DNA of 64,000 nucleotides from an uncultured Paenibacillaceae bacterium. Lineage in GTDB: Bacteria > Bacillota > Bacilli > Paenibacillales > K13. The notes beneath the pieces were generated by a model. It was not told the DNA's origin. It saw only the letters and a list, made by a program, of their open reading frames with translations, and did not search any database. The DNA lies in contig CAJXLT010000001.1 in NCBI GenBank assembly GCA_913056365.1, forward strand, positions 434,001 through 498,000. Reading direction: 5' to 3'. Shown in pieces: positions 1-64,000 of the stretch. Made by a program: the position numbers and the translations under genes. How positions within the stretch are numbered: position 1 is the first letter of the stretch; every line of letters starts with the position of its first letter.

Positions 1-459
1 TATGTTCCATCCGGATACGTGGGGCACAGTTCCATAGCTGTAGATGATGCTCATATGGTGGAGGCCGTACTTACATTTCCATATATACGACTTGCGCCAA
101 TCAATCAATTCTTCTCAGAACATCGCAAGATGGCTGTATTTCGCGCGCGCAGTAGACGGGCAGGAGAAGCTGCTTCTGCCTACGCACGAACTTACTGCGC
201 ACAAGCAACGCGTAATTATGAACAAGGCATGTTCGTGCCGCCGTTCTCATTCACTCCGTCAGTTCCATTGTCAGATCCATGGAGTTCCGTATATTGTTCC
301 AAGCTAGTGTGGCTTAGCTATTATTATGGGGCTGGCATTCCATTGCCGAATGATTTCTTCCTCTTCACACCGGAAGACATAGCAGCAGCAGCCGAAACAG
401 GAACGGAACTAGATATCGTATATATGCATACGGAGTTCCAGTTCGTACTCGACACTTAA
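1..459 (+). CDS. Permuted papain-like (YiiX/NlpC-P60-type) cysteine hydrolase, 5' end outside window
   Basis: The reading frame is open from the first base of the window, so the N-terminus is missing; 152 residues are visible. A GHSSIAV segment near the start and a YCSKLVWLSY segment near the middle match the His-then-Cys order of circularly permuted NlpC/P60 enzymes (YiiX/YebB type). These are thought to cut amide or ester bonds in cell wall or lipid substrates. The tail PEDI...F at the end is also usual for this family. The substrate cannot be read from the sequence. The family call rests on these two motifs only. Confidence 0.6.
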   Translation, partial: YVPSGYVGHSSIAVDDAHMVEAVLTFPYIRLAPINQFFSEHRKMAVFRARSRRAGEAASAYARTYCAQATRNYEQGMFVPPFSFTPSVPLSDPWSSVYCSKLVWLSYYYGAGIPLPNDFFLFTPEDIAAAAETGTELDIVYMHTEFQFVLDT

Positions 460-578
460 CGAGGTTATCCGTCTAATTGTAGGTGAAACTAGGTGAATGC
501 CATTTCCACATTCGTCCTCCCTTCATAAGATGTCAATGTGCAAGCAGCACGAAATTAAGTAGAAGGAGTGACCCATAA

Positions 579-788
579 ATGGCAGGTTTAGGCGGAAACT
601 TAGGAGCAGGATTCGGCATGAATGCAGGATTGGATGCGGATATGTACGTGAACGCGCACGCTGGAGTTGGTGCAGGAGCGGGCTACCCCGGTTACTATGG
701 TGCTCCGGCAGGAGCTGGATATTCGACTACAGGCTCTATTCTTGTTCTATTCATTCTCTTGGTCATCATCACAAGATCGATTCGATAA
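579..788 (+). CDS. YjcZ-type glycine-rich small membrane peptide, probable sporulation protein
   Basis: This 69-residue peptide has a Gly/Ala/Tyr-rich first half (many G-A-G and GYPGYYG steps). A single hydrophobic C-terminal segment follows (SILVLFILLVII) and ends in a short basic tail. That architecture is typical of the YjcZ/YhzJ-like peptides of spore formers, several of which are made in the mother cell; a spore-coat role is inferred. AAGGAG at 563-568 sits 10 bases before the ATG. No clear sigma-K or sigma-E promoter was recognised in the 119 bases upstream. The first half is unusually long for the family. Confidence 0.65.
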   Translation: MAGLGGNLGAGFGMNAGLDADMYVNAHAGVGAGAGYPGYYGAPAGAGYSTTGSILVLFILLVIITRSIR

Positions 789-808
789 TTACGCCCTCGA
801 CACAACAA

Positions 809-832
809 GGGCCTTGCTTCCCGGCAAGGCCC
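809..832. other. Strong hairpin between convergent genes
   Basis: GGGCCTTGC (809-817) pairs perfectly with GCAAGGCCC (824-832) around a 6-base loop. It lies between the 3' ends of the YjcZ-type gene and the reverse-strand gene ending at 859. There is no T-tract on either side, so it may be a weak terminator or an mRNA 3'-end stabiliser rather than a classic terminator. Confidence 0.5.
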
Positions 833-858
833 TGCGTCCGATCTGTGAACGGTATAAA

Positions 859-1125
859 CTAATGGTAGCGCGGTGTGTCGTCATCATCATTTCGCTTCGT
901 GCCGTCGATGACGTGGAACTTGGCTCGCTTGGCTCTGCGTTGCTTGGCTGATGCAGAACGCCGCTCGGACGATATTCCCCACCGATTAGGCGGGAACTTA
1001 TAGAGCAGGAAGATCGCGCCTAACACAAGGACGGGTACGAGCAGATGTCTGAGCATGGAGATAATCCCGATGATAACAAGTCCGAGGATCACATACCAGA
1101 AGAGGCGATCCCGTCTGAATTTCAT
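859..1125 (-). CDS. Small membrane protein downstream of yqhQ
   Basis: An 88-residue protein with one long hydrophobic stretch (about residues 8-42: WYVILGLVII...VLVLGAIFLLYKF) and a basic, then acidic, C-terminal tail (KQRRAKRAKF, NDDDD). The ATG overlaps the stop of yqhQ as ATGA, so the two are almost certainly translationally coupled. It occupies the position of yqhP in B. subtilis, but I cannot confirm sequence homology. A longer in-frame start upstream would lie inside yqhQ and is not needed. Function unknown; membrane location is inferred from hydropathy. Confidence 0.6.
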   Translation of the reverse strand: MKFRRDRLFWYVILGLVIIGIISMLRHLLVPVLVLGAIFLLYKFPPNRWGISSERRSASAKQRRAKRAKFHVIDGTKRNDDDDTPRYH

Positions 1126-2075
1126 TTCACCACACCTACCTTCTCCAGCTCCAGCATACGCTTGAAGGAGGCAATCGACACCTCTACTTGGTCGTCTAAC
1201 GGCTCCTTGGTCGTCAGCTTCTGCAGCCATAACCCGGGATAGCCCAAGTATCTCAGTACCGGAATATCACGCATTAAGTTCGTCAGCTTCAATACTTCGA
1301 AGGAAACGCCGATCACGACAGGCAACAAGATGATACGTTGGATGAGACGGTCCCAGATGTTATCGTATGTCACTAAGGAATAAATAAACACACCGACGAT
1401 AACTGTGAATACGATGAAGCTGCTGCCGCAGCGGTAATGCAGCCGACTATGTTTCTGTACATTGTGTACCGTTAGTTCATCTCCAGCTTCATAAGCGCTA
1501 ATTACTTTGTGCTCTGCGCCATGATATTGGAACAATCGCTTAATAATCGGTGTCAGGGATATGAAGTAAATGTAGGCCAAGAGCAAGATCATCTTGATAA
1601 CGCCTTCCAGCAGGTTATGGCCGAATTGGCTCTCGAAGGCTCGTGCGAACAGCAGCTGCTCAATGGCTGGGGGAACAAGGGTGAATACGAACTTGCCGAA
1701 TAAGAATGATAATACACCGACTACTGCAACACCAAGAATCATGGACAAGCTCCAACCGGAATTCGCCGCTTCCTTCGCTTGTTCGATGTCTTCTCCGCTC
1801 TCCAGAGCTTCTTCCTCTGCGAAGATTTCCGCGGAGAAGTTCAAGTGCTGTGCACCCTTAGCGCTTGATTCAATGATCGCAACGAGTCCGCGCAGCAACG
1901 GGATCTTCTTCAATCCGGTTAATACTTTGTTAGACTTTCTAGGCAATTCATAAAACTCTATCGCATTCGTGCTCTTACGGCGCACAGCAGTGACATTCAC
2001 ATTCTTGCCTGCGAACATTACACCTTCAATAACGGCTTGACCGCCGTAGGCCGGGTTTTTACTAGTATCGGACAA
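1122..2075 (-). CDS. yqhQ: DUF1385 membrane protein YqhQ
   Basis: A 317-residue protein beginning with the family hallmark PAYGGQAVIEGVMF and carrying a conserved YHGAEHKVI segment in the second half. Four or more membrane segments lie around residues 110-160, 200-230 and 240-270. The DUF1385 family is annotated as predicted metal-dependent; its biochemical role is unknown. I place the start at TTG 2075 because AAGGAG lies 10 bases before it, whereas GTG 2084 is only one base from that motif. It is divergent from yqhR, as in B. subtilis, and overlaps the small membrane protein gene after it by 4 bases. Confidence 0.85.
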   Translation of the reverse strand: MSDTSKNPAYGGQAVIEGVMFAGKNVNVTAVRRKSTNAIEFYELPRKSNKVLTGLKKIPLLRGLVAIIESSAKGAQHLNFSAEIFAEEEALESGEDIEQAKEAANSGWSLSMILGVAVVGVLSFLFGKFVFTLVPPAIEQLLFARAFESQFGHNLLEGVIKMILLLAYIYFISLTPIIKRLFQYHGAEHKVISAYEAGDELTVHNVQKHSRLHYRCGSSFIVFTVIVGVFIYSLVTYDNIWDRLIQRIILLPVVIGVSFEVLKLTNLMRDIPVLRYLGYPGLWLQKLTTKEPLDDQVEVSIASFKRMLELEKVGVVK

Positions 2076-2281
2076 ACTGTACACGCTCCTTAATTAGGCT
2101 CCTAGAACACGCAAATTCAGCATAAGATGATGGGTTTCGCGTTCACGATGGTTCTATTGTATCGAATTTGATTGGGAATTGCTACAACGAGAAGCGGATT
2201 GCCAAACATAGGGATAGCAGATAGTGGACTGCATATAATATCGGATACATGGTGCCAGAACATCAAGGAGGAGTGTCGAAT

Positions 2282-2773
2282 ATGCACGCGAACAATCAGA
2301 CTGTACAGCATACGAACCCATGGTGGTTTGCCTTGCAGATCGGATTCTTTGCCGGTTTGCTCTGGGGCGGCGTACGGGTTGGGGTCTATTACTTCAAGTT
2401 TACTGAAGTGATGCCGGGCTTTCTAGCGGAACCGTTCATGAAGCATTCGTTCATCGCATCATGGAGCGGACATATGCTCGGCTGGGGTGTATTTATCCTG
2501 TTCTCAATCGCAGCAGCCTTCTTCTACGTTGCGTTGTTCCGCAACATTCGCGGGCCCTGGTTCAGTATGATATACGGGGTGGCTTGGTGGATGCTTCTCT
2601 ACTTGCTGATCGGTCCATGGACGGGGATGATGAAGCATTACAGCGAACAGACTCCGAATACGCTTATTACAGATGGCTGCTTATTTCTTGTATGGGGCCT
2701 GTTCATTGGCTATAGTACAGCATTCGAATTTACAGATGAACGATTCAGAGAACCGGCTGGACAAGTGAACTAG
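2282..2773 (+). CDS. yqhR: YqhR family membrane protein
   Basis: A 163-residue integral membrane protein with about four hydrophobic segments (near residues 17-37, 60-85, 95-115 and 130-150). Its position between divergent yqhQ and aroQ is the same as B. subtilis yqhR, which with the topology supports the name. AAGGAGGAG at 2265-2273 is 8 bases before the ATG at 2282, which decides the start over an in-frame ATG 33 bases upstream. Function is not known. Expression during sporulation is possible, given its neighbours, but no promoter signal was identified. Confidence 0.75.
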   Translation: MHANNQTVQHTNPWWFALQIGFFAGLLWGGVRVGVYYFKFTEVMPGFLAEPFMKHSFIASWSGHMLGWGVFILFSIAAAFFYVALFRNIRGPWFSMIYGVAWWMLLYLLIGPWTGMMKHYSEQTPNTLITDGCLFLVWGLFIGYSTAFEFTDERFREPAGQVN

Positions 2774-2845
2774 ACTTGCAGCATATGGCTGTTTGTCTGA
2801 GCAGACAGGAAGGAGTTGCGCATGCTGCAGTTAACAATCGTACGG

Positions 2846-2854
2846 TGATATGAT
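2846..2854 (+). promoter_or_regulatory. Extended -10 promoter candidate for aroQ
   Basis: TGATATGAT reads as an extended -10 element (TGn-TATGAT) about 50 bases upstream of the aroQ start. No good -35 is seen 17 bases upstream (TGCAGT). It would uncouple aroQ-pepQ-efp from yqhR. Confidence 0.35.
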
Positions 2855-2902
2855 AAAATACGCCTGAGCTTGTTGTCTGAAGCGTGAGGGGGAATGAAGA
2901 GG

Positions 2903-3346
2903 ATGAAGCAGATTCTTGTACTGCACGGACCTAACTTGAATATGCTTGGTGTGCGGGAGCCTGGCATATACGGCGCGCAGACGCTGGAGCAAATTAATGA
3001 GCGGTTAATACAGGTAGGACAGGAACTAGGCGTTCATATTGCGCATATGCAATCGAATTTCGAAGGGGAGCTAATCAATCGTATTCATGAGGCGTACGGG
3101 AAGTGTGACGGTATTGTGATGAACCCGGGAGCATTCACACATTATAGCTATGCCATTCGGGATGCGATCAGTGCGGTAGGGCTTCCAGTGGTAGAAGTAC
3201 ATCTGTCTAATATACATAAGCGCGAGCCATTCCGACACACGTCCGTAACAGCAGCTGTGTCGCTCGGTCAAATTGCCGGATTCGGCCCGTACAGCTATGA
3301 ACTTGGGTTGCGTGCATTGGTCGAATATTTGGCACAGGAACAATAA
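2903..3346 (+). CDS. aroQ: Type II 3-dehydroquinate dehydratase
   Basis: This 147-residue enzyme dehydrates 3-dehydroquinate to 3-dehydroshikimate in the shikimate pathway for aromatic amino acids. The N-terminus [13 protein letters not shown], the EPGIYG loop with the catalytic tyrosine, [11 protein letters not shown] and [11 protein letters not shown] with the catalytic histidine are all intact. Length is normal for the dodecameric type II class. GAGGGGG at 2886-2892 is 10 bases from ATG 2903 but only one base from the in-frame ATG at 2894, so 2903 is preferred. It precedes the M24 peptidase and efp genes in the order seen in B. subtilis (yqhS-yqhT-efp). Confidence 0.95.
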
Positions 3347-3381
3347 GCAATTCAGTCTATGATAGGGGAGGCGGCAATGTC

Positions 3382-4458
3382 ATGAAGACGGCACATCGCG
3401 TGCATGCATTGAGACAACGTATGGATGAACAGGGTCTGGGAGCGCTATGGATTACGAATCCGACCAATCGCCGCTACTTATCGGGCTTCACCGGATCGTC
3501 CGGCTATGTGCTAGTGACGATGGATGACGCGATCTTGCTTTCGGATTTCCGCTATCGTTCTCAGGCACCTGAGCAAGCGCCGAACTTTACATTTGTGGAG
3601 CATGGCATACGAGTGGAAGACACATTGGCTGAATTAGCCGTCGAACATAAGCTTGCGCGGATCGGGTTTGAACCGGAGCATATGACAGTAGCGCAGTTCA
3701 GAGGATATGAAGCAAAGGTAAGCGAGGTTGAATGGGTGCCTTCCGGCGGTCTCGTGGAACAGCTGCGGATGGTCAAGGATGATGCGGAGCTTCGGATTAT
3801 GCAGGAAGCGGCACACCTAGCCGATCGTGCTTATGAGCATATTTGCTCCTATCTGAAGCCGGGGCTGTCGGAACAAGAGGTCGCGCTTGAATTGGAGCTG
3901 TTCATGCGCCAAGGCGGAGCAACTTCTTCTTCCTTCGAGACGATCGTTGCTTCAGGTGAGCGTTCGGCACTGCCGCACGGCGTAGCTTCAGACCGAATTC
4001 TGAACAATGACGAATTCGTCAAGCTGGATTTCGGCGCATATTATCAGGGCTACTGCTCCGATATTACTCGCACGGTAGTACTTGGCCAGCCAAGCGAGCG
4101 GCATCGTGAGATCTACGCCATCGTATTGGAAGCACAGCTGCATGCCTTGGAGCAGATCAAACCGGGGATGACAGGACGAGAGGCGGACGCCTTGACGAGA
4201 GATGTCATTAAGCGGTATGGTTATAGTGATTATTTCGGTCATGGAACCGGACACGGACTCGGATTGGACGTGCACGAAGCGCCGCGCTTGTCACGCATGT
4301 CTGATACTGTACTTACGCCGGGGATGACCGTAACTGTGGAGCCTGGCATCTACTTGCCGGACTTCGGCGGTGTTCGGATTGAGGATGATATTGTGATGAC
4401 GGAGACAGGCTGCAGACGTCTGACTCAATCATCGAAGGAATTAAGGACGATTAGCTAG
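3382..4458 (+). CDS. M24 family Xaa-Pro aminopeptidase (YqhT/PepQ-like)
   Basis: A 358-residue metallopeptidase that removes N-terminal residues ahead of proline. An N-terminal creatinase-like domain (residues 1-125, with NRRYLSGFTGSSGY) precedes the pita-bread catalytic domain. Metal ligands are visible in order: KLDFGAYYQGYCSDITR, GHGTGHGLGLDVHE, VEPGIYLP and GVRIEDD. It lies 35 bases after aroQ, probably in the same transcript, and directly before efp. Linkage of an Xaa-Pro peptidase to efp, which rescues ribosomes stalled at polyproline, is conserved in Bacilli; a functional link is inference. GGGGAGG precedes the ATG. Confidence 0.93.
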   Translation: MKTAHRVHALRQRMDEQGLGALWITNPTNRRYLSGFTGSSGYVLVTMDDAILLSDFRYRSQAPEQAPNFTFVEHGIRVEDTLAELAVEHKLARIGFEPEHMTVAQFRGYEAKVSEVEWVPSGGLVEQLRMVKDDAELRIMQEAAHLADRAYEHICSYLKPGLSEQEVALELELFMRQGGATSSSFETIVASGERSALPHGVASDRILNNDEFVKLDFGAYYQGYCSDITRTVVLGQPSERHREIYAIVLEAQLHALEQIKPGMTGREADALTRDVIKRYGYSDYFGHGTGHGLGLDVHEAPRLSRMSDTVLTPGMTVTVEPGIYLPDFGGVRIEDDIVMTETGCRRLTQSSKELRTIS

Positions 4459-4548
4459 CGGAAGTGCAGGCTGAGTATGTCCATATTCATATTCGTGATC
4501 AGCTATTGTACATAGAAGATCCAGTGAACGATTCAGGAGGGAAAACCA

Positions 4549-5106
4549 GTGATTTCAGTTAACGATTTTCGCACAGGCTTGACGATTGAAGTGGAAGGCG
4601 ATATCTTCACCGTTCAGGATTTCCAGCATGTTAAGCCGGGTAAAGGCGCAGCCTTCGTTCGCGCCAAGATTAAGAACCTGCGCAATGGCAACACAGTGGA
4701 GCGTACATTCCGTGCTGGCGAATCGGTCGGTCGCGCGCATGTAGAAAACCGCGAGATGCAGTACTTGTATGCGAGCGGCGATGAGCATGTATTCATGGAT
4801 AATGAGACCTATGATCAAATTTCCTTGCCAGCGAGCCAGCTAGAATGGGAATTGAAATTTATCAAGGAAAACATGAACGTCAGTATCGCCAGTTACGAAG
4901 GAGAGATTATCGGTATAACACTGCCGAATTCTGTTGAGCTCAAGGTTACCGAGACCGAGCCGGGCGTCAAAGGAAATACGGCGCAAGGCGCTACGAAGTC
5001 AGCGACACTGGAAACAGGTCTGATCGTACAAGTGCCGCTGTTCATCAACGAGGGCGAAGTGCTCGTCATCAATACGACAGAAGGCAAGTATGTATCGCGC
5101 GCTTGA
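4549..5106 (+). CDS. efp: Elongation factor P
   Basis: A 185-residue translation factor that binds between the P and E sites and stimulates peptide bond formation at consecutive prolines. The three domains are complete: the KOW-like N-terminal domain with the modified-lysine loop [10 protein letters not shown] (Lys32), the central OB fold, and the C-terminal OB fold ending [14 protein letters not shown]...[10 protein letters not shown]. The start is GTG; AGGAGG at 4535-4540 is 8 bases upstream. Lys32 matches the position modified by 5-aminopentanol in B. subtilis. A terminator follows. Confidence 0.97.
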
Positions 5107-5140
5107 TAATTAACGGGTTCAGGCATTGTATCAATTGAAA

Positions 5141-5195
5141 AATCGCTCTATGGACTGGTTGTTGGATGACGCCATGTTCAGAGAGCGGTTTTTTT
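5141..5195 (+). terminator. Rho-independent terminator after efp
   Basis: TCGCTCT (5143-5149) pairs with AGAGCGG (5182-5188) around a long loop and is followed by seven T. The stretch from here to the lysC promoter at 5361 contains no gene that I can support. Confidence 0.7.
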
Positions 5196-5360
5196 GTTAG
5201 ATGGAGTGCAGCATGGCAGCAATCCCCCTCATCCGCCTGATGAAAGTGACGATGAAGTAGGAGCACGGAGGAGAAGAGCGTATTCTGCCATGAATGGAAG
5301 CTTACTGTGCGGGAATGCTGGAAAGGGTAGTATATCGCGTTAGGTAGCGATGAATATTCG

Positions 5361-5389
5361 TGGTTGAATGCGTATGGGTGTGTTATAAT
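5361..5389 (+). promoter_or_regulatory. Sigma-A promoter of lysC (extended -10)
   Basis: TATAAT at 5384-5389 is preceded by TG one base upstream (TGT-TATAAT), with a weak -35 TGGTTG 17 bases away. Transcription would start near 5396, leaving a leader of under 40 bases before the TTG start. That is too short for a lysine riboswitch. Confidence 0.6.
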
Positions 5390-5434
5390 TGCATATTGTA
5401 TATATATAAACCGTACGGCAGGGAGTGAGAGTAG

Positions 5435-6688
5435 TTGGCATTGTATGTGATGAAATTCGGAGGAAGTTCCGTCGGTTCGGCAGAACGAATCAAGCGAGTG
5501 GCGGAGCGTATTATTGAGAAGAAGAAAGAGGGACATCAATGTGTAGTAGTCGTGTCCGCAATGGGCGATACAACGGACGAATTGATAGACCTCTCGCAAC
5601 AGTTGAGCGATCAACCTCCAACGCGTGAAATGGATATGCTGCTGACGACAGGCGAGCAGATTTCGATCTCGCTCTTGTCTATCGCCTTGCAGGCTATGGG
5701 CCATGAAGCTGTCTCATACACAGGCTGGCAGGCAGGCATGACGACAGATGCGACACATGCGAAGGCGAAGATAACCGACATTCAGCCGAAGCGTGTTCTG
5801 GATTCGATCGAGCAAGGCAAAATCGTCGTGGTGGCGGGCTTCCAGGGTGTATCGAAGGACGGAGAGATTACGACGCTCGGACGCGGAGGCTCGGACACGA
5901 CAGCGGTAGCGATTGCCGCAGCGATCCAGGCGGATGCCTGTGAAATTTATACAGATGTGGACGGTGTCTATTCTACGGATCCGCGGATTGTCAAAGTCGC
6001 ACGCAAGCTAACAGAAATTTCGTATGATGAAATGCTGGAGCTAGCCAACCTTGGCGCGGCAGTGCTGCATCCGAGAGCGGTCGAATATGCCAAGCATTAT
6101 GAAGTTCCGCTGGTCGTTCGTTCCAGCTTTACGAATAACGAAGGAACACTTGTGAAGGAGGACGCTGTAATGGAGCAAGGGATTGCAGTACGTGGCATTG
6201 CTTATGATAAGAATGTTGCCAGAATTAGCTTGATCGGAGTACCGGATCAGCCGGGAGTATTGGCGAAAGTATTCGGCTCACTTGCCAATGAGAGCATTGA
6301 TGTAGATATTATAGTGCAGAGCGGCATTACGCTTGAGAAGACGAACTTTTCCTTCACGATTGCCTTGACTGACTTGGACAAGGCGCTTGCTACGATGGAG
6401 CGGATTAAGGCAGAAGTGCCTTATGATGAAGTAAGCTCTGAGACGGATCTGGTGAAGGTATCGATCGTAGGAGCAGGCATGGTAAGTAATCCGGGTGTTG
6501 CGGCGAAGATGTTCGACGTTATCTCGCAACAAGGAATTAGCATTAAGATGGTAAGCACCTCGGAGATTAAGTGTTCTTGTGTGATCGATCAGGAGAAGCT
6601 GACAGAGGTTATTCTGGCGCTGCACTCCGCTTATGATTTGGACACGAACCAGGCTGCTTTTGTTGGCGGACCTAAGGAACGCCGTTAA
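5435..6688 (+). CDS. lysC: Aspartate kinase with C-terminal tandem ACT domains
   Basis: This 417-residue enzyme phosphorylates aspartate, the first step towards lysine, threonine, methionine, diaminopimelate and dipicolinate. The kinase domain shows KFGGSSVGSAERI at the start, TTGEQIS near residue 72, GRGGSDTTAVA near 150 and TDVDGVYSTDPRIV near 175. Two ACT domains follow (about 260-330 and 340-410: ISLIGVPDQPGVLAKVF, VSIVGAGMVSNPGVAAKMF). The size and layout match B. subtilis aspartokinase II, the lysine-sensitive type. The start is TTG, 5 to 10 bases after GGGAGTGAGA. An internal start at codon 246 probably makes a separate beta subunit. Strong terminator downstream. Confidence 0.95.
   Translation: MALYVMKFGGSSVGSAERIKRVAERIIEKKKEGHQCVVVVSAMGDTTDELIDLSQQLSDQPPTREMDMLLTTGEQISISLLSIALQAMGHEAVSYTGWQAGMTTDATHAKAKITDIQPKRVLDSIEQGKIVVVAGFQGVSKDGEITTLGRGGSDTTAVAIAAAIQADACEIYTDVDGVYSTDPRIVKVARKLTEISYDEMLELANLGAAVLHPRAVEYAKHYEVPLVVRSSFTNNEGTLVKEDAVMEQGIAVRGIAYDKNVARISLIGVPDQPGVLAKVFGSLANESIDVDIIVQSGITLEKTNFSFTIALTDLDKALATMERIKAEVPYDEVSSETDLVKVSIVGAGMVSNPGVAAKMFDVISQQGISIKMVSTSEIKCSCVIDQEKLTEVILALHSAYDLDTNQAAFVGGPKERR
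6155..6172 (+). promoter_or_regulatory. Internal ribosome binding site and start for the aspartokinase beta subunit
   Basis: AAGGAGG at 6155-6161 lies 8 bases before an in-frame ATG at 6170, codon 246 of lysC. Translation from here gives a 172-residue protein made of the two ACT domains only. B. subtilis aspartokinase II is known to use an internal start in the same region to form an alpha2-beta2 enzyme. The perfect Shine-Dalgarno sequence inside the gene is seen directly; its use is inferred. Confidence 0.75.
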
Positions 6689-6720
6689 GATAAGCTTGCA
6701 GTTCATGGAATCTACAATGG

Positions 6721-6763
6721 AAACTCCTCCCGAGACGATAAGGTCTGCGGGAGGAGTTTTTTT
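6721..6763 (+). terminator. Rho-independent terminator after lysC
   Basis: AACTCCTCCCG (6722-6732) pairs perfectly with CGGGAGGAGTT (6748-6758), followed by more T. An 11-pair GC-rich stem makes this one of the clearest terminators in the window. Confidence 0.95.
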
Positions 6764-6795
6764 GCAGATTGTGCAGAACGCTTGTGCTGCTTCAA

Positions 6796-7260
6796 TTAAT
6801 GAAACTGACTGAATATGAACTGAAACACCTTCATGAATATAACGGTTATGCCAGCTGCCATGAGAGGACCGACAGGAATGCCGCGCAGGAACAAGATGCC
6901 GAAGATCGAACCGATCACAAGTCCGACAATCATCTGCGGGTCCAGCTTGAGCAACTCCAATCCTTTCCCGTTCAAGTAAGTCGCAGCAGCACCGCCCGCC
7001 AATGCCAGTGCACCAGGCCATGTAGTCAAGACCGAGGTTACGTCTTTGAATGTGATCTTGCCGCTAGCGAATGGGACGAGAACGGCCATGGTCAGGAAGA
7101 GCAAGCCTAGTTCCAGTCCCCTTCTTTCGATCGCTGGCAAGTAGCGTTCCAGATGAATCAATTTGACAACGAGCAAGATACATGCAGCCGTAGTAATAAT
7201 ATGCGAGCGTCCGATCATCCCCACAATAATCAGCACGAGCAAGAGTATTTCCCCGTTCAC
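6796..7260 (-). CDS. DUF441 family membrane protein (YtwI-like)
   Basis: A 154-residue protein with about four hydrophobic segments. It has the DUF441 signatures [26 protein letters not shown] and [25 protein letters not shown]. The family is widespread in Bacillota and has no established function. The ribosome site AGGGG is 9 bases from GTG 7260 and only 3 bases from TTG 7266, so GTG 7260 is preferred. The gene converges on lysC across the lysC terminator and stands apart from comB by about 170 bases, in which I see no gene. Confidence 0.88.
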
Positions 7261-7439
7261 GTTCAACGTCCCCTGTCTAGTGTTCCCATCCTCACGCTAG
7301 TCATGGTATGCATGGTGAGCTTCTCGCGCTAGCTGTTCGATTCGCTGCTTGCTGCAACGAATAGCTGTTCAGTATGATCTAACCAAGAATGAGAACGTAG
7401 AGTAGAATAATTGCTTGTTTATGTGTATGAACGTAAGGA

Positions 7440-8186
7440 TTATTTAGAACAAGCATGACGGATTTGCGGAGGTTGGTAGGCTTCTAGAACATGATCGGAT
7501 AGAATGGGCACAATGTCATAGCAGTTACGCTGCGTACAGTGCATCACATCTGCTTCCCAGCCTTGCTGCACCATTCGTCTGCCGTTCGAAGAGGAGAGGA
7601 TCACTTCAGGTAATTGTTGCTTGCATTGGCCATATGCATGAAGCATTGCGGCTGCGAAATCACTCATATTCAATGTGTTGCATTGGGTAATGAGCTCCTC
7701 TATCAAGCAACCAGCACACAACCCGTCCTCCAAGCTGAACTGATCTTGTGTGCCGGCACAGACGATAATGATATCTCGCTTGAAGCTAGAAGCAGCCGTT
7801 GCACAGCTGGCGGCGTTCAGAAAAGAGCATGCAAGAATATGCTGGGCTTTGTGTGACTTATAGATGGCACGGGTACCGTTGGTCGTCGTTAGAATTATTT
7901 TGTTGTCCTTCACCGCTTCGTTCATATACTCGAATGGACTATTGCCGAGGTCGAATCCAGCGATCTTGCGTCCGTACCGCTCTCCCCCGAGAAGTTCATT
8001 CGGATGATCAGATTTCAGCGTCTTCGCCTGATTGACGGTTTCGACCGGAATGACACCTGATGCGCCGTACGCAAGTGCTGTCACAATGGTGCTGGTGGCC
8101 CGCAGTACGTCAATGACGATGGCGGTCTTGTTCAAGAAGTCGTCGGAACGCGCTTCATTGACTGTCGCAAGGACGTCCACCCGCAT
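7440..8186 (-). CDS. comB: 2-phosphosulfolactate phosphatase (ComB family)
   Basis: A 248-residue Mg-dependent phosphatase that hydrolyses 2-phosphosulfolactate to 3-sulfolactate. Family motifs are present: VIDVLRATSTIVTAL near residue 25, LLGGERYGRKIAGFDLGNSP near 65 and TTTNGTRA near 98. AAGGAGG ends 7 bases before ATG 8186 and touches the ATG at 8192, so 8186 is taken. It begins 12 bases after comA and is clearly cotranscribed with it. In methanogens the pair serves coenzyme M synthesis; in Bacillus-type organisms the expected product is sulfolactate, which B. subtilis spores are known to contain. Confidence 0.92.
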   Translation of the reverse strand: MRVDVLATVNEARSDDFLNKTAIVIDVLRATSTIVTALAYGASGVIPVETVNQAKTLKSDHPNELLGGERYGRKIAGFDLGNSPFEYMNEAVKDNKIILTTTNGTRAIYKSHKAQHILACSFLNAASCATAASSFKRDIIIVCAGTQDQFSLEDGLCAGCLIEELITQCNTLNMSDFAAAMLHAYGQCKQQLPEVILSSSNGRRMVQQGWEADVMHCTQRNCYDIVPILSDHVLEAYQPPQIRHACSK

Positions 8187-8198
8187 ATTCATCCCTCC

Positions 8199-8993
8199 TT
8201 ATGCTTCGACGAAGGTATCTGACCGTAGGCCTCGTCTTAATGACTCTACGGACAGAACATCCTCCGGTGAGATATTGCCAAGGTTGACATGGCGTCCTAA
8301 TGCTTGCAGCATCCACACTTGTTGGGATTTCAGCGGAGTCTCCCACATTAGCTTATAAGGATCTGGCAATTGCTTGACAACCTGCAGCAGATTCATATCC
8401 TCACAAGAGCCATTCTCATCGTACAATCCCGCTCCACGCCCTGATTCTCTTCCCTCTACAGTGACGAACTCAGCGCCGCATTCCAAGTCCGTATACACCG
8501 TGCGGACCAAGCTGTCCGTATCAATACGCGAGCCCCAAGTTTTTTTGCCATATTCCGTGAAGACTGTTAGTCCATCTTGTAATGCCTGCTTGATCAGCTC
8601 ACTGCGCCGCTCACGTTCGAGCTCAATTGTGCCGTCCGATACTTCCACACCGGAAAATCCGAGCATGCTCACTGTTGAGAAGAATGCGTCTACGCGATCG
8701 TGTGCGACAGCCGCTTCAAGGAAGGTGCCGCCCGGTAATATCGTAACCTCGTATGCATGTGCAAGCTTGATCTTCTGGGTAATGACTCGAAGCGGATACA
8801 AAGCGGGTGTTCCGAATCCCAGCTTCACTACATCTATATAAGTCCCCGCAGTTTCCATTAGTTCTTCGAACGCTGTTAGTCCGATTCCCTTGTCGATCAC
8901 CATGGTTAAACCTCTCGTGCGCGGCTTGGACAGGCGAGAGCCGGACGGATCTAACAATCGATTATCCCAGACAACTTGCGACAATGATTCCAT
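8199..8993 (-). CDS. comA: Phosphosulfolactate synthase (ComA family)
   Basis: This 264-residue TIM-barrel enzyme adds sulfite to phosphoenolpyruvate to give 2-phospho-3-sulfolactate. Recognisable family segments include SKPRTRGLTMVIDKG near residue 22, YIDVVKLGFGT near 53, ILPGGTFLEAA near 85 and TVEGRESGRGAGLYD near 178. AGGAGA is 8 bases before the ATG. It leads a two-gene operon with comB. The upstream region contains a sigma-E-like promoter at 9020-9048, placing the pathway in the mother cell; the same pair in B. subtilis is named yitD-yitC. Confidence 0.93.
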   Translation of the reverse strand: MESLSQVVWDNRLLDPSGSRLSKPRTRGLTMVIDKGIGLTAFEELMETAGTYIDVVKLGFGTPALYPLRVITQKIKLAHAYEVTILPGGTFLEAAVAHDRVDAFFSTVSMLGFSGVEVSDGTIELERERRSELIKQALQDGLTVFTEYGKKTWGSRIDTDSLVRTVYTDLECGAEFVTVEGRESGRGAGLYDENGSCEDMNLLQVVKQLPDPYKLMWETPLKSQQVWMLQALGRHVNLGNISPEDVLSVESLRRGLRSDTFVEA

Positions 8994-9019
8994 GATACAA
9001 GTCTCCTAACTGTGTAAAA

Positions 9020-9048
9020 ATTGTATGTGATCTTGTGGCAATATATGC
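9020..9048 (-). promoter_or_regulatory. Sigma-E-like promoter of comA-comB
   Basis: On the minus strand GCATATA (9048-9042) and CATACAAT (9027-9020) are separated by 14 bases. The sigma-E consensus is roughly KMATATT, 14 bases, CATACAMT. The -10 is a full match and the -35 matches at six of seven positions. The -10 lies about 27 bases upstream of the comA start. Confidence 0.65.
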
Positions 9049-9164
9049 AGTTCTCTGTTAGAGGGTGAGGAAAATGCCTAAAAGGAAACAAGCCTGCATA
9101 AGGATGAAACAAGGGGGCTGGATCGGCCAAATCCGTAAGACGAGGAATCAGGAGTGATGAGCAG

Positions 9165-9431
9165 ATGTTGAACAAGATCGTGATGGGAATGGTTGCGCTG
9201 CGGTTGCTTTCAGGTACAATCGAAATCCTCGCAGCCGTCATTATGGCCAGATTGAACCAAGTGGACAAGGCGCTGCTCGTCAATGCGGGACTGGCTTTCG
9301 TCGGACCGATGGTGCTGCTCGCAACAACGACACTCGGTTTGGTAGGACTGGCAGACAAATTGTCGTGGAATAAGCTTGCCTGGATTGTGCTCGGTGTCGG
9401 CTGCATCTTCGTCGGTGTGTTGAAAAAATGA
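9165..9431 (+). CDS. yqhV: YqhV (DUF2619) membrane protein
   Basis: An 88-residue protein with three hydrophobic segments (about residues 4-28, 40-62 and 68-86) and a short lysine tail. Composition, length and position immediately ahead of spoIIIAA match YqhV/DUF2619. AGGAGTGATGAGCAG precedes the ATG. It is separated from spoIIIAA by 72 bases holding a candidate sigma-E promoter, so it may or may not be transcribed with the spoIIIA operon. Function unknown. Confidence 0.85.
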   Translation: MLNKIVMGMVALRLLSGTIEILAAVIMARLNQVDKALLVNAGLAFVGPMVLLATTTLGLVGLADKLSWNKLAWIVLGVGCIFVGVLKK

Positions 9432-9440
9432 GAACGGCGC

Positions 9441-9470
9441 GTCTATTCGTGAACGGACTGGCATATACAT
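9441..9470 (+). promoter_or_regulatory. Candidate sigma-E promoter of the spoIIIA operon
   Basis: GTCTATT (9441-9447), 14 bases, then CATATACAT (9462-9470). The -10 resembles CATACAMT with one inserted A, and the -35 is a partial match. It is suitably placed 34 bases before the spoIIIAA start. The family-level expectation that spoIIIA is sigma-E controlled supports it more than the bases do. Confidence 0.4.
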
Positions 9471-9503
9471 GTCTTAAACCTCGGACAACTTGGAGGGATG
9501 ATC

Positions 9504-10493
9504 ATGATAGGTGAGATCGGCCACATGCTTCCAGAATCGATACGCGCCATTATGGGTCGAGTACCTGTTGCACAGCTAAATGTCGCAGAAGAGCTTCGTA
9601 TTCGAGAGAATCGACCGATGGAACTCAGCGGTGCCGGGCAGTTCGGGTTCATCCATCCGAACGGTCAGGTGGTGGACAATCCCACCCTGGCATACAAGCC
9701 AACTAGAGAAGAATGCATGCGTCTCATCGAGCTGTTGACGAACCATTCCTTGTACGCATTAGAAGAAGAACTGCGCCGCGGGTTTATTACTGTGCGCGGC
9801 GGACATCGCGTCGGTCTTGCGGGAAGAACGGTGTTGGAACAAGGGCGTGTGAAGCAAATTCGTGATGTTGGCGGCGTTAACATTAGATTGGCTCGGGAAG
9901 TGATCGGTTGTGCGGAGCCGTTGTGGAAGCGACTTGCGGACCCGTTGACAGGGCTGCTTCCGCATATGCTGCTTCTCTCCTCGCCGCAAACAGGGAAGAC
10001 GACTGTTATACGAGATTTGGCTCGTCTGATCAGTTCTGGCTCACCGCGTACTCGAACACCTGCGAAGAAGGTAGGCATTATTGATGAACGTTCTGAGATT
10101 GCAGCTTGTTATCGAGGGGTTCCGCTATTCGATGTAGGTCCGCGAACAGATGTATTAGATGGCTGCCCGAAAGCAGAAGGGTTAATGATGATGATTCGAT
10201 CCCTGTCACCTGAGGTGGTTGTAGTGGATGAAATTGGCGGACCGGAAGATGCTCAGGCGCTGGAAGAGGCTGTGCGAGCGGGGGTTCGGATCGTGGCGAC
10301 TGCCCATGCCGGCAGCATAGAGGAAGCGCTGGCTCGCCCTGCGTTACAGCGGATCTTCCGAACTGGGGTCTTCGAACAATTAGTCTGGCTGGAGCGTGCT
10401 CACGGGACAGCGGTATTCCGATACTTCCATCGTGAGGACCAATCGTCTGTCGGCATACAGGCGCATATTGGCAGGTACCGCGTATGCAATTAA
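9504..10493 (+). CDS. spoIIIAA: Stage III sporulation protein AA, secretion-type ATPase
   Basis: A 329-residue soluble ATPase of the type II/IV secretion superfamily that powers the SpoIIIA-SpoIIQ channel from the mother-cell side. The Walker A region SSPQTGKTTVIRDLARL is near residue 155. An IIDERSEIAACYRGV segment and a Walker B-like EVVVVDEIGGPED follow. The His-containing ATAHAGSIEEAL is also conserved. TGGAGGG is 6 bases from ATG 9504 and directly abuts ATG 9498, so 9504 is preferred. Its 3' end overlaps spoIIIAB by 10 bases. Confidence 0.96.
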   Translation: MIGEIGHMLPESIRAIMGRVPVAQLNVAEELRIRENRPMELSGAGQFGFIHPNGQVVDNPTLAYKPTREECMRLIELLTNHSLYALEEELRRGFITVRGGHRVGLAGRTVLEQGRVKQIRDVGGVNIRLAREVIGCAEPLWKRLADPLTGLLPHMLLLSSPQTGKTTVIRDLARLISSGSPRTRTPAKKVGIIDERSEIAACYRGVPLFDVGPRTDVLDGCPKAEGLMMMIRSLSPEVVVVDEIGGPEDAQALEEAVRAGVRIVATAHAGSIEEALARPALQRIFRTGVFEQLVWLERAHGTAVFRYFHREDQSSVGIQAHIGRYRVCN

Positions 10494-10999
10494 TTGGAGC
10501 GATGCTCGTTATGACGGCTGGCATATGGGCTGGCATTCATATGGCGTCTCGCTATGCGAAACGACCGAAGCAGCTAAGGCAGATCCGCAACGCACTTCAG
10601 CGCTTGGAAACTGAGATTGTATACGGCGTCTCTCCATTGCCGGAAGCGTTCGCAAGACTGGCTTCACACACAGCGCAACCGTTCGCTTCCCTGTTCGAAC
10701 GAATGTCGGCTTCACTGCAGCAAGCGGGCAACGGCTCTGCTGCAGACTGCTGGGACTATGAATGGAGCTGCACGTGGGATTATACGGTGCTGCAATCCGC
10801 AGAGCGAGACATTCTCCTGCAATTCGGACGAACACTCGGCGTATCTGACCGTGAAGATCAGATGAAGCATCTGCATCTTGCCATGCGCCAGCTCCAGTCC
10901 GAAGAGGAGACGGCTAAGGAAGAGCAAGTGAAGTATGAGCGAATGTGGAGAAGCTTGGGACTATTAGGCGCGGCGCTGATCGTGATTCTCATGTACTAG
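10484..10999 (+). CDS. spoIIIAB: Stage III sporulation protein AB
   Basis: A 171-residue protein with a hydrophobic segment at each end (residues 4-20 and 155-170) and a helical cytosolic core rich in Gln, Glu and Arg. It resembles half of the inner-membrane platform protein GspF of type II secretion and is thought to be the membrane partner of SpoIIIAA. The LRQIRNALQRLETEIVYG segment after the first helix and GVSDREDQ in the core are typical. It starts inside the spoIIIAA coding end, which indicates translational coupling. Confidence 0.95.
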   Translation: MQLIGAMLVMTAGIWAGIHMASRYAKRPKQLRQIRNALQRLETEIVYGVSPLPEAFARLASHTAQPFASLFERMSASLQQAGNGSAADCWDYEWSCTWDYTVLQSAERDILLQFGRTLGVSDREDQMKHLHLAMRQLQSEEETAKEEQVKYERMWRSLGLLGAALIVILMY

Positions 11000-11021
11000 G
11001 CTAGAGAGGTGCGGATGCGAT

Positions 11022-11225
11022 ATGGATGTGGATATTAGCGCAATCTTCCAAATCGCCGGCATCGGCATTGTCGTAGCGATGCTGCACACGGTCTTGAAGC
11101 AGATGGGCAAGGAAGATATAGCTCATTGGGCGACAGTGATTGGTTTTGTGCTGGTACTCTTCATGGTACTAAGAATGCTGGATGATTTGTTTCAAGAGAT
11201 CAAAACGATATTTATGTTTCAGTAG
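11022..11225 (+). CDS. spoIIIAC: Stage III sporulation protein AC
   Basis: A 67-residue protein with two hydrophobic helices (IFQIAGIGIVVAMLHTVL and WATVIGFVLVLFMVLRML), the normal size for SpoIIIAC. The motif HTVLKQMGKED is a family hallmark. It is a small membrane subunit of the mother-cell side of the feeding-tube channel. The stop TAG at 11223-11225 is immediately followed by the spoIIIAD region. Confidence 0.96.
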   Translation: MDVDISAIFQIAGIGIVVAMLHTVLKQMGKEDIAHWATVIGFVLVLFMVLRMLDDLFQEIKTIFMFQ

Positions 11226-11234
11226 GTGACGGCT

Positions 11235-11624
11235 GTGGAAATCGTTCAAATTGTAGGAATTGGTCTGATTACCACCGTGCTGGCGCTAATATTGAAGGAG
11301 CAAAAGCCCATATTCGCCTTTCTGCTCGCCTTGTTCGCAGGAATGATCATCTTCTTGTTCCTGATCGACAAAATCTCAGCCGTCATCCAAGTGTTAGAAA
11401 ATATGGCAGAACAATCAGGAGTAGATATGATCTTCTTCCGCACAATCCTGAAAATTATCGGAATTGCATATATAGCAGAATTCGGTGCTCAGATCGTGAG
11501 AGATGCAGGACAGGAATCTGTCGCCGCCAAGATTGAGCTTGCCGGCAAAGTGCTGATCTTATTCATGGCGATTCCGATCATTACGGTCATCATGGAGACA
11601 GTCATGAAGCTAATGCCCGGCTGA
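11235..11624 (+). CDS. spoIIIAD: Stage III sporulation protein AD
   Basis: A 129-residue membrane protein with three or four hydrophobic helices. It begins EIVQIVGIGLITTVLALILKEQKP, as in B. subtilis SpoIIIAD, and carries the conserved IGIAYIAEFGAQIVRDAGQ segment. I choose GTG 11235 because AGGTGA at 11224-11229 is 5 bases before it. GTG 11226, directly after the spoIIIAC stop, would add three residues but has no ribosome site. It is part of the channel scaffold with AC and AE. Confidence 0.94.
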   Translation: MEIVQIVGIGLITTVLALILKEQKPIFAFLLALFAGMIIFLFLIDKISAVIQVLENMAEQSGVDMIFFRTILKIIGIAYIAEFGAQIVRDAGQESVAAKIELAGKVLILFMAIPIITVIMETVMKLMPG

Positions 11625-11644
11625 GCGGAAGTGGAGGCCGACTG

Positions 11645-12856
11645 ATGAATCTACGATGGAGATTGGCGTTGCTAACGGCTTCGCTGCTGGTGTTGCTGCT
11701 ATGGATGCCGCTGGTAGGGACGGAAGCTGTATCAGCCGAACCGGAAGAAGAGGGCAATGGTATTCGGGAGAAGATAATCGAACAGCAGGCCAAGCAGCTG
11801 CCGACAGATCAAGTGGAAGCGTATTGGGATAACCTTATGAATGAATACAGTGAGCATTTGCCAGGCAAGGACCCGCCAACCTTAATGGAGATGATCGTAC
11901 CTGGCGGGGAAGGACTTGGTGCGCAGGAGGTACTGCAAGGCCTGGTGCGAATGCTGTTGTTTGAAATTGTGTACAACGGCAAGCTGCTTGTGACGATCGT
12001 CATCTTGACGATCTTCAGCATGCTGATGGAAACGTTGCAAGGCGCATTCGAGAAGCCGAATGTGAGCAAGATCGCGTATGCCATTACTTACATTGTCCTC
12101 ATGATTATCGCTGTGAATAGCTTCAGTGTGGCGATCGGCTATGCGAAAGAAGCGATAGCTGGCATGGTTCACTTCATGATTGCGATGATTCCGTTGCTGC
12201 TAACGGTGTTGGCTTCGATGGGCAATGTAGTGACGGTGTCCGTGATGCATCCGCTCATTGTATTTATGATCCATACGATCGGTACGCTCATCTACTCGGT
12301 AGTATTTCCGTTATTGTTCTTTTCCGCAGTGTTACATATCGTCAGCTCGCTATCGGATAAGTACAAGGTAACACATTTAGCTATTTTGCTGCGAAATATT
12401 AGCGTTGGCATACTGGGAGTTTGTTTGACTGTTTTTCTCGGCGTCATCTCTGTACAGGGTGTATCGGCAGGAACAACAGACGGTGTGACTTTGCGAACGG
12501 CCAAATATGTTACGGGCAATTTCGTTCCTGTTGTCGGGCGCATGCTATCTGATGCTTCCGATACAGTGATCGGCGCATCGCTGTTAGTGAAGAACGCGAT
12601 TGGCTTGTTTGGCGTTATCGTCATCGTGCTGCTTTGCATATTCCCTGCTTTGAAAATATTAGCGCTTGCGCTCATTTACAATTTGTCAGCGGCAGTGCTC
12701 CAGCCTCTTGGAGACAGTCCGATTATGCTCGGCTTGCGAACGATTGGCCAAAGTATGATTTATGTATTCGCTGCATTGGCTTCTGTGGGATTGATGTTTT
12801 TCTTTGCGATTACGATCATGATTGCTGCAGGCAATGTGACGGTAATGATGCGCTAG
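11645..12856 (+). CDS. spoIIIAE: Stage III sporulation protein AE
   Basis: A 403-residue polytopic membrane protein. A signal peptide (residues 1-30, LLTASLLVLLLWMPLVGTEAVSA) is followed by a charged extracytoplasmic stretch and about seven or eight hydrophobic helices from residue 100 on. It is thought to be a multi-pass core subunit of the SpoIIIA channel. GTGGAGG precedes the ATG by 6 bases. Its stop codon is followed within five bases by a tandem hairpin array that separates it from spoIIIAF by 351 bases, an unusual gap in this operon. Confidence 0.96.
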   Translation: MNLRWRLALLTASLLVLLLWMPLVGTEAVSAEPEEEGNGIREKIIEQQAKQLPTDQVEAYWDNLMNEYSEHLPGKDPPTLMEMIVPGGEGLGAQEVLQGLVRMLLFEIVYNGKLLVTIVILTIFSMLMETLQGAFEKPNVSKIAYAITYIVLMIIAVNSFSVAIGYAKEAIAGMVHFMIAMIPLLLTVLASMGNVVTVSVMHPLIVFMIHTIGTLIYSVVFPLLFFSAVLHIVSSLSDKYKVTHLAILLRNISVGILGVCLTVFLGVISVQGVSAGTTDGVTLRTAKYVTGNFVPVVGRMLSDASDTVIGASLLVKNAIGLFGVIVIVLLCIFPALKILALALIYNLSAAVLQPLGDSPIMLGLRTIGQSMIYVFAALASVGLMFFFAITIMIAAGNVTVMMR

Positions 12857-12860
12857 GATA

Positions 12861-13180
12861 CCCACAAAAGTGACGTAAAGCTCCGAAGTAGATTCAAGTA
12901 CTTTTGTGGGGCGCGGATTGAAGGTTTCTGTCAAAAGTGAAGTAAAGCTCCGAAGTAGATTCAAGTACTTTTGCGGGGCCCGAAGTTCATCCCACGAAAG
13001 TGACGTTAAACTCCGAAGTGAATTCAAGTACTTTCGTGGGGCCCGGATTGAAGGTTTCTGGCAAAAGTGACGTTAAACTCCGAAGTGAATTCAAGTACTT
13101 TTGTGGGGCGCGGATTGAAGGTTTCTGTCAAAAGTGAAGTGAAGCTCCGAAGTAGATTCAAGTACTTTCGCGGGGCCCGG
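12861..13180. repeat. Five-unit tandem hairpin repeat between spoIIIAE and spoIIIAF
   Basis: Five units start near 12861, 12929, 12991, 13059 and 13127 (spacing 68, 62, 68, 68). In each, a left arm like CCCACAAAAGT is followed by a loop with the core CTCCGAAGT and TTCAAGT, then a right arm like ACTTTTGTGGG. Unit 3 has G in the left arm and C in the right arm where unit 1 has A and T, so pairing is kept. Units 2, 4 and 5 have shorter left arms (CAAAAGT). The spacer GCGCGGATTGAAGGTTTCTG or a near copy recurs. No open frame of note lies here. A related pair is found near 18855-18951. Confidence 0.9.
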
Positions 13181-13207
13181 ATAAACTGAACAGTTGGAGG
13201 GAGGGGG

Positions 13208-13969
13208 ATGATCGCATGGTTAAGCGAATGGTTGAAGGAAATCGTCGTCATCGTACTGCTCGCCGTATTCGTAGATTTGGTTCTGCCCAACAACGCCATG
13301 CAGCGGTATGTCAAAATCGTACTCAGCTTACTCATTTTACTCGCAATCTTGTCCCCTCTGGTCGCGCTTCTCCAGTCTGGGGAAAGATGGGATGCTTGGC
13401 TCCAAGCAAGCAGCGATACCGAGTCTGGCAAGAGCTTGTCTGGGACCGGGGAGATGCCGGCGCTCCATGCCATATCGATAGAAGCGGAACAGATGATCGA
13501 GGCGCGAAACCGTCAAGCCCAGGAGCTCGCACAGCTCCGACTGGAAGGAGCTATAGTCCGAAGCTTGGAGGAGTCGCTTGCGATTCGCAAGGCAGAGGTG
13601 TCCGCAGCACTGCGGATCGGTGCCTCCCCCGAAGAAGTCCTACTAGAAGAATTGGGTGTACGCTTATGGCCCCATGCAGAAGCAGTGGCGGCGGAGGACC
13701 TCCAGCAGAGCGGGCAACCCGCGGCATTCCAGCCGATTGAACCGATTGCGCCAGTCACAGTTTCCATTCGGGAGGATCGACGAGAGGGCTTCAATACAGA
13801 CAGTGTACGGCAAGGTGATGTCCAATCTGGTCACGGAGCCGCAGATGATGCAACAGACCTTCAATCAGACGATATGGAGTCGCTTCAGCAAGGGGCGCTA
13901 ATCATAATAGAACAACAATTTGACATTCCGTCCGATAAGGTGCGGATCTCTGTGGAGGCAAGGAGGTGA
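13208..13969 (+). CDS. spoIIIAF: Stage III sporulation protein AF
   Basis: A 253-residue protein with two N-terminal hydrophobic helices (WLKEIVVIVLLAVFVDLVLP and YVKIVLSLLILLAILSPLVALL), as in the family. A long charged extracytoplasmic domain follows and ends IEQQFDIPSDKVRISVEARR, the usual C-terminal ring-building motif. The central region (residues 150-215) is Gln/Asp-rich and looks like a linker. GGAGGGAGGGGG precedes the ATG. It follows the hairpin array by 27 bases and its stop codon is embedded in the ribosome site of spoIIIAG. Confidence 0.93.
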   Translation: MIAWLSEWLKEIVVIVLLAVFVDLVLPNNAMQRYVKIVLSLLILLAILSPLVALLQSGERWDAWLQASSDTESGKSLSGTGEMPALHAISIEAEQMIEARNRQAQELAQLRLEGAIVRSLEESLAIRKAEVSAALRIGASPEEVLLEELGVRLWPHAEAVAAEDLQQSGQPAAFQPIEPIAPVTVSIREDRREGFNTDSVRQGDVQSGHGAADDATDLQSDDMESLQQGALIIIEQQFDIPSDKVRISVEARR

Positions 13970-13976
13970 AGCTCCT

Positions 13977-14630
13977 GTGCAACGATGGCTGCAATGGCTG
14001 GAGGAACGGTTGGGAGGCGGTCCGAATGGGCGCAAGCGGGTTACGACCTTTCGGCTGCTGCTATTGATCGGATTGGCAGGGATGCTCCTCCTGCTGGCGA
14101 GCTCTTTTTTGTCTGTGAAGCAGGATAGTCTGCTGGAAGAACAGTCCCCCACTGTTAAATCACCGCGTCCTGGGAGCGGACAGGAGGTGTTCCTGAACGG
14201 GGGGCAATCGGAGCAATCGTCCACACTGTTCGAGAATATAGAATACGAATATGAATCGCGGCTGAAGGAGCTGCTAGAAACGTTGGTCGGCGTCGGGCAA
14301 GTAGAAGTTATGGTCACGGTGGACTCGACAGAGGAGCTGGTTGTGTATCGCGACACGCAAGAATCACATCAGGTCACGAATGAGGAGGACGGCAGTGCAA
14401 CCCGACACATTACACAGGTGACGCGCAACGGACAGATAGTGCTGCATGAAGTATCCGGGGACGGACAGCCGATCGTGCTCAAGACATTGCGGCCGGACAT
14501 TCGCGGAGTTGTCGTCGTAGCAGAAGGTGCTGAGCATATACAGGTCAAGGCACTATTGCTGGAAGCGGTGCAGAAGGGACTTGGTGTGAAGCCGCAAGAT
14601 GTTTCTATCTTGCCAAGGAAGCAGCGGTAA
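13977..14630 (+). CDS. spoIIIAG: Stage III sporulation protein AG
   Basis: A 217-residue single-pass protein with a transmembrane helix near residues 22-44 (FRLLLLIGLAGMLLLLASSFL). A ring-building domain follows (EYESRLKELLETLVGVGQVEVMVTVD through AVQKGLGVKPQDVSILP). SpoIIIAG forms a large ring in the channel between mother cell and forespore. The start is GTG 13977, 7 bases after AAGGAGGTGA; an in-frame start further upstream would overlap spoIIIAF and lacks such a site. Confidence 0.95.
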   Translation: MQRWLQWLEERLGGGPNGRKRVTTFRLLLLIGLAGMLLLLASSFLSVKQDSLLEEQSPTVKSPRPGSGQEVFLNGGQSEQSSTLFENIEYEYESRLKELLETLVGVGQVEVMVTVDSTEELVVYRDTQESHQVTNEEDGSATRHITQVTRNGQIVLHEVSGDGQPIVLKTLRPDIRGVVVVAEGAEHIQVKALLLEAVQKGLGVKPQDVSILPRKQR

Positions 14631-14699
14631 CGGTATGACCTGAATACGATTCTGAACCGATACAAAGTGATTGATAACAAACATAGGAGGAATGAAAAG

Positions 14700-15320
14700 A
14701 TGAATACAAAACGACAAACCGTGTGGCTTGTCTCCATGCTCAGCTTGATGGTGGTGCTGTCTGCTTATTATTTGTTCACAGAAGACGTAGATACGACGGA
14801 TACAGCAACGGACGATGTCATGAACGAGCTCGTTGTTGAACAGACAGGTGAAGCTGGTTTATTAGAGGACACAACGGGATGGGGCGAGCATGGTGAGGAT
14901 ATTGTTGCTGTTGATGAGTTGGAAGGCTTAAAGAGCGACGAAGAAATATTGTATGACATGCAAGCACAAGCTGTGTCAGGGCAATCCTACTTCTTGGCTG
15001 AACAGATGGAACGCAATGAAACGATGGCTGCGCAGATGGAGAGGCTTACGAAGCTCGTAGAATCAGCTACTGGTGATGCACTGGACCAAGCCGTAACGGA
15101 GTTATACGCACTAGAAGATCAAATGACGAAGATTCAGCAGCTCGAAAGCGTGCTCCAAACGGAGTATGAGAATGTGCTGATTGCAGAAGACGGAGACAAG
15201 TGGAGAATATCCGTGCAGGCTGACGAGTTGCAAAAGGGCGAGGTCGTATCGATCGCTGAACAGGTGATGAAGGAGCTGGAGGTTGAGCCGAACGACATAA
15301 GCGTAGAGATGGTACAATAA
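14700..15320 (+). CDS. spoIIIAH: Stage III sporulation protein AH
   Basis: A 206-residue single-pass protein with a transmembrane segment at about residues 7-24 (TVWLVSMLSLMVVLSAYYLF). It continues with an acidic linker and a C-terminal domain homologous to the YscJ/FliF ring-building fold (IAEQVMKELEVEPNDISVEMVQ). SpoIIIAH docks with SpoIIQ from the forespore across the intermembrane space. AGGAGG at 14685-14690 is 9 bases from ATG 14700, which fixes the start. It is last in the operon and is followed by a strong terminator. Confidence 0.95.
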   Translation: MNTKRQTVWLVSMLSLMVVLSAYYLFTEDVDTTDTATDDVMNELVVEQTGEAGLLEDTTGWGEHGEDIVAVDELEGLKSDEEILYDMQAQAVSGQSYFLAEQMERNETMAAQMERLTKLVESATGDALDQAVTELYALEDQMTKIQQLESVLQTEYENVLIAEDGDKWRISVQADELQKGEVVSIAEQVMKELEVEPNDISVEMVQ

Positions 15321-15332
15321 GCAGCAAACATG

Positions 15333-15375
15333 TGTGGAAAGCCTCAGGGAAGCCTGAGGCTTATTCCACATTTTT
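15333..15375 (+). terminator. Rho-independent terminator of the spoIIIA operon
   Basis: TGTGGAA pairs with TTCCACA, and inside it GCCTCAGG pairs with CCTGAGGC. Five T follow. It separates spoIIIAH from the accB promoter. Confidence 0.92.
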
Positions 15376-15463
15376 GACCTGTATGAATAGTTGAGCGAAT
15401 ATACCTCTTGGCAAGTTCAATGAATAACTGGCAGAGCTGCCTATGTTGTGATTCCGCTTCTTG

Positions 15464-15472
15464 TGTTATAAT
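15464..15472 (+). promoter_or_regulatory. Extended -10 promoter of accB-accC
   Basis: TGTTATAAT (TGn-TATAAT) lies 33 bases upstream of the accB start, with only a poor -35 (TTGTGA at 15446, 15-base spacer). The same TGTTATAAT string forms the lysC promoter. Confidence 0.55.
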
Positions 15473-15505
15473 ACATTCGTTGAAAAACAAGAGAGGTGTG
15501 ACGGA

Positions 15506-15994
15506 ATGTTTAAGTTGAGCGAAATCAAAGAACTGGTCAAGCTGATAGACGAAAGCTCGATCGAGGAATTGGAAATTGAGAATGAGGGTGCCCGCTTATC
15601 CATCCGCAAGCCGGGAATCCCTGAGCAGCAGGTAGTACAAGCCGTGCCTCAATCTGCTATTGCAGCCATACAAGCCGCACAGCCTGCAGCAGCACCGCAA
15701 GCGGCGCCTGCCCAACCGGTTGAACAGACGGCAACCCAAGCGAATGATGACTCTTTACATAAGATCACTTCTCCGATGGTAGGTACGTTCTATTCAGCGC
15801 CGTCTCCGACTTCACCTTCTTTCATAGAGAAGGGCGACAAGGTAACACCGAAGACGACTGTTTGCATCGTTGAAGCGATGAAGCTGATGAACGAAATTGA
15901 AGCAGAAGTGAAAGGTGAAATCGTCGAAGTGCTCGTTGAGAACGGACAACTCGTAGAATTCGGACAGCCATTGTTCCTAGTAAAGCCTGAGTAA
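15506..15994 (+). CDS. accB: Acetyl-CoA carboxylase biotin carboxyl carrier protein
   Basis: A 162-residue carrier that holds biotin between the carboxylase and carboxyltransferase steps of malonyl-CoA synthesis. An N-terminal helical region ([23 protein letters not shown]), a Pro/Ala/Gln-rich hinge (about residues 45-80) and the C-terminal biotinyl domain are seen. The biotin-attachment motif VEAMKLMNE has its lysine at 126. The start is ATG 15506 after GAGAGGTG. accC follows 14 bases later. Confidence 0.97.
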
Positions 15995-16008
15995 GCAGGG
16001 GGATCGAC

Positions 16009-17367
16009 ATGACATTTCAAAAAGTTTTGATTGCCAATCGCGGGGAAATTGCTGTTCGCATTATTCGGGCATGCCGCGAGATGGGGATTGCGACGGTAGC
16101 CGTCTACTCGGAACCGGATCGCGATGCGTTGCACGTACGACTCGCTGATGAAGCGTATTGTATCGGCCCTGAGACTAGCAAAGACAGTTATTTGAATTTC
16201 ACCAATATTATGAGCGTAGCGACACTGACAGGTGTGGACGCGATTCACCCGGGTTACGGTTTTTTGGCTGAGAATGCTGATTTCGCCGAAATATGCGAAT
16301 CGTGCAATATTACATTTATTGGTCCTTCTCCTGATGCGATCAGCAGAATGGGTGACAAGTCCGAGGCGAAGCTAACAATGAAGCAGGCCGACGTACCGGT
16401 CATCCCGGGATCGGATGGATTGCTGGAAGATGTGGACGAGGCGGTTCGACTTGGCAGGGAAATCGGGTATCCGATCGTCATCAAGGCTACAGCCGGAGGC
16501 GGGGGCAAGGGCATCCGCATTGCAGATAATGAGGAAATGCTCGTTCGCCAGATTACAGCTGCGCAGCAGGAAGCCGAAAGCGCATTCGGGAATGCTGGCG
16601 TGTATTTGGAGAAATACTTGACAGGTATGAAGCATGTCGAGATTCAAATTCTCGCCGACAAGCATGGGAACGTCGTCCATCTTGGTGAGCGGGATTGCTC
16701 CGTGCAGCGGCGCAGGCAGAAGCTGATTGAGGAAGCTCCTTGTCCGGTCATTACCGAAGAGACACGTACTTTGATGGGGGAAGCAGCAGTCAGGGCTGCC
16801 AAAGCGGTTGACTATGCAGGTGCAGGCACATTGGAGTTTTTGCTTGGTCCGGACGGTCAATTTTACTTCATGGAGATGAATACACGCATTCAAGTAGAGC
16901 ATCCGGTTACGGAAATGGTAACGAATGTGGATATTATCAAAGAGATGATAGCGGTAGCTGCTGGCAATCATCTGTCATTCCAGCAAGCGGACGTACACAT
17001 TAACGGCTGGTCGATTGAATGCCGTATTAATGCAGAGGATCCGACGCGTAATTTCATGCCATCAGCAGGTCAAATTCAATTTTACTTGCCGCCAGGAGGC
17101 TTAGGCGTTCGCGTAGACAGTGCGGCATACCCAGGATACACGATTCCGCCTCATTATGACTCTATGATTGCCAAGCTGATTGTATGGGGTGCGACGAGGG
17201 ATGAAGCGGTCCAACGTATGAAGCGGGCATTGACGGAATTTGCTGTAGAAGGGGTGCACACCACGATTCCGTTCCATCTTCGTCTGTTGGAGCATCCGTT
17301 GTTCTTGGAAGGGAATTTCGATATTAAATTTTTGGAAGAACATGATGTGCTCGACTCTAATAATTAA
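16009..17367 (+). CDS. accC: Acetyl-CoA carboxylase biotin carboxylase subunit
   Basis: This 452-residue ATP-grasp enzyme carboxylates biotin on AccB using bicarbonate and [20 protein letters not shown] opens the N-terminal domain. The Gly-rich ATP loop [10 protein letters not shown] is near residue 165, followed by [36 protein letters not shown] and ECRINAEDP. Length is normal. It is the second gene of accB-accC and supplies fatty acid synthesis together with the carboxyltransferase encoded elsewhere. Confidence 0.98.
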
Positions 17368-17463
17368 GCTGGTTTGTCATATTTCTGCTTCGATGCTATA
17401 TTTATAGAAGTGAGATGAACGTATGCGATGCGAATCGTAAGATCGAATGAGGAGGTGTCTAAC

Positions 17464-17874
17464 TTGACAACAATAGCTCCCGACTATGTCAAAACAGATT
17501 TGGGCAATATCCAGATTGCGCCTGAAGTTGTTGAAGTAATCGCAGGACTCGCAACGGTGGAAGTGCCAGGGGTAGCAGGAATGAGCGGCGGCTTGGCCAA
17601 CGGTATCGCTGAGTTTCTTGGACGCAAAAATTTGGCCAAAGGTGTCAAGGTGGAAGTAGGTGAACGGGAAGCAGCCATTGATGTTTCCATCGTCATCGAG
17701 TATGGCAGCAAAATTCCGGAAATCGCAAGCGACATTCAGCGCAATGTGAAGCATGCGATTCATTCCATGACAGGGCTTCATGTCGTGGAAGTGAACGTAC
17801 ACATTCATGACGTGCACTTCAGCACACAGGAAGTAGAAGAAGAGGATACAACTGTAGCTACGCGCGTTAAATAA
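17464..17874 (+). CDS. yqhY: Asp23/Gls24 family envelope stress protein YqhY
   Basis: A 136-residue soluble protein with the Asp23/DUF322 fold: GNIQIAPEVVEVIAGLATVEVPGVAGM and AIDVSIVIEYGSKIPEIASDIQRNVKHAI. The start is TTG 17464, 6 bases after AGGAGGTG. Its place after accB-accC is conserved in Bacilli; B. subtilis YqhY has been linked to control of acetyl-CoA carboxylase. Here it is followed by an AmaP-type anchor and a DUF2273 protein, so it may also be tethered to the membrane. The C-terminus is acidic. Confidence 0.92.
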   Translation: MTTIAPDYVKTDLGNIQIAPEVVEVIAGLATVEVPGVAGMSGGLANGIAEFLGRKNLAKGVKVEVGEREAAIDVSIVIEYGSKIPEIASDIQRNVKHAIHSMTGLHVVEVNVHIHDVHFSTQEVEEEDTTVATRVK

Positions 17875-17985
17875 ACCTGTCGTCTGTCGGTGTCCGATCC
17901 GGATGCCGGGGCGGCAATCGGAAAACCAACCCCCTCCCAATTTCGGCAGGGGGATTTCCTTTAGAAGGAAAGGGGACAAGCCATT

Positions 17986-18537
17986 ATGACTCGAGTCTTG
18001 GACAAGCTGTTACTGTTCATATTTAGCTTGCTCGTATTAGCTGCACTCCTTGCCGGTCTAGCCGCTATGTCCGGCACAGTACCAGTAATCGGAGAATGGA
18101 TTGGACAATTTGCGGGAACATGGGTCGGACTAGTATCAATATGGACAATCGGCATCGTGTTGATTCTGATTAGTCTGCGAATGTTGTACATAACGATGCG
18201 TGTCGGCTCTGGAACACCGCCTTCCATCGATCAGCGAACGGACTACGGCGATATTCGCATCTCCATTGAGACGGTGGAGAACTTGACGCTCAAAGCTGCT
18301 GGACGAGTGAAGGGTGTCAAAGATTTGAAGGCGCGTGTATCGGTTGAAGATGCAGGCTTGCAGATTGAAATTCGCGCATTGGTAGACGGTGATACATCGA
18401 TTCCTCAGCTCACAGAAGAAGTTCAGCGTGAAGTGAAAGGGTACTTGGAAGAAATAACAGGTATTCCGGTTTCGTTCGTTTCCGTATATGTGGCGAATAT
18501 TATTCAATCCCAAGCTTTCAAAAGTCGGGTGGAGTAG
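17986..18537 (+). CDS. amaP: Alkaline shock membrane anchor AmaP
   Basis: A 183-residue protein with two N-terminal transmembrane helices (about residues 7-30 and 47-68). A cytoplasmic Asp23-like domain follows (GDIRISIETVENLTLKAAGRVKGVKDLKARV...). AmaP anchors Asp23-type proteins to the membrane in Staphylococcus; the same role with the upstream YqhY-like protein is inferred. A GC-rich inverted repeat at about 17927-17951 in the 111-base gap may stabilise or attenuate the message. Confidence 0.88.
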   Translation: MTRVLDKLLLFIFSLLVLAALLAGLAAMSGTVPVIGEWIGQFAGTWVGLVSIWTIGIVLILISLRMLYITMRVGSGTPPSIDQRTDYGDIRISIETVENLTLKAAGRVKGVKDLKARVSVEDAGLQIEIRALVDGDTSIPQLTEEVQREVKGYLEEITGIPVSFVSVYVANIIQSQAFKSRVE

Positions 18538-18540
18538 GTG

Positions 18541-18777
18541 ATGCTCTCGATGTGGCAGGAACTATGGTCAGGTCATAAAGGCAAATTGATCGGTGTATGC
18601 GCCGGACTTTTGCATGGGGTCCTCTATTTAATCGTCGGTTTTTGGGATATGTTAGTTTTTGGTTTCATCCTGCTGATCGGATATATTGTGGGCAGGAGGC
18701 TCGACAGCGGAATGCCGGTGATGAATTGGGAGCCGCTGCTTGCATGGTTGAATGAGCGTTGGAGACCATTCAAGTAA
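18541..18777 (+). CDS. DUF2273 small membrane protein
   Basis: A 78-residue protein with two hydrophobic helices (LIGVCAGLLHGVLYLIVGFW and MLVFGFILLIGYIVGRRL) and a conserved GHKGKLIG start, matching DUF2273. This family accompanies Asp23 and AmaP genes in many Bacillota. Starts at GTG 18538, ATG 18541 and ATG 18550 are all possible; 18550 has the best spacing from AGGTGA and 18541 has GTGGAG 5 bases upstream. It is directly coupled to amaP and ends at a strong terminator. Confidence 0.85.
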   Translation: MLSMWQELWSGHKGKLIGVCAGLLHGVLYLIVGFWDMLVFGFILLIGYIVGRRLDSGMPVMNWEPLLAWLNERWRPFK

Positions 18778-18789
18778 CTGTTAGCTTGA

Positions 18790-18821
18790 AAGCGCCGCCT
18801 GTTGGTTTGCGGCGTTTTTTT
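18790..18821 (+). terminator. Rho-independent terminator after the Asp23/AmaP module
   Basis: CGCCGC (18793-18798) pairs with GCGGCG (18809-18814) and is followed by seven T. Confidence 0.93.
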
Positions 18822-18854
18822 ACGGGAACCCTTATAGATATAGCTTATGGAGAA

Positions 18855-18951
18855 AGCCACGAAGCATTCGCATCACTTTCGTGGGTATAATAACGGGCCC
18901 CGCGAAAGTAATAGGAGTAAGCTCCGAAGCATTCGCATCACTTTCGTGGGA
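18855..18951. repeat. Two diverged copies of the hairpin repeat upstream of nusB
   Basis: A right-hand half unit, CGAAGCATTCGCATCACTTT followed by CGTGGG, occurs twice, ending at about 18885 and 18951. The second copy is complete: left arm CCCCGCGAAAGT at about 18898-18909, loop core AAGCTCCGAAG, right arm ACTTTCGTGGG. The loop core and arms match the array at 12861-13180, while the loop's right half differs. TATAAT at 18886-18891 lies between the copies and is a candidate -10 for the nusB operon, with no convincing -35. Confidence 0.8.
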
Positions 18952-18967
18952 TTAGGATGGAGGCAGC

Positions 18968-19444
18968 ATGAAAAGAAGAGAAGCACGTGAAGTTGCAGTC
19001 AAAAGTTTGTACCATATGGACATGAATCAAGTGAGTGTAGAGGAAGCCATCCAAGCAGGACTGGAGGATGGTGAAGAGGAGTCGGCTTTATCCAGCAGGA
19101 ATCCTAATACGATCGCTTCTATTACGAGGATGGTCGAAGGGACTTATGCACGTAAGGAAATAATTGATCAAGTGCTTGTCCGCTATTTGACTGGTTGGAC
19201 TTTGGAGCGACTGTCGAAGGTTGATCGTCAGGTGCTGCGATTGGCGATGTATGAATTGTTCGCCGTAGGTGATGCGCCGGTGAAAGTTATCATTAACGAG
19301 GCGATCGAATTGGCGAAGCACTTTGGCACAGAGGATTCAGGCAAGTTCGTGAACGGAGTGCTGGGCAAGGTTGCTAAGGAGTATGAGCAAATAAAGCAAA
19401 TAATTGGAGAGGAGAATGAGTCACATGACAGCACAAATCATTAA
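18968..19444 (+). CDS. nusB: Transcription antitermination factor NusB
   Basis: A 158-residue all-helical RNA-binding protein that acts with NusE (S10) on boxA to support antitermination of rRNA operons. It opens KRREAREVAVKSLYHMDMN, and the second half has RLSKVDRQVLRLAMYEL, KVIINEAIELAKHFG and KFVNGVLGKV, all diagnostic. It leads a long operon (nusB-folD-xseA-xseB-ispA-OLE-oapA-dxs-...). The start of folD lies inside its last 20 bases. Confidence 0.97.
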   Translation: MKRREAREVAVKSLYHMDMNQVSVEEAIQAGLEDGEEESALSSRNPNTIASITRMVEGTYARKEIIDQVLVRYLTGWTLERLSKVDRQVLRLAMYELFAVGDAPVKVIINEAIELAKHFGTEDSGKFVNGVLGKVAKEYEQIKQIIGEENESHDSTNH

Positions 19445-20261
19445 CGGCAGAGCAATCCGAGACGAAATATTGGCAGGACTGAAGCAGGACATTGAGGAAT
19501 TGAAGCAACAGGGTGTGCAACCAGGCTTGGCTGTCGTTCTCGTTGGGGACGATCCCGCCTCCAAGCAATATGTAGGAATGAAGGCGAAGAAAAGCAAGGA
19601 AATCGGCATGTACTCAGAGGTGCACACGTTGCCTTCTACAACAAGTCAGGACGAGCTTCTGGCATTAATTGATAAGTTGAACAATGCGCATAACGTTCAT
19701 GGCATTCTAGTGCAGCTGCCGTTGCCTGCGCACATTGAAGAGAAGGCTGTCATTGACGCGATTCGGGTAGAGAAGGATGTTGACGGCTTTCATCCGGTAA
19801 GCGTAGGCAATATGATGATTGGCGACGATTGTTTGCTACCTTGCACACCTGCTGGTATTATTGAGCTTATTAAGCGAACGGGAACAGATATTGCGGGCAA
19901 GCATGCGGTAGTCGTAGGCCGAAGCAATATTGTAGGTAAGCCGGTAGCGCTGCTGTTACTTCGCGAGAATGCGACGGTATCGGTCTGTCATTCCAAGACA
20001 GCTAATATGAAGGAGATCACCCGCCAGGCGGATATATTGGTCGTAGCTGCCGGACGTCCCGGCTTGATTCCTGGCGATTATGTGAAGCCGGGAGCTGTCG
20101 TCATTGATGTTGGCACTCCTGTAGGAGACGTGCAATACGAAGAAGCGGCAGCGGTAGCGGGAGCGATCACACCGGTACCGGGCGGTGTCGGTCCGATGAC
20201 GATTGCTATGCTGATGAGCAACACGGTGAAGGCAGCCCGACAGATGCTTGCCAATGGATAA
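19425..20261 (+). CDS. folD: Bifunctional methylene-THF dehydrogenase / methenyl-THF cyclohydrolase
   Basis: This 278-residue enzyme interconverts 5,10-methylene-, methenyl- and 10-formyl-tetrahydrofolate with NADP. Motifs present: VGDDPASKQYVGMKAKKSKEIG (catalytic YxxxK), VQLPLP, DVDGFHPVSVGNM and the Rossmann loop VVVGRSNIVGKPVALLLL, ending in TPVPGGVGPMTIAMLM. GGAG at 19411-19414 is 10 bases from ATG 19425; the ATG at 19416 is too close. It overlaps nusB by 20 bases and xseA by 8. Confidence 0.97.
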   Translation: MTAQIINGRAIRDEILAGLKQDIEELKQQGVQPGLAVVLVGDDPASKQYVGMKAKKSKEIGMYSEVHTLPSTTSQDELLALIDKLNNAHNVHGILVQLPLPAHIEEKAVIDAIRVEKDVDGFHPVSVGNMMIGDDCLLPCTPAGIIELIKRTGTDIAGKHAVVVGRSNIVGKPVALLLLRENATVSVCHSKTANMKEITRQADILVVAAGRPGLIPGDYVKPGAVVIDVGTPVGDVQYEEAAAVAGAITPVPGGVGPMTIAMLMSNTVKAARQMLANG

Positions 20262-21555
20262 GAACATCCTCAGCATTAAAGCGTTAACGCGCTATATCAA
20301 GATGAGACTAGAGGGGGACGAGCGTCTCCAGCAAATTTGGGTGCAAGGGGAAATTTCCAATTTCACGCACCATTCCAGCGGCCATATGTATTTCACCTTG
20401 AAGGATAAGGACAGCCGTGTGAAATGTGTCATGTTCAGCTCTTATAATGCGTCATTAGGATTCATACCGAAGAACGGTGACAAAGTGCTGGCACGCGGTT
20501 CGGTCTCTGTCTATGAACGTGATGGTCAATACCAGTTTTATGTATCGAAGATGCAGCCGGATGGCATAGGCAGCCTGTATTTGGCGTTCGAGGCATTGAA
20601 GAGGAAGCTGGATGCTGAAGGGCTGTTCGCCATTGAGCGGAAGCGCACGCTCCCGAAATTCCCGCGTACGGTCGGTCTTATTACATCGCCGACTGGAGCG
20701 GCTGTCCGTGACATGATTACGACCTTGCAGCGGCGGTTTCCTGTTGCCGCTATTTTGCTGTATCCGGTTCAGGTTCAAGGGAAGCAGGCGGCGCCTTCGG
20801 TTGCCAGAGCGATTCAAGCAATGAATACACACGGCGCAGCGGATATTCTTATTGTCGGCAGAGGCGGAGGGTCATTGGAGGAATTGTGGGCATTTAACGA
20901 AGAGACGGTGGCGCGCAGCATCGCGGCTTCCGAGATTCCGGTTATATCAGCTGTCGGGCATGAGACGGACACGACGATTGCGGATTTCGCAGCGGATATA
21001 CGCGCCGCTACGCCAACAGCTGCCGCGGAATTGGCTGTACCGCACTTGGATGAGCTGCAGCAGCAGCTTCGCCATATGACCAGCAGGCTCGACCGTGCGC
21101 TGACTGCACAATACTATGAGCCTGCGCAACGATTGGATCGGCTGTCTCAGCGCTTACGAATGAGTATGGAGCAGCGCTTGCGTCAGGCTGACCAGCGTTA
21201 TCAGCGGATCTATCGCAGACTGACGGTATTCCAGCCGCATGAGCAGGTGCGAAGCTTGCGCAGGCAGCTGGATAGTCATGCGAAGCAACTGGACGTCGCG
21301 ATGCAAGGATTGCTGCATCAGCGTAAGCTGCGTTTCGCTGGAGCGGTGCGGCAATTAGATGCGCTCAGTCCGCTTAAGGTGATGGCTAGAGGCTACAGCC
21401 TTGCTTACAGGGAGTCAGATGGCGTCCTTATGAAATCCGTGCATGAGACTTCGCTAGGTGACGATGTGCGTATTCGTCTGCATGACGGCATATTGCATTG
21501 TGAGGTCAAAGGAACGCAGGAGTTGGCTGAAGCCAACAGGGCAAAGGAGGAATGA
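20254..21555 (+). CDS. xseA: Exodeoxyribonuclease VII large subunit
   Basis: A 433-residue catalytic subunit of the single-strand-specific nuclease ExoVII. It has the N-terminal OB domain (QIWVQGEISNFTHHSSGHMYFTLKD), the catalytic core with GLITSPTGAAVRDM, LLYPVQVQG, IVGRGGGSLEELWAFNEE and SAVGHETDTTIADFAADIRAATPTAAAE, and a long C-terminal coiled coil (about residues 270-390). The start ATG 20254 overlaps the folD stop. The small subunit follows immediately. Confidence 0.97.
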   Translation: MDKNILSIKALTRYIKMRLEGDERLQQIWVQGEISNFTHHSSGHMYFTLKDKDSRVKCVMFSSYNASLGFIPKNGDKVLARGSVSVYERDGQYQFYVSKMQPDGIGSLYLAFEALKRKLDAEGLFAIERKRTLPKFPRTVGLITSPTGAAVRDMITTLQRRFPVAAILLYPVQVQGKQAAPSVARAIQAMNTHGAADILIVGRGGGSLEELWAFNEETVARSIAASEIPVISAVGHETDTTIADFAADIRAATPTAAAELAVPHLDELQQQLRHMTSRLDRALTAQYYEPAQRLDRLSQRLRMSMEQRLRQADQRYQRIYRRLTVFQPHEQVRSLRRQLDSHAKQLDVAMQGLLHQRKLRFAGAVRQLDALSPLKVMARGYSLAYRESDGVLMKSVHETSLGDDVRIRLHDGILHCEVKGTQELAEANRAKEE

Positions 21556-21822
21556 ATGGTGGAAGAACAAGAAGACATGCAGCAATCACTATCGTTCGAG
21601 CAAGCTATGGAGAAGCTTGAGCACATTGTTACGAAGCTGGAATCCGGCGAACTACCGCTGGAGCAAGCGATCGGTCTGTATCAAGAAGGGACACGGCTGT
21701 CACAGCTGTGTGCAGGCAAGCTGGAGCAGGTTGAGCGCAAGATCGATATGGTGATGGAGACAGAGCAAGGATTAGAACAGCAGCCGTTCAACCACGATGA
21801 ATGGACAGGTGAGTCTTCTTGA
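21556..21822 (+). CDS. xseB: Exodeoxyribonuclease VII small subunit
   Basis: An 88-residue protein with the conserved SFEQAMEKLEHIVTKLESGELPLEQAIGLYQEGTRL helix pair found in XseB. AAGGAGGA sits within the end of xseA, and the ATG begins directly after the xseA stop codon, so the two subunits are translated together. The C-terminal 25 residues are polar and variable. Confidence 0.97.
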   Translation: MVEEQEDMQQSLSFEQAMEKLEHIVTKLESGELPLEQAIGLYQEGTRLSQLCAGKLEQVERKIDMVMETEQGLEQQPFNHDEWTGESS

Positions 21823-22748
21823 AGAACAATGAGATTATTCACGCATGTGCGCCAGACGCACCGATACAAGCATACATCGAGCATTACGCGCACATGATGA
21901 ACGTGTCTCTAGAGCAGTCGCTTGCGCATTCGGGGGCGCATCCGAAGCTGCTGGAAGCGATGACGTATTCGATCATGGCAGGAGGCAAGCGGCTGCGTCC
22001 GATTCTGATGATCGCTGCAGCGGAAGCGCTTGAGGCAGAGCTTGAGCGAATCATTCCGGTCGCGTGCGCGGTCGAAATGATTCATACATACTCACTCATT
22101 CATGACGACTTGCCAGCGATGGACGACGATGACTATCGACGCGGTAAGCTGACGAATCACAAGGTGTACGGAGAAGCAATGGCGATATTGGCCGGGGACG
22201 GGCTGTTGACGCACGCGTTCTATACCGCTGCGCAGGCAGGCAGCACCGATGCGCAATCGATGACGCAGGTTCTAGGGGTCATTCGAGAGATGGCGGCCTT
22301 CGCCGGTATAACAGGAATGGTAGCAGGTCAAGCAGCTGATATGGAAGGCGAGCAAGGTATTACAAGCTTGCAGCAGCTGGAGGCGATTCATCTGCGCAAG
22401 ACAGGAGATCTGATCGTCTTCGCATTGCGGGCAGGCGGACGGCTGGCCGGCGCATCTGAAGCGCAGCTGCAAGCGCTGGAATCTTACGGTTACGGCATCG
22501 GTCTCGCCTTCCAAATACAAGATGATATTCTGGATATTTCCGGTGACCCGAACAAGATTGGCAAAGCAGTCAACAGCGATGAACGAACTGGCAAAGTGAC
22601 TTATCCGTATTTCTTAGGACTCGAAGGAAGCCGCAGGAAAATGAATGAGCTGACTTCCGCTTCGAAGGAAGCCGTGCAGAAGGCGGGGCTTCCTCATCCG
22701 AGCCGACTTCTTCAGCTTGCAGATTACTTGATGAATCGCGACAGGTAA
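21819..22748 (+). CDS. ispA: Farnesyl diphosphate synthase (polyprenyl synthetase family)
   Basis: A 309-residue prenyltransferase that condenses IPP with DMAPP and GPP to farnesyl diphosphate. Both aspartate-rich motifs are intact: DDLPAMDDDDYRRG (first, near residue 100) and QIQDDILDISGD (second, near 233), with GGKRLRP near 49. The start is TTG, overlapping the xseB stop as TTGA, with AGGTGAG 5 bases upstream. The next downstream element is the OLE RNA and then dxs, so the operon combines an isoprenoid chain elongation step with precursor supply. Confidence 0.95.
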   Translation: MKNNEIIHACAPDAPIQAYIEHYAHMMNVSLEQSLAHSGAHPKLLEAMTYSIMAGGKRLRPILMIAAAEALEAELERIIPVACAVEMIHTYSLIHDDLPAMDDDDYRRGKLTNHKVYGEAMAILAGDGLLTHAFYTAAQAGSTDAQSMTQVLGVIREMAAFAGITGMVAGQAADMEGEQGITSLQQLEAIHLRKTGDLIVFALRAGGRLAGASEAQLQALESYGYGIGLAFQIQDDILDISGDPNKIGKAVNSDERTGKVTYPYFLGLEGSRRKMNELTSASKEAVQKAGLPHPSRLLQLADYLMNRDR

Positions 22749-22757
22749 ACGATTCCG

Positions 22758-22786
22758 TTGAGCAGGGCATCTATTTGTGTTATTAT
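22758..22786 (+). promoter_or_regulatory. Promoter of the OLE RNA
   Basis: TTGAGC (22758-22763), 17 bases, TATTAT (22781-22786), with TG one base before the -10 (extended form). It begins 10 bases after the ispA stop codon and would start transcription near 22793, giving the RNA its own promoter inside the operon. Confidence 0.65.
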
Positions 22787-22792
22787 TAAGTT

Positions 22793-23440
22793 ACCAATGG
22801 AGAGTGGCGCAGTATTCTAGTCAGTCTACCGTTTCTGAAGGCGGGCCTAAAAATTCGCCAAAGGGCACATCGATGAAGTTCCTTGTGTTGGCTTTCGACG
22901 CCCAGTCGGGGGTTGATGCTGGGAGTTAAGGTTGGAGGGCGATCCGCAATGGCATGCGGGCGTTGACCCTCCTTCCGCGGAGGCCCAAGTGCGTGGTGAG
23001 AAGCCACCGAGCTGCTCATTACGGCTTGGGGTATGAACCTGCAGTAGCAGGCCTCAATTGCATGGGTTCGCGCCTAGCTAAAACGGTCTGTATGCAGCGT
23101 AGCCTGCCTTGAGCGGGGCAGAGGGGATTATAGATGGTAGGCAGCCGGTTCTTCGGCCAAAGAACGTGCTGCTGGATGCTATATGAAATCTGTCCTGCAA
23201 AAGAGGCTAAGATTCGGTCAAGGGCTGTTGAGGAAATCTCCTAGACTGTTCACGCAAGTGTGGCCTTCTGAGGATTATAGTGTGGACTAAGTGGTAATTC
23301 AGTCTGGCGTTCGGAGACGGCGCCAAGGCGGACTTAATGGGAAACCGCCATGCTGGTGACAGGATGGCGTCCGCTTGGGAAAACCTACTGGACCTAAGCC
23401 ACAGTGTTTACTCGGAATGCTGCCACTCTACATTTTTAAC
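22793..23440 (+). ncRNA. ole: OLE RNA (ornate, large, extremophilic RNA)
   Basis: A stretch of about 650 bases between ispA and dxs with no plausible protein but dense secondary structure. Examples: GGAGGG (22934-22939) pairs with CCCTCC (22967-22972) around an inner CCGCA/TGCGG hairpin (22944-22948/22955-22959). CCTGC-AGTA-GCAGG lies at 23038-23051, GTTCTT pairs with AAGAAC near 23150, and CGCCA (23346-23350) pairs with TGGCG (23365-23369). OLE RNAs are about 600 nt, lie in exactly this isoprenoid operon, and are followed by oapA. In Halalkalibacterium halodurans OLE forms a membrane ribonucleoprotein needed for tolerance of cold, short-chain alcohols and Mg stress. The ends are estimates; identity rests on size, structure and gene context. 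Confidence 0.82.
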
Positions 23441-23462
23441 AGAAAGGGATTTGCCAAACTAC

Positions 23463-24101
23463 ATGAAATTTTCGATGCGCAACTCCATTCGATGGAGTAT
23501 TTTTATATTTATTGTTACCTTTATTCTAGCCTGCGTATTCTCGGTAGTTTCTACCACTGTGCTGGAAGGCGTAGGCTGGGGCATTGGTGTCTTGACGGTA
23601 TTCTTTCTGGTCTTGATTGGCATCCTATTCGATATGATGGGTCTTGCCTCTGCGGCTGCGCAGGAACGGCCGTTTCACGCGATCGCAGCGGAACGGGTCA
23701 AGGGCGCTAGACATGCCATTCATATCGTGCGGAATGCGGATCGCTTCTCCAGTATTTGTAATGATGTCGTTGGTGACGTGACAGGAATAATCAGCGGTGC
23801 GGCGAGCACGCTTGTCGTCCTGAAATTCTTAGCTTCTGTAGACCAGAATGGCGCGCTAGTGACCACAATTGTTACAGTGACCTTCACTGCGTTCGTATCT
23901 GGATTGACTGTTGCTGGCAAGGCGATGGGGAAGTCGTTTGCGATTCACTTTGGCAATCCGATTGTATTGATTATCGGCAAATGTTTCTACTTTCTCGAGG
24001 AGCGCCTGAAGATCCGCATCTTCCAAGTGCGGAAGGCCAAGTCGAGCAACGGAAGGCGAGGGAAAACGCATGCTGCTGGAAAACGTCAATCAACCCGCTG
24101 A
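23463..24101 (+). CDS. oapA: OLE-associated membrane protein OapA
   Basis: A 212-residue integral membrane protein with about four hydrophobic segments (near residues 10-33, 37-60, 103-122 and 134-157). It ends in a strongly basic tail ([19 protein letters not shown]) suited to RNA contact. It directly follows the OLE RNA, as the OLE-binding protein OapA does in H. halodurans. GAAAGGGA lies 13 bases before ATG 23463, which is long; the frame stays open upstream to 23337 within the RNA. The 3' end overlaps dxs by 32 bases. Metal or ion handling has been proposed for the family, but no function is readable here. Confidence 0.8.
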
Positions 24102-25965
24102 TTTGAAAGGGTTCTCAGTCGAACAATTGGAGACGCTTGCTGCGGACATTCGGCAGTTTCTCATCGAGAAACTGTCAGCGACCGGAGGCCATTTGGCACC
24201 GAATTTGGGTGTTGTCGAGCTGACACTGGCGCTGCATTATTTGTTTGACAGCCCTGCTGACAAATTCATATTCGATGTAGGCCATCAGGCCTACGTACAT
24301 AAGATTCTTACTGGCCGTAAGGACCGTTTCGATACACTTCGCAAGTACAAAGGGCTGTGCGGTTTTATTAAGCGTTCGGAAAGCGAGCATGACGTATGGG
24401 AAGCCGGACATAGCAGCACATCGCTGTCTGCAGCGATGGGTATGGCATTGGCGCGAGACGCCAAAGGAGACAGTAATCGGGTTATCGCTGTAGTAGGGGA
24501 CGGTGCGCTCACAGGCGGAATGGCGCTGGAGGCATTGAACCATATCGGCCACGAACGGAAGAATTTAATGGTCGTGCTTAACGACAATGAGATGTCCATC
24601 GCCCCTAACGTCGGTGCGCTGCACAATTATCTAGGCAAGATACGCTCAGACCGCCACTATGTGAAGGCGAAGGAAGACCTTGAGCACTTGCTGAAGAAGA
24701 TACCGGCAATTGGCGGCACCATAGCTAAGACTGCGGAGAAGGTTAAGGACAGCTTGAAATATATGATCGTTCAAGGCGTGCTGTTCGAAGAGCTGGGCCT
24801 CACCTATCTCGGACCGGTTGACGGACACAGTCTCCCACATTTATTGGACGTGCTGAAGCAAGCTGACAATGTGCAGGGACCTGTGCTCGTTCACGTGCTT
24901 ACGACGAAGGGCAAGGGATATACACCGGCTGAAGCCGATTCCTTCAAGTGGCACGGCATTAGCCCGTATAAGATTGAATCAGGCAAAGTGCTGAAGTCAG
25001 TCAGTGCGCCGCCGATGTATACTGAGGTGTTCGGTCAGACGCTGATGAAGCTTGCTGAACAGGATGAACGTGTGATCGCTGTTACACCAGCGATGCCCGG
25101 CGGTTCGGGCCTGCTTGAATTCGCTGCGCGCTTCCCGGGTCGGATGATCGATGTCGGCATCGCTGAACAGCATGCCGCTACGATGAGCGGCGCGCTTGCT
25201 ATAGAAGGAATGAAGCCGGTATTCGCTGTATATTCGACATTTCTGCAGCGCGCTTACGATCAAGTCGTTCACGATATTTGCAGGCAAAATTTGAACGTAG
25301 CGTTCGCGATTGACCGCGCTGGCTTCGTCGGTGCTGATGGAGAGACGCATCAAGGCGTGTACGATATTCCGTTCCTGCGCCATGTGCCGAATATGGTCAT
25401 TATGATGCCGAAGGATGAGAATGAGCTTCGCCATATGATGAAGACGGCGCTTGAGTATGATAACGGGCCGATCGCTTACCGTTATCCGCGGATTAATGGA
25501 ACAGGTGTGGAGCTTGATGAAGAGTTGCAAGTAATTCCGATCGGTGAGTGGGAAGTATTGCGGGAAGGGACAGATGCGGTGCTGCTTGCAGTTGGTCCGA
25601 TGGTGCAGATCGCCTTGCAGGCTGCAGAGCAGCTGCAGCAACAAGGCCAGCAGGTTCGTGTCGTGAATGCCCGCTTCATTAAGCCGCTGGACGAGGCTAT
25701 GCTGAGGCAGATCGCTAAGGAAGGCATACCGATCTTGACAATGGAGGAAAGCACGTTGGAAGGCGGCTTCGGCACCGCCGTACTGGAATTCTATGTGAAG
25801 CATCAGCTTGCTGTTCCGGCGATGCGCATGTTGGGCATCCCTGATTGCTTCATTGAACATGGCAGCATTCTCGATCAGCGTCGGGAAGTCGGATTAACTG
25901 TTGAGAATGCGATCGAGCAAGTACAAGCAATCGTACCGCTTCAGAAGAAAAGGGCGCTCTCATGA
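24070..25965 (+). CDS. dxs: 1-deoxy-D-xylulose-5-phosphate synthase
   Basis: A 631-residue thiamine-diphosphate enzyme that joins pyruvate and glyceraldehyde 3-phosphate, the entry to the MEP isoprenoid pathway. It shows [49 protein letters not shown] (ThDP motif), [16 protein letters not shown], and in the second half [17 protein letters not shown] and [13 protein letters not shown]. It begins inside oapA, so translation is coupled to the OLE-associated gene. Length is standard. Confidence 0.98.
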
Positions 25966-26807
25966 AGGAAGAGAAGGAGCGCGTAGACGTGCTCTTAGTG
26001 GATCGAGGTTTGATCGAAAGCCGTGAGAAGGCGAAGGCAGCGATAATGGCTGGACTCGTCTATTCTGGCACCGAGCGCTTGGAGAAGGCGGGAATGAAAA
26101 TTCCGGTTGCAGCTCCGCTCCAATTGAAAGGGGCTGTGCATCCTTATGTCAGCCGCGGCGGTCTGAAGCTGGAGAAGGCGATTCGTCATTTCGGCTTGTC
26201 TCTTGCCGGCAGAACGATGCTGGATATCGGCGCTTCGACAGGCGGCTTCACGGATTGCGCATTACAGCATGGAGCTGATCTCGTCTATGCGATTGATGTC
26301 GGCTACAATCAACTCGACTGGTCACTTCGCAACCATCCGCAAGTTCGCGTCATGGAGCGAACCAACTTCCGCTACATGCAGCCTGATGAATTGGATGGTC
26401 CTAAGCCCGATTTCGCTGCCACGGACGTTTCCTTCATTTCGCTAAAGCTGATTCTGCCTCCGATGAAGGCACTGCTTGCACGCGAAGGAGAAGCGGTCGC
26501 CTTGATCAAGCCGCAGTTCGAAGCGGGCAGAGAACAGGTCGGCAAGTCGGGAGTCGTACGCGATCCCGCTGTGCATAAGACAGTTCTTCACGAGGTATTG
26601 CGCTTTGCTGATGAGCTAGGCTTACAGCTACAAGGCTTGACTTATTCACCGATCACTGGCGGTGAGGGCAATATCGAATTTCTTGCATACTGGCGTACAT
26701 CTGATGAGTCGTCTTCAAGCTTGCACACGGATGAGGAACGAAGCAAGCTTGTGGAAGAAGTCGTCGCGCAATCCGCTGAATTAAAGCGCAAGGAAAAAAA
26801 GGAATGA
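25962..26807 (+). CDS. tlyA: TlyA family rRNA 2'-O-methyltransferase / hemolysin-like protein
   Basis: A 281-residue protein combining an N-terminal S4 RNA-binding domain ([27 protein letters not shown]) with an FtsJ-type SAM methyltransferase domain. The latter shows [41 protein letters not shown] and [10 protein letters not shown]. Mycobacterial TlyA methylates 16S and 23S rRNA; the Bacillus homologue is YqxC. The start overlaps dxs as ATGA. The C-terminal tail (residues 245-281) is Ser/Glu/Lys-rich. Confidence 0.93.
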
Positions 26808-26846
26808 ATGCGTTCACCTCGAATACATATTCGGGGTGAATTTGTT

Positions 26847-27299
26847 ATGAACGGAATAAGCGAGCTGCTCATATTGCTGCTACTTATCGGATTGGGCGGC
26901 GGTTGGCTGCTGTGGCGAGTCAGACGTTGGCTCGGAACCGCTTCACGCAAAGCGCCGATACCGAAGGAGGCTCTCGATGATGAGCCCGCCGTATCAGTGC
27001 GGCGTATTCTCGAAGACAACGGCTACAAGGTGGTTGGTGGTAAATTCCGTCAGCCATTGCGCATTATCGTAGATGATCGGTCGTATCAAAGCCGCTACTA
27101 TATTGACGGATTTGCGGCTGATCAAGAAGGCGTATATGTCGTCAAGTCATCGAGATCGAAGCAGCCGATGGAATGGACAGGCAGTGCCGTTCGCGACCGT
27201 TTGTTGCCCTACTTAGGCATATATCAAGGGATTCATGGACTTCTCTATGTAGATACAGAAGCAAAAGCAGTCAAAAAAATTACGTGTGAGTGGGATTAG
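26847..27299 (+). CDS. Membrane-anchored hypothetical protein between tlyA and argR
   Basis: A 150-residue protein with one N-terminal transmembrane helix (about residues 6-24, [19 protein letters not shown]), a basic linker and a soluble alpha/beta domain of about 105 residues. The domain's [21 protein letters not shown] resembles the core of PD-(D/E)XK folds such as NERD, but the acidic residue normally two before the lysine is Val, so it is probably not an active nuclease. GGGGTGA is 6 bases before ATG 26847. It lies 39 bases after tlyA and its stop overlaps the ribosome site of argR. Function unknown. Confidence 0.7.
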
Positions 27300-27312
27300 G
27301 AGGCGCGTCATA

Positions 27313-27762
27313 ATGAAGGGGCAACGGCACATCAAGATCAGAGAGATCATCACCAGCCGTGAAATCGAGACACAGGATGAATTGGTGAATGCATTGCGGG
27401 AGGCTGGCTACAATGTCACGCAAGCAACGGTATCCAGAGATATGAAGGAATTGCATCTCATTAAGGTGCCGTTGGATGATGGGCGGTACAAATATTCGAT
27501 GCCATCGGATCAGCGGTTCAATCCGATTCATAAGCTGAAACGAACGCTTGCTGACAATTTTGTGCATATAGATTATGCAGAGCAGATGATCGTATTGAAG
27601 TCGCTGCCGGGCACCGCTAATGCGATTGGTGTCTTAATCGACAATCTCGAATGGCCGGAGATTATGGGCACGATATCAGGTGATGATACACTGTTGTTGA
27701 TTTGCCGTTCCAAGGACTACAGCGAGCGGGTAGTATCGCAAATTTTGGGCATGCTTCAATAA
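27313..27762 (+). CDS. argR: Arginine repressor ArgR/AhrC
   Basis: A 149-residue hexameric regulator. The N-terminal winged helix ([47 protein letters not shown]) binds ARG boxes. The C-terminal domain ([36 protein letters not shown]) binds arginine with the GTISGDDT motif. TAGGAGG is 9 bases before ATG 27313. It represses arginine synthesis and activates catabolism when arginine is plentiful. The place between tlyA and recN is conserved across Bacilli. Confidence 0.97.
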
Positions 27763-27775
27763 AGGAGGGGCATTC

Positions 27776-29479
27776 ATGCTGGTAGAATGCACGATTCGCA
27801 ATTTGGCAGTGATTGAATCTGCTCATGTGCGCTTCTCCCCGGGTTTTTTGGTTATGACAGGGGAAACAGGGGCAGGGAAATCCATCTTAATTGACGCGCT
27901 GAGCCTCATTGCAGGAGCGCGCGGTTCGGCCGACTTCGTCAGGCACGGGGCCAAGTCCTGTGAGATCGAGTGCGTATTCGAGCTTGCGCCGGACCATCCG
28001 GCTTGGTTTCAATTGGAGCAATGGGGGATTGCGGCGTCACCCGAGGAGACGCTTCTTATCAGGCGAGATATTAGCGCACAGGGCAAGAGCTCGGCGAGAG
28101 TGAACGGGCAGTTGCTGAATCTAACGATGTTGAAGGCTTTGGGCGATACCTTGATTAATCTGCATGGCCAGCATGACCATCAATCCCTAATGAAGGTAGA
28201 ACGTCACTTGTCCTTGCTGGACAGCTTCGGCGAACCGGATATCACTTCGCTTCACAAGCGGTATCGAGAGGCATATTCGGCATATACGGAACTGCGCAAA
28301 GAGTGGAATGAGCTTGAAAAAGCCGGGATGCAAAACCTGCAGATGCTGGACTTATACAAATACCAAATAGAAGAAATTGAGAAAGCTGCGCTCAAGCCTG
28401 GTGAGGAGAAAGAACTGGAAGAGGAGCGCCGCAAACTTACGCATGCGGAGAAGCTGACCCAGGCTGTTACGGAAGGTTATGAGTCCATCTATGGTTCGCA
28501 GATGGCGCTGGAGCAGCTCGGCAAAGCTGTAGAGGAGCTTGAAGATGCTGTGAAGGTAGATCAGGCAGCGCTCGGACCATTGCTGGACCAGCTTCGATCT
28601 GCATATTATCAGGTGGAGGATGCCTCCTTCCAGCTTAGAGATTATCGGGAAGGGATTGAATTTAATCCGGAGAAGCTGGACGAGCTGGAGAATCGCTTGG
28701 CACTGATTCAATCATTGAAGCGCAAGTACGGCGATTCCGTGGAGGATATTCTGCAATACGTGGCTGCCATCAAGCAAGATGTGGCGAAAATTGAAAATCG
28801 AGATCAGCGGCTTGAAGAGCTTCGAAACGAAGTGGAGCTTAGGAAAGCTAAGCTTCATCAACGGGCAGAAGCGTTGAGCAAGGTGCGCAGGAAGCAGGCA
28901 GTGCAGCTCGCCAACAATGTAACAGAGCACTTGCGAGACCTTCAGATGGAGCGAACGCGATTCGAAGTAAGTGTCAAGCCGCTTGACGAGCCTGGACGAG
29001 ACGGTGCTGACTTGATCGAATTTATGATCTCGCCTAACCCTGGCGAGCCGTTGAAGCCGCTCGGCAAAATTGCCTCAGGCGGCGAGCTTTCGCGCATTAT
29101 GCTGGCGCTTAAGTCAATATTCGCTGGTGTGGATCATATTCCCGTTCTCATCTTCGATGAAGTGGACACGGGTGTTAGCGGTCGCGCTGCACAGGCGATA
29201 GCCGAGAAGATGGCGAGACTTGCAGAGAACTGCCAAGTATTCGCGATTACACATTTGCCTCAGGTAGCTTGTATGGCCGACAGTCATTTTCTCATTCAGA
29301 AATCAATCAATGAAGATCGTACATATACGGAAGTGCGCAGCTTGGAAGATCAGGACCGGACAGACGAACTTGCGCGCATGCTCGGCGGTGTCACGATCAC
29401 CGATACAACACGCAGCCATGCGCATGAAATGCTGGAACTTGCGGAACAAAAAAAGCGGGGGTGGCATCATTTGCAGTAA
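27776..29479 (+). CDS. recN: DNA repair protein RecN
   Basis: A 567-residue SMC-like ATPase that binds 3' ends at double-strand breaks early in repair. Walker A GETGAGKSILIDAL is near residue 30. A long central coiled coil (about 155-370) follows, then the ABC signature KIASGGELSRIMLALKS near 430 and Walker B IPVLIFDEVDTGVSGRAAQAI. The C-terminus has the H-loop AITHLPQVACMADSHF. AAAGGAGGGG precedes the ATG. It is cotranscribed with argR. Confidence 0.97.
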   Translation: MLVECTIRNLAVIESAHVRFSPGFLVMTGETGAGKSILIDALSLIAGARGSADFVRHGAKSCEIECVFELAPDHPAWFQLEQWGIAASPEETLLIRRDISAQGKSSARVNGQLLNLTMLKALGDTLINLHGQHDHQSLMKVERHLSLLDSFGEPDITSLHKRYREAYSAYTELRKEWNELEKAGMQNLQMLDLYKYQIEEIEKAALKPGEEKELEEERRKLTHAEKLTQAVTEGYESIYGSQMALEQLGKAVEELEDAVKVDQAALGPLLDQLRSAYYQVEDASFQLRDYREGIEFNPEKLDELENRLALIQSLKRKYGDSVEDILQYVAAIKQDVAKIENRDQRLEELRNEVELRKAKLHQRAEALSKVRRKQAVQLANNVTEHLRDLQMERTRFEVSVKPLDEPGRDGADLIEFMISPNPGEPLKPLGKIASGGELSRIMLALKSIFAGVDHIPVLIFDEVDTGVSGRAAQAIAEKMARLAENCQVFAITHLPQVACMADSHFLIQKSINEDRTYTEVRSLEDQDRTDELARMLGGVTITDTTRSHAHEMLELAEQKKRGWHHLQ

Positions 29480-29563
29480 ATAAATCAATTGGGGGCAGGT
29501 TAACTTAAAAGTACATTAGTGACGAACACCTTTTTCGTCGCATATCGAAGAAAAGGGAGCGTG

Positions 29564-30892
29564 GTGAATGTGTTCAACCGCAAGCGGAAAGGCCTCGGTC
29601 TTGTCCTTGTTCTCTTCATGTATCTTATGAGTTTAACCGCCCCGTTCCAATCCTTTGCTACACTCCCCGATGAATGGCGCATGTTCTCCGGCGAAGGCAG
29701 GCAATGGAACTTCTCCCTGCCGGTAAGTGGCATGGTAACCGTCAATGATCCCGATATTGTCAGGGTGAATGGACAGACTGACGACAGCTTCAAGCTAGAA
29801 CTGAACGAACCGATCTCTTTCGAATCCGCCTCGATCGGTGAGACAGAAATGCAGCTGAAGCTGTTCGGCTCCATTCCAGTGAAGAAGTGGAAAGTGAATG
29901 TAGTCCCCGATCTCGAAGTGATTCCGGGGGGGCAGACGATTGGTGTTAAGATCAAGTCAGATGGGATACTTGTGGTTGGTCATCACTTGGTTACCGCAGG
30001 CAATAACAAGAAGGTGTCGCCAGGGGAAGATGCCCAGATTATGCTCGGAGACATTATTACGAAGATCAATGACAAGCCATTGAGCGGGGTTTCCGAAGTG
30101 GGCAGTATTGTGGAGGAGGCAGGAAAGTCCGGTCAACCCATTACATTAACGATTCGCCGTAACGGTAAAGTGTTCGTCAAGCAGCTAACTCCTGCTTTCG
30201 ATGCAGAGGATCAAGCATATCGGCTCGGCCTGTACATTCGTGATTCCGCAGCAGGTGTCGGTACGTTGACCTTTTACGCACCAGATCAAGGCGTCTATGG
30301 TGCTCTCGGGCACGTCATTACAGATATGGATACACAAACAGCTATTCCGGTCGGTGACGGAAAGATAGTCCATTCTACGGTTACATCGATTTCGAAGAGT
30401 CATAACGGTGTGCCGGGTGAGAAGCGAGCTCATTTTTTCAAGGAGAACAAAATTCTTGGCAATATTGAGCGGAATACGGATTTCGGCATATTCGGCAAGA
30501 TGGCAGAGCAGCCGAACTACGGCTATACACAAGAGCCCGTTCCAGTAGCATTCGCTGAAGAAGTTCGAGAAGGACCTGCTCAAATATTGACCGTCGTAGA
30601 CGGGCATAAAGTGGAAGCCTTCGATATAGAAGTCGTGCACACCGCATCCCAATCGGCACCCGCAACCAAAGGGTTGGTTATCAAGATTACCGATCAGCGC
30701 TTACTGGACAGGACAGGAGGGATCGTGCAGGGGATGAGCGGCAGCCCGATATTGCAGAACGGCAAGCTGATCGGAGCTGTCACGCATGTGTTCGTTAATG
30801 ATCCTTCCTCCGGCTACGGCTGCTTCATAGAATGGATGCTGCAGGATGCAGGCGTTATGATTCAACCTCAACAAGAACTACAGGCTGGTTAG
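29564..30892 (+). CDS. spoIVB: SpoIVB signalling serine protease (S55)
   Basis: A 442-residue protein made in the forespore that crosses to the intermembrane space and cleaves SpoIVFA, switching on sigma-K processing in the mother cell. It has an N-terminal signal/anchor helix (residues 8-30), a PDZ domain (about 115-205, PGEDAQIMLGDIITKINDKPLSGV), then the protease domain with catalytic His in GALGHVITDMDT (near residue 250) and Ser in GMSGSPILQNG (near 392). The start is one of GTG 29561, 29564 or 29570 after AAAGGGAG; 29564 is a compromise. It follows recN, as in B. subtilis. Confidence 0.95.
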   Translation: MNVFNRKRKGLGLVLVLFMYLMSLTAPFQSFATLPDEWRMFSGEGRQWNFSLPVSGMVTVNDPDIVRVNGQTDDSFKLELNEPISFESASIGETEMQLKLFGSIPVKKWKVNVVPDLEVIPGGQTIGVKIKSDGILVVGHHLVTAGNNKKVSPGEDAQIMLGDIITKINDKPLSGVSEVGSIVEEAGKSGQPITLTIRRNGKVFVKQLTPAFDAEDQAYRLGLYIRDSAAGVGTLTFYAPDQGVYGALGHVITDMDTQTAIPVGDGKIVHSTVTSISKSHNGVPGEKRAHFFKENKILGNIERNTDFGIFGKMAEQPNYGYTQEPVPVAFAEEVREGPAQILTVVDGHKVEAFDIEVVHTASQSAPATKGLVIKITDQRLLDRTGGIVQGMSGSPILQNGKLIGAVTHVFVNDPSSGYGCFIEWMLQDAGVMIQPQQELQAG

Positions 30893-30910
30893 CCGTAGTT
30901 CTTGTTTCAT
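30870..30910 (+). terminator. Hairpin terminator overlapping the spoIVB stop codon
   Basis: AACAAGAACTAC (30870-30881) pairs with GTAGTTCTTGTT (30895-30906) as a 12-pair perfect stem enclosing the TAG stop. The T-tract is short (TTTCATT). It insulates spo0A from the upstream operon. Confidence 0.75.
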
Positions 30911-30933
30911 TATGTGCATGTCGCAGCCGAATT

Positions 30934-30940
30934 TGTCGAA
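30934..30940 (+). promoter_or_regulatory. 0A box upstream of spo0A (box 1)
   Basis: TGTCGAA, a perfect match to the core Spo0A-P binding site, in the context TTTGTCGAATGG. One-mismatch versions flank it: TGTCGCA at 30919 and AGTCGAA at 30945. Confidence 0.65.
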
Positions 30941-31039
30941 TGGAAGTCGAAAGCTGATGATCAGTGTAGTTCATTAGCGCAAAATATCAATTATATATGA
31001 AGTGTACAAAAAAATAAAGAAAAATACGAAAAAAAATTA

Positions 31040-31046
31040 TTCGACA
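31040..31046 (-). promoter_or_regulatory. 0A box upstream of spo0A (box 2, reverse orientation)
   Basis: TTCGACA on the plus strand, i.e. TGTCGAA on the minus strand, a perfect core match, 77 bases before the spo0A TTG start. Confidence 0.6.
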
Positions 31047-31065
31047 GAAGGAAATGATTTCGATA

Positions 31066-31072
31066 TGTCGAA
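31066..31072 (+). promoter_or_regulatory. 0A box upstream of spo0A (box 3)
   Basis: TGTCGAA, a perfect core match, 51 bases before the TTG start and near the likely 5' end of the message. This position suits autorepression or fine control. Confidence 0.6.
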
Positions 31073-31122
31073 TAGTATGCAAGGAGGAAATAGTTAAACC
31101 AATCGAAGGAGGAATGTTTACG

Positions 31123-31914
31123 TTGCAGAACATTGAGGTGCTCTTGGCAGACGATAACAGAGAATTCACTTCTCTTCTCTCGGAATATATCGAGGAACAG
31201 GAGGATATGTCGGTAGTCGGTGCAGCTTACAATGGGGAAGAGGTTCTTCACCACATTCAGAATGGTCGTGTTCCCGATGTCCTGATTCTGGACATTATCA
31301 TGCCTCACCTCGACGGATTAGGTGTGCTGGAGAAGCTAAGGCAGCTGGACTTGCAGCCGCAGCCCAAGGTCATTATGCTTACCGCATTCGGGCAAGAGAA
31401 TATTACGCAGAAAGCGGTGCAGTTAGGCGCATCTTACTACATATTGAAGCCATTCGATATGGAAGTACTTATTCATCGCATTCGTCAGCTCGTCAGCAAC
31501 ACCCCTGCAGTCGCAGCGGGTGCACCGATGAAGGTCAATGTCGTGTCGATGAACAAAGGGAAGAATCTGGACGCCAGCATTACGAACATTATTCACGAAA
31601 TCGGAGTGCCTGCGCACATTAAAGGGTATCAGTACCTGCGTGAAGCCATTACGATGGTATATGGCAATATCGAAATTCTGGGCGCAATTACGAAGACACT
31701 GTACCCATCCATCGCCGAGAAGTTCAAGACGACGCCAAGCCGCGTAGAACGTGCGATTCGCCACGCGATCGAAGTCGCCTGGACGCGCGGCAATATTGAC
31801 TCGATCTCGCAGCTGTTCGGCTATACGATCAACATCTCGAAGTCCAAGCCGACGAACAGCGAATTCATTGCAATGGTGGCAGACAAGCTGCGGATTGAGC
31901 ATAAGGTGAGCTGA
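31123..31914 (+). CDS. spo0A: Sporulation master regulator Spo0A
   Basis: A 263-residue response regulator. The receiver domain (residues 1-125) has the acidic pocket LLADDNREF, the phosphorylated Asp57 in [13 protein letters not shown] and the lysine in YILKPFD. The C-terminal effector domain has the DNA-recognition helices ([21 protein letters not shown]) and ends [17 protein letters not shown]. The TTG start at 31123 is 10 bases after AAGGAGGA and gives [12 protein letters not shown], the usual N-terminus; ATG 31114 is only one base from that motif. Several 0A boxes precede it, suggesting autoregulation. Confidence 0.97.
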
Positions 31915-31954
31915 ACAGATATATAACAATTTGCATGAGTCACTTTGTGCATAT

Positions 31955-32001
31955 ACCACTGCTTTATTGGGTTCCAACATCCAATGAGGGAGTGGTTTTT
32001 T
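31955..32001 (+). terminator. Rho-independent terminator after spo0A
   Basis: ACCACT (31955-31960) pairs with AGTGGT (31991-31996), and inside it TTATTGG pairs with CCAATGA. Six T follow. The rest of the gap to 32206 holds no gene I can support. Confidence 0.9.
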
Positions 32002-32205
32002 GTATGACTGATTATGAGTTTTGACGCTTGATTACTGCCGATCGATCTTGCTGATGATAACACTGCTGTCGAGTGAGACGATTGGATGTCAACTTAATGT
32101 GACTGCTACAGTATAATTTCCTTTCTGAATATTCCTCTGTATAAAATCGGATCCTCCAGCCAAAATAAAACAGGCTATTCCAATCGTACAGAGGAGCGGA
32201 TAAAT

Positions 32206-32841
32206 GTGAAAAACAAATGGTTACTTGCGGTACTGTTCTTTTTGCTGTCTGTTGTTAGTATGATGCCAGCCGCTACTGTGCAAGCGAAGGGCGAGGATTG
32301 TGTAAGTCCCAAATCGGCGCAGTTGAAAACCGACATGCAGAAGGCTTGGATCGATCATACAATATGGACAAGAAGCTATATTGTGAGCGCCCTTGCTGAT
32401 CTCGAAGATCAACAGGACGTATTAGACCGGTTGTTGCAGAACCAGCAAGATATTGGCAACCTGATCAAGCCTTATTATGGGGAAGCAGTGGGTGACAAGC
32501 TGGCAGATCTTCTCAGAGAACATATCGTAATCGCCGGGAAAATTGTAGCAGCTGCCAAAGCGGATAATGAGAAGCAGGTCAAAACGTTAGCGACGGAATG
32601 GCATAGAAACGCCGACGATATTGCCAAGTTTTTGAGCGAAGCGAATCCGAATTGGCAGTTTACAGAGATGCGAGATATGCTGTACACCCACTTAAAGTTG
32701 ATAACAGAAGTAGTGCAAGACCGGATCAATCGGAATTGGAAAGCCGATATTGCAGCAACGGACAAAAATGAGGTTCATATGATTCATTTTGCAGATATGT
32801 TGGCAGAAGGCATTGTGAAGCAGTTCCCTGATAAATTCTAA
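32206..32841 (+). CDS. Secreted helical-bundle protein of unknown function
   Basis: A 211-residue protein with a clear signal peptide (residues 1-27, NKWLLAVLFFLLSVVSMMPAATVQA) followed by an all-helical domain with regularly placed His/Asp/Glu residues: DHTIWTRSYIVSAL, QQDIGNLIKPYYGE, REHIVIAGKIV, EWHRNADDIAKFL, HMIHFADMLAEGIVKQFP. I recall similar short exported proteins in many Bacilli, often with unreliable enzyme names. A metal-binding four-helix bundle is plausible but unproven. GTG start with GAGGAGCG upstream. It is monocistronic as far as can be seen. Confidence 0.7.
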   Translation: MKNKWLLAVLFFLLSVVSMMPAATVQAKGEDCVSPKSAQLKTDMQKAWIDHTIWTRSYIVSALADLEDQQDVLDRLLQNQQDIGNLIKPYYGEAVGDKLADLLREHIVIAGKIVAAAKADNEKQVKTLATEWHRNADDIAKFLSEANPNWQFTEMRDMLYTHLKLITEVVQDRINRNWKADIAATDKNEVHMIHFADMLAEGIVKQFPDKF

Positions 32842-32851
32842 GAACAAACAG

Positions 32852-32880
32852 TTGAAACCAAACAAACGTTCGTATATAAT
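32852..32880 (+). promoter_or_regulatory. Promoter with LexA-type operator ahead of the YolD-like gene
   Basis: TTGAAA (32852-32857), 17 bases, TATAAT (32875-32880): a near-consensus sigma-A promoter. Inside the spacer, CAAACAAACGTTCG (32859-32872) matches the Bacillus LexA (DinR) box CGAAC-N4-GTTCG with one mismatch. LexA bound here would block RNA polymerase. Confidence 0.7.
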
Positions 32881-32917
32881 ATAGTTATCGAAATTATTGA
32901 AGTGGGGTTGATAACAT

Positions 32918-33241
32918 ATGTATGCGGACAAGTTAACTAGTGGCTATCGGAACGGAATGAAGAATGAGCAGCCATTGCTACGCTGCAGCAATCCATATCA
33001 TAAGAGGCAGAAGCCCGTTCTGGATGAGAAGCGGCTTGCCGAGTTCGTACGTGTCATGGGTGTATCGATGTTCACAGAGAAGCCTGTGAAGATCAAGCTG
33101 TATCAGGACGATGCGGATGTGGAATTGGTCGGTCTGATTGATAAGATCGCTACAGACTCCAGACAGTTGAAGATCGGCTTCGAGCATACATATGAATGGA
33201 TTACATTGGACGATGTCATTGACATGAAAATTGTCTTATAG
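32918..33241 (+). CDS. YolD-like protein, probable SOS gene
   Basis: A 107-residue protein with the YolD-like domain: an N-terminal polar segment, then PVLDEKRLAEFVRVM, PVKIKLYQDDADVELVGLIDKIATDSRQLKIGF and ITLDDVIDMKIV. YolD proteins usually sit beside Y-family DNA polymerases (uvrX-yolD, yqjW-yqjX in B. subtilis) and are DNA-damage induced. Here no polymerase is adjacent, but the promoter carries a LexA-type box. The start ATG 32918 follows GTGGGG. Biochemical function unknown. Confidence 0.75.
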   Translation: MYADKLTSGYRNGMKNEQPLLRCSNPYHKRQKPVLDEKRLAEFVRVMGVSMFTEKPVKIKLYQDDADVELVGLIDKIATDSRQLKIGFEHTYEWITLDDVIDMKIVL

Positions 33242-33253
33242 AAATGTGCAAGG

Positions 33254-33294
33254 GACTGTCCCATTAGCCATTATAGATGGCGTATGAGACAGTC
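33254..33294. other. Hairpin between convergent genes
   Basis: GACTGTC (33254-33260) pairs with GACAGTC (33288-33294), with inner pairs GCCA/TGGC. There is no T-tract on either strand. It lies between the YolD-like gene and the reverse-strand gene ending at 33317, and may serve both 3' ends. Confidence 0.5.
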
Positions 33295-33316
33295 TTGCTG
33301 TTGAAGCATGGATTAG

Positions 33317-34399
33317 CTAAGTATCCAACCTTAATGCGGACAGGATGGCATCACAGAGCAGCTTGTCCCGCTCCTTCATCTCGGGAATCATGTTCAGCAT
33401 ATCTCCGAAGATGGATTTGTCTTGCTTCCTTAGGAATTTCAGCTTCGTATTGCGGAAGGCCAGCGCTGTTCTCATCAAGGACTCTGCATCCTTCACAAGC
33501 TGATTACCTGCGGACGGATTGGTGAAGTGATTCGCTTGATGCAGAAGTTGGACCAGTTCGTACACACACTTCTTATGATCGAACAGGATTTGGAATGGTA
33601 AGATATTAATGTAGGACTGATGGGCAATAAGCGCTTGGATGTATTCCTCAAACTTCGTATATACTTCAAGTCCGAATACCGCTTGCTCATAAGTATGCGG
33701 CAGCATGGCTAGTCTGGTAGAAGTGTTATGGCTATGCAGGTAGTCACTTAGCAGCTGATGAATGAGGGATATATGTAGCTCAGTATGAGCGTCTTCGCGC
33801 AGCTTTATTACTTTGAGAGGTCTTGTCGGTACGTCATCAATGTGCAGAATGAGGCTGCTGTAAGGAATCGTCATGGATTGGAATTGCCTCGTGGTCGTGA
33901 AGGTGAAGTCCAATACGTGATAGACCTGTTCCTTATCATCGAAGCCGTGTATGAGCAAGTTACTGTAACGGTGCCGCTGCGCATAAGCGTGTGTGTGGGA
34001 TAAGTAATATTGATCGCAGTTCACTTCGACATAGCGGCCTTCATCAATTCGTGTCCGGATGAAGGTAGTTGCGGAATCCTTGGTGAACCACGCCGGATCG
34101 GTCATGTGGATCTCTAACCAAGGATTTGGCGTATAGTCGTCGGTCAGGCAGTCATGAATGAGATAAAACTGCAGCCAGTGGTAGTCATCTTTAATTTCGC
34201 TTCGCGTATACAATTGCAAAAAACGATTGAGAATCCAAGAGCGGCTTTCAGGGACATTGGCCATGATTGCGAAGGGGATGCAATAATTTTTGTAAGACAT
34301 GATGAGGGGCTGTCCGATTGGTAACACCTTTTTCACTAACTCACCATCCTTTGGCACTTTTATTTCCTCATCGTACGCAATCAAGTCGGCAGGCGTCAA
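33317..34399 (-). CDS. Orphan BtrH_N-like protein (possible papain-like fold)
   Basis: A 360-residue cytosolic protein without signal or membrane segments. A cysteine near residue 39 (YKNYCIPFAIM), the segment TRIDEGRYVEVNCDQYYL near 120-135 and SNLLIHGFDDKEQVYHVLDFT near 148-168 resemble the butirosin BtrH N-terminal (peptidase C39-like) fold found near peptide and aminoglycoside biosynthesis genes. The C-terminal half (190-360) is helical and unrecognised. No biosynthetic cluster is adjacent. The only upstream start is TTG 34399, one base from GAGGG, so the start is doubtful. Family assignment is tentative. Confidence 0.5.
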   Translation of the reverse strand: MTPADLIAYDEEIKVPKDGELVKKVLPIGQPLIMSYKNYCIPFAIMANVPESRSWILNRFLQLYTRSEIKDDYHWLQFYLIHDCLTDDYTPNPWLEIHMTDPAWFTKDSATTFIRTRIDEGRYVEVNCDQYYLSHTHAYAQRHRYSNLLIHGFDDKEQVYHVLDFTFTTTRQFQSMTIPYSSLILHIDDVPTRPLKVIKLREDAHTELHISLIHQLLSDYLHSHNTSTRLAMLPHTYEQAVFGLEVYTKFEEYIQALIAHQSYINILPFQILFDHKKCVYELVQLLHQANHFTNPSAGNQLVKDAESLMRTALAFRNTKLKFLRKQDKSIFGDMLNMIPEMKERDKLLCDAILSALRLDT

Positions 34400-34421
34400 C
34401 CCTCATTTCGTTGCATGACAA

Positions 34422-34473
34422 GTAAGCTGCTTTTCCAGTGGCTTGAATAGATAGCCAAGAAGAAGCAGCTTAC
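34422..34473. other. Long hairpin between two reverse-strand genes
   Basis: GTAAGCTGCTT (34422-34432) pairs perfectly with AAGCAGCTTAC (34463-34473), an 11-pair stem with a 30-base loop. It lies downstream of the SASP-like gene on the minus strand but lacks a T-tract. Confidence 0.5.
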
Positions 34474-34500
34474 ACGCAGTAGTTCAATATCGGTGATGTT

Positions 34501-34683
34501 TTAGTTTTTGTATTTGTGCGGTTCGGCTTGGTGATCACGCGAGTTTTGACCGCTGTGCTTGACGTTATGTCTAGCCACTTCCTCGGCGAATTCGGTTGCG
34601 GCGCGTTCTGATTCACGGGTGTTGATCGGTATGCCGTCTTGAGTAGCTTTAGGTGCAGCTGTCTGCTTCGAGTTGTTCTGCAT
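34501..34683 (-). CDS. Small acid-soluble spore protein-like peptide (gamma-type candidate)
   Basis: A 60-residue, very hydrophilic protein with the segment AATEFAEEVARHNVKHSGQN. This resembles the EFASETxxxxVKxxN repeat of gamma-type SASP, the amino-acid reserve of spores. Only one such repeat is present; normal gamma SASP have two or three, so it may be a reduced or different spore peptide. AAAGGATGG precedes the ATG. It lies 32 bases after the coiled-coil gene at 34716 and is likely cotranscribed with it. No sigma-G promoter was recognised. Confidence 0.45.
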   Translation of the reverse strand: MQNNSKQTAAPKATQDGIPINTRESERAATEFAEEVARHNVKHSGQNSRDHQAEPHKYKN

Positions 34684-34715
34684 GATGCAATCCCATCCTT
34701 TCCTAGTTGTTCACA

Positions 34716-35033
34716 TTAGCGGATTTGCTTTGGTTGTTGCGTCTCATCCATCGCAAGCTCAACCGATTGAATCGATTGCTCCAATTGTTGGACGGTTTGC
34801 TTAACTTGCTGCAGTTGCGATTCATTGGCTTCGGATTCCACATCTTGCATGTTCGCTTCGATCGTGTGGTGCAAGTGGCGCATACGTGCCGCAGCTTGGC
34901 GCATTTGCTCAGGATCTGCGCTTTGCTTAGCGAATTCCCATTCACTGACTGCTTCATGCGCTTCTGTAATGCGTTGATTCGCATCTTCCCATGCGCGAAG
35001 CAGCCGACTCTGATGCTGTTCGTATTCGACCAT
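34716..35033 (-). CDS. Small Gln/Glu-rich coiled-coil protein
   Basis: A 105-residue protein that is almost wholly helical and charged. Heptad-like stretches run from residue 5 to 100 (AWEDANQRITEAHEAVSEWE, QVKQTVQQLEQSIQSVELAM). It has no signal, cysteine or membrane segment. AGGAGG lies about 10 bases before ATG 35033; an in-frame ATG 24 bases further upstream precedes that motif and is not used. I do not recognise the family. Pairing with the SASP-like gene suggests, but does not show, a role in spores. Confidence 0.55.
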   Translation of the reverse strand: MVEYEQHQSRLLRAWEDANQRITEAHEAVSEWEFAKQSADPEQMRQAAARMRHLHHTIEANMQDVESEANESQLQQVKQTVQQLEQSIQSVELAMDETQQPKQIR

Positions 35034-35132
35034 TATGGATATGCCTCCTGACTTCATTCCATGTATGCAGCTCTTAGCTTATGTCGATTGTTGTGATTTT
35101 ATCACGGAGGCATGTTGACACTTGAGAGGCAA

Positions 35133-35161
35133 TTGATTGTTGTAAATCGATCATGTATAAT
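35133..35161 (+). promoter_or_regulatory. Candidate promoter of the CuA protein gene
   Basis: TTGATT (35133-35138), 17 bases, TATAAT (35156-35161). It would give a leader of about 125 bases. A second, weaker candidate (TTACCA, 18 bases, TACAAT at 35251-35256) lies nearer the gene. Confidence 0.45.
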
Positions 35162-35292
35162 AATGAAGGTTCCATTCGGGTGATCGGAATTGTCACAGAT
35201 TTTTCACGATTGTACCGATCTATGACTTACCATTCCATGCAACAATCCATTACAATAAGATAACGGACTACTAGGAATTGGGGGATTTTTTC

Positions 35293-35661
35293 ATGCACAA
35301 GTGGATCATGTTTGCCATGTTTATTGCAGCTAGTGCAGCAGCAATCGTGTTCTCGATTACACTGATCGAGCCGAAGGAAGGCGTCGAAGAGGAAGTCGGT
35401 GAGAATGAGCTTCGTTTCGTGCTGTCGAATTTCGAATTTGACCAACAGGAATATCATGTTGCACTCGGCGAGACGATGACGGTCTCGATGAAGAATGCAA
35501 ATGGGGTACATGGCGTAGCGATTCCGGATTATGGCATTGATATTACGGAAGGCGATGCGGTAGAAGTAACATTCGACCAAGCTGGAACCTTCGAACTCGA
35601 ATGCTCTATCATGTGTGGACTGGGTCATGCGGAAATGGTAGCGACTCTTGTCGTAGAATAA
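35293..35661 (+). CDS. Stand-alone CuA (cytochrome c oxidase subunit II-like) protein
   Basis: A 122-residue protein with one N-terminal membrane anchor (residues 3-25) and an extracytoplasmic cupredoxin domain. The complete CuA set is visible: His in NGVHGVAI and CSIMCGLGHAEM, which supplies two Cys, His and Met with the spacing of oxidase subunit II. The usual second transmembrane helix of CoxB and all other oxidase subunits are absent nearby. It may carry electrons, deliver copper or serve another oxidase. GGGGGA precedes ATG 35293. Monocistronic with its own terminator. Confidence 0.85.
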   Translation: MHKWIMFAMFIAASAAAIVFSITLIEPKEGVEEEVGENELRFVLSNFEFDQQEYHVALGETMTVSMKNANGVHGVAIPDYGIDITEGDAVEVTFDQAGTFELECSIMCGLGHAEMVATLVVE

Positions 35662-35680
35662 CAATTGAACAGCAAGCCCA

Positions 35681-35728
35681 AAAGATCATTCAACGGCACA
35701 TCGAGGCCGAGGATGGTCTTTTTTTTTT
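35681..35728 (+). terminator. Rho-independent terminator after the CuA gene
   Basis: AGATCAT pairs with ATGGTCT (one G-T), with an inner CGG/CCG stem, followed by a run of about twelve T. Confidence 0.9.
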
Positions 35729-35812
35729 TCGTTACTGCGGAATACAGGGCGTATTTCGTTCCCATACTAGAAGGAAACGTATATTTATGTTGGTCCGAAA
35801 GGTGGTTCGACC

Positions 35813-36958
35813 ATGCATTGGCGGTCCCACTTGCAACAAGAAAAGTCGATTACAGGAAACGTACGTGTGAACAAAAGCACGAAGCGTCTCGTTCCGCAAC
35901 TTCAACCGAAGGAGATAGCTGTTATTTGCCACGAGGATTTGGACGAAATCGCTGCTGATGGCTTGATCGGAGCCAGAGTGAGCGCTGTAGTGAATGCATC
36001 TCGCACGATGAGTGGCGCTTTTATGGCAAAAGGGGCAGAGCTTATGCTGAGGGCAGGGATACCTGTTGTCGAGGTTCGTCAGCAATACTTTGCCCAATTC
36101 CAGTCTGGGATGCGGATTACTATCCATCATCAATATATTGCTTGTGAGGATGGGGCGCGTATTCCTTGTCGGCTGTTCGATTGGCACGCTTGGAATCGAT
36201 GTAAGCATCGTGCAAGTCAGAACGAACAGTTATGTTTGGAACAATTTATTGACAATACCTTAACGTATGCGCATCAGGAGAAAGTGCAGTTTCTGGATGC
36301 TTTAGTCTTGCCGGTCTTGCATACGCCGTTACAAGGACGGCATGTGCTTGTAGTTGTGAGGGGCAGCGGCTTTCGCGAGGATCTGCTTGCGCTTAGTGAT
36401 TATATAGGTGAATACAAGCCGATTCTGATTGGGGTAGATGGCGGAGCAGATGCGCTGCTGTCCTGCGGCTATTGTCCGAATCTGATTATCGGTGATATGG
36501 ACAGCGTGACGAATGAAGCGCTGCTAAGCGGAGCAGAGGTTATCGTTCATGCCTATCCGAATGGGCACGCTCCGGGTATGAAGCGAATCAAGCGACTTGG
36601 AATCTGGGCGATCAGTGTACCGGCTGCGGGAACAAGCGAGGATCTCGCTATGCGTATCGCGTATGAGAAGGGGGCTTCTCTCATCGTGACGCTTGGCACT
36701 CACACCCATATGATCGATTTCCTGGAGAAGGGGCGTAAAGGCATGGCCAGCACATTATTAGTGCGAATGAAAATTGGCGGTAAATTGGTAGATGCGAAAG
36801 GGATTAGCAAGCTCTACAAGAAAAAGCCGCGCATTCGTCAGCTCTGGATGATTCCTGCCGCCAGCTTAGTGCCTATTGCTATGCTTGCTGTTATTCAGCC
36901 GCAATTCCGTGACATGCTGTCAGCTGCGTGGATGCTGGTTATTGGGACGCTTGCTTAA
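35813..36958 (+). CDS. steA: SteA-like cytokinetic ring protein
   Basis: A 381-residue protein with an N-terminal domain (PKEIAVICHEDLDEIAADGLIGARVSAVVNAS), a middle domain resembling thiamin pyrophosphokinase (IGVDGGADALLSCGYCPNLIIGDMDSV) and one C-terminal transmembrane helix (near 343-362). In Corynebacterium, SteA with SteB acts at the septum and affects daughter-cell separation. AAAGGTGG precedes the ATG. It heads a run of four genes: steA, steB, a family 2 glycosyltransferase and a MraY/WecA-like transferase. Confidence 0.85.
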   Translation: MHWRSHLQQEKSITGNVRVNKSTKRLVPQLQPKEIAVICHEDLDEIAADGLIGARVSAVVNASRTMSGAFMAKGAELMLRAGIPVVEVRQQYFAQFQSGMRITIHHQYIACEDGARIPCRLFDWHAWNRCKHRASQNEQLCLEQFIDNTLTYAHQEKVQFLDALVLPVLHTPLQGRHVLVVVRGSGFREDLLALSDYIGEYKPILIGVDGGADALLSCGYCPNLIIGDMDSVTNEALLSGAEVIVHAYPNGHAPGMKRIKRLGIWAISVPAAGTSEDLAMRIAYEKGASLIVTLGTHTHMIDFLEKGRKGMASTLLVRMKIGGKLVDAKGISKLYKKKPRIRQLWMIPAASLVPIAMLAVIQPQFRDMLSAAWMLVIGTLA

Positions 36959-37020
36959 CGGAAGCCTTCTTCAAAATTCAAGAGCGATGCAGAGTGCGTA
37001 AGACGCAAGGGGGGATGCGG

Positions 37021-37632
37021 ATGGTTTCGATGAGAGTTCATATCAGTACGATTGTTGCCGTGTTCGTCGCTCTCGGTATTGGGCTGGTGATCGGTGGTAC
37101 TATGGGACCAAGTCTTGTGTTAGATGCGCAAGGACAACTGCTGCAATCTGTACAGAATCGCTATAAGGAGCTTGCTGTACAGCATGAGCAACTCGAAGGT
37201 GAACTGCACAATTACCATTCGCTTACTCGCTTGTTAGCTCCAGAAATGAACGGGTTACGCATTGTTTGGCAAGGTAATCGAGATCAGCAAGCTGACCATC
37301 TCATCGAACGGCTCAGACAATTAGGCGCTGTCGTGACGATCGAAAACGCCGATCTCCCTGCTTCTGAATGGGTGTTCGAACCGGATTTGCTGCTGATCGC
37401 GGAATCGGCTGCAGCTGAACAGATGTCGATCAAGACGGTAGACGAGATCGACGATGCAGGTAGCGTAATGAACGATCGCAGTCTGGTGCCCGTATTGGAC
37501 ATAAGGGAGCATGGCTTCCATGGCAGCGTCCCGGAGAATACGGCACACTTAATTAAGCTCGTGCAGCGAACGCTGATGGAGAAGGAGGCGCCACATGCAG
37601 CAAGTGTCAGTCATTATTCCAGCATGGAATGA
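37021..37632 (+). CDS. steB: SteB/MctB-like copper transporter-family protein
   Basis: A 203-residue protein with one N-terminal transmembrane helix (ISTIVAVFVALGIGLVIGGTM, about residues 8-28). A coiled-coil segment follows (LLQSVQNRYKELAVQHEQLEGEL), then a soluble domain. Databases label this family copper transporter (MctB) after the mycobacterial outer membrane protein; in actinobacteria the steA-adjacent member is SteB. GGGGGG is 6 bases before ATG 37021. It overlaps the next gene by 38 bases. It probably forms a membrane complex with SteA. Confidence 0.8.
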   Translation: MVSMRVHISTIVAVFVALGIGLVIGGTMGPSLVLDAQGQLLQSVQNRYKELAVQHEQLEGELHNYHSLTRLLAPEMNGLRIVWQGNRDQQADHLIERLRQLGAVVTIENADLPASEWVFEPDLLLIAESAAAEQMSIKTVDEIDDAGSVMNDRSLVPVLDIREHGFHGSVPENTAHLIKLVQRTLMEKEAPHAASVSHYSSME

Positions 37633-38284
37633 AGCGAAGCGCATTGCGGCTACGCTAGAGTCGTTGCATCAGGCGAACCGATTTCGCAGATGGTATCATC
37701 AACTGCTCGTAGTGGATGATGGCAGTACAGATGAGACTCCGCAAGCAGCTGGAAGGTGGGCAGATGTCGTTATCCGCCATACAGCGAACCGGGGGAAAGG
37801 CGCCGCGTTAGAGAGCGGTTGGCGTCATTCCGCCGGCAGCATCGTTGTATTTCTTGACGCCGATCTGGGCGAGTCCGCAGCAGTTGCTCACATGCTGTTG
37901 GAGCCTGTCGTTCAGCAACGAGCAGATATGTGCATTGCGAAGCTACCGGCAGCTTCACGCAAGGGGGGATTCGGACTCGTGAAGGGGCTTGCGACGACTG
38001 GTATTTCCAAGCTTGGCGGCTTTCGCCCTGAAGCTCCATTATCCGGGCAGCGGGCAGTCAGACGCGAAGTTCTGGAATCTGTCGGCTCCTTGGCGGGCGG
38101 CTTCGGCATTGAGGTCGGCTTGACGATCGATGCATTGCGTCAAGGCTATCGAGTCTGTGAGGCGGAGGTGCCGTTCCGTCATCGGGAGACGGGACGAGAT
38201 TGGGGCGGATTCGTGCACCGCGGCAAGCAATTTTACGCTGTAGGTATGACGTTGATGCAGAAGTGGCGGGACCGTCCGTGCTAA
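37595..38284 (+). CDS. Family 2 glycosyltransferase
   Basis: A 229-residue GT-A enzyme with VSVIIPAWNEAKRI at the N-terminus, VVDDGSTDETP near residue 41, a nucleotide-sugar segment NRGKGAALESGW and a DxD-like FLDADLGES near 88. It has no membrane segments. This is the dolichol-phosphate-mannose-synthase-like subgroup that often uses lipid-phosphate acceptors. It starts inside steB after GAGAAGGAGG, so it is coupled to it. The donor and acceptor are unknown; the neighbouring polyprenyl-phosphate transferase suggests an envelope glycan. Confidence 0.85.
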   Translation: MQQVSVIIPAWNEAKRIAATLESLHQANRFRRWYHQLLVVDDGSTDETPQAAGRWADVVIRHTANRGKGAALESGWRHSAGSIVVFLDADLGESAAVAHMLLEPVVQQRADMCIAKLPAASRKGGFGLVKGLATTGISKLGGFRPEAPLSGQRAVRREVLESVGSLAGGFGIEVGLTIDALRQGYRVCEAEVPFRHRETGRDWGGFVHRGKQFYAVGMTLMQKWRDRPC

Positions 38285-38319
38285 GCGATGTGCTCGTACC
38301 GGATGGCTGGAGCTCACTG

Positions 38320-39210
38320 ATGTGGCTTGTCTTATGGGGGTGGACAGGCGCAGCGGCAGCGGTTGCAGCGTGGGCGGTTCCTCGCTTCTTGGCCGCGCAT
38401 CAATTGACTGCGCTTAATTACCGCAAGCAACCGATACCGCTTGGCAGCGGATTGGCTGTGTGGATCACAGTAGCTGCCCATTCCATGTTTCTATCTGTTG
38501 CAGTAGGCGATGAATGGATGTTCCCTAGCTTGCCAGTGGCAGCAACGGTTGTTTTTTTGGCAGGATGGTTGGATGATACAGTGGGAGATGTGGATGTTAA
38601 AGGATTGCGAGGACATTGGCAAGCTTTACGATATGAGGCGCGGTTGACGACAGGTACGTTGAAAGCGCTAGCGGCAGCTGGTGCTGCACTCTGGATGAGC
38701 ACGCTGCTTGCTGGTGCGTTACCTTCGATGCGTAGCATGGATGTGCTAGGGACAGCCGCGACAACACTCATTTGGCTAGTTCGCTGGTGTCTGGCTTTCT
38801 TGCTTATGTGCTTGTCTGCTAATGCGCTCAATCTTCTGGACCTTCGCCCTGGTCGGGCCTTGAAGGGTTTTTTTGTAATGGGTGGTGTGGTGCTGTTGGG
38901 TAGTGTGTGGCAGGACGCTTTGTTCGAAGCCCTCGTATGCTTGCTGCCTGTGTTGTTGTCTGCGCTGTGTTTGTTTCGCCAAGATATCCGGGCGCATTCC
39001 ATGCTTGGCGATTCTGGTGCGAATCTACTCGGATTTATAACCGGCTTCGCAGTTGCGGCTTATACGTCCTGGCTTGTACAGATATGGGTTGTGACTGTGT
39101 TGATTGTACTGCATTGGGCAGCAGAACGAATATCGTTGTCCGAGGTTATCGATCGAACAGGACTGCTGTACTGGCTAGACAGATTAGGCAGGGCTGATCG
39201 GCAGTCCTAG
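38320..39210 (+). CDS. MraY/WecA-like polyprenyl-phosphate glycosyl-1-phosphate transferase
   Basis: A 296-residue polytopic membrane protein with about nine helices. It has the family's cytoplasmic motifs: GWLDDTVGD (DDxxD-like, near 88-96), NALNLLDLRPGRALKGF (the conserved NxxNxxDGxDG region, here diverged) and HSMLGDSGANLLGF. Such enzymes move sugar-phosphate from UDP-sugar to undecaprenyl phosphate. ATG 38320 has GGAG 7 bases upstream; a longer start at GTG 38278 has no good ribosome site and would overlap the upstream gene. Last gene of the steA operon. Confidence 0.75.
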   Translation: MWLVLWGWTGAAAAVAAWAVPRFLAAHQLTALNYRKQPIPLGSGLAVWITVAAHSMFLSVAVGDEWMFPSLPVAATVVFLAGWLDDTVGDVDVKGLRGHWQALRYEARLTTGTLKALAAAGAALWMSTLLAGALPSMRSMDVLGTAATTLIWLVRWCLAFLLMCLSANALNLLDLRPGRALKGFFVMGGVVLLGSVWQDALFEALVCLLPVLLSALCLFRQDIRAHSMLGDSGANLLGFITGFAVAAYTSWLVQIWVVTVLIVLHWAAERISLSEVIDRTGLLYWLDRLGRADRQS

Positions 39211-39289
39211 CATCTTAAGCTTGAATATGCATTGCAGATAACGCCGCATTCGCCAGAGCTGAACGCGGCATAGACATGAGAGCGGGTTT

Positions 39290-39565
39290 TTATTTCCGCT
39301 TCGCCTTGAAGCGTGGTGCGACATAGTTGCGCTTGCGGTCGCGGAAGAAGATCCAACCGCCTATAAATCCTACTCCTACGCCGAACAGCAGCAGACCGAA
39401 TATAAACTGCCCCCAGCCGAAGCCAGTAGTTGATGGTGATTCCTCGCCAAAGCTGGCGACGTATGCGAAGACCGCATCTTTCATCTCGAGAAAGCCGAAC
39501 GTTGCGGCCAAGCCAGGTATGACGAGCAGCAGCACGGCAATCAGTCGTGCAAGTAATGGGTTCAT
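39290..39565 (-). CDS. DUF2627 membrane protein (YqzF-like)
   Basis: A 91-residue protein with two hydrophobic helices (residues 5-25, LIAVLLLVIPGLAATFGFLEM, and 50-73) and a basic C-terminus. It matches DUF2627, whose B. subtilis member yqzF sits next to the bkd operon, exactly as here. Function unknown. It is divergent from lpd across about 176 bases. Confidence 0.8.
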   Translation of the reverse strand: MNPLLARLIAVLLLVIPGLAATFGFLEMKDAVFAYVASFGEESPSTTGFGWGQFIFGLLLFGVGVGFIGGWIFFRDRKRNYVAPRFKAKRK

Positions 39566-39741
39566 CGGGCAAACCTACTTTCTTCTGTACATGATGTTGG
39601 TATTCGGACAAATTCCGTTCTCCCCCTATATTTCCGCGCACGAAAAAGGTTAGAATAGAGAGACGGTATTTGCTAGTATATATCATAATAACATAGCTTG
39701 TCTCTGACACATAGATTGTGATAACGGGAGGGTTCGAAGGA

Positions 39742-41184
39742 ATGGCTACGAAGGAATATGACGTGATTGTGCTGGGCGGCGGGATCGGCGGCTATACAGC
39801 TGCGATTCGGGCGTCCCAATTGGGCAAGACTGCTGCAGTTGTCGAGCGGGACAAGATCGGGGGCACCTGCTTGCATCGGGGATGTATTCCGAGCAAGGCG
39901 CTGCTGCGCAGTGCTGAGTTGTACGACACAATGCGCGACAGTGCTTCATATGGGATCGTGACGGAAGGTGTGCGATTGGATTTCTCCGCGGTGCAGCAGC
40001 GTAAGAATCAAATCGTCGGCCAGCTGTACAAAGGGCTGCAATTTCTGATGAAAAAACATAAGATCGACGTGTATACCGGCAACGGACGGGTGATCGGTCC
40101 TTCGATCTTCTCACCGCGCAGCGGATCGCTAGCAGTCGAGGCTGAGACGGAGGAGGACAGTGTAACCTTGGTTGCGCCGCATACGATTGTTGCAACGGGT
40201 TCAAGACCGAGCAAGCTGCCGGGACTCGATACGGACGGGGAGCGCATTCTGACGAGTGATGAAGCGTTGGAGCTGCAGGAGCTGCCTTCATCCGTTGTTA
40301 TCATCGGCGGCGGTGTAATCGGCTGCGAATGGGCGTCGATGCTTCAGGACTTCGGCGTTCAAGTAACACTCGTCGAGGCTGCAGAGAGACTGCTGCCTGC
40401 GGAGGATCGCGATGTAAGCCGGGAACTCGAGCGGTTGTTCAAGCGTCGGGGCATCGTAGTATATACGAAGTCGAAGCTGAACATACAGAGCGTCGAGAAT
40501 ACCGGAAGCGCTGTAGAGCTGACTGTCGACCGTAAGGATGAGCCAGTTAGGCTGCAAGCGGATATGATGCTTGTTGCAGTCGGCAGGCAAGCGAATGTGG
40601 ACAGCATCGGTTTGGAGAACACGGACGTGCGGATAGAGAACGGATTCATTCATGTGAATGAGCATTACCAGTCAACGGAATCGCACATCTATGCGGTGGG
40701 TGATTGTATTGGCGGTTATCAATTGGCCCATGCTGCTGCGCATGAAGCGATTGCGGCAGTGGAGCACATTGCTGGTGTGAAGAAGTCTGTTGCCTTACAA
40801 GGTCCGGCATCGTCGGCACTTGTTCCCCGTTGTGTATATTCACGCCCGGAGACAGCTTCGGTTGGGTGGACAGAAGAAGAGGCTGTGCAGCACGGTCATC
40901 AGGTCAAGGTAGGGAAAATCTCGTTCAAGGCACTGGGCAAAGCGCTTGTTCACGGTCAGAACGATGGATTCGTGAAAGTGATTGCGGACAAGGATACGAA
41001 CGACTTGCTAGGCGTTCATATGATTGGACCGCATGTGACGGATCTGATCGCGGAGGCGGGCATCGCGCAGCTGCTAGATGCTACCCCTTGGGAGCTCGGT
41101 CAGTTTGCACATCCGCACCCATCCTTGTCTGAAGCATTGGCAGAAGCGATGCTGGCGGTCGATGGGCAGGCAACCGGGTCCTGA
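39742..41184 (+). CDS. lpdV: Dihydrolipoyl dehydrogenase (E3) of the branched-chain complex
   Basis: A 480-residue FAD enzyme that reoxidises dihydrolipoamide on E2 with NAD. FAD loop VIVLGGGIGGYTAAIRA, redox disulfide GGTCLHRGCIPSK (Cys43 and Cys48), NAD loop VIIGGGVIGCEWASML near 180, FAD motif YAVGDCIGGYQLAHAA and the C-terminal catalytic HPHPSLSEAL are all present. GGGAGGG is 10 bases before ATG 39742. It heads the lpd-E1alpha-E1beta-E2 group, although a separate promoter lies between it and E1alpha. Confidence 0.93.
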   Translation: MATKEYDVIVLGGGIGGYTAAIRASQLGKTAAVVERDKIGGTCLHRGCIPSKALLRSAELYDTMRDSASYGIVTEGVRLDFSAVQQRKNQIVGQLYKGLQFLMKKHKIDVYTGNGRVIGPSIFSPRSGSLAVEAETEEDSVTLVAPHTIVATGSRPSKLPGLDTDGERILTSDEALELQELPSSVVIIGGGVIGCEWASMLQDFGVQVTLVEAAERLLPAEDRDVSRELERLFKRRGIVVYTKSKLNIQSVENTGSAVELTVDRKDEPVRLQADMMLVAVGRQANVDSIGLENTDVRIENGFIHVNEHYQSTESHIYAVGDCIGGYQLAHAAAHEAIAAVEHIAGVKKSVALQGPASSALVPRCVYSRPETASVGWTEEEAVQHGHQVKVGKISFKALGKALVHGQNDGFVKVIADKDTNDLLGVHMIGPHVTDLIAEAGIAQLLDATPWELGQFAHPHPSLSEALAEAMLAVDGQATGS

Positions 41185-41242
41185 TTGGAACCGAATGTGG
41201 TAAGCAACAATTGGTCTTAGCGGAACATATGACAAGTATCAC

Positions 41243-41272
41243 TTGGATTCCGGTTGACGGAAGCGTTATAAT
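41243..41272 (+). promoter_or_regulatory. Promoter ahead of bkdAA
   Basis: TTGGAT (41243-41248), 18 bases, TATAAT (41267-41272). Transcription would start near 41279, just before the FapR-like inverted repeat. Confidence 0.55.
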
Positions 41273-41288
41273 ACTTATATCTTACTAC

Positions 41289-41305
41289 TAGTACCAGGTA
41301 ATAAG
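41289..41305 (+). promoter_or_regulatory. FapR-like operator downstream of the bkdAA promoter
   Basis: CTAGTACCAGGTAATAA matches the FapR consensus TTAGTACCTDRTACTAA at 14 of 17 positions as I recall that consensus. It sits at about +11 to +27 of the proposed transcript. FapR represses fatty acid and phospholipid genes and is released by malonyl-CoA. Confidence 0.4.
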
Positions 41306-41340
41306 AATGAGACCACAATCCTGTATACAGGAGGATGACT

Positions 41341-42363
41341 ATGAATCACAAATCATCTGCTGTTGAAACAACTCGGCATGAGCAACTAGGCTTGACGGAT
41401 GCGCAAGTATTGGAGATGTACCGCACCATGCTGCTGTCTCGCAGGTTCGATGAGCGCGGGTTGCTGCTTCAACGCTCAGGGAAGATCAACTTCCATGTTT
41501 CGGGGATCGGGCAAGAGGCGGCACAGGTCGGCTCGGCATTCGCCTTCCGCAAGCAGCATGACTACTTCCTGCCATACTACCGCGATTATGCGTTCGTGCT
41601 CGCTGTCGGCATGACCGTACGCGAATTGATGCTGTCGATCTTCGCCAAGGCGGAGGACCCGAACAGTGCAGGCAGACAGATGCCCGGACACTTCGGCAGC
41701 AAGCGATTGAACATTGTGACGGGCTCCAGCCCTGTAACGACACAGGTTCCGCATGCGGCCGGGATCGCCTTGGTAGCTAAGATGAAGAAGCAGGATATCG
41801 TGACGTATGCCTCGTTCGGGGATGGCTCCAGCAATCAGGGGGACTTCCATGAAGGCTGCAACTTCGCAGGTGTACATAAGCTGCCGGTTGTGTTCGTCTG
41901 TGAGAATAATCAGTATGCGATATCGGTTCCCTATTCGAAGCAAGTTGCCTGTGAGAGCATAGCGGACCGTGCAGTCGGCTACGGCTTCCCGGGGGTTCGT
42001 GTAGACGGGAACGATCCGCTTGAGGTATATCGCGTGACGAAGGAAGCGCATGAGCGGGCACGGCGCGGGGAAGGCCCTACGCTGATTGAGACCGTCACCT
42101 ACCGTATTTCACCGCACTCAACTTCGGACAACGACCTTGCCTACCGGACGAAGGAGGAAGTAGATTATCATAAAGGGCGCGATCCGATTCCACGGTTCCG
42201 CGAATATTTGTATGCGTGCGGCGTATTGAGTGAATCGGTCGAGACTGATATGGAAGCGGAATTAGCGGGAATTATTAAGGAAGCGACGACTTATGCCGAT
42301 CAGGCGCCGTTCCCGCAACCGGAGGATACATTGAAATACGTCTATGGCGACGAATCGATATAG
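41341..42363 (+). CDS. bkdAA: Branched-chain 2-oxoacid dehydrogenase E1 alpha
   Basis: This 340-residue subunit holds thiamine diphosphate and decarboxylates branched 2-oxoacids. It has the ThDP fold motif FGDGSSNQGDFHEGCNFAGVHKLPVVFVCENNQYAIS near residue 155-190, FHVSGIGQEA near 52, SGRQMPGHFGSK near 110 and SPHSTSDND near 258. Product acyl-CoA primers feed iso and anteiso fatty acids. GGAGG is 6 bases before ATG 41341 and touches ATG 41335. I favour Bkd over Pdh because of DUF2627 next door and the E2 type. Confidence 0.9.
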   Translation: MNHKSSAVETTRHEQLGLTDAQVLEMYRTMLLSRRFDERGLLLQRSGKINFHVSGIGQEAAQVGSAFAFRKQHDYFLPYYRDYAFVLAVGMTVRELMLSIFAKAEDPNSAGRQMPGHFGSKRLNIVTGSSPVTTQVPHAAGIALVAKMKKQDIVTYASFGDGSSNQGDFHEGCNFAGVHKLPVVFVCENNQYAISVPYSKQVACESIADRAVGYGFPGVRVDGNDPLEVYRVTKEAHERARRGEGPTLIETVTYRISPHSTSDNDLAYRTKEEVDYHKGRDPIPRFREYLYACGVLSESVETDMEAELAGIIKEATTYADQAPFPQPEDTLKYVYGDESI

Positions 42364-42378
42364 AAGGGAAGAGGAACT

Positions 42379-43362
42379 GTGACAACGATCAGTTATATCG
42401 ATGCGATTAATGCCGCCATGCAAGAGGAATTGCAGCGTGACGAGAACGTCTTCGTGCTCGGTGAGGATGTGGGCGTGAAGGGCGGCGTGTTCGGCACAAC
42501 GAAGGGATTAATGGAACAGTTCGGCGAGGAGCGCGCCTTGGATACACCGCTTGCGGAATCCGCAATTGCAGGCGTGGCGATTGGTGCAGCGATGGTGGGC
42601 ATGCGGCCGATTGCCGAGATGCAATACTCGGACTTCATGCTTCCTGCGACGAACCAGATCATCAGCGAAGCGGCCAAAATCCGCTATCGCTCGAACAACG
42701 ATTGGCAATGTCCAATCGTCATTCGTGCGCCGTTCGGCGGCGGTATATTCGGCGGCTTGTATCATTCCCAATGTCCGGAGTCGATCTTCTTCGGCACACC
42801 GGGCTTGAAGATTGTGGCGCCTTCCACGCCTTATGACGCGAAGGGCTTGCTGCTTGCGGCGATTCGGGATGAGGACCCGGTCTTGTACTTCGAACACAAG
42901 AAGTGTTACCGAAGTGTAACCGGCGAAGTGCCGGATGAGGATTATATAGTGCCGATCGGCAAGGCTGATGTGAAGCGTGAAGGGGATGATATCACGGTCA
43001 TCACATACGGCTTGACTGTTCACTTTGCCTTGCAGGCAGCAGAAGAGCTTGCGAAGGAAGGCATTGAAGCGCATATTGTAGATTTGCGTACCTTACAGCC
43101 GCTTGACAAGGAAGCGATACTCGAGTCTGTTCGCCGTACTGGCAAGGTGCTCATCCTTCACGAGGACAATAAGACGGGCGGTGTCGGTGCGGAAGTATCT
43201 GCGATTATTTCGGAGGAGCTCTTGTTCGAGCTTGATGCCCCGATTGCCAGATTGTGCGGGTACGATGTACCGGCGATGCCGATTAGCCCGCCGCTAGAGA
43301 AGTTCTATATGCTGAACAAGGATAAAGTAATGGAAGCGATGCGCAAGCTGGCATTGTTCTAA
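42379..43362 (+). CDS. bkdAB: Branched-chain 2-oxoacid dehydrogenase E1 beta
   Basis: A 327-residue partner of E1 alpha with an N-terminal transketolase-like pyrimidine-binding domain (FVLGEDVGVKGGVFGTTKGL, DTPLAESAIAGVAIGAAM, EMQYSDFMLPATNQI) and a C-terminal domain (EAHIVDLRTLQPLDKEAI, GVGAEVSAIISEE). The start is GTG, 15 bases after the bkdAA stop, with AGAGGA upstream. Length is typical. Confidence 0.93.
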   Translation: MTTISYIDAINAAMQEELQRDENVFVLGEDVGVKGGVFGTTKGLMEQFGEERALDTPLAESAIAGVAIGAAMVGMRPIAEMQYSDFMLPATNQIISEAAKIRYRSNNDWQCPIVIRAPFGGGIFGGLYHSQCPESIFFGTPGLKIVAPSTPYDAKGLLLAAIRDEDPVLYFEHKKCYRSVTGEVPDEDYIVPIGKADVKREGDDITVITYGLTVHFALQAAEELAKEGIEAHIVDLRTLQPLDKEAILESVRRTGKVLILHEDNKTGGVGAEVSAIISEELLFELDAPIARLCGYDVPAMPISPPLEKFYMLNKDKVMEAMRKLALF

Positions 43363-43458
43363 TCATGAAATCGATGCCGTGCATGGATCATCGGTTGATA
43401 GAATCTCGTAAGTTTCGTTGTTTCGAGGCGAGCCCTCGGTTGAAAGGAGAGTGAGCAT

Positions 43459-44808
43459 GTGGCGCAGAGCAGAACGATCGAAATTACCCTGCCGCAGCTT
43501 GCGGAAAGTGTAGTCGATGCCACAATTACGAAATGGTTGAAGCAGCCGGGCGATCCGGTAGAAGAATATGAAGCCTTATGCGAAATAGTAACGGATAAAG
43601 TAACGGCAGAGCTGCCGAGTACGGCAGATGGTGTGCTCGATCAAATCTTAATCGGAGAAGGCGAGACGGTCGCAGTTGGCACAGTCGTCTGTACGCTTCG
43701 CGGCGAAGGGGGAGCAGCGGACGGCACAGGACAGGATGTGTCAGCAGCTGGTGCATCTGAAGCAGCTACTGGAAGCTCGACAGCAGCAGAGGCGGGAGAT
43801 CAGAGCATGCGCAGTCGAATCTCTCCCGCGGTCCGTACGCTAGCAGATGAGCATGGCATTGACTTGGATCAAGTGCCAGGCAGTGGACTAGGCGGACGCA
43901 TTAGGCGCAAGGATGTATTGGCGTATCTTGCCAATCCGCAGCAAGCGCAATCCGGACAAGGAACTGCAACGTCTGCACGTTCGAAGGGAGCCGATCCGTC
44001 TGAAGAGGGAGCAGAGGCGGTACAAGCACCGCTTCGTTCCACGGGGCTGCATCTGACTGGCAACACGACTGTACGACCGAAGTCGGATCAAGCGGCTGCT
44101 GCAGCAGAGCGCGGTGAAGAACTGATTGACGTATCGCCGGTACGGGCTACGATCGCCTCACGCATGCGCCAAAGCGTGTCGGAAATCCCGCATGCTTGGA
44201 CGATGATCGAGGTGGACGTAACCAATCTCGTTACATTGCGCAACAAGCTGAAGGACGAGTTCATGCGTAAGGAAGGCGTGAACCTGACGTATCTGGCCTT
44301 CCTGATCAAAGCAGTCGTCAACGCGATCAAGGATTACCCGATTATGAACTCGGTCTGGGCAGTAGACAAAATTATCGTGAAGAAGGACATCAATATATCG
44401 TTGGCAGTCGGCACAGAGGACGCTGTGTACATGCCGGTCATCAAGAAGGCAGACCAGATGAATGTAGCCGGACTTGCCAAGGAGATCGATCAGCTGACGA
44501 AGCGTGCTAGAGCCGCTACGCTGCGGCCGGATGATGTGCAGGGCGGCACATTTACCGTGAACAACACCGGTGCCTTCGGCTCCATCCTGTCTCAGCCGAT
44601 CATTAACTATCCGCAGGCGTGTAACTTTACGTTCGAATCGATCGTGAAGAAGCCCGTCGTGATCGACGACATGATCGCCGTTCGCTCGATGGTCAACCTA
44701 TGTCTGTCGCTGGACCATCGTATACTGGACGGCGTCATCTGCGGCCGCTTCCTGCAGCGCGTCAAGGAGAATCTGGAAGCGTTCGACACGAACACGAAGT
44801 TATACTGA
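43459..44808 (+). CDS. bkdB: Branched-chain 2-oxoacid dehydrogenase E2 (dihydrolipoamide acyltransferase)
   Basis: A 449-residue core enzyme. It has an N-terminal lipoyl domain with lipoyl-lysine 47 in EIVTDKVTAELPS, a Ala/Gly/Ser-rich linker, a peripheral subunit-binding domain (SRISPAVRTLADEHGIDLDQVPGSGLGGRIRRKDV, about 117-152), a second linker and the catalytic domain ending SLDHRILDGVICGRFL with the active-site His. The start is GTG 43459 after AAGGAGAG. Last gene of the bkd group; no clear terminator follows. Confidence 0.95.
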   Translation: MAQSRTIEITLPQLAESVVDATITKWLKQPGDPVEEYEALCEIVTDKVTAELPSTADGVLDQILIGEGETVAVGTVVCTLRGEGGAADGTGQDVSAAGASEAATGSSTAAEAGDQSMRSRISPAVRTLADEHGIDLDQVPGSGLGGRIRRKDVLAYLANPQQAQSGQGTATSARSKGADPSEEGAEAVQAPLRSTGLHLTGNTTVRPKSDQAAAAAERGEELIDVSPVRATIASRMRQSVSEIPHAWTMIEVDVTNLVTLRNKLKDEFMRKEGVNLTYLAFLIKAVVNAIKDYPIMNSVWAVDKIIVKKDINISLAVGTEDAVYMPVIKKADQMNVAGLAKEIDQLTKRARAATLRPDDVQGGTFTVNNTGAFGSILSQPIINYPQACNFTFESIVKKPVVIDDMIAVRSMVNLCLSLDHRILDGVICGRFLQRVKENLEAFDTNTKLY

Positions 44809-45008
44809 TTGCAATAAGATGCAATGCAGCCGTTCGCCTTATGGTGGGCGGCTATTTGCATGTGCTCGTTTCCCTCATCAAGCTGGATGCATCCATAAGG
44901 GAGTAGGTAAGGGACATTTTAACAGGTGGTGTGATATAGTTAGGATGTAACAGGTTACCCTAGCGCAGTGGAATTGATTTTAGTTCGCCGCAAAAGGGCA
45001 TCGTGCCG

Positions 45009-45200
45009 ATTAGTTATCATAACTGATCACTAATTTCTGCGTATTCGGGATATTTTGTGATTAGTGATAGTTTGTGATCTTAATTTCGACTTTTTCTTGT
45101 CATCAGCGGCAATCGGGCGAATTAGTGATCAGGTTTGATCGTTAAATCGTCCATTTCGGAAAGTCACTCGAATTAGTGACCAGATTTGATCACTAAATTG
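45009..45200. repeat. Array of four imperfect palindromes (TTAGTGATCA family)
   Basis: Four 24-30 bp inverted repeats lie near 45009-45034, 45064-45090, 45121-45146 and 45172-45197. The consensus is ATTAGTGATCA, 3-6 bases, then TTGATCACTAA. Each arm deviates from perfect pairing at one to three positions. The intervening 25-35 bases differ in sequence but share CG-rich words such as TTCGG and ATCGGGCG. The 450-base gap 44809-45259 holds no gene I can support. It resembles a mobile intergenic palindrome or a multi-site operator. Confidence 0.75.
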
Positions 45201-45259
45201 TACACTACCCATGTGCGCACAGAATCTGCAAACATCATACTGTGGAAGGAGGGAAGACG

Positions 45260-45610
45260 ATGTGGTTCATTGGTGGAAGTGTTGCGCTCGCTGTTATACT
45301 CGTTGTTCTCGGTAAGCGGATATTCCGGGCTAAGCATGCATGCACTGCGGGGGTCATGTTCCTTACATGCGTATCGGCACTGTCGAGTATATGCTTATCG
45401 CAAAATTACATCCTAAGTGTCACTCCTGGCTATCATGACGGGATCGGAATTTCGAATCCAATCGCCTATTGGATTATTGGCGAGGGAGTCTGGACACCTG
45501 GACGCTTCGAGCAATATTTCACGAATGCGATTACTATCACGCTATTTCTATTACTGCTATCTTCTGCATTTTATCTTTGGGAATCGCGGCTTGCGAATAT
45601 GAAAAAGTAA
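45260..45610 (+). CDS. Small polytopic membrane protein of unknown function
   Basis: A 116-residue protein with about three hydrophobic segments (residues 2-18, 30-50, and 90-108 TITLFLLLLSSAFYLW). A loop between the last two contains TPGYHDGIGISNPIAYWIIGEGVWTPG. I do not recognise the family. AAGGAGGG is 8 bases before ATG 45260. It stands alone between the palindrome array and a bidirectional terminator. Confidence 0.6.
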   Translation: MWFIGGSVALAVILVVLGKRIFRAKHACTAGVMFLTCVSALSSICLSQNYILSVTPGYHDGIGISNPIAYWIIGEGVWTPGRFEQYFTNAITITLFLLLLSSAFYLWESRLANMKK

Positions 45611-45658
45611 AAAACCGCATGCAGTTCCGGAATCTTCGGAACAGACATGCGGTTTTTT
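45609..45658. terminator. Bidirectional terminator between convergent genes
   Basis: AAAAAACCGCATG pairs with CATGCGGTTTTTT, with an inner GTTCCG/CGGAAC stem. T-runs occur on both strands, so it can serve the small membrane gene and the nitroreductase gene. Confidence 0.92.
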
Positions 45659-45709
45659 ACTGCGTATTAGGCAGTCTGTCGCATCCAGCTTCGTATATTC
45701 TACCTTAAA

Positions 45710-46342
45710 TTAGAAGCTGTTCCAAACTACTGTCTGCCCGACTGGGAAGCGGGAAGACGGATGAGCAGGGGACGATGCTTTGCCGATCGGTAGGAGCATG
45801 ACAGGCAAGTAGCGCTCGGGCACATTGAATTCCTTGGCGAATGCTTGCGCATCATAGCCGCCCATCGGGCAGGAGTCAAGTCCTTTTGCTCTAGCTGCAA
45901 GCATGAGCTGCATGGCGGCCAAGGACGCATTGCGAATCGCTTCATCACGGGGCACGTTCGGTACGTTAGTATAGGCAGATTCGATTTGTCCGATTAACGT
46001 GTTCTTAATCTCCTCTGTCATCGAACCTTTGTTGACGACTTCGGTATAGACAGCTTCAGCATTCAGGTTGGCCTGAAGATCGCCTAATATCGCAATAACA
46101 ACGGATGCCTCGGCAACCTGCTTCTGACCGAATGCGATGGGAAGCAGCTTCTCCTTCGTTGCTTGATCGAGGATGGCGATGTACTTCCAGTGCTGCAAAT
46201 TCCATGAAGATGGTGCCAAATTCGCCGTCTGCAGGAGCTCCTCTACTTCTTCCTTGCTCATCTTGTAAGACGGGTCAAATTGCTTGACCGCACCTCGCTC
46301 TTGGGCAATTGTCACAAAATCAGTTTCTGTGCGGGTAGACAT
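45710..46342 (-). CDS. Nitroreductase family NAD(P)H oxidoreductase
   Basis: A 210-residue FMN flavoprotein of the nitroreductase family. It shows an N-terminal ERGAVKQFD (family RRSxRxF variant), ANLAPSSWNLQHWKYIAI (FMN contact) and GLDSCPMGGYDAQAFAKEF in the C-terminal part. Relatives reduce quinones, nitro compounds or flavin analogues; the physiological substrate is unknown. It is convergent with the small membrane gene and follows the EamA gene on the same strand after 88 bases. Confidence 0.88.
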   Translation of the reverse strand: MSTRTETDFVTIAQERGAVKQFDPSYKMSKEEVEELLQTANLAPSSWNLQHWKYIAILDQATKEKLLPIAFGQKQVAEASVVIAILGDLQANLNAEAVYTEVVNKGSMTEEIKNTLIGQIESAYTNVPNVPRDEAIRNASLAAMQLMLAARAKGLDSCPMGGYDAQAFAKEFNVPERYLPVMLLPIGKASSPAHPSSRFPVGQTVVWNSF

Positions 46343-46430
46343 AATTAGAATCCTCTCCTTCGTAATGTTTAGAATAACAAGTCTCGATCTTATTTTACAC
46401 TTTTATCAAGATACTACAACAATGATCCCC

Positions 46431-47366
46431 TTACTCTGCCGCGTGTAGTTGTCGTTCGGCTTTGTTTGGTCTTGGCCGGTTGGCGCCGACTACCCCGATG
46501 AGGATGAGGGCAGCACCTACCAGCTGCCAGATCGTGATGGATTCTCCGAGGAAAAGCGCACCTGCAGCGATAGAGACAATGGGAGACAAATTCATGAACA
46601 CAGCAGCACGGGAAGCTTCCAGCTTGGACAAGGCATAGTTTGCCGTCAACGCTGTCACAAGCGAAGATAGCAGGCCTAGAAACAAGATCGACGCTACGAA
46701 GGGCAGACTCGACAGCGGCTCTATCAGCTTGTAAAAGGTTCCGTTTGTCATGTGCATGCTGAAGGAGGCACTCACAAAACAGACCACCCCGATACCCTGC
46801 ATCCAGAACGTGATGTTTATCGGTGTCATATGACTCAATAGGGATTTGGCCATGACACTATACCCGGCAAATGCCAAACAGGATGCCAGCAGCAGCAGGA
46901 TGCCGAGCAAGCCCGAGAGTTCCACTCCCCTGTCTTGGCTCATGACGATGATACTGACCCCGCATGCGGAGAGTACGATGGAAGCGGTCTGCAAGGGCGT
47001 AATCTGCTCCTTCAATAATAGTGCGGCAAATCCCATCGTCAATACAGGTGTGAACGCGTGCAGCATGCCGCCTTCAGCCGATGTGGCATATTGCAGACCG
47101 TAGGCCTGCAAGGTGAAAAAGCCGATCGGATACAAGAGCGCGAGCGGGATGATGCGCATGACTGCACGCATGTTCAGCTTGCGACCACCTCGCTGTACCT
47201 GCAGCCATAACAGCAATGCGCCGAAGGAAACGATGAACCGATAAGTCATCGTATCGAGTGGATGGGTATAAGCAAGGGCGATCTTGGCGAACAAAAAGGA
47301 AAAACCGATGATGACAGCATTCAACACAGCCGCTGCATAGGCTAGTCTCAATCCTTGCCGAGTCAT
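46431..47366 (-). CDS. DMT superfamily EamA transporter
   Basis: A 311-residue membrane protein with ten predicted helices in two EamA repeats (residues about 10-142 and 155-300). Signatures include YRFIVSFGALLLW, YATSAEGGMLHAFTPVLTMGFAALLLKE and SRAAVFMNLSPIVSIAAGALFLGE. Such carriers export amino acids or related metabolites. It is transcribed away from the MocR-type regulator across a 174-base region with a perfect palindrome, so it is the obvious target of that regulator. Confidence 0.9.
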   Translation of the reverse strand: MTRQGLRLAYAAAVLNAVIIGFSFLFAKIALAYTHPLDTMTYRFIVSFGALLLWLQVQRGGRKLNMRAVMRIIPLALLYPIGFFTLQAYGLQYATSAEGGMLHAFTPVLTMGFAALLLKEQITPLQTASIVLSACGVSIIVMSQDRGVELSGLLGILLLLASCLAFAGYSVMAKSLLSHMTPINITFWMQGIGVVCFVSASFSMHMTNGTFYKLIEPLSSLPFVASILFLGLLSSLVTALTANYALSKLEASRAAVFMNLSPIVSIAAGALFLGESITIWQLVGAALILIGVVGANRPRPNKAERQLHAAE

Positions 47367-47475
47367 CGTTTCAACCTCCTTCCGTGGTAGAAGAGTGGGA
47401 CCAAGCTCGTGAGCGATGATCCGATATATTGAAGAATAAGCTGATTAGCTGGGAGGAACAATCACGAATTTGGCG

Positions 47476-47493
47476 AACTGTACCGGTACAGTT
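47476..47493. promoter_or_regulatory. Perfect 18-bp palindromic operator between eamA and mocR
   Basis: AACTGTACCGGTACAGTT, symmetric about its centre, lies 48 bases before the regulator start and 110 bases before the transporter start. It is the likely site of the MocR-type regulator; MocR proteins commonly act at GTAC-containing sites near their own divergent promoters. Confidence 0.65.
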
Positions 47494-47540
47494 GAGAAGA
47501 GAAGGTTCAAGTTAGCGATGATGACAAGGGGGAAGCACCA

Positions 47541-48884
47541 GTGAAAAAATACATGCTAGTCCAATCTGCAATAGAGCAAGCCATCCATAACGGGAGGTAT
47601 AAGCCGGGACAGCAACTGCCGTCTGTCCGTGAGGCGGCCGCGCAATATTCATGCAGTATCAGCACGATCCTGCGAGCTTATGCGGAATTGGAAAAGCGGC
47701 ATGCGATATACGCCATTGCACAGAGCGGCTACTATGTGGTAGACCGGTCTGGTGAAGAAGCGCAATCCGTGTTGAGCGACAGCATCGATTTCACTTCGTC
47801 CATGCCGGACGTACACGTATTTCCGTATCAGGACTTCCAGCATTGCCTGAACAAGGCGATTGATGCATACAAGCATCAGTTATTTACTTATGGCAGTCCT
47901 AATGGTCTGGAGGGACTGCGGGATACGCTTGTTTCACAACTGGCAGGGGAGCAGGTATTCGCGCGCAAAGCCAATATCGTGATGGCTTCGGGTGCGCAGC
48001 AGGTACTGGAAGTATTGGCAAGAATTCCATTTCCCAATGGGAAGCAAACAGTCTTGGTTGAACAGCCCGGTTACGATATCTACTTGCGCTATTTGGAGGC
48101 AGAGGGGATTCCGGCATATGGGATCACCCGGACAGCTAAGGGAATCGACCTGCATGAACTGGAGGCGCTGTTTCGGGAAGAGTCAGTGAAGTATTTTTAT
48201 ACGATGCCGAGATTTCATAATCCGCTGGGCACGACATTGGATAAAAAGGAACGCAAGGAAATTGCCCGTATGGCCAGTAAGTATGATGTCTATATCGTCG
48301 AGGATGACTACATGGCGGATTTGGATCAGGAACGGGGGTATGAGCCGATTCATGCTTATTGCCACACCCCGCATGTCGTGTATTTGAAAAGTTTTTCGAA
48401 AATTATCTTTCCGGGACTGCGGCTTGGGGCAGCTGTGCTGCCGGAGTCACTGCTTCATCCGTACTTCACTTTCAAAAGTTATCCCGACAGCTCGCTCCTG
48501 TCACAAGCAGCGCTTGAAGTGTATATCAAGAACGGGATGTATGAGCGGCACAAGCACAAGATCTCCGCACAATACGCAGAACGCATGCAAGCCTTGAACG
48601 AGGCCGTGCAGCGCCATGATGATGCAGCGAAGATGGAGGTGCCGTCCATTCAAGCCGGCATCTATATGCAGGTCAAGCTTCCCCCGACTGTTAATTTGGA
48701 TCAGTTGGAGAAGCGACTGGCGGCGCGACAAGTATTCATTAAGACTGGAAAGGGGTATTATTTGTCCAATGTCCGGGAGCGGGAGAAATTTGTGCGTATC
48801 AGCGTATCCCGAGTCACACTGGAGCAAATTGACAGGGGCGTCCGAATCCTGGCAGAGGAAGTGAAGCGAAAGGGAGGCTTTTAG
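47541..48884 (+). CDS. MocR-type regulator (GntR DNA-binding domain fused to class I aminotransferase)
   Basis: A 447-residue protein. Residues 1-70 form a GntR winged helix (IHNGRYKPGQQLPSVREAAAQYSCSISTILRAYAELE). Residues 90-440 form a fold-type I PLP domain, with SGAQQVLEV, PRFHNPLGTTL, VEDDYMADL and the PLP lysine in LKSFSKIIFPGLRLG. MocR regulators sense amino acids or PLP-linked ligands. The start is GTG after AGGGGGAAG. It controls, by inference, the divergent EamA transporter and itself. The linker is shorter than in GabR. Confidence 0.9.
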   Translation: MKKYMLVQSAIEQAIHNGRYKPGQQLPSVREAAAQYSCSISTILRAYAELEKRHAIYAIAQSGYYVVDRSGEEAQSVLSDSIDFTSSMPDVHVFPYQDFQHCLNKAIDAYKHQLFTYGSPNGLEGLRDTLVSQLAGEQVFARKANIVMASGAQQVLEVLARIPFPNGKQTVLVEQPGYDIYLRYLEAEGIPAYGITRTAKGIDLHELEALFREESVKYFYTMPRFHNPLGTTLDKKERKEIARMASKYDVYIVEDDYMADLDQERGYEPIHAYCHTPHVVYLKSFSKIIFPGLRLGAAVLPESLLHPYFTFKSYPDSSLLSQAALEVYIKNGMYERHKHKISAQYAERMQALNEAVQRHDDAAKMEVPSIQAGIYMQVKLPPTVNLDQLEKRLAARQVFIKTGKGYYLSNVREREKFVRISVSRVTLEQIDRGVRILAEEVKRKGGF

Positions 48885-48979
48885 TTCCGGCAATGTTTTT
48901 TGCTTCCGTGCATAGGAGGTAAGTGGATGTCGCATTTTATATAAGGAGCATAGGTGATGATGACTGTGGAGGCATGTAC

Positions 48980-50092
48980 ATGAATCAACAGCATGGGAGT
49001 ATCGGCATATTTCTTGTTTACTGCATCATTATTTTGGATGTCGGATTGATGAATCATGTTTTGGTCATACCACCGCTTCTTCAAGATGCTAAGCGAGATG
49101 CTTGGCTTAGTGGGCTTGGTGCGATTGTGCCATGTTTACTATGGGTATGTCTGCTCTATTACATAATGACACGAACGAAACAACAGCCATTGATTCCTTG
49201 GCTGCAGCAGCATTACGGCTCAGTGGTAGCTTGGGGGTTTCGGCTGTTCTTTCTTGTCTACGTTGCGCTAATCAGCGTATTGACGCTTAAGGAAACAACC
49301 ACTTGGACGAAAGTATCCTATCTCCCCCATACACCCACATTTGTTCTTACGCTATCTTTGGTGCTGCTATGTTTGTTTGCCGTTCATTACGGCATTCGCT
49401 CTATAGCGATTTCAGCGGGTATTCTTCTACCTTTCGTTGTGCTCTTCGGTGATTTTGTCATGAGTGTGAATCTCCCTGAAAAAAACTATGCATTGCTATT
49501 CCCAGTCATGGAGCATGGGCTTGCACCCATATTGAAGGGCAGTGTATATGTCGGCGGCGGGATTGCCGAGCTTATGCTTATCTTGCTGCTCCAGCACAAG
49601 CTCAAAGCGAAGATCCGTCTCTGGTCGCTCTGGCTGCTGGCATTGTTTTTGATAGGGCTGGTGATGGGACCATTAACGGGGGCAATAGCTGAATTCGGAC
49701 CACACGTAGCAGCAGAACTGCGATATCCGGCATTTGAGGAGTGGCGGCTTGTTCAAATAGGGAAATATATTTCTCATGTAGATTTTCTGTCAATCTATCA
49801 GTGGCTGGCGGGTGCATTCATTCGAATCTCCATATCTATATACATTCTTATTGAACTGCTTCCCATCCAGAATCAGCGGAAGAGAACAGCTTGGATTTTG
49901 ATGCTAGGATTTCTGCTGGTTGTTGCAGCTGAATTGCCAATAAGCGATATGCAATATTTGCAATTTCTTAAGCACGTGTACTTACCTGTCTCCTTAACTA
50001 TGGTGTTGTTTCTGTCTTTCTTCATGTCGTTGCTCGTATTATGGGCTATTCGTAAAGGAGGGGCGAAAGATGAAAACCGGAAATTGGCGTAG
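48980..50092 (+). CDS. GerB-family spore germination permease
   Basis: A 370-residue protein of the endospore germination permease family (APC superfamily), with about ten transmembrane helices, the B subunit of a GerA-type nutrient receptor. Typical features are an N-terminal IGIFLVYCIIILDVGLMNHVLVIPP, WTKVSYLPHTPTFVLTL, and LPEKNYALLFPVMEHG. GGAGG at 48968-48972 is 7 bases before ATG 48980. The gene order B-A-C differs from the usual A-B-C. It overlaps the GerA-type gene by 23 bases. Confidence 0.92.
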   Translation: MNQQHGSIGIFLVYCIIILDVGLMNHVLVIPPLLQDAKRDAWLSGLGAIVPCLLWVCLLYYIMTRTKQQPLIPWLQQHYGSVVAWGFRLFFLVYVALISVLTLKETTTWTKVSYLPHTPTFVLTLSLVLLCLFAVHYGIRSIAISAGILLPFVVLFGDFVMSVNLPEKNYALLFPVMEHGLAPILKGSVYVGGGIAELMLILLLQHKLKAKIRLWSLWLLALFLIGLVMGPLTGAIAEFGPHVAAELRYPAFEEWRLVQIGKYISHVDFLSIYQWLAGAFIRISISIYILIELLPIQNQRKRTAWILMLGFLLVVAAELPISDMQYLQFLKHVYLPVSLTMVLFLSFFMSLLVLWAIRKGGAKDENRKLA

Positions 50093-51599
50093 CTTGCTCC
50101 GTAGTGAGAAAAAAGATCGCACGCCGGAGGTTCCGGTGATGATGCCGCAATCTGCGGAGCAAAGCACAGGTTGGACGGAAGAAAGAATTCGTCAATTGTT
50201 CGACAAGTGTGCCGATGTTACCATCAAGCGTTATGAACTAGGAGGTCCGGATCAGCGCCAACCGTTGCTGACTGTTAGTTGTGATGGTATGACCGATGTC
50301 AAGCAAATGAATGAATACGTCTTACCGAGACTGGAGCGAATGACCTATGAATCAACTTTCGATCCAACGCAGCATGCAGAGCTGGCTTTGACTCGATTTG
50401 AGCGGACAAAAGAAATAATTACACGTGTGTTTTCGGGACAACTTGTCCTCTATTTCATCAAATTGCAGCAATGGTTCGCCTTAGATATCTCTGATCCGCC
50501 CAAGAGAATGCCGATGGAATCCAATACTGAGCTGTCGATCAAGGGCCCGCGCGATGGATTTATCGAAGAGTTGCAAACCAATGTTGCACTTGTGCGCAAA
50601 CGCCTGCGTACCAATTCCTTGCGCTATGAACAGTTTACAATAGGCAAGAAAAGCGAGAGCAAGGTGGCATTGCTCTATATTGAAGGGTTCGCAAGACAGG
50701 ATTTTGTAGATGAAGCACGGAAGCGATTGCAGCATCTCGAATTGGAGGTTCTCTTCAGCAGTGCGCAATTGGAAGAGGCCTTGTCTGATTCATCGTATAC
50801 TTTATTCCCGTTGCTGACTTATAGCGGCAGACCAGATTTCGTTGTCGATTGCTTGATTCGCGGCAGGTTCGCCATCATTGCGGATGGCGCGCCAATTGCG
50901 GTCATAGCCCCAGTTAATCTGACTCTGCTCTTGAAGTCTCCGGAGGATATTTATTTTCCCTTCCCTATCGTAACGTTCGAGTTAATGATTCGTATGGCAG
51001 GACTGTTAATCGCGTTATATTTGCCGGGTTTCTGGATTGCCTTGGCGTCCTTTAACCTGGAACAGATTCCGTTCCCGCTTCTCGCTACGTTGGTCGTAAC
51101 GAGATTGGGCCTTCCGTTGCCGGGACCGTTGGAAGCATTCTTGATGCTTGGGCTGTTCGAGTTGTTCCGGGAGGCTGGAGTGAGGCTGCCGAAGGCTGTC
51201 GGACAGACAATTGCGGTCGTTGGTGGGATTGTCGTGGGCGATGCCGTCATTCGAGCCGGATTGGCATCAACTACTATGCTTATTGTGGCTGCGATTACGG
51301 CTGTGGCCACTTTTACGTTGGTGAACCAGACATTAAGCAGCGCGGTTAGTATCATCCGACTACTTGTTATGATATGTGCAGCTACATTAGGCATGTATGG
51401 TTTCATTCTTGCATTGATTGCGATTGTCTTACACTTGTCTAAGCTACAATCATTCGGTGTTCCCTACTTGACACCAATGTCCCCGACTCGTCCGAAGGAT
51501 TTGTTCGCCGCTCTGTTCCAACGACCGCTTCGTCACGAAGCCAACCGTCCACAATTCCTGCAATCGGAGGATGCGAATAGCCGTGGAGGAGATTCCTAA
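50070..51599 (+). CDS. GerA-family spore germination protein (A subunit)
   Basis: A 509-residue protein with a large N-terminal cytosolic domain (residues 1-300; GPRDGFIEELQTNVALVRKRLR and GRFAIIADGAPIAVIAPVN are family hallmarks). A membrane domain of about five helices follows (300-460). It forms the ion-conducting and ligand-sensing core of the receptor with the B and C subunits. AAAGGAGGGG precedes the ATG. The ligand cannot be deduced. Confidence 0.95.
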   Translation: MKTGNWRSLLRSEKKDRTPEVPVMMPQSAEQSTGWTEERIRQLFDKCADVTIKRYELGGPDQRQPLLTVSCDGMTDVKQMNEYVLPRLERMTYESTFDPTQHAELALTRFERTKEIITRVFSGQLVLYFIKLQQWFALDISDPPKRMPMESNTELSIKGPRDGFIEELQTNVALVRKRLRTNSLRYEQFTIGKKSESKVALLYIEGFARQDFVDEARKRLQHLELEVLFSSAQLEEALSDSSYTLFPLLTYSGRPDFVVDCLIRGRFAIIADGAPIAVIAPVNLTLLLKSPEDIYFPFPIVTFELMIRMAGLLIALYLPGFWIALASFNLEQIPFPLLATLVVTRLGLPLPGPLEAFLMLGLFELFREAGVRLPKAVGQTIAVVGGIVVGDAVIRAGLASTTMLIVAAITAVATFTLVNQTLSSAVSIIRLLVMICAATLGMYGFILALIAIVLHLSKLQSFGVPYLTPMSPTRPKDLFAALFQRPLRHEANRPQFLQSEDANSRGGDS

Positions 51600-52741
51600 T
51601 GCGCATGCAAAAAATATTGTTCGTCTGGGTCGCTTTATGTGTGATCTTAACCGGTTGCTGGGACATTAAAGATCCCCAGGATGTCAATTACTTTACCGCT
51701 ATCGGCTTCGATTATGTAGATGATCAATATATCGCTTATGCGCAGATGATCGATTTTTCAACAATGGCCAAATCAGAGAGCGGCAAGCCTGAACAGTCCA
51801 TACCGGTATGGACAGGCAGAGGTATAGGAGAGACCCCGACAAGCGCGATGGTCGACTTGTACAATACAGCACAGCTGCGGGTATTCTATGGCCATGTTAA
51901 CGCTATTATATACTCGGACAATATATTAAAGAGCGGTGTAGAGAGGGTTTGGGACGCGCACAACAGGTATTATGAGATGCGGTATACCCCTTGGGTATTC
52001 GGTGCGAGTCGCCCGATTGACGAACTATTGGAAGTGACCCCCTTCTTCTTCCTCTCGCCAGCAATGTCACTGCTGCATCAGCCAATGGATAACTATAAAC
52101 AACAATCCACCATCAAGCCAATCACAGTGCGAGAGTTCATTTCAAACTTTCATGAGCCGGGGAGAACGGTGATTTTGCCAGCATTGGATATAAATCAGAA
52201 GGATTGGAAGGAAGGGGGGGAAGCAAGCGGGATGCTTACGATTGACGGTATATACATGATTGAAGATAAGGCTTTTAAAGGAAAGCTTAAGAAAAGTGAG
52301 ATTCTGGGACTTCGCTGGATGGAGCCTGCCACCGCCCGCAGTCAATTGGTTCTTCGTTCCAGTGAACAGACAATCGACGCGGTGCTATCATTGAAGAATC
52401 CACGAGTGCAGGTGACGCCTGCTGTGAATGACGGGACCGTTACATATTCGCTGGACGTGAAGCTCACAGGAAGTATTTCCGAGCTGCTGAAGCCGACGTC
52501 GTACTCGAAGTTGGAGCTCGAAGCAGAAGAGAAGGTTCGCAAGCAAATCCGAAGTACATTCGATAAAGGGCTCGCCCTGGACAGCGATCCCTTGCAATTG
52601 GAAAACTCGCTTTATCGGCAAAATGTTAAGTGTTGGAAAGAGCTGCGAAATCGTGACAAGCTCCAGTTATCCAAGGCGCAAGTGAACATTGAAGTCGATG
52701 TCAAGCTTACGACATCTGGTAAAATGAAGATGGTAAAGTGA
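51599..52741 (+). CDS. Ger(x)C family germination lipoprotein (C subunit)
   Basis: A 380-residue lipoprotein with signal peptide and lipobox LTGC (Cys19), followed by WDIKDPQDVNYFTAIGFDY, the standard GerC opening. The soluble domains end DKLQLSKAQVNIEVDVKLTTSGKM. It sits on the outer face of the spore inner membrane as the third receptor subunit. The ATG overlaps the stop of the GerA gene (TAATG), and GGAGGAGA is 8 bases upstream. Confidence 0.95.
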   Translation: MRMQKILFVWVALCVILTGCWDIKDPQDVNYFTAIGFDYVDDQYIAYAQMIDFSTMAKSESGKPEQSIPVWTGRGIGETPTSAMVDLYNTAQLRVFYGHVNAIIYSDNILKSGVERVWDAHNRYYEMRYTPWVFGASRPIDELLEVTPFFFLSPAMSLLHQPMDNYKQQSTIKPITVREFISNFHEPGRTVILPALDINQKDWKEGGEASGMLTIDGIYMIEDKAFKGKLKKSEILGLRWMEPATARSQLVLRSSEQTIDAVLSLKNPRVQVTPAVNDGTVTYSLDVKLTGSISELLKPTSYSKLELEAEEKVRKQIRSTFDKGLALDSDPLQLENSLYRQNVKCWKELRNRDKLQLSKAQVNIEVDVKLTTSGKMKMVK

Positions 52742-52764
52742 GTGGTAGAGACTGTCCGTTTCTA

Positions 52765-52869
52765 TTATGCAACAGCCAGAGCTTGTACGAGCATAAGCAG
52801 AACGGAGAAGAGCATCGAGCCGATCATGACGTAGAGGACAATACGAAACCAAAACTTGTTCTTACCCAT
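52765..52869 (-). CDS. Prli42-like stressosome-associated membrane peptide
   Basis: A 34-residue peptide with a short basic N-terminus (MGKNKFWFR) and a single hydrophobic helix (IVLYVMIGSMLFSVLLMLVQ). Listeria Prli42 and its Bacillus relatives have the same size and the same pattern, a basic start followed by IVxYVMLxSMLxSxL; in Listeria it ties the stressosome to the membrane. AAAGGGG lies 12-13 bases upstream of the ATG, a little long. Too short for routine gene calling and easily missed. It converges on the gerC-type gene. Confidence 0.65.
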   Translation of the reverse strand: MGKNKFWFRIVLYVMIGSMLFSVLLMLVQALAVA

Positions 52870-53009
52870 GAGAAATAGTAGCACCCCTTTGTGCGATGAT
52901 GAATTGTCGATAATGGCACCAGTAGTACAGTGTCTGTTTTTGAATTTTATTAGGAAGTATGAAATACTATTGTCATTGTAACGAAAATGGCGCGCGGAGG
53001 GAAGCGTAA

Positions 53010-54137
53010 ATGGTAAATCAGCGGCGATTGGTAGATGAATTTCTGGAATTGGTGCAGGTGGACAGTGAGACGAAGCATGAACAGGCTATTAGCAAGCTGC
53101 TGCAACGGAAGTTCCAAGAGCTTGGATTGGCGGTCATCGAGGATGATACAGCAGCGGCGACCGGACACGGCTCGGGCAATGTATTCGCCATGCTGCCAGC
53201 GACAGCAGGATATGAGGATCAAGAACCGATCTACTTCACTTGTCATATGGATACAGTCGTACCTGGAGCGGGCATTAAGCCTCAGGTGGACGACGACGGT
53301 TACATACGCAGTGACGGCACTACGATTCTTGGCAGCGATGACAAGGCAGGCATCGCCGCACTGATAGAAGCCATTCGTGTGCTGCGAGAAGAGGATGCTG
53401 CGCATGGGCAGATTCAGTTCGTCATTACGGTTGGAGAGGAAAGCGGATTAGTAGGAGCCCGAGCAATTGATCCCAGTCAGTTGAAGGCGAAGTACGGCTA
53501 TGCGCTAGATTCCAATGGCAAGGTCGGGGAAGTGGCAGTGGCAGCCCCCGGTCAAGCGAAGATCACGATTGAGATCTATGGGCAATCTGCACATGCGGGA
53601 GTCAATCCTGAAGACGGCATCAGTGCGATCCAAGTGGCAAGCAAGGCAATTGCGAGGATGCAGCTCGGGCGTATTGATCGCGAGACGACAGCGAATGTTG
53701 GAAGCTTCGAAGGCGGACAGGAAACGAATATTGTATGTGATTATGCGAAGCTGAGGGCGGAAGCGCGTTCGATTCGGAAGGAGAAGCTGGACCGGCAGGT
53801 GGCGGCTATGCGGCAAGCGGTTGCGGACGTTGCGCAGGAATTCGGTGCGCGAGTAGAGTTTCAGGATGAGCGCATATATCCGAGCTTTCTATGTGAAGAA
53901 GATGATGCTGTCGTACAGACTGCGAAGCGGGCTGTCGAAGCGATCGGACGTTCCTGCAAGACGTTGCATTCTGGCGGCGGCAGTGATGCGAATATATTCA
54001 ACGGAATTGGTATTCCGACAGTAAACTTGGCGATTGGCTATGAGAATATCCATACGAAGCAGGAGCAAATACCAGTAGAGGAGCTTGTCAAGGCAGCAGA
54101 GCTGGTCGTCGCGATTGCGAAGGAAGCAGCGAAATAA
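53010..54137 (+). CDS. M20 family tripeptidase T-like metallopeptidase (YqjE-like)
   Basis: A 375-residue di-zinc aminopeptidase. It has the metal and catalytic motifs FTCHMDTVVPG, LGSDDKAGIAALIEAI, TVGEESGLVGARA and SGGGSDANIFNGIGIPTVNL. The lid domain insertion AAPGQAKITIEIYGQSAHAGVNPEDGISAI is at about 185-215. It resembles B. subtilis YqjE and PepT. The context near the Prli42-like gene and DUF3866 fits the conserved Bacillus segment. GGAGGG precedes the ATG by 6-8 bases. Confidence 0.92.
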   Translation: MVNQRRLVDEFLELVQVDSETKHEQAISKLLQRKFQELGLAVIEDDTAAATGHGSGNVFAMLPATAGYEDQEPIYFTCHMDTVVPGAGIKPQVDDDGYIRSDGTTILGSDDKAGIAALIEAIRVLREEDAAHGQIQFVITVGEESGLVGARAIDPSQLKAKYGYALDSNGKVGEVAVAAPGQAKITIEIYGQSAHAGVNPEDGISAIQVASKAIARMQLGRIDRETTANVGSFEGGQETNIVCDYAKLRAEARSIRKEKLDRQVAAMRQAVADVAQEFGARVEFQDERIYPSFLCEEDDAVVQTAKRAVEAIGRSCKTLHSGGGSDANIFNGIGIPTVNLAIGYENIHTKQEQIPVEELVKAAELVVAIAKEAAK

Positions 54138-54155
54138 CAGGACGGGCATACGTAT

Positions 54156-55397
54156 GTGGAGAGCAGCTTTCTTTCTCGATTGGACAGTAGCCGACTATCT
54201 ATAGAACTTGGGGGTCATGCTTTGCTGAAGTGGGAATGGGCGACAGCGATCGGCTCATCACAACCCGCGGGAGGGCTAATCGAAGTAAGCGTCAGGTTGG
54301 ATAGCGGAACAGCGGGTCAAGCGTATGGCGACCCGGCTTTCATCGGACAGGTGCGTCCGAATGATCGATTGCTATTGAATACGACAGCTGTTCATCTGGG
54401 CCTTGGGTCTGGTGGTTATCACTTTATCCATATGAATGCCGGTAGCGGGAGCGAAGGCAGTGCACATGACATAGTGAATAACGAAGGGATGCAGTTTCCA
54501 ATCGCTGCGAGCGATCAACTTAGCGAATCCAGGAAGGATATGCCAGCAGGGCATATTATGAAGCTTAGATATACGTCTGTGCAACATGCTGTGCTAGCAG
54601 CAGAGGAGGCGGCAAGTCCCTATCATTCCCTGTTCAAGGAGAAGCGCAACTTAGAAGGGATGCCCGTATTAATCGGTGAGCTGCACAGCATGCTGCCCGT
54701 GGCCGCCGCTTGGCTCGCGCACTATTCAGATGTGACTCTCTGCTATATTATGACCGACGGCAGCGCGCTTCCGCTTGCGCTGAGCCGGCATGCGGCAGCA
54801 TTGAAGGAGCTCGGCTGGATACGCAGTACGATTACGAGCGGCCAAGCGTACGGCGGAGATATCGAGACAGTCAATAAGTATACAGCACTGCTGACTGCGA
54901 AGTGGATCGCCCGAACAGATACAGTTATGATCGCGATGGGACCAGGCATTGTCGGTACGGAAACAGCGCTAGGTCACAGCGGAATGGAGGTTGGGGAATG
55001 GGTGAATGCGGTGCACGCCTTGGCAGGGGTGCCGATCGTCATTCCACGTATGTCGATTGGCGATGCGCGCGAGCGACACCGTGGAATCAGCCATCATACG
55101 TTGACTGCGCTGCAGGTAGCTGCTAGAGAGAAGGCAATTGTTCCGCTTCCGGTAACAGGCATAGCGGCTTGGGATGAACGAATTGCTGCGCAAGCCGAGG
55201 CGATTGCTGATCGTCATTGCTTACAGTGGTTAGCTGCTCCTTCGCCGGACGTTATTGCCTCTGCTTTAGCGAATTATCCCCGGTCCGTTACGACAATGGG
55301 GCGTTCATTGTCTGAGGACCCCTTGTTCTTCCAAGCGGTTTGCTGCGCGGCTGAGACGGCGCGTTCGTGTGTAGATAGCGAACGTAAGCCATGCTGA
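54156..55397 (+). CDS. DUF3866 family protein
   Basis: A 413-residue protein. It shows family segments YGDPAFIGQVRPNDRLLLNTTAVHLGLGSGGYHFI near residue 55-90, LIGELHSMLPVAAAW, IAMGPGIVGTETALGHSG and PRMSIGDARERHRGISHHTLTAL. No membrane segment is evident. The GxGPGxxGT and phosphate-loop-like glycine patterns hint at nucleotide binding, but no activity is known. GTG start 18 bases after the M20 peptidase stop. Its last 124 bases overlap a reverse-strand MciZ-like gene. Confidence 0.8.
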   Translation: MESSFLSRLDSSRLSIELGGHALLKWEWATAIGSSQPAGGLIEVSVRLDSGTAGQAYGDPAFIGQVRPNDRLLLNTTAVHLGLGSGGYHFIHMNAGSGSEGSAHDIVNNEGMQFPIAASDQLSESRKDMPAGHIMKLRYTSVQHAVLAAEEAASPYHSLFKEKRNLEGMPVLIGELHSMLPVAAAWLAHYSDVTLCYIMTDGSALPLALSRHAAALKELGWIRSTITSGQAYGGDIETVNKYTALLTAKWIARTDTVMIAMGPGIVGTETALGHSGMEVGEWVNAVHALAGVPIVIPRMSIGDARERHRGISHHTLTALQVAAREKAIVPLPVTGIAAWDERIAAQAEAIADRHCLQWLAAPSPDVIASALANYPRSVTTMGRSLSEDPLFFQAVCCAAETARSCVDSERKPC

Positions 55398-55528
55398 AAC
55401 GCTAGAAGATAAGTGTGAAGTGGAATCGATGCGTTGCGGCTGTCTGCACATAGCTGCTTCCAATAATGACGAATTTCTTCGGCCTTGCCGGTAATCGATA
55501 TAGAGCTGTAGGTGCGGTGGATATGCAT
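55274..55528 (-). CDS. mciZ: MciZ-like FtsZ inhibitor candidate
   Basis: An 84-residue protein whose first 45 residues resemble MciZ, the mother-cell inhibitor of FtsZ. MHIHRTYSSISITGKAEEIR parallels the B. subtilis start, with the shared GKAxEIR core followed by a helical KQLCAD...IPLHTYLL. MciZ is only about 40 residues, so the last 40 here are extra. GAAGGG lies 9 bases before ATG 55528. Position beside nudF and near spoIIM matches B. subtilis. The 3' half lies antisense to DUF3866. Family call moderate, length uncertain. Confidence 0.5.
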   Translation of the reverse strand: MHIHRTYSSISITGKAEEIRHYWKQLCADSRNASIPLHTYLLAFQHGLRSLSTHERAVSAAQQTAWKNKGSSDNERPIVVTDRG

Positions 55529-55639
55529 GGAGATCATCCCTTCATGTCGTTGATATTCTATTCCTATGACAGAAAGCGTCAGATATAGAACACCTTGTCC
55601 AAGCTTCTAAGTACGAGGGAACGAAAAGGAGAGGTATTG

Positions 55640-56203
55640 ATGAACGAGAACAGCAGCAAGCTGGAAGAGAAGACAACACGTATTGAGCCAATATACGAAG
55701 GGAAGATTATCAATCTGCAAATTGAGCATGTACAACTGCCGGATGGCCAAACTTCGACACGTGAGGTTGTCAAGCATCCGGGAGCCGTTGCCGTGTTAGC
55801 GTTACGCAATGGCAAGATGCTAGCAGTAGAACAATATCGGAAGGCGATGAATCGGACACTAGTGGAAATTCCGGCAGGTAAGCTGGACGCTGGTGAACAA
55901 CCGCTGGATGCAGCTGTGCGCGAGCTGGAGGAAGAAACAGGCTACCGCGCAAGTGAGCTTCTTCATGTGCACTCCTTCTATACATCACCTGGCTTCGCTG
56001 ATGAGATCATTCATCTCTATGCGACCGACCAGCAGTCAGCAGGAACATTACAACCCGACGAGGATGAATTTCTGGAGCTGATGGAGCTGACATTGGAGGA
56101 AGCTAAGGACATGATTGCAGACGGCCGTATTCGTGATGCGAAGACCATTATGGCGGTATATGTATGGGAGCGGTACGAACGTGCCGGGAGCTTCGTCTTG
56201 TGA
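55640..56203 (+). CDS. nudF: ADP-ribose pyrophosphatase (Nudix)
   Basis: A 187-residue Nudix hydrolase that cleaves ADP-ribose to AMP and ribose 5-phosphate. The Nudix box is GKLDAGEQPLDAAVRELEEETGYRA (residues about 81-105), preceded by VEQYRKAMNRTLVEIPAG and followed by YTSPGFADEIIHLYAT, typical of the ADPRase branch. AAAGGAGAGG lies shortly before ATG 55640. Its stop overlaps the next gene as GTGA. Confidence 0.94.
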   Translation: MNENSSKLEEKTTRIEPIYEGKIINLQIEHVQLPDGQTSTREVVKHPGAVAVLALRNGKMLAVEQYRKAMNRTLVEIPAGKLDAGEQPLDAAVRELEEETGYRASELLHVHSFYTSPGFADEIIHLYATDQQSAGTLQPDEDEFLELMELTLEEAKDMIADGRIRDAKTIMAVYVWERYERAGSFVL

Positions 56204-57432
56204 CGGATACAGCTGATCAAGGCATCCTGCGGCGGGTCTTCGCCGACCTTCATATTCATATCGGGCGTACCGCTTGCGGCAAACCGGTGAAGATTTCCGG
56301 AAGCCGTGATCTGACCTTCGCCAACATCGCGCACGAGGCGTCCGAACGGAAAGGGATCGGACTGATCGGCATTATTGACAGTCATTCGCCTGCCGTAATA
56401 GAAGAGATTGATGCATTAATAGGAGCAGGGGAGATGGAAGAGGTGCCGGGAGGCGGTATCCGCTATCGGAATACGGTCGTCCTGCTCGGCAGTGAGATCG
56501 AAGTGAGGGATCCGGGCTGCGGACCGGCGCATCTGCTCGTCTATATGCCTGATTTGGCCGCGATGCGGACATTCAGCAGCTGGATGAGCAAGCATATGAA
56601 GAACGTGACGCTGAGCTCTCAACGTATCTACGTCACAGCAAGAACGTTGCAGACAACTGCGTATGAGCTGGGCGGTATAGTCATTCCGGCTCATATCTTC
56701 ACACCGCACAAGAGCGTGTATGGCAGCGGGGCAAGGCGCATGGCGGAATTTCTTGATCTGGAACGGATCGCTGCGGTCGAGCTTGGACTTAGTGCGGATA
56801 CAGAGATGGCAGGTCTGCTGACTGAGCTGGATCGCTATCCGTTCTTGAGCAATTCGGATGCCCATTCCTTAGCCAAGATAGGCAGAGAATATAATGCGCT
56901 GCTCCTTGCCGAGCCTTCCTATACCGAATGGCTGAAGGCGTTGCGCGGGGAAGCGGGGCGTACGATTATGGCGAATTATGGATTGCGTCCACAGCTGGGC
57001 AAGTATCACCGCAGCTATTGTACGCAATGTGCCTGCGTCTTCGATCAGGATCACGCGGTGACAGACCGCTGCCCATCCTGCAACGGGCGTATCGTTCGCG
57101 GCGTAATCGATCGCCTCCTCTCGATTGCAGATCGGAACGCAGGCACTGCACAGGAAGATATGGCTGAGCATCAGCAAGCCTCTGCTCGCCCGCCGTATAT
57201 CCATCAAGTGCCGCTTGAATTCATTCCTGGACTTGGAAGGCGCACGTTGGACAAGCTATTCGACCACTTCGGAACCGAGATGAATATTGTACATGAAGTG
57301 CCGCAAGCTAGTCTCGCTGAGGCGGTTGGTACAGACATTGCAGCACGGATTGCAGATGCGCGGAGCGGTATCTTGCAAGTAGAGGTAGGTGGAGGCGGCT
57401 ACTACGGCCGCGTGCGTATAGAACGAAGGTAA
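56200..57432 (+). CDS. Endonuclease Q (YqxK-like) family protein
   Basis: A 410-residue protein with a PHP-type metal domain (DLHIHIGRTACGKPVKIS near residue 17, IIDSHSPAVIEEI, GSEIEV, PAHIFTPHKSVYG, LSNSDAHSLAKIG). A four-cysteine zinc motif follows (CTQCACVF...CPSCNGR, near 270-295), then a helix-hairpin-helix-like segment (FIPGLGRRTLDKLF) near the C-terminus. EndoQ cleaves DNA 5' to deaminated bases; the bacterial YqxK branch shares this layout. GTG 56200 overlaps the nudF stop and has CGGGAG 9 bases upstream. Confidence 0.85.
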   Translation: MTDTADQGILRRVFADLHIHIGRTACGKPVKISGSRDLTFANIAHEASERKGIGLIGIIDSHSPAVIEEIDALIGAGEMEEVPGGGIRYRNTVVLLGSEIEVRDPGCGPAHLLVYMPDLAAMRTFSSWMSKHMKNVTLSSQRIYVTARTLQTTAYELGGIVIPAHIFTPHKSVYGSGARRMAEFLDLERIAAVELGLSADTEMAGLLTELDRYPFLSNSDAHSLAKIGREYNALLLAEPSYTEWLKALRGEAGRTIMANYGLRPQLGKYHRSYCTQCACVFDQDHAVTDRCPSCNGRIVRGVIDRLLSIADRNAGTAQEDMAEHQQASARPPYIHQVPLEFIPGLGRRTLDKLFDHFGTEMNIVHEVPQASLAEAVGTDIAARIADARSGILQVEVGGGGYYGRVRIERR

Positions 57433-57509
57433 GCGATTGGCATAGACGGATGAGTTCCCTCATAGGCTGATAGTACAAGCTGGTATGGACGAGAGGGAGG
57501 AAGCCAATC

Positions 57510-58154
57510 GTGGGAATCCAATACAGTCTCCGCCAAAGCATCCGCGATCATTTGCCGCTATATGTGTTTGTTTCTGTTCTATTTCTCATGGGCATTGTAT
57601 TCGGTGCGCTGTTAGTCAACGCACTGTCTCTGGAGCAAAAACAGGAGGTAAGCCGTTTCCTCGGAAGCTTCTTCCATACGATGGAGCAAGGATTTGTCGG
57701 TGATACTACATATTCGTTCCAATCGGTGTTTCTCGGTCACTTGAAGTGGGTTATGCTCATTTGGGTGCTTGGCCTGTCGATTGTTGGCTTGCCTCTTATT
57801 TTGGTGCTTGATTTTCTAAAAGGCGTGTTGATTGGATTCACAGTCGGCTATTTGGTCGCTCAACTATCGTGGAAAGGGTTGCTGTTTGCCCTAGTGTCAG
57901 TGGCGCCGCAAAATTTGATCATGATTCCGTCGATCATTATCGTCAGTGTGATGGGAATCGCGTTCTCGATTTACTTGGTCAGGAACCGGCTGCTCCAACG
58001 AACGGCAGGCAGTGTGAAGCAGCAAGTTAGCGTCTACACGGTTACAGCTGTAGCACTAATTGGCTGTGTGTTCGCTGTTTCACTATTCGAGGTATTCGTA
58101 TCTCCGCACATGATGGCTTGGGTGGCACCGCATTTGGTCTCGTCCGCTTCCTAA
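57510..58154 (+). CDS. spoIIM: Stage II sporulation protein M
   Basis: A 214-residue membrane protein with about five helices (near 17-37, 73-100, 103-125, 130-152 and 180-205). It opens RQSIRDHLPLYVFVSVLFLMGIVFGALLVN and has the family core VVAPQNLIMIPSIIIVS variant. SpoIIM works with SpoIID and SpoIIP in septal peptidoglycan hydrolysis and engulfment. GTG start, with GGAGGAAG upstream. Position before fur matches B. subtilis. Confidence 0.94.
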   Translation: MGIQYSLRQSIRDHLPLYVFVSVLFLMGIVFGALLVNALSLEQKQEVSRFLGSFFHTMEQGFVGDTTYSFQSVFLGHLKWVMLIWVLGLSIVGLPLILVLDFLKGVLIGFTVGYLVAQLSWKGLLFALVSVAPQNLIMIPSIIIVSVMGIAFSIYLVRNRLLQRTAGSVKQQVSVYTVTAVALIGCVFAVSLFEVFVSPHMMAWVAPHLVSSAS

Positions 58155-58203
58155 AGTTATGAGCGCTTTCCTAATGCTGCATCTGTTTCCTCAAACGTGT
58201 TAT

Positions 58204-58218
58204 TTATAATCATTCTAA
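58204..58218. promoter_or_regulatory. PerR-type box upstream of fur
   Basis: TTATAATCATTCTAA matches the PerR box TTATAATNATTATAA at all but one specified position. It lies just upstream of the fur -35 element. PerR control of fur is established in B. subtilis. Confidence 0.7.
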
Positions 58219-58223
58219 AATGT

Positions 58224-58253
58224 TTGACTTTCCATTCACTATCCCCCTATAAT
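58224..58253 (+). promoter_or_regulatory. Sigma-A promoter of fur
   Basis: TTGACT (58224-58229), 18 bases, TATAAT (58248-58253), 51 bases before the fur ATG. Confidence 0.85.
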
Positions 58254-58304
58254 GAAAAGTAACCAGTAAGTGCGAATAAGGCGTCCTGCATGAGGGGGAG
58301 AACG

Positions 58305-58751
58305 ATGGAAGCGCGAATAGAGAAGATAAAACAGCAACTGCAGTCCCAAGGATATAAGTTGACGCCCCAGCGCGAAGCCACCGTTCGGGTACTGCTTGAG
58401 AATGAAGAGGATCATCTCAGCGCTGAGGATGTCTACATGATGGTGAAGGAGAAAGCCCCTGAAATCGGTTTGGCGACCGTCTATCGGACATTAGAGCTTC
58501 TGAGCGATCTACATGTCGTGGAGAAGATGAATTTCGGAGACGGTGTTGCCCGGTATGATCTGCGCAATGATAGCAATACCCATCATCATCATCATCTTAT
58601 TTGCGTGCAATGTGGTGCGGTTGATGAGATTATGGAGGATTGGCTTCTGCCGCTGGAGGAGCGGCTGGAGAAGGAATTCCAGTTCAAGGTGATTGACCAT
58701 CGTTTGGATTTTCAAGGGATTTGCCACCGTTGCAACAAGCAGGACAAGTAG
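58305..58751 (+). CDS. fur: Ferric uptake regulator Fur
   Basis: A 148-residue regulator. The N-terminal winged helix has QGYKLTPQREATVRVLLENEEDHLSAEDVYMMVKEKAPEIGLATVYRTLELLSD. The C-terminal dimer domain has the metal-site run HHHHHLICVQCG and a second Cys pair ICHRCN for structural zinc. The presence of KLTPQR and length fit Fur rather than PerR or Zur, as does its place next to spoIIM, yqzK and xerD. AGGGGGAG precedes ATG 58305. A PerR-type box and a strong promoter lie upstream, a terminator downstream. Confidence 0.93.
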   Translation: MEARIEKIKQQLQSQGYKLTPQREATVRVLLENEEDHLSAEDVYMMVKEKAPEIGLATVYRTLELLSDLHVVEKMNFGDGVARYDLRNDSNTHHHHHLICVQCGAVDEIMEDWLLPLEERLEKEFQFKVIDHRLDFQGICHRCNKQDK

Positions 58752-58775
58752 TTGTTTGGACATAGACACGCCCGT

Positions 58776-58808
58776 CACCTCGGCCATGCGGCTTGAGGTG
58801 CTTTTTGT
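58776..58808 (+). terminator. Rho-independent terminator after fur
   Basis: CACCTC (58776-58781) pairs with GAGGTG (58795-58800), with inner GGCC/GGCTT contacts, followed by TTTTTGTTT. Confidence 0.85.
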
Positions 58809-58874
58809 TTGAATAAGGAGATAGTAGGGTATATTAGGCTCGATCTTAATCTTCAGAACGGAGGCGTATAGGAG

Positions 58875-60008
58875 ATGAACAAGCAAACTACTGTTATTGG
58901 GGTACCTAAGGAAATTAAGAACAATGAGAACCGCATAGCGCTGACTCCAGCAGGTGCTGGAATGCTTCGAGACGCGGGGCATCGCGTTGTCGTCGAGAGC
59001 GGCGCTGGTATTGGCAGCGGATTTCTAGATGAGGAGTACGTACAAGCAGGAGCTGAGCTATTGCCGAATGCGGCAGATGTATGGAACAATGCGGGTCTTG
59101 TTGTTAAGGTGAAGGAGCCGCTTCCTGAGGAGTTTCAACATTTTCGCAATGGTCAGCAGCTGTTCACATACTTGCATCTTGCTGCCGCTGAACAGCTCTC
59201 ACACGCTTTGGCAGACAGCGGTGTGGCAGCGATTGCCTATGAGACGATCCAGCTGCCTAACGGGGCGCTTCCCTTGCTTACGCCGATGAGTGAGGTAGCC
59301 GGGCGTATGAGCGTGCAGGTAGGAGCGCAGTTTCTAGAGATGTTCTACGGCGGCCGCGGCATATTGCTTGGCGGTGTGCCAGGCGTGCCTCCTGCAGAGG
59401 TCATTATTCTGGGCGGCGGTATTGTCGGGATGAATGCTGCCAAGATGGCGCTTGGTCTTGGGGCGGATGTTGTCATTATTGAGTTGAATGGGGAACGCAT
59501 GCGCTATATCGATGATGTATTCGGCGGTCGTGTGCGGACATTGATGTCCAATCCGTATAATATAGCGTCTGCTGTACAGAAGGCGGATTTGTTAATTGGC
59601 GCTGTGCTCATCCCGGGTGCCAAGGCACCGAAGCTTGTAACAGAGGACATGGTGAAGACGATGAAGCCGGGCGCTGTCATTGTCGATGTGGCGGTAGATC
59701 AAGGCGGGACGATCGAAACAGTAGATCGTGTAGCGACCCACAGTGAACCGACTTATGTGAAGCACGGTGTATTGCATTATGCGGTGGCGAATATGCCGGG
59801 GGCCGTCCCTCGTACTTCTACATTGGCTCTGACGAACGCGACATTCCCGTATTTGATGGAGCTGGCGGACAAAGGCCTGGAGCGGGCAGTGCGCGAGAAC
59901 GAGCCTCTGCGGCTTGGCGTTAATGTGTATCAGGGCGAGATTACCCATCAGGCCGTCGCAGCAGCAGTCAATCGTCCGTTCCGTCCGCTCGATGAGCTGC
60001 TTGTCTAG
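58875..60008 (+). CDS. ald: Alanine dehydrogenase
   Basis: A 377-residue NAD enzyme converting L-alanine to pyruvate and ammonia. It has [20 protein letters not shown] at the start (pyruvate-binding Arg15-like), [11 protein letters not shown] (catalytic Lys), [11 protein letters not shown] with the catalytic His, the Rossmann loop [24 protein letters not shown] near 172-195, and VDQGGTIET. In B. subtilis Ald supports growth and sporulation on alanine. It has its own terminated upstream context and sits between fur and yqzK, which are adjacent in B. subtilis. Confidence 0.97.
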
Positions 60009-60068
60009 GCGGGCATAATTTCACAGTGCCTTCATAAGCTAAAGGTAAAAAAGCGAGGAGACAGGCAT

Positions 60069-60308
60069 ATGATCGTTCATTTGCGCAAATGGCTGGAACG
60101 GTTGAAATTTCTGCTGCTGTTCCTTCTGCTCACTTATTTGTTCTCCCATCTATTTCAGGCGTTCACAGCTTGGATGGAGCCGCATGACCCTTATCGGAAG
60201 CCGCACGGTCAAGCGGTGAAGGCATTTCATGAACAAGCTTCATTAGTAGAAGTAGAAGACATGTCCGCTGCTGAGCGCCTTCGATTGTTTTATTGGTACG
60301 GAGAATGA
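60069..60308 (+). CDS. yqzK: YqzK (DUF4227) membrane protein
   Basis: A 79-residue protein with one hydrophobic helix (about residues 12-33, LKFLLLFLLLTYLFSHLFQAF). The conserved soluble tail contains DPYRKPHGQAVKAF and ERLRLFYWYGE, matching DUF4227/YqzK. Its place directly ahead of xerD is the same as in B. subtilis. Function unknown. GCGAGGAG precedes the ATG. Confidence 0.85.
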   Translation: MIVHLRKWLERLKFLLLFLLLTYLFSHLFQAFTAWMEPHDPYRKPHGQAVKAFHEQASLVEVEDMSAAERLRLFYWYGE

Positions 60309-60396
60309 AGAAAGTCCGTGGGATCGATTGCAGGAAATCATTAGGCTTCTGTGGAATTGATGATACAGGCAAATGAAGAGAGGAAGACGGCAACTC

Positions 60397-61296
60397 ATGA
60401 AAGCGCAGCTGCAATCGTTCATGCATTTTCTCGCAGTCGAAAGAGGGCTGTCCCGCAATACGTTGGAAGCGTATGAGCGGGACTTGACCCATTACTTGGA
60501 TTTTCTTGCACAACAAAGCTTCGTGCAGCTGCAAGATGTCGGCAAATCTGCGATCTCACAATACTTGTCCCTGCAACGTAAGCAGGGCAAAGCGAATGCA
60601 TCCATATCCAGAGCGATTGTCTCGATTCGTGCTTTTCATCAGTTTTTGCATCGAGAGCGGATTACAGAGACGGACCCGGCATTTCATCTGGAAAGCCCGA
60701 AGCAGGACAGACGACTGCCGAAGGCTATGAGTATGGAGGATGCAGAGCGTCTGTTGGCTGCACCTTCGGACCATACACCTGCAGGGCTGCGCGATAAGGC
60801 GATGCTAGAAGTACTGTATGCGACGGGGATGCGTGTATCTGAATTAATCTCGCTGGATACCGGAGATTTGAACACGGGTATGGGCTTTGTCCGTTGCTTC
60901 GGCAAGGGCGCCAAGGAGCGTATTATACCGCTTGGCCGACATGCCATCGATACAGTGAATCTATATGTGGAGCTTGCCAGGCCGAAGCTGATGAAGCAGA
61001 GCCGCGCCGAACAAGCTTTGTTCTTAAATCATCTCGGTTCACGCTTGACTCGGCAAGGATTTTGGAAAATTATTAAGAAGCACGCTACTGCTGCGGGCAT
61101 TACAGCTTCTGTAACGCCGCACACGCTCCGCCATTCTTTCGCCACGCATCTGCTGGAGAATGGGGCGGATTTGCGTGCTGTGCAGGAGATGCTTGGTCAT
61201 GCGGATATTTCGACGACGCAGATTTATACCCATGTGACGAAGTTGAGGATGAAGGAGATCTATGATCGTACGCATCCTCGCGCGAAGATGGAGTAA
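60397..61296 (+). CDS. xerD: Site-specific tyrosine recombinase XerD
   Basis: A 299-residue recombinase that with XerC/CodV resolves chromosome dimers at dif. The N-terminal core-binding SAM-like domain ([30 protein letters not shown]) and the catalytic domain are complete. Catalytic residues are Arg146 (TGMRVSEL), His242 and Arg245 ([15 protein letters not shown]), His268 ([15 protein letters not shown]) and Tyr277. GAGAGGAAG lies upstream of ATG 60397; ATG 60373 has no ribosome site. It corresponds to ripX of B. subtilis. No dif-like site is visible here. Confidence 0.96.
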
Positions 61297-61328
61297 GCAT
61301 AGTTCAGAGATAAAGGGAGGGGACAAGC

Positions 61329-62504
61329 TTGCAATTTGACAGAGTAGCTGTCATTGTACTAGACAGCGTGGGCATCGGAGAGCTTCCCGATGCTGCGAAA
61401 TTTGGCGATACTGGTACCCATACATTGGGACATATCGCAGAACGTGTGGACGGATTTGCGCTGCCTAATCTGCAGCAGCTGGGTCTTGGCAATATAGCGC
61501 CGATCGCTGCTATTCCTCCAGTAGAGCAACCGCAAGCCTATTATGCGAAGATGGCCGAAGTATCGGTCGGCAAGGATACGATGACTGGACATTGGGAGCT
61601 GATGGGCCTTGAGGTCGATATCCCGTTTCAGACGTTCCCAGACGGATTCTCGGCGGAGCTGATCGGTGAATTCGAACGGCAGACTGGGCGTAAGGTGATC
61701 GGGAACAAGCCGGCTTCCGGTACGGCTATTATTCAGGAGCTAGGGGAAGAACAGCTGCAGACAGGCGCCTGGATCGTGTATACGTCTGCAGACAGCGTGT
61801 TTCAGATCGCTGCGCATGAGGAGAAGATACCGCTTGACGAGCTGTATGAAGCATGTGAGATTGCCCGTAAGCTGACGCTTGCGGCGCCTCATGCCGTTGG
61901 CCGAGTCATTGCTCGTCCCTATGTCGGCAAGCCTGGCGCATTCGAGCGCACATCCAACCGCCATGACTATGCGCTTAAGCCGCCCGCTCCTACAGCGATG
62001 AACCGGCTTAAGGATGCGGGGCTGGACTGTATGGCAGTTGGCAAGATTAATGATATATTCTCCGGCGAAGGCGTAACCGCATCTTACCCGACGAAGAGCA
62101 ATGCCGACGGTATGGCACGCACAGCAGCGTTATTGAAGCAAGAGTTTCGCGGATTGTTGTTCACCAACTTGGTCGATTTCGATTCCTTGTATGGTCATCG
62201 GCGGGACCCGGCTGGCTATGCGCGTGCGCTGCAGCAATTCGATGCGTTCGTGCCGGAGCTGTTGGCCGAGATCGGCGAGCGAGACCTGCTGATTCTAACA
62301 GCTGATCACGGGAATGATCCGACGCACAGCGGTACCGATCATACACGAGAGTATGTGCCGCTCCTTGTGTACAATCCGACGTTGCAAGCTTGCGACAGTC
62401 TTGGTGTTCGCAGCACATTCGCGGATTTGGCTGCTACGCTGCTCGACAACTACGGTTTGTCGGAGCTATCCCTTGGCGAGAGCTTCTTGCAGCAGTTGAA
62501 GTGA
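61329..62504 (+). CDS. deoB: Phosphopentomutase
   Basis: A 391-residue alkaline-phosphatase-superfamily enzyme that interconverts (deoxy)ribose 1- and 5-phosphates. It begins [20 protein letters not shown] (metal-binding Asp) and has [14 protein letters not shown] with the phosphorylated Thr. [15 protein letters not shown] and [27 protein letters not shown] complete the metal site. The start is TTG after GGGAGGGG. It is followed by two purine nucleoside phosphorylases, forming a nucleoside salvage operon. Confidence 0.96.
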
Positions 62505-62578
62505 ATGAGTAGTGCAGGAACTGACTGTGCAGAATGAAGAACAACGAATATGATGGAGAGAATGGAGAGATGAGGGAA

Positions 62579-63418
62579 ATGGGACAACAAAGTAATGTAG
62601 CATCTGCTGCGAACATACAAGAAGCGGCGGCTGTCATTCGTGAGCGAATCGGTTTTGAACCCGAGATCGGACTAGTGCTCGGCTCTGGACTCGGGATGCT
62701 GGCGGATCTGATTGAACAACCGATTGTTATTCCTTACAGTGACATTCCGCATTTTCCGGTGTCCACAGTGGAAGGTCACGCAGGAGAATTGGTCGCGGGG
62801 CAAATTAAGGGGAAGCCGGTAGTGATGATGAAAGGACGCTTCCATCTGTATGAAGGCTATTCGGTCTATGAGGTGACACTTCCGATTCGCGCCATGAAGG
62901 CGATTGGCGTACAGAAGCTAGTTGTTACGAATGCAGCAGGCGGTATTAATCTGTCCTACAAGCCAGGTGATCTGATGCTGATTCGTGATCATATTAACTT
63001 CACTTTCCGCAATCCGTTGATCGGGCCGAACGACAACGAGCTCGGCGTTCGCTTCCCGGACATGTCGGAAGCCTATAGCGCACGCTTGCGCGGCATTGCG
63101 CAATCCACAGCGAAGGAGCTTGGACTCCCGCTCCAGGAAGGAGTCTATGTAGGATTGTTGGGTCCATCCTACGAGACACCAGCAGAGATTCGTATGATGC
63201 GCACGATTGGTGCCGACGCGGTCGGGATGTCTACGGTAGCCGAGGTTATTGCAGCGCGGCATGCCGGTATCGAAGTGCTCGGTATTTCGTGCATTAGCAA
63301 TATGGCTGCTGGCATATTGGACCAGCCGCTCTCACATGAAGAAGTGATGGACACAACCGAGAAGGTGAAGGAGACGTTCTTGCGCCTTGTGTTGACGATT
63401 CTGCCGAAGCTGGACTAG
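62579..63418 (+). CDS. Purine nucleoside phosphorylase (first copy)
   Basis: A 279-residue trimeric-type PNP that phosphorolyses inosine and guanosine. Conserved segments: IGLVLGSGLGMLADLIE (phosphate loop), FPVSTVEGHAGELVAG, MKGRFHLYEGYSVYEV, VVTNAAGGINLSYKPGDLMLIRDHINF, GLLGPSYETPAEIRMMRTIGADAVGMSTV. The start is ambiguous between ATG 62570 and 62579, each 11 bases from a GGAG. It is one of two tandem paralogues following deoB; B. subtilis has one (pupG) here. Confidence 0.95.
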   Translation: MGQQSNVASAANIQEAAAVIRERIGFEPEIGLVLGSGLGMLADLIEQPIVIPYSDIPHFPVSTVEGHAGELVAGQIKGKPVVMMKGRFHLYEGYSVYEVTLPIRAMKAIGVQKLVVTNAAGGINLSYKPGDLMLIRDHINFTFRNPLIGPNDNELGVRFPDMSEAYSARLRGIAQSTAKELGLPLQEGVYVGLLGPSYETPAEIRMMRTIGADAVGMSTVAEVIAARHAGIEVLGISCISNMAAGILDQPLSHEEVMDTTEKVKETFLRLVLTILPKLD

Positions 63419-63436
63419 AAGGGAGTGCATGGTCAT

Positions 63437-64000
63437 ATGGGAACAGAAGCAGTGTGGGATGGCGTGCCCGGAACAGGCGCTGCCTATAAGCAAGCTATAG
63501 AAGACGCGGCGAAGTATCTGACCAGCAAGCTCGGAGCGCTCCGACCCGATATGGGTCTGGTGTTGGGGTCTGGTCTAGGTGAACTTGCCGAACAGATCGA
63601 GAATGCGGTTGTCATTCCATATGGGGAGGTTCCTCACTTCCCGGTATCAACCGTAGAAGGACATGCCGGTCAGTTCGTCTGCGGGCAGCTGGAAGGCCGC
63701 TCAGTCATCGCTATGCAAGGGCGGTTTCACTATTACGAAGGCTATGCGATGAAGCGGGTCGTATTTCCCGTCTATGTCATGAAGGCAATCGGTGTTCGCG
63801 CCCTCGTCATGACGAATGCTGCTGGCGGAATGAACCGCGATTTCCGCGCAGGTGATTTGATGCTAATTACGGATCATATCAACATGACCGGTGCGAATCC
63901 GCTAATTGGACCGAACGATTCAGAACTAGGTACCCGCTTTCCAGATATGTCCCAGGCCTATTCGCCGCGTCTGCGTGAATTAGCTAGACAAGCTGCGGCT
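63437..64000 (+). CDS. Purine nucleoside phosphorylase (second tandem copy), 3' end outside window
   Basis: The frame from ATG 63437 stays open to the last base, giving 188 residues. It aligns with the first copy throughout: MGLVLGSGLGELAEQIE, FPVSTVEGHAGQFVCG, MQGRFHYYEGYAM, VMTNAAGGMNRDFRAGDLMLITDHINM, GPNDSELGTRFPDMSQAYS. The N-terminus is about ten residues longer. The two differ at many positions, so the duplication is not recent. AAGGGAG lies 11 bases upstream. Different substrate preference is possible but not readable. Confidence 0.93.
   Translation, partial: MGTEAVWDGVPGTGAAYKQAIEDAAKYLTSKLGALRPDMGLVLGSGLGELAEQIENAVVIPYGEVPHFPVSTVEGHAGQFVCGQLEGRSVIAMQGRFHYYEGYAMKRVVFPVYVMKAIGVRALVMTNAAGGMNRDFRAGDLMLITDHINMTGANPLIGPNDSELGTRFPDMSQAYSPRLRELARQAAA

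What the first reader, a model, noticed from the sequence alone, without database searches (positions are those of the whole stretch)
12861..13180. Tandem hairpin repeats with compensating arm changes inside the spoIIIA operon
Five units of about 62-68 bases fill the gap between spoIIIAE and spoIIIAF, genes that are normally almost contiguous. Arms such as CCCACAAAAGT/ACTTTTGTGGG in unit 1 become CCCACGAAAGT/ACTTTCGTGGG in unit 3, a paired substitution that keeps the stem. Selection at the structure level, gene conversion or a hairpin-mobilised element are all possible. As RNA, the array could alter the ratio of AA-AE to AF-AH, the ring proteins.
Basis: seen in the sequence. Interest (0 to 1): 0.7.

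Follow-up and report, generated by a model that had tools for sequence, protein, structure and literature searches.

The report
Dispersed hairpin repeats docked at gene edges
The repeats between two spore-formation genes are one local burst of a small hairpin sequence that is scattered over this bacterium's genome and those of its relatives, and that nearly always sits with the same end against the start or the end of a gene, so it is probably a small spreading DNA element rather than a switch for the spore genes.

Summary
The array at 12861-13182 is real: five units with a period near 67 bp. Units 1 and 3 keep the full stem through a paired change; units 2, 4 and 5 have lost one outer arm. 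It is not specific to spoIIIA. A covariance model built from it finds 52 units in about 32 arrays in this genome, 57 in its one held congener, 32-92 in five other genomes of the order, and almost none in about 290 genomes sampled elsewhere in the phylum. The hairpin is supported by covariation and belongs to the strand antisense to spoIIIA (G-T wobbles outnumber A-C 96 to 9).
The surprising feature is placement. The 3' end of the structured strand abuts a gene edge: 37 of 109 arrays lie within 8 nt of a convergent gene's stop codon, 31 of 109 lie 17-38 nt before a start codon, against 11 for the 5' end. rRNA and 6S RNA ends are used too. The congener has one unit at the same spoIIIAE stop; other genera have none there. 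Arrays grow by local duplication and differ between close species.
Best reading: a REP-like, non-autonomous hairpin repeat of Paenibacillales with oriented placement and an unknown mobiliser. An effect on spoIIIA expression is untested.

The parts
12861..13182 (-). Tandem array of five repeat units; structured strand is minus, antisense to spoIIIA; its 3' end lies 4 nt from the spoIIIAE stop codon
   Evidence: TRF, cmsearch, sequence
12856..12917 (-). Unit 1 (3'-most on the structured strand): full 11-bp stem CCCACAAAAGT/ACTTTTGTGGG
   Evidence: 68.8 bits; fold z -4.1 and -4.4
12923..12984 (-). Unit 2: one outer arm lost (TTTTGAC instead of TTTTGTGGG), short stem
   Evidence: 51.5 bits; fold no better than shuffles
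12986..13047 (-). Unit 3: full stem with the paired change (CCCACGAAAGT/ACTTTCGTGGG)
   Evidence: 70.2 bits; fold z -6.3 on the minus strand
13053..13114 (-). Unit 4: outer arm partly lost
   Evidence: 45.3 bits; z -3.9 on minus, -0.1 on plus
13120..13181 (-). Unit 5 (5'-most on the structured strand): outer arm lost; near copy of unit 2 (59 of 62 identical)
   Evidence: 47.7 bits; identity; weak fold
11645..12856 (+). spoIIIAE, whose TAG stop (12854-12856) is the edge the array abuts
   Evidence: Pfam PF09546 E 4.7e-105
13208..13969 (+). spoIIIAF, downstream gene, with its own Shine-Dalgarno-like stretch at about 13195-13207
   Evidence: Pfam PF09581 E 7.4e-22; sequence
18892..18955 (+). Second array of the same family in the window: one full unit, 13 nt before the nusB start
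   Evidence: 73.6 bits; sequence; NusB Pfam
18827..18891 (+). 5'-truncated unit upstream of the nusB copy, directly after an intrinsic terminator
   Evidence: nhmmer match to model positions 23-61; sequence

Best explanation
The array is a local amplification of a short (about 55-63 nt), REP-like dispersed hairpin repeat of the order Paenibacillales. SHOWN: it is genome-wide; one strand carries a covarying 11-bp stem (consensus TCGGGCCCCGCGAAAGTAATCGGAATAAGCTTCGNAGCTTNNCTTCACTTTCGTGGGT); the 3' end of that strand abuts a gene edge (Shine-Dalgarno region of a co-directional gene, stop codon of a convergent gene, or the end of an rRNA or 6S RNA); sites are partly shared between species while units are gained, lost and 5'-truncated; units of one array resemble each other most. 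The congener has a single antisense unit at the spoIIIAE stop where this genome has five. INFERRED: that single unit predates the split of the two species and grew to five here, partly by duplication of a two-unit block; new sites are seeded by an unidentified activity that places the 3' end at a gene edge in a fixed orientation (or by oriented selection after random insertion); arrays then grow by slippage or unequal exchange and decay from the 5' side; and the spoIIIA array is a tolerated passenger with at most modest effects on mRNA stability or on AE-AF coupling.
For: 52 units in this genome, 57 in the congener, 32-92 in five others of the order; only order members, apart from two marginal hits (E 1.1e-4) in one other genome, among 299 sampled from the phylum. 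Covariation: 41 cells changed on both sides against 8.8 +/- 2.3 in shuffles. Strand: GT/TG 96 against AC/CA 9. Placement in four genomes, 109 arrays: 3' end within 8 nt of a stop in 37 and 17-38 nt before a start in 31; 5' end at comparable edges in 11; d3 < d5 in 78 of 106, Wilcoxon p = 2.4e-6. Antisense against the 23S rRNA 3' end in G000, G001 and G016 and sense before 16S rRNA in G057; before 6S RNA. The spoIIIAE site has one unit in the congener and none in 28 other genomes. 13 of about 31 arrays shared with the congener, with different copy numbers. Empty sites in close relatives. 3' units score better than 5' units in 34 of 47 arrays, p = 3e-5. Within-array identity 79% against 68%.
Against: No mobiliser was found: the Y1/RAYT family is absent from G000, G001, G016 and G025, which all have many copies. 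No clean target-site duplication was seen. The conserved G-T wobble, the strict orientation and the placement next to the ribosome-binding region would also fit a functional RNA. Gene edges come from a simple in-house gene caller, and only four genomes were scored.
Confidence: 0.6

Rival explanations
1. The repeat is a cis-acting RNA (translation or mRNA-stability element) recognised by a protein or ribonuclease. Tandem hairpins directly before the Shine-Dalgarno sequence, often just behind riboswitch or attenuator terminators, would set translation or protect mRNA from 5' decay; the antisense copies after stop codons would be a second use or remnants.
For: 31 of 109 arrays end 17-38 nt before a start. 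Arrays sit near or behind the pyrR attenuator, the purE purine riboswitch, a leuS T-box and a c-di-AMP riboswitch. Wobble asymmetry and covariation favour one RNA strand. A second family (R2) in genome G050 is before the Shine-Dalgarno in essentially all of 26 distinct arrays.
Against: 37 of 109 arrays are antisense to the adjacent gene, the majority in G016 and G039, so the structured strand is not in that gene's mRNA. Downstream genes share no function: tilS, purE, hisZ, pyrR, nusB, recQ, addB, alaS, lysS, rnmV and others (names by recognition of the proteins, NusB by Pfam). Sites are lost, halved or rearranged among close species with the gene intact. No Rfam family matches.
Confidence: 0.22
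2. A classical REP mobilised by a RAYT (REP-associated Y1 transposase), or an IS200/IS605-type non-autonomous element.
For: Short imperfect palindrome, extragenic, high copy number, clustered, close to stop codons, as for REPs (PMC2817692, PMC12306157).
Against: No PF01797 protein in G000, G001, G016 or G025 despite 32-68 copies; several genomes with many Y1 proteins have few copies. No unpaired GT(A/G)G head 5' of the hairpin; units are head-to-tail, not in alternating orientation.
Confidence: 0.08
3. A local regulatory element particular to the spoIIIA operon that sets the ratio of AA-AE to AF-AH.
For: It sits between AE and AF, the sense transcript can form two stable hairpins (units 1 and 3), and two other lineages also have repeats in this operon.
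Against: Genome-wide copies; one unit in the congener, none in other genera; no terminator or promoter signal; the stronger structure is on the antisense strand.
Confidence: 0.05

Closest known systems
REP / BIME sequences with RAYT (Gammaproteobacteria)
   Same: Short imperfect palindromes, extragenic, tens to hundreds of copies, clustered, often close to stop codons; many E. coli REPs lie within 15 nt of a stop codon and can lower translation (PMC12306157, citing earlier work)
   Different: No RAYT in the host, no unpaired GT(A/G)G head, head-to-tail arrays, fixed orientation with one end at starts as well as stops, restricted to Paenibacillales
bcr1-bcr18 repeats of the Bacillus cereus group
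   Same: Lineage-restricted dispersed repeats of a Firmicute with mobile-element traits; mobility linked to a TTTAT motif (PMC6542083)
   Different: bcr elements are 100-400 bp; sequences were not aligned here; strict docking at gene edges is not a described trait there (own knowledge)
Stem-loop families of other Firmicutes such as Bhal-1 and Clot-1 (PMC2267715)
   Same: About 74 nt, intergenic, conserved stem-loop, 19-36 copies
   Different: Other species; no oriented placement reported in the passages read; no sequence comparison made
MITEs
   Same: Short, non-coding, inverted-repeat, dispersed
   Different: No target-site duplication seen, no parent transposon found, much shorter

Membership tests
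REP (RAYT-associated) | Short palindromic extragenic repeat in many copies | tested here: met
   52 units, about 32 arrays, 11-bp stem
REP (RAYT-associated) | GT(A/G)G head directly 5' of the palindrome | tested here: not met
   5' end is TCGGG-CCCC; GTGGG occurs only as the paired 3' arm
REP (RAYT-associated) | Cognate Y1 transposase (PF01797) in the genome | tested here: not met
   None in G000 or G001
BIME | REPs in alternating orientation | tested here: not met
   Units within arrays are head-to-tail
MITE | Target-site duplication | tested here: inconclusive
   No duplication seen at sites compared with empty orthologues, but intergenic divergence blurs junctions
bcr repeats | Sequence homology to bcr1-18 | not tested
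   bcr sequences were not at hand; R1 not found outside the order apart from two marginal hits in one other genome
Known cis-regulatory RNA (Rfam) | Match to an Rfam model | tested here: not met
   No match over the repeats
Intrinsic terminator | GC-rich stem followed by a T-run | tested here: not met
   None in 12700-13300

The most novel reading that the evidence does not exclude
Paenibacillales carry several families of self-spreading hairpin repeats whose propagation is aimed at the edges of genes: a copy is laid down with its 3' end against the ribosome-binding region, a stop codon or a stable-RNA end, in one orientation, by an unknown (perhaps RNA- or single-strand-templated) route, and then grows there as a polar array.
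Probability: 0.25. Interest if true: 0.8.

Novelty: new variant of a known kind. Interest (0 to 1): 0.5.

Why it matters
Dispersed hairpin repeats are usually described only as intergenic. Here one end of the element marks gene edges with a precision of a few nucleotides and a fixed orientation, across genomes from three families of an order, and a second repeat family (R2) in a genome of a fourth shows the same habit at Shine-Dalgarno sites. That makes a concrete, testable question of how such repeats choose their sites and whether they alter translation start, translation end or rRNA maturation. For the spoIIIA operon itself it warns against reading the array as a dedicated regulator.

Tried and rejected
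RAYT/Y1 mobiliser: absent. Rfam families: none over the repeats. Plasmid, phage and viral-contig carriers: none. Terminator or promoter at the array: none. Preference of stop-adjacent copies for TAA/TAG over TGA: looked strong in the first genomes (0 of about 16), but with the full set 4 of 37 against about 25% background, so dropped. A shared regulon: downstream genes are functionally mixed. Target-site duplications: none recognisable. A first regular expression for units was wrong and was replaced by an HMM. Literature searches for a described Paenibacillus family found nothing.

Full report
OBSERVATION. Tandem Repeats Finder reports 12865-13182 with period 67 and also 12861-13182 with period 130; the core motif occurs five times in the window and not at all in 100 shuffles. 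It fills the gap between spoIIIAE and spoIIIAF, identified by Pfam. In 65 named genomes of Paenibacillus, Cohnella, Brevibacillus, Thermoactinomycetaceae and Bacillaceae in which the gap could be measured it is mostly 1-40 bp and at most 139 bp, so 351 bp is unusual. The paired change between units 1 and 3 is real. Units 2, 4 and 5, however, have lost one outer arm; units 2 and 5 fold no better than shuffled sequence.

A DISPERSED FAMILY. A search of the window's own genome with the array found 26 places. Units from these loci align without ambiguity and give the consensus, on the minus strand of the window, TCGGGCCCCGCGAAAGTAATnGGAATAAGCTTCGnAGCnTnnCTTCACTTTCGTGGGT, with an 11-bp outer stem. 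A covariance model (R1) finds 52 units in about 32 arrays in this genome, 57 in the only congener held, 32-68 in four genomes of another family (G008, G016, G021, G025) and 84-92 in G039 of a third. 38 of 61 genomes of the order have at least one match. In 299 genomes drawn from the phylum only order members matched, apart from two marginal hits in one other genome. The window holds a second array, before nusB at 18892-18955. The order is taken to be Paenibacillales because the nearest named spoIIIAE genes are those of Paenibacillus; the species itself is not named.

STRUCTURE AND STRAND. On 95 units from two genomes, 95.7% of stem cells pair, 6 of 11 pairs show changes on both sides, and every measure exceeds all 500 shuffles and all slid versions (the alignment was fitted to the model, which favours the structure). 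In the stem G-T is seen 96 times and A-C 9 times (69 of the G-T come from one conserved pair), so the strand written above is the one that keeps its pairing; this is the antisense strand in spoIIIA. The wobble is not universal: in G039 the stem is CCCCCAAAAGT/ACTTTTGGGGG without it. An unpaired G-run at the 5' end matches the length of the 3' G-run across variants: 3/3, 4/4 and 5/5 (Spearman 0.92; relatedness is not corrected for).

PLACEMENT. For 109 distinct arrays in G000, G001, G016 and G039, distances to the nearest predicted genes were taken from the last G of GTGGG and from the first G of the unit. The 3' end lies within 8 nt of the stop codon of a convergent gene in 37 arrays (of 51 whose downstream neighbour is a stop) and 17-38 nt before a start codon in 31 (of 56). 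The 5' end lies within 12 nt of a stop in 7 and within 40 nt of a start in 4. The same rule reaches stable RNAs: antisense, a few nt from the 3' end of 23S rRNA, in G000, G001 and G016 (the 23S identity of L133, L198 and L199 was read from the sequence, that of L139 from Rfam); sense, directly before 16S rRNA, in G057; and sense, 4-10 nt before 6S RNA, in G000 and G001. Several 5'-leader copies lie downstream of attenuators or riboswitches: pyrR, purE, leuS T-box and c-di-AMP (the pyrR match is just under Rfam's gathering score).

EVOLUTION OF THE SITE. The congener has exactly one unit after the spoIIIAE stop, in the same orientation; 28 other genomes of the order have no R1 unit there. G016 and G021 have R1 units further down the same operon, also antisense and against a stop. 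Units 1+2 and 4+5 of the window array are 117/129 identical and units 2 and 5 are 59/62 identical, which points to duplication of a two-unit block. In general, units of one locus are more alike than units of different loci (79% against 68%, no permutation of 2000 as high). 13 of about 31 arrays of this genome have an orthologous array in the congener, often with a different number of units. Among G016, G021, G008 and G025, whose flanking genes are often 90% identical or more, arrays are shortened, halved, extended or absent with the flanking gene intact; sites matching L190, L195 and L194b are empty in G021. The unit nearest the gene edge is the best preserved: it beats the far unit in 34 of 47 arrays (Wilcoxon p = 3e-5), and 5'-truncated remnants that keep CTTCACTTTCGTGGG are frequent.

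A SECOND FAMILY WITH THE SAME HABIT. Three genomes of genus g11 (G050, G026, G052) have a different tandem repeat in the spoIIIAE-AF gap. In G050 this repeat (R2) has 39 matches; the 26 distinct arrays read all end in ACAAAACT-TTTAGGAGG or a variant of it directly before a start codon (15-17 nt from arm to start in those measured; the script's motif was met in 25 of 26), before genes without a common function. R2 has no Rfam match. Oriented docking at gene edges is therefore not peculiar to one sequence family.

MECHANISM. The best single reading is a non-autonomous, REP-like repeat. Turnover of units and sites speaks for spread and decay rather than a conserved control element. What is not explained is the orientation rule. 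Either the unknown propagation step delivers the 3' end to gene edges, or only that orientation is tolerated next to a ribosome-binding region or a stop. An RNA role in the 5'-leader copies remains possible (confidence 0.22) and would fit strand asymmetry and covariation, but it does not account for the copies that are antisense to the adjacent gene. The spoIIIA array is most likely a passenger; an effect on AE-AF coupling through the hairpins of units 1 and 3 in the mRNA cannot be excluded.

COMPARISON WITH KNOWN KINDS. E. coli REPs are the closest analogue: extragenic palindromes, some within 15 nt of stop codons (PMC12306157). Two defining features fail here: the unpaired GT(A/G)G head and the RAYT transposase (PMC2817692). 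The bcr repeats of the B. cereus group (PMC6542083) and the stem-loop families of PMC2267715 are the closest in Firmicutes; their sequences were not compared. No paper describing this family was found in the open library, which omits most subscription journals.

Noticed in passing
window 18827-18957: A second array of the same family, sense, with its 3' end 13 nt before nusB, directly after the terminator of the upstream gene; the congener site lacks it.
   Followed up: yes
L275-L304 (genome G050): A separate tandem hairpin family (R2), read in 26 distinct arrays, ends at the Shine-Dalgarno sequence of the next gene in all of them, including spoIIIAF; arms ACAAAACT and AGTTTTGT alternate, so pairing partners are ambiguous.
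   Followed up: partly
L133, L139, L198, L199 and L072: Units lie antisense against the 3' end of 23S rRNA in three genomes and directly before 16S rRNA in another, where rRNA processing stems would be expected.
   Followed up: partly
L132 and L136: Units lie 4-10 nt upstream of the 6S RNA gene, where its promoter would be expected.
   Followed up: no
G016 loci L187, L188, L194, L205 and relatives: Long-loop variants of the repeat (about 109-150 nt) carry an inner CCAGTTCATCCA..GAACTGG hairpin.
   Followed up: no
L192 downstream flank (query 901-990): Another dispersed repeat (GGGTGTTTTCGTTTTCTACATGAGCACCGG...) with more than 25 places in G021.
   Followed up: no
all R1 loci: The unpaired 5' G-run, the C-run and the 3' G-run co-vary in length (3, 4 or 5), although only the last two pair in the hairpin.
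   Followed up: partly

Follow-up and report, generated by a model that had tools for sequence, protein, structure and literature searches.

The YolD/YqjX family (PF08863), whose members would be the small subunit in the putative YqjW/UvrX mutasome, is among the closest described relatives of the protein considered here. In published AlphaFold modelling, as far as it could be consulted, an N-terminal arm of YolD (WESSRMMLPEHK) is inserted into the Y-family polymerase (PolY), and in the available text of PMC12926913 all three described types of small subunit share this arm, the arm-only and YhjD-type forms among them retaining it with the barrel missing or replaced. In the accessible part of another report, the PolY2–YqjX interaction was undetectable in the hands of one group (PMC13335488). 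The Staphylococcus aureus SACOL1986 gene is described in the available text of PMC6511836 as a yolD distant from uvrX that has its own LexA site, and the same text places YolD in a WYL-like superfamily; SACOL1986 was not found in the accessible part of PMC7683395. The LexA consensus of Gram-positive bacteria is given as CGAACRNRYGTTYC, with AACn4GTT as the Firmicutes core, in the available text of PMC2248561. The portions available, supplements aside, of PMC6511836, PMC12926913, PMC13335488, PMC13239906 and PMC2248561 make no mention of an armless YolD.

The window, i.e. the whole stretch of 64 000 nucleotides that was analysed, contains a solo gene of this family, P0001 (table 1). In the preliminary description it was presented as a YolD-like gene standing alone behind a TTGAAA-N17-TATAAT promoter with a LexA box in the spacer. 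The coordinates and letters of the promoter (32852–32880) are correct, and it is the best of three within 32000–33500, a background of 2.9 sites with at least nine matches being expected by shuffling. The assignment to the family also holds, the score against the PF08863 YolD profile being 45.4 bits with a cut-off of 27.5, for profile positions 17–93 of 94. What is unusual here, as read from the sequence, is the missing N-terminal arm, which had been overlooked. A solo position and SOS control are not new, since S. aureus is reported to have a yolD that is separated from its polymerase gene and has its own LexA site (PMC6511836, available text).

Table 1. Features of the P0001 locus (positions within the window).
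Feature	Position	Strand	Remarks
−35 hexamer TTGAAA	32852–32857	+	11 of 12 matches jointly with −10; TTGAAC aligned in sister genome
LexA-box-like operator CAAACAAACGTTCG	32859–32872	+	inside promoter spacer; kept in sister with altered centre
−10 hexamer TATAAT	32875–32880	+	11 of 12 matches jointly with −35; identical in sister
Probable ribosome-binding site GTGGGG	32902–32907	+	read by eye; identical in sister
Solo YolD-family gene P0001, 107 aa	32918–33241	+	ATG at 32918, stop ends at 33241; PF08863
P0001 N-terminal 31 residues (expected place of the arm)	32918–33010	+	arm motif absent; mostly predicted disordered
P0001 small beta-barrel domain	33011–33241	+	helix and five strands; purifying selection

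The operator is found 45 bp upstream of the P0001 ORF. The −35 hexamer begins 11 bases past the end of a same-strand ORF of 211 aa (32206–32841, +), which lies between spo0A (31054–31914) and the P0001 gene, has a signal-peptide-like start and matched no family above the cut-off in a Pfam search; this ORF is missing from the corresponding spo0A–yolD interval of the sister genome (G001, the only other genome of the genus covered here). The next gene downstream, on the opposite strand (33317–34399), encodes a 360-aa protein with a sub-threshold BtrH_N match (26.5 bits versus a cut-off of 29.7), and also adjoins yolD in the sister.

The operator had been said to be one mismatch from the Bacillus LexA consensus; this is correct for the palindrome CGAACN4GTTCG, whereas by our own count two mismatches separate it from the published CGAACRNRYGTTYC. 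As one-mismatch sites are common, a chance match in front of a constitutively expressed gene was the first explanation considered. Three sites with at most one mismatch to the palindrome, CAAACAAACGTTCG among them, are present within the window and 189 in the 4.65-Mb genome, fewer than the 480 of a reversed control pattern, so that the match by itself is weak evidence. The genome encodes its own lexA, the promoter region of which contains five sites (CAAACATTTGTTCT, CGAACGGGTGTTTG, CGAACAAATGTTTT, AGAACTTATGTTTG and CGAACTCCGGTTCT); all of them fit RAACN4GTTY, and the second, read on the opposite strand, is CGAACN4GTTTG, with the same outer variant as CAAACAAACGTTCG. In the sister genome, where the orthologue is flanked by the same spo0A and 360-aa genes, the promoter reads TTGAAC-ACAAACGTATGTTCGTA-TATAAT and the operator, CAAACGTATGTTCG, occupies the same spacer position with both half-sites kept and a different centre (AAAC versus GTAT), the −10 hexamer and the ribosome-binding site being kept as well. 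What makes the operator convincing is this conservation, together with its presence at 16 of the 17 loci of this kind in the order, on which grounds the chance match was dropped and is now considered highly improbable.

The latter figure comes from a search of 392 genomes of the order with a profile (A1) of the P0001 kind, in which 17 intact loci scored at least 94.9 bits and the next best 74.2; since 10 of these loci had served as search seeds, membership of the group is to some extent circular. RAACN4GTTY is present within 120 bp upstream of the start in 16 of these 17 loci, which belong to few genera, are not independent and had their start codons set by eye, compared with an expectation of 0.18 when each upstream region was shuffled 1000 times by dinucleotides; among 414 control windows of 120 bp taken elsewhere in these loci, 10 contain it. 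The exception (G217) carries GAATGTATGTTC, by eye one base off the core; a related broken copy in this genome, with two stop codons, was left out of the set. Judged by eye, the operator lies in the promoter spacer in the genus of the window's genome, and directly after the −10 hexamer in most other loci. Nine loci from named Paenibacillus species show the same pattern, and were not added to the 17 because at least some are evidently the same genomes as those counted. A LexA-type operator is thus found in the promoter of P0001 and is conserved in its orthologues, and the gene is very probably under SOS control, the operator pointing to LexA binding and to induction.

The absence of the arm was evaluated by local alignment of N-termini with the armed form. 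P0001 scores 23, a value equalled by 51 of 500 shuffles, and the sister protein 15, equalled by 480 of 500, so that neither alignment reveals an arm, while an armed relative included as a control scores 111, equalled by none of 500. The N-termini of P0001 and of the sister protein show no clear likeness to each other, with 37 of 500 shuffles as good, and in the AlphaFold2 model of P0001, built from 56 sequences, residues 1–23 have pLDDT values below 50. The barrel gives a different picture, in that 67 of 76 residues are identical in the two species, and dN is 0.06 against a dS of 2.2 (NG86) or 1.0 (YN00), with dN/dS far below 1. A decaying paralogue that kept its SOS promoter and lost its job would agree with the loss of the arm, with the unlike N-termini and with the related copy interrupted by stop codons in G217; however, the constraint on the barrel, along with the promoter, operator and ribosome-binding site all kept in the sister, argues against decay, which is regarded as quite improbable. 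Since its N-terminal arm is lost, P0001 is probably not a standard polymerase subunit, arm-mediated binding presumably having gone with the arm.

The model comprises a helix (residues 37–53) and five strands, with pLDDT of at least 90 for 67 of the 107 residues and above 90 across most of the barrel. Both the model and its structural matches identify the small SH3/Sm-like beta-barrel of the YolD family. The best of these matches are WYL domains (PafBC, DriD and CapW) and Hfq (Z of 9 to 10 over approximately 60–74 residues), in agreement with the WYL-like superfamily placement of YolD in the available text of PMC6511836, but identity is approximately 6–21% and P0001 has no DNA-binding domain, so that function is not transferable. 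The barrel is acidic (net charge −4). This points to a protein rather than naked DNA as the partner and counts against unaided binding of nucleic acid; free nucleic-acid binding by analogy with WYL domains and Hfq is accordingly disfavoured. A sequence search of the PDB gave one chain among the matches listed (E 0.33), and UmuD′ is absent among the best 50 matches in each of two structural lists, which excludes nothing. No relatives of P0001 were found in viral_contigs, nor in genome_contigs with P0001 as the sole query.

In a FastTree phylogeny of the barrel (76 columns; one tree method, moderate support), P0001 and the sister protein fall beside armed solo proteins of another genus, g22 (support 0.825), the other armless group being placed elsewhere. 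This placement does not support a single loss of the arm, which seems instead to have disappeared on more than one occasion. One member of the other armless group (L151) retains an arm remnant, YMILPEHH. Of at least two such losses, one would have taken place in the genus of the window's genome, beside the armed g22 relatives, and another in a separate group in Paenibacillus species.

With respect to the polymerase, the gene is indeed alone, as had been claimed: PolY genes are present only at C1:63158 and C12:93836, and P0001 is encoded at C1:466918. The genome search for yolD genes near those of Y-family polymerases that the preliminary description had proposed located a second YolD (C12:92651), an armed one beginning with MSKKLQGNGLWESSRMMLPEHKE, just downstream of the PolY gene at C12:93836 and in the same orientation, with LexA-type sites upstream. 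P0001 therefore differs from YolD/YqjX in lacking the N-terminal arm and in not adjoining a gene for a PolY of the YqjW/UvrX type, while it shares with them the barrel, an above-cut-off profile match and a LexA-type operator. Like SACOL1986, it is encoded at a distance from the polymerase gene and has a LexA site for itself; P0001 is armless, and its genome has a second, armed YolD. With the arm-only and YhjD-type subunits in the available text of PMC12926913, P0001 has in common that all are modular pieces of the same small-subunit kind; those forms keep the arm, whereas P0001 keeps the barrel.

Small subunits beside PolY differ between the two species of the genus, being an armed YolD in the window's genome and, in the sister, a barrel-less protein in which a degenerate arm is joined to a different domain (L128 2501–3001). 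Upstream of PolY on C12 an ORF of 129 aa (L027 1385–1774) resembles by eye a YhjD-type helical domain without arm; a LexA-type site precedes its sister homologue (L128 1990–2412) by some 200 bases.

A census of 60 genomes of the order yielded 137 YolD hits. The statement that YolD-like proteins usually accompany Y-family polymerases is borne out for 41 of the 85 full-length armed YolDs, which have PolY within 3 kb, and not for the other 44. None of the four genomes with a gene of the P0001 kind has PolY within 3 kb of it on the same contig, and among the 28 genes of the order that rank next in similarity to P0001, two have PolY alongside and 19 a core LexA site upstream. A further 44 full-length hits start late in the profile, i.e. 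are armless, and consist of 35 members of group A, the four of the P0001 kind (G000, G001, G042 and G054) and five assorted ones. Group A (KRPTRDEFELEEL; KRPTRDEFELEELGNQL; L088–L126, e.g. L116, G056:C1:2687799-2688029) is a second armless subfamily present in many genomes, mostly once per genome. A core LexA site lies in the 170 bp before the domain in only four of its 35 members, so that group A is mostly not composed of SOS genes, and the proposal that all armless YolDs are SOS genes is ruled out. That none of the 44 armless hits is beside PolY mainly reflects group A and is therefore no proof for the P0001 gene. Four genomes of genus g8 (G008, G015, G020 and G024) contain between 6 and 10 YolD hits apiece, most of which are armed and lie at a distance from PolY.

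These data bear on two ways in which P0001 could still serve a polymerase. In the first, it would function in trans as an ordinary small subunit of the mutasome, serving a Y-family polymerase encoded elsewhere, and the barrel would suffice by itself. The distant S. aureus yolD with its own LexA site offers a precedent (PMC6511836, available text), and in the sister a barrel supplied in trans would complete the arm fusion that adjoins PolY. Against this, P0001 lacks the arm shared by all three small-subunit types (PMC12926913, available text), the PolY of its own genome is already adjoined by an armed YolD, and the barrel has been conserved between the two species despite their different PolY partners. 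Action in trans, one of the two roles that had been envisaged, is thus disfavoured because the polymerase-inserting arm is missing and the genome has an armed YolD in the PolY operon, and it is considered unlikely. Alternatively, YolD may be split, arm and barrel being separate proteins and the SOS-induced free barrel docking on an arm protein encoded beside PolY, as could be imagined from the arm-only subunit (PMC12926913, available text) and from the barrel-less arm protein of the sister. The sole arm match in the window's genome is, however, the full armed YolD itself, and G054 likewise has armed YolDs adjoining PolY, which makes a split improbable. The other role envisaged, a separate SOS role of the free barrel, is favoured from the sequence evidence, though unproven, and the near-unchanged barrel in two species with different PolY partners fits a role that is not tied to one such partner.

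According to the explanation proposed here, the P0001 gene would be a single-gene SOS unit, in which LexA bound to the spacer between the −35 and −10 hexamers keeps RNA polymerase off. Upon DNA damage, RecA would trigger self-cleavage of LexA and, judging from the operator, the gene would be expressed. Its product would be a barrel of the YolD/UmuD-analogue type, deprived of the arm that in the modelling takes YolD/YqjX into the YqjW/UvrX-type polymerase, and the free barrel would act in the damage response without arm insertion. Most plausibly, it may touch a mutasome partner (RecA, the outer surface of the polymerase or the partner of the armed YolD), thus tuning translesion synthesis. The combination of SOS control with a free barrel that acts in the damage response and is not a standard polymerase subunit is put forward with moderate confidence. 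More tentatively, armless LexA-controlled YolD barrels might form a class of SOS effectors distinct from polymerase subunits, arisen through at least two losses of the arm. Rather than entering a Y-family polymerase, such barrels might, for instance, damp the mutasome or redirect it.

The view of YolD/YqjX as a UmuD-like polymerase subunit is disputed. In a natural form that combines SOS control with a selected barrel but has no arm of the kind proposed to bind the polymerase, the two parts of the protein are set apart, and any activity left to this form must be that of the barrel. The armless form makes the arm model directly testable, and it is also a warning that the YolD family label need not mean a polymerase partner.
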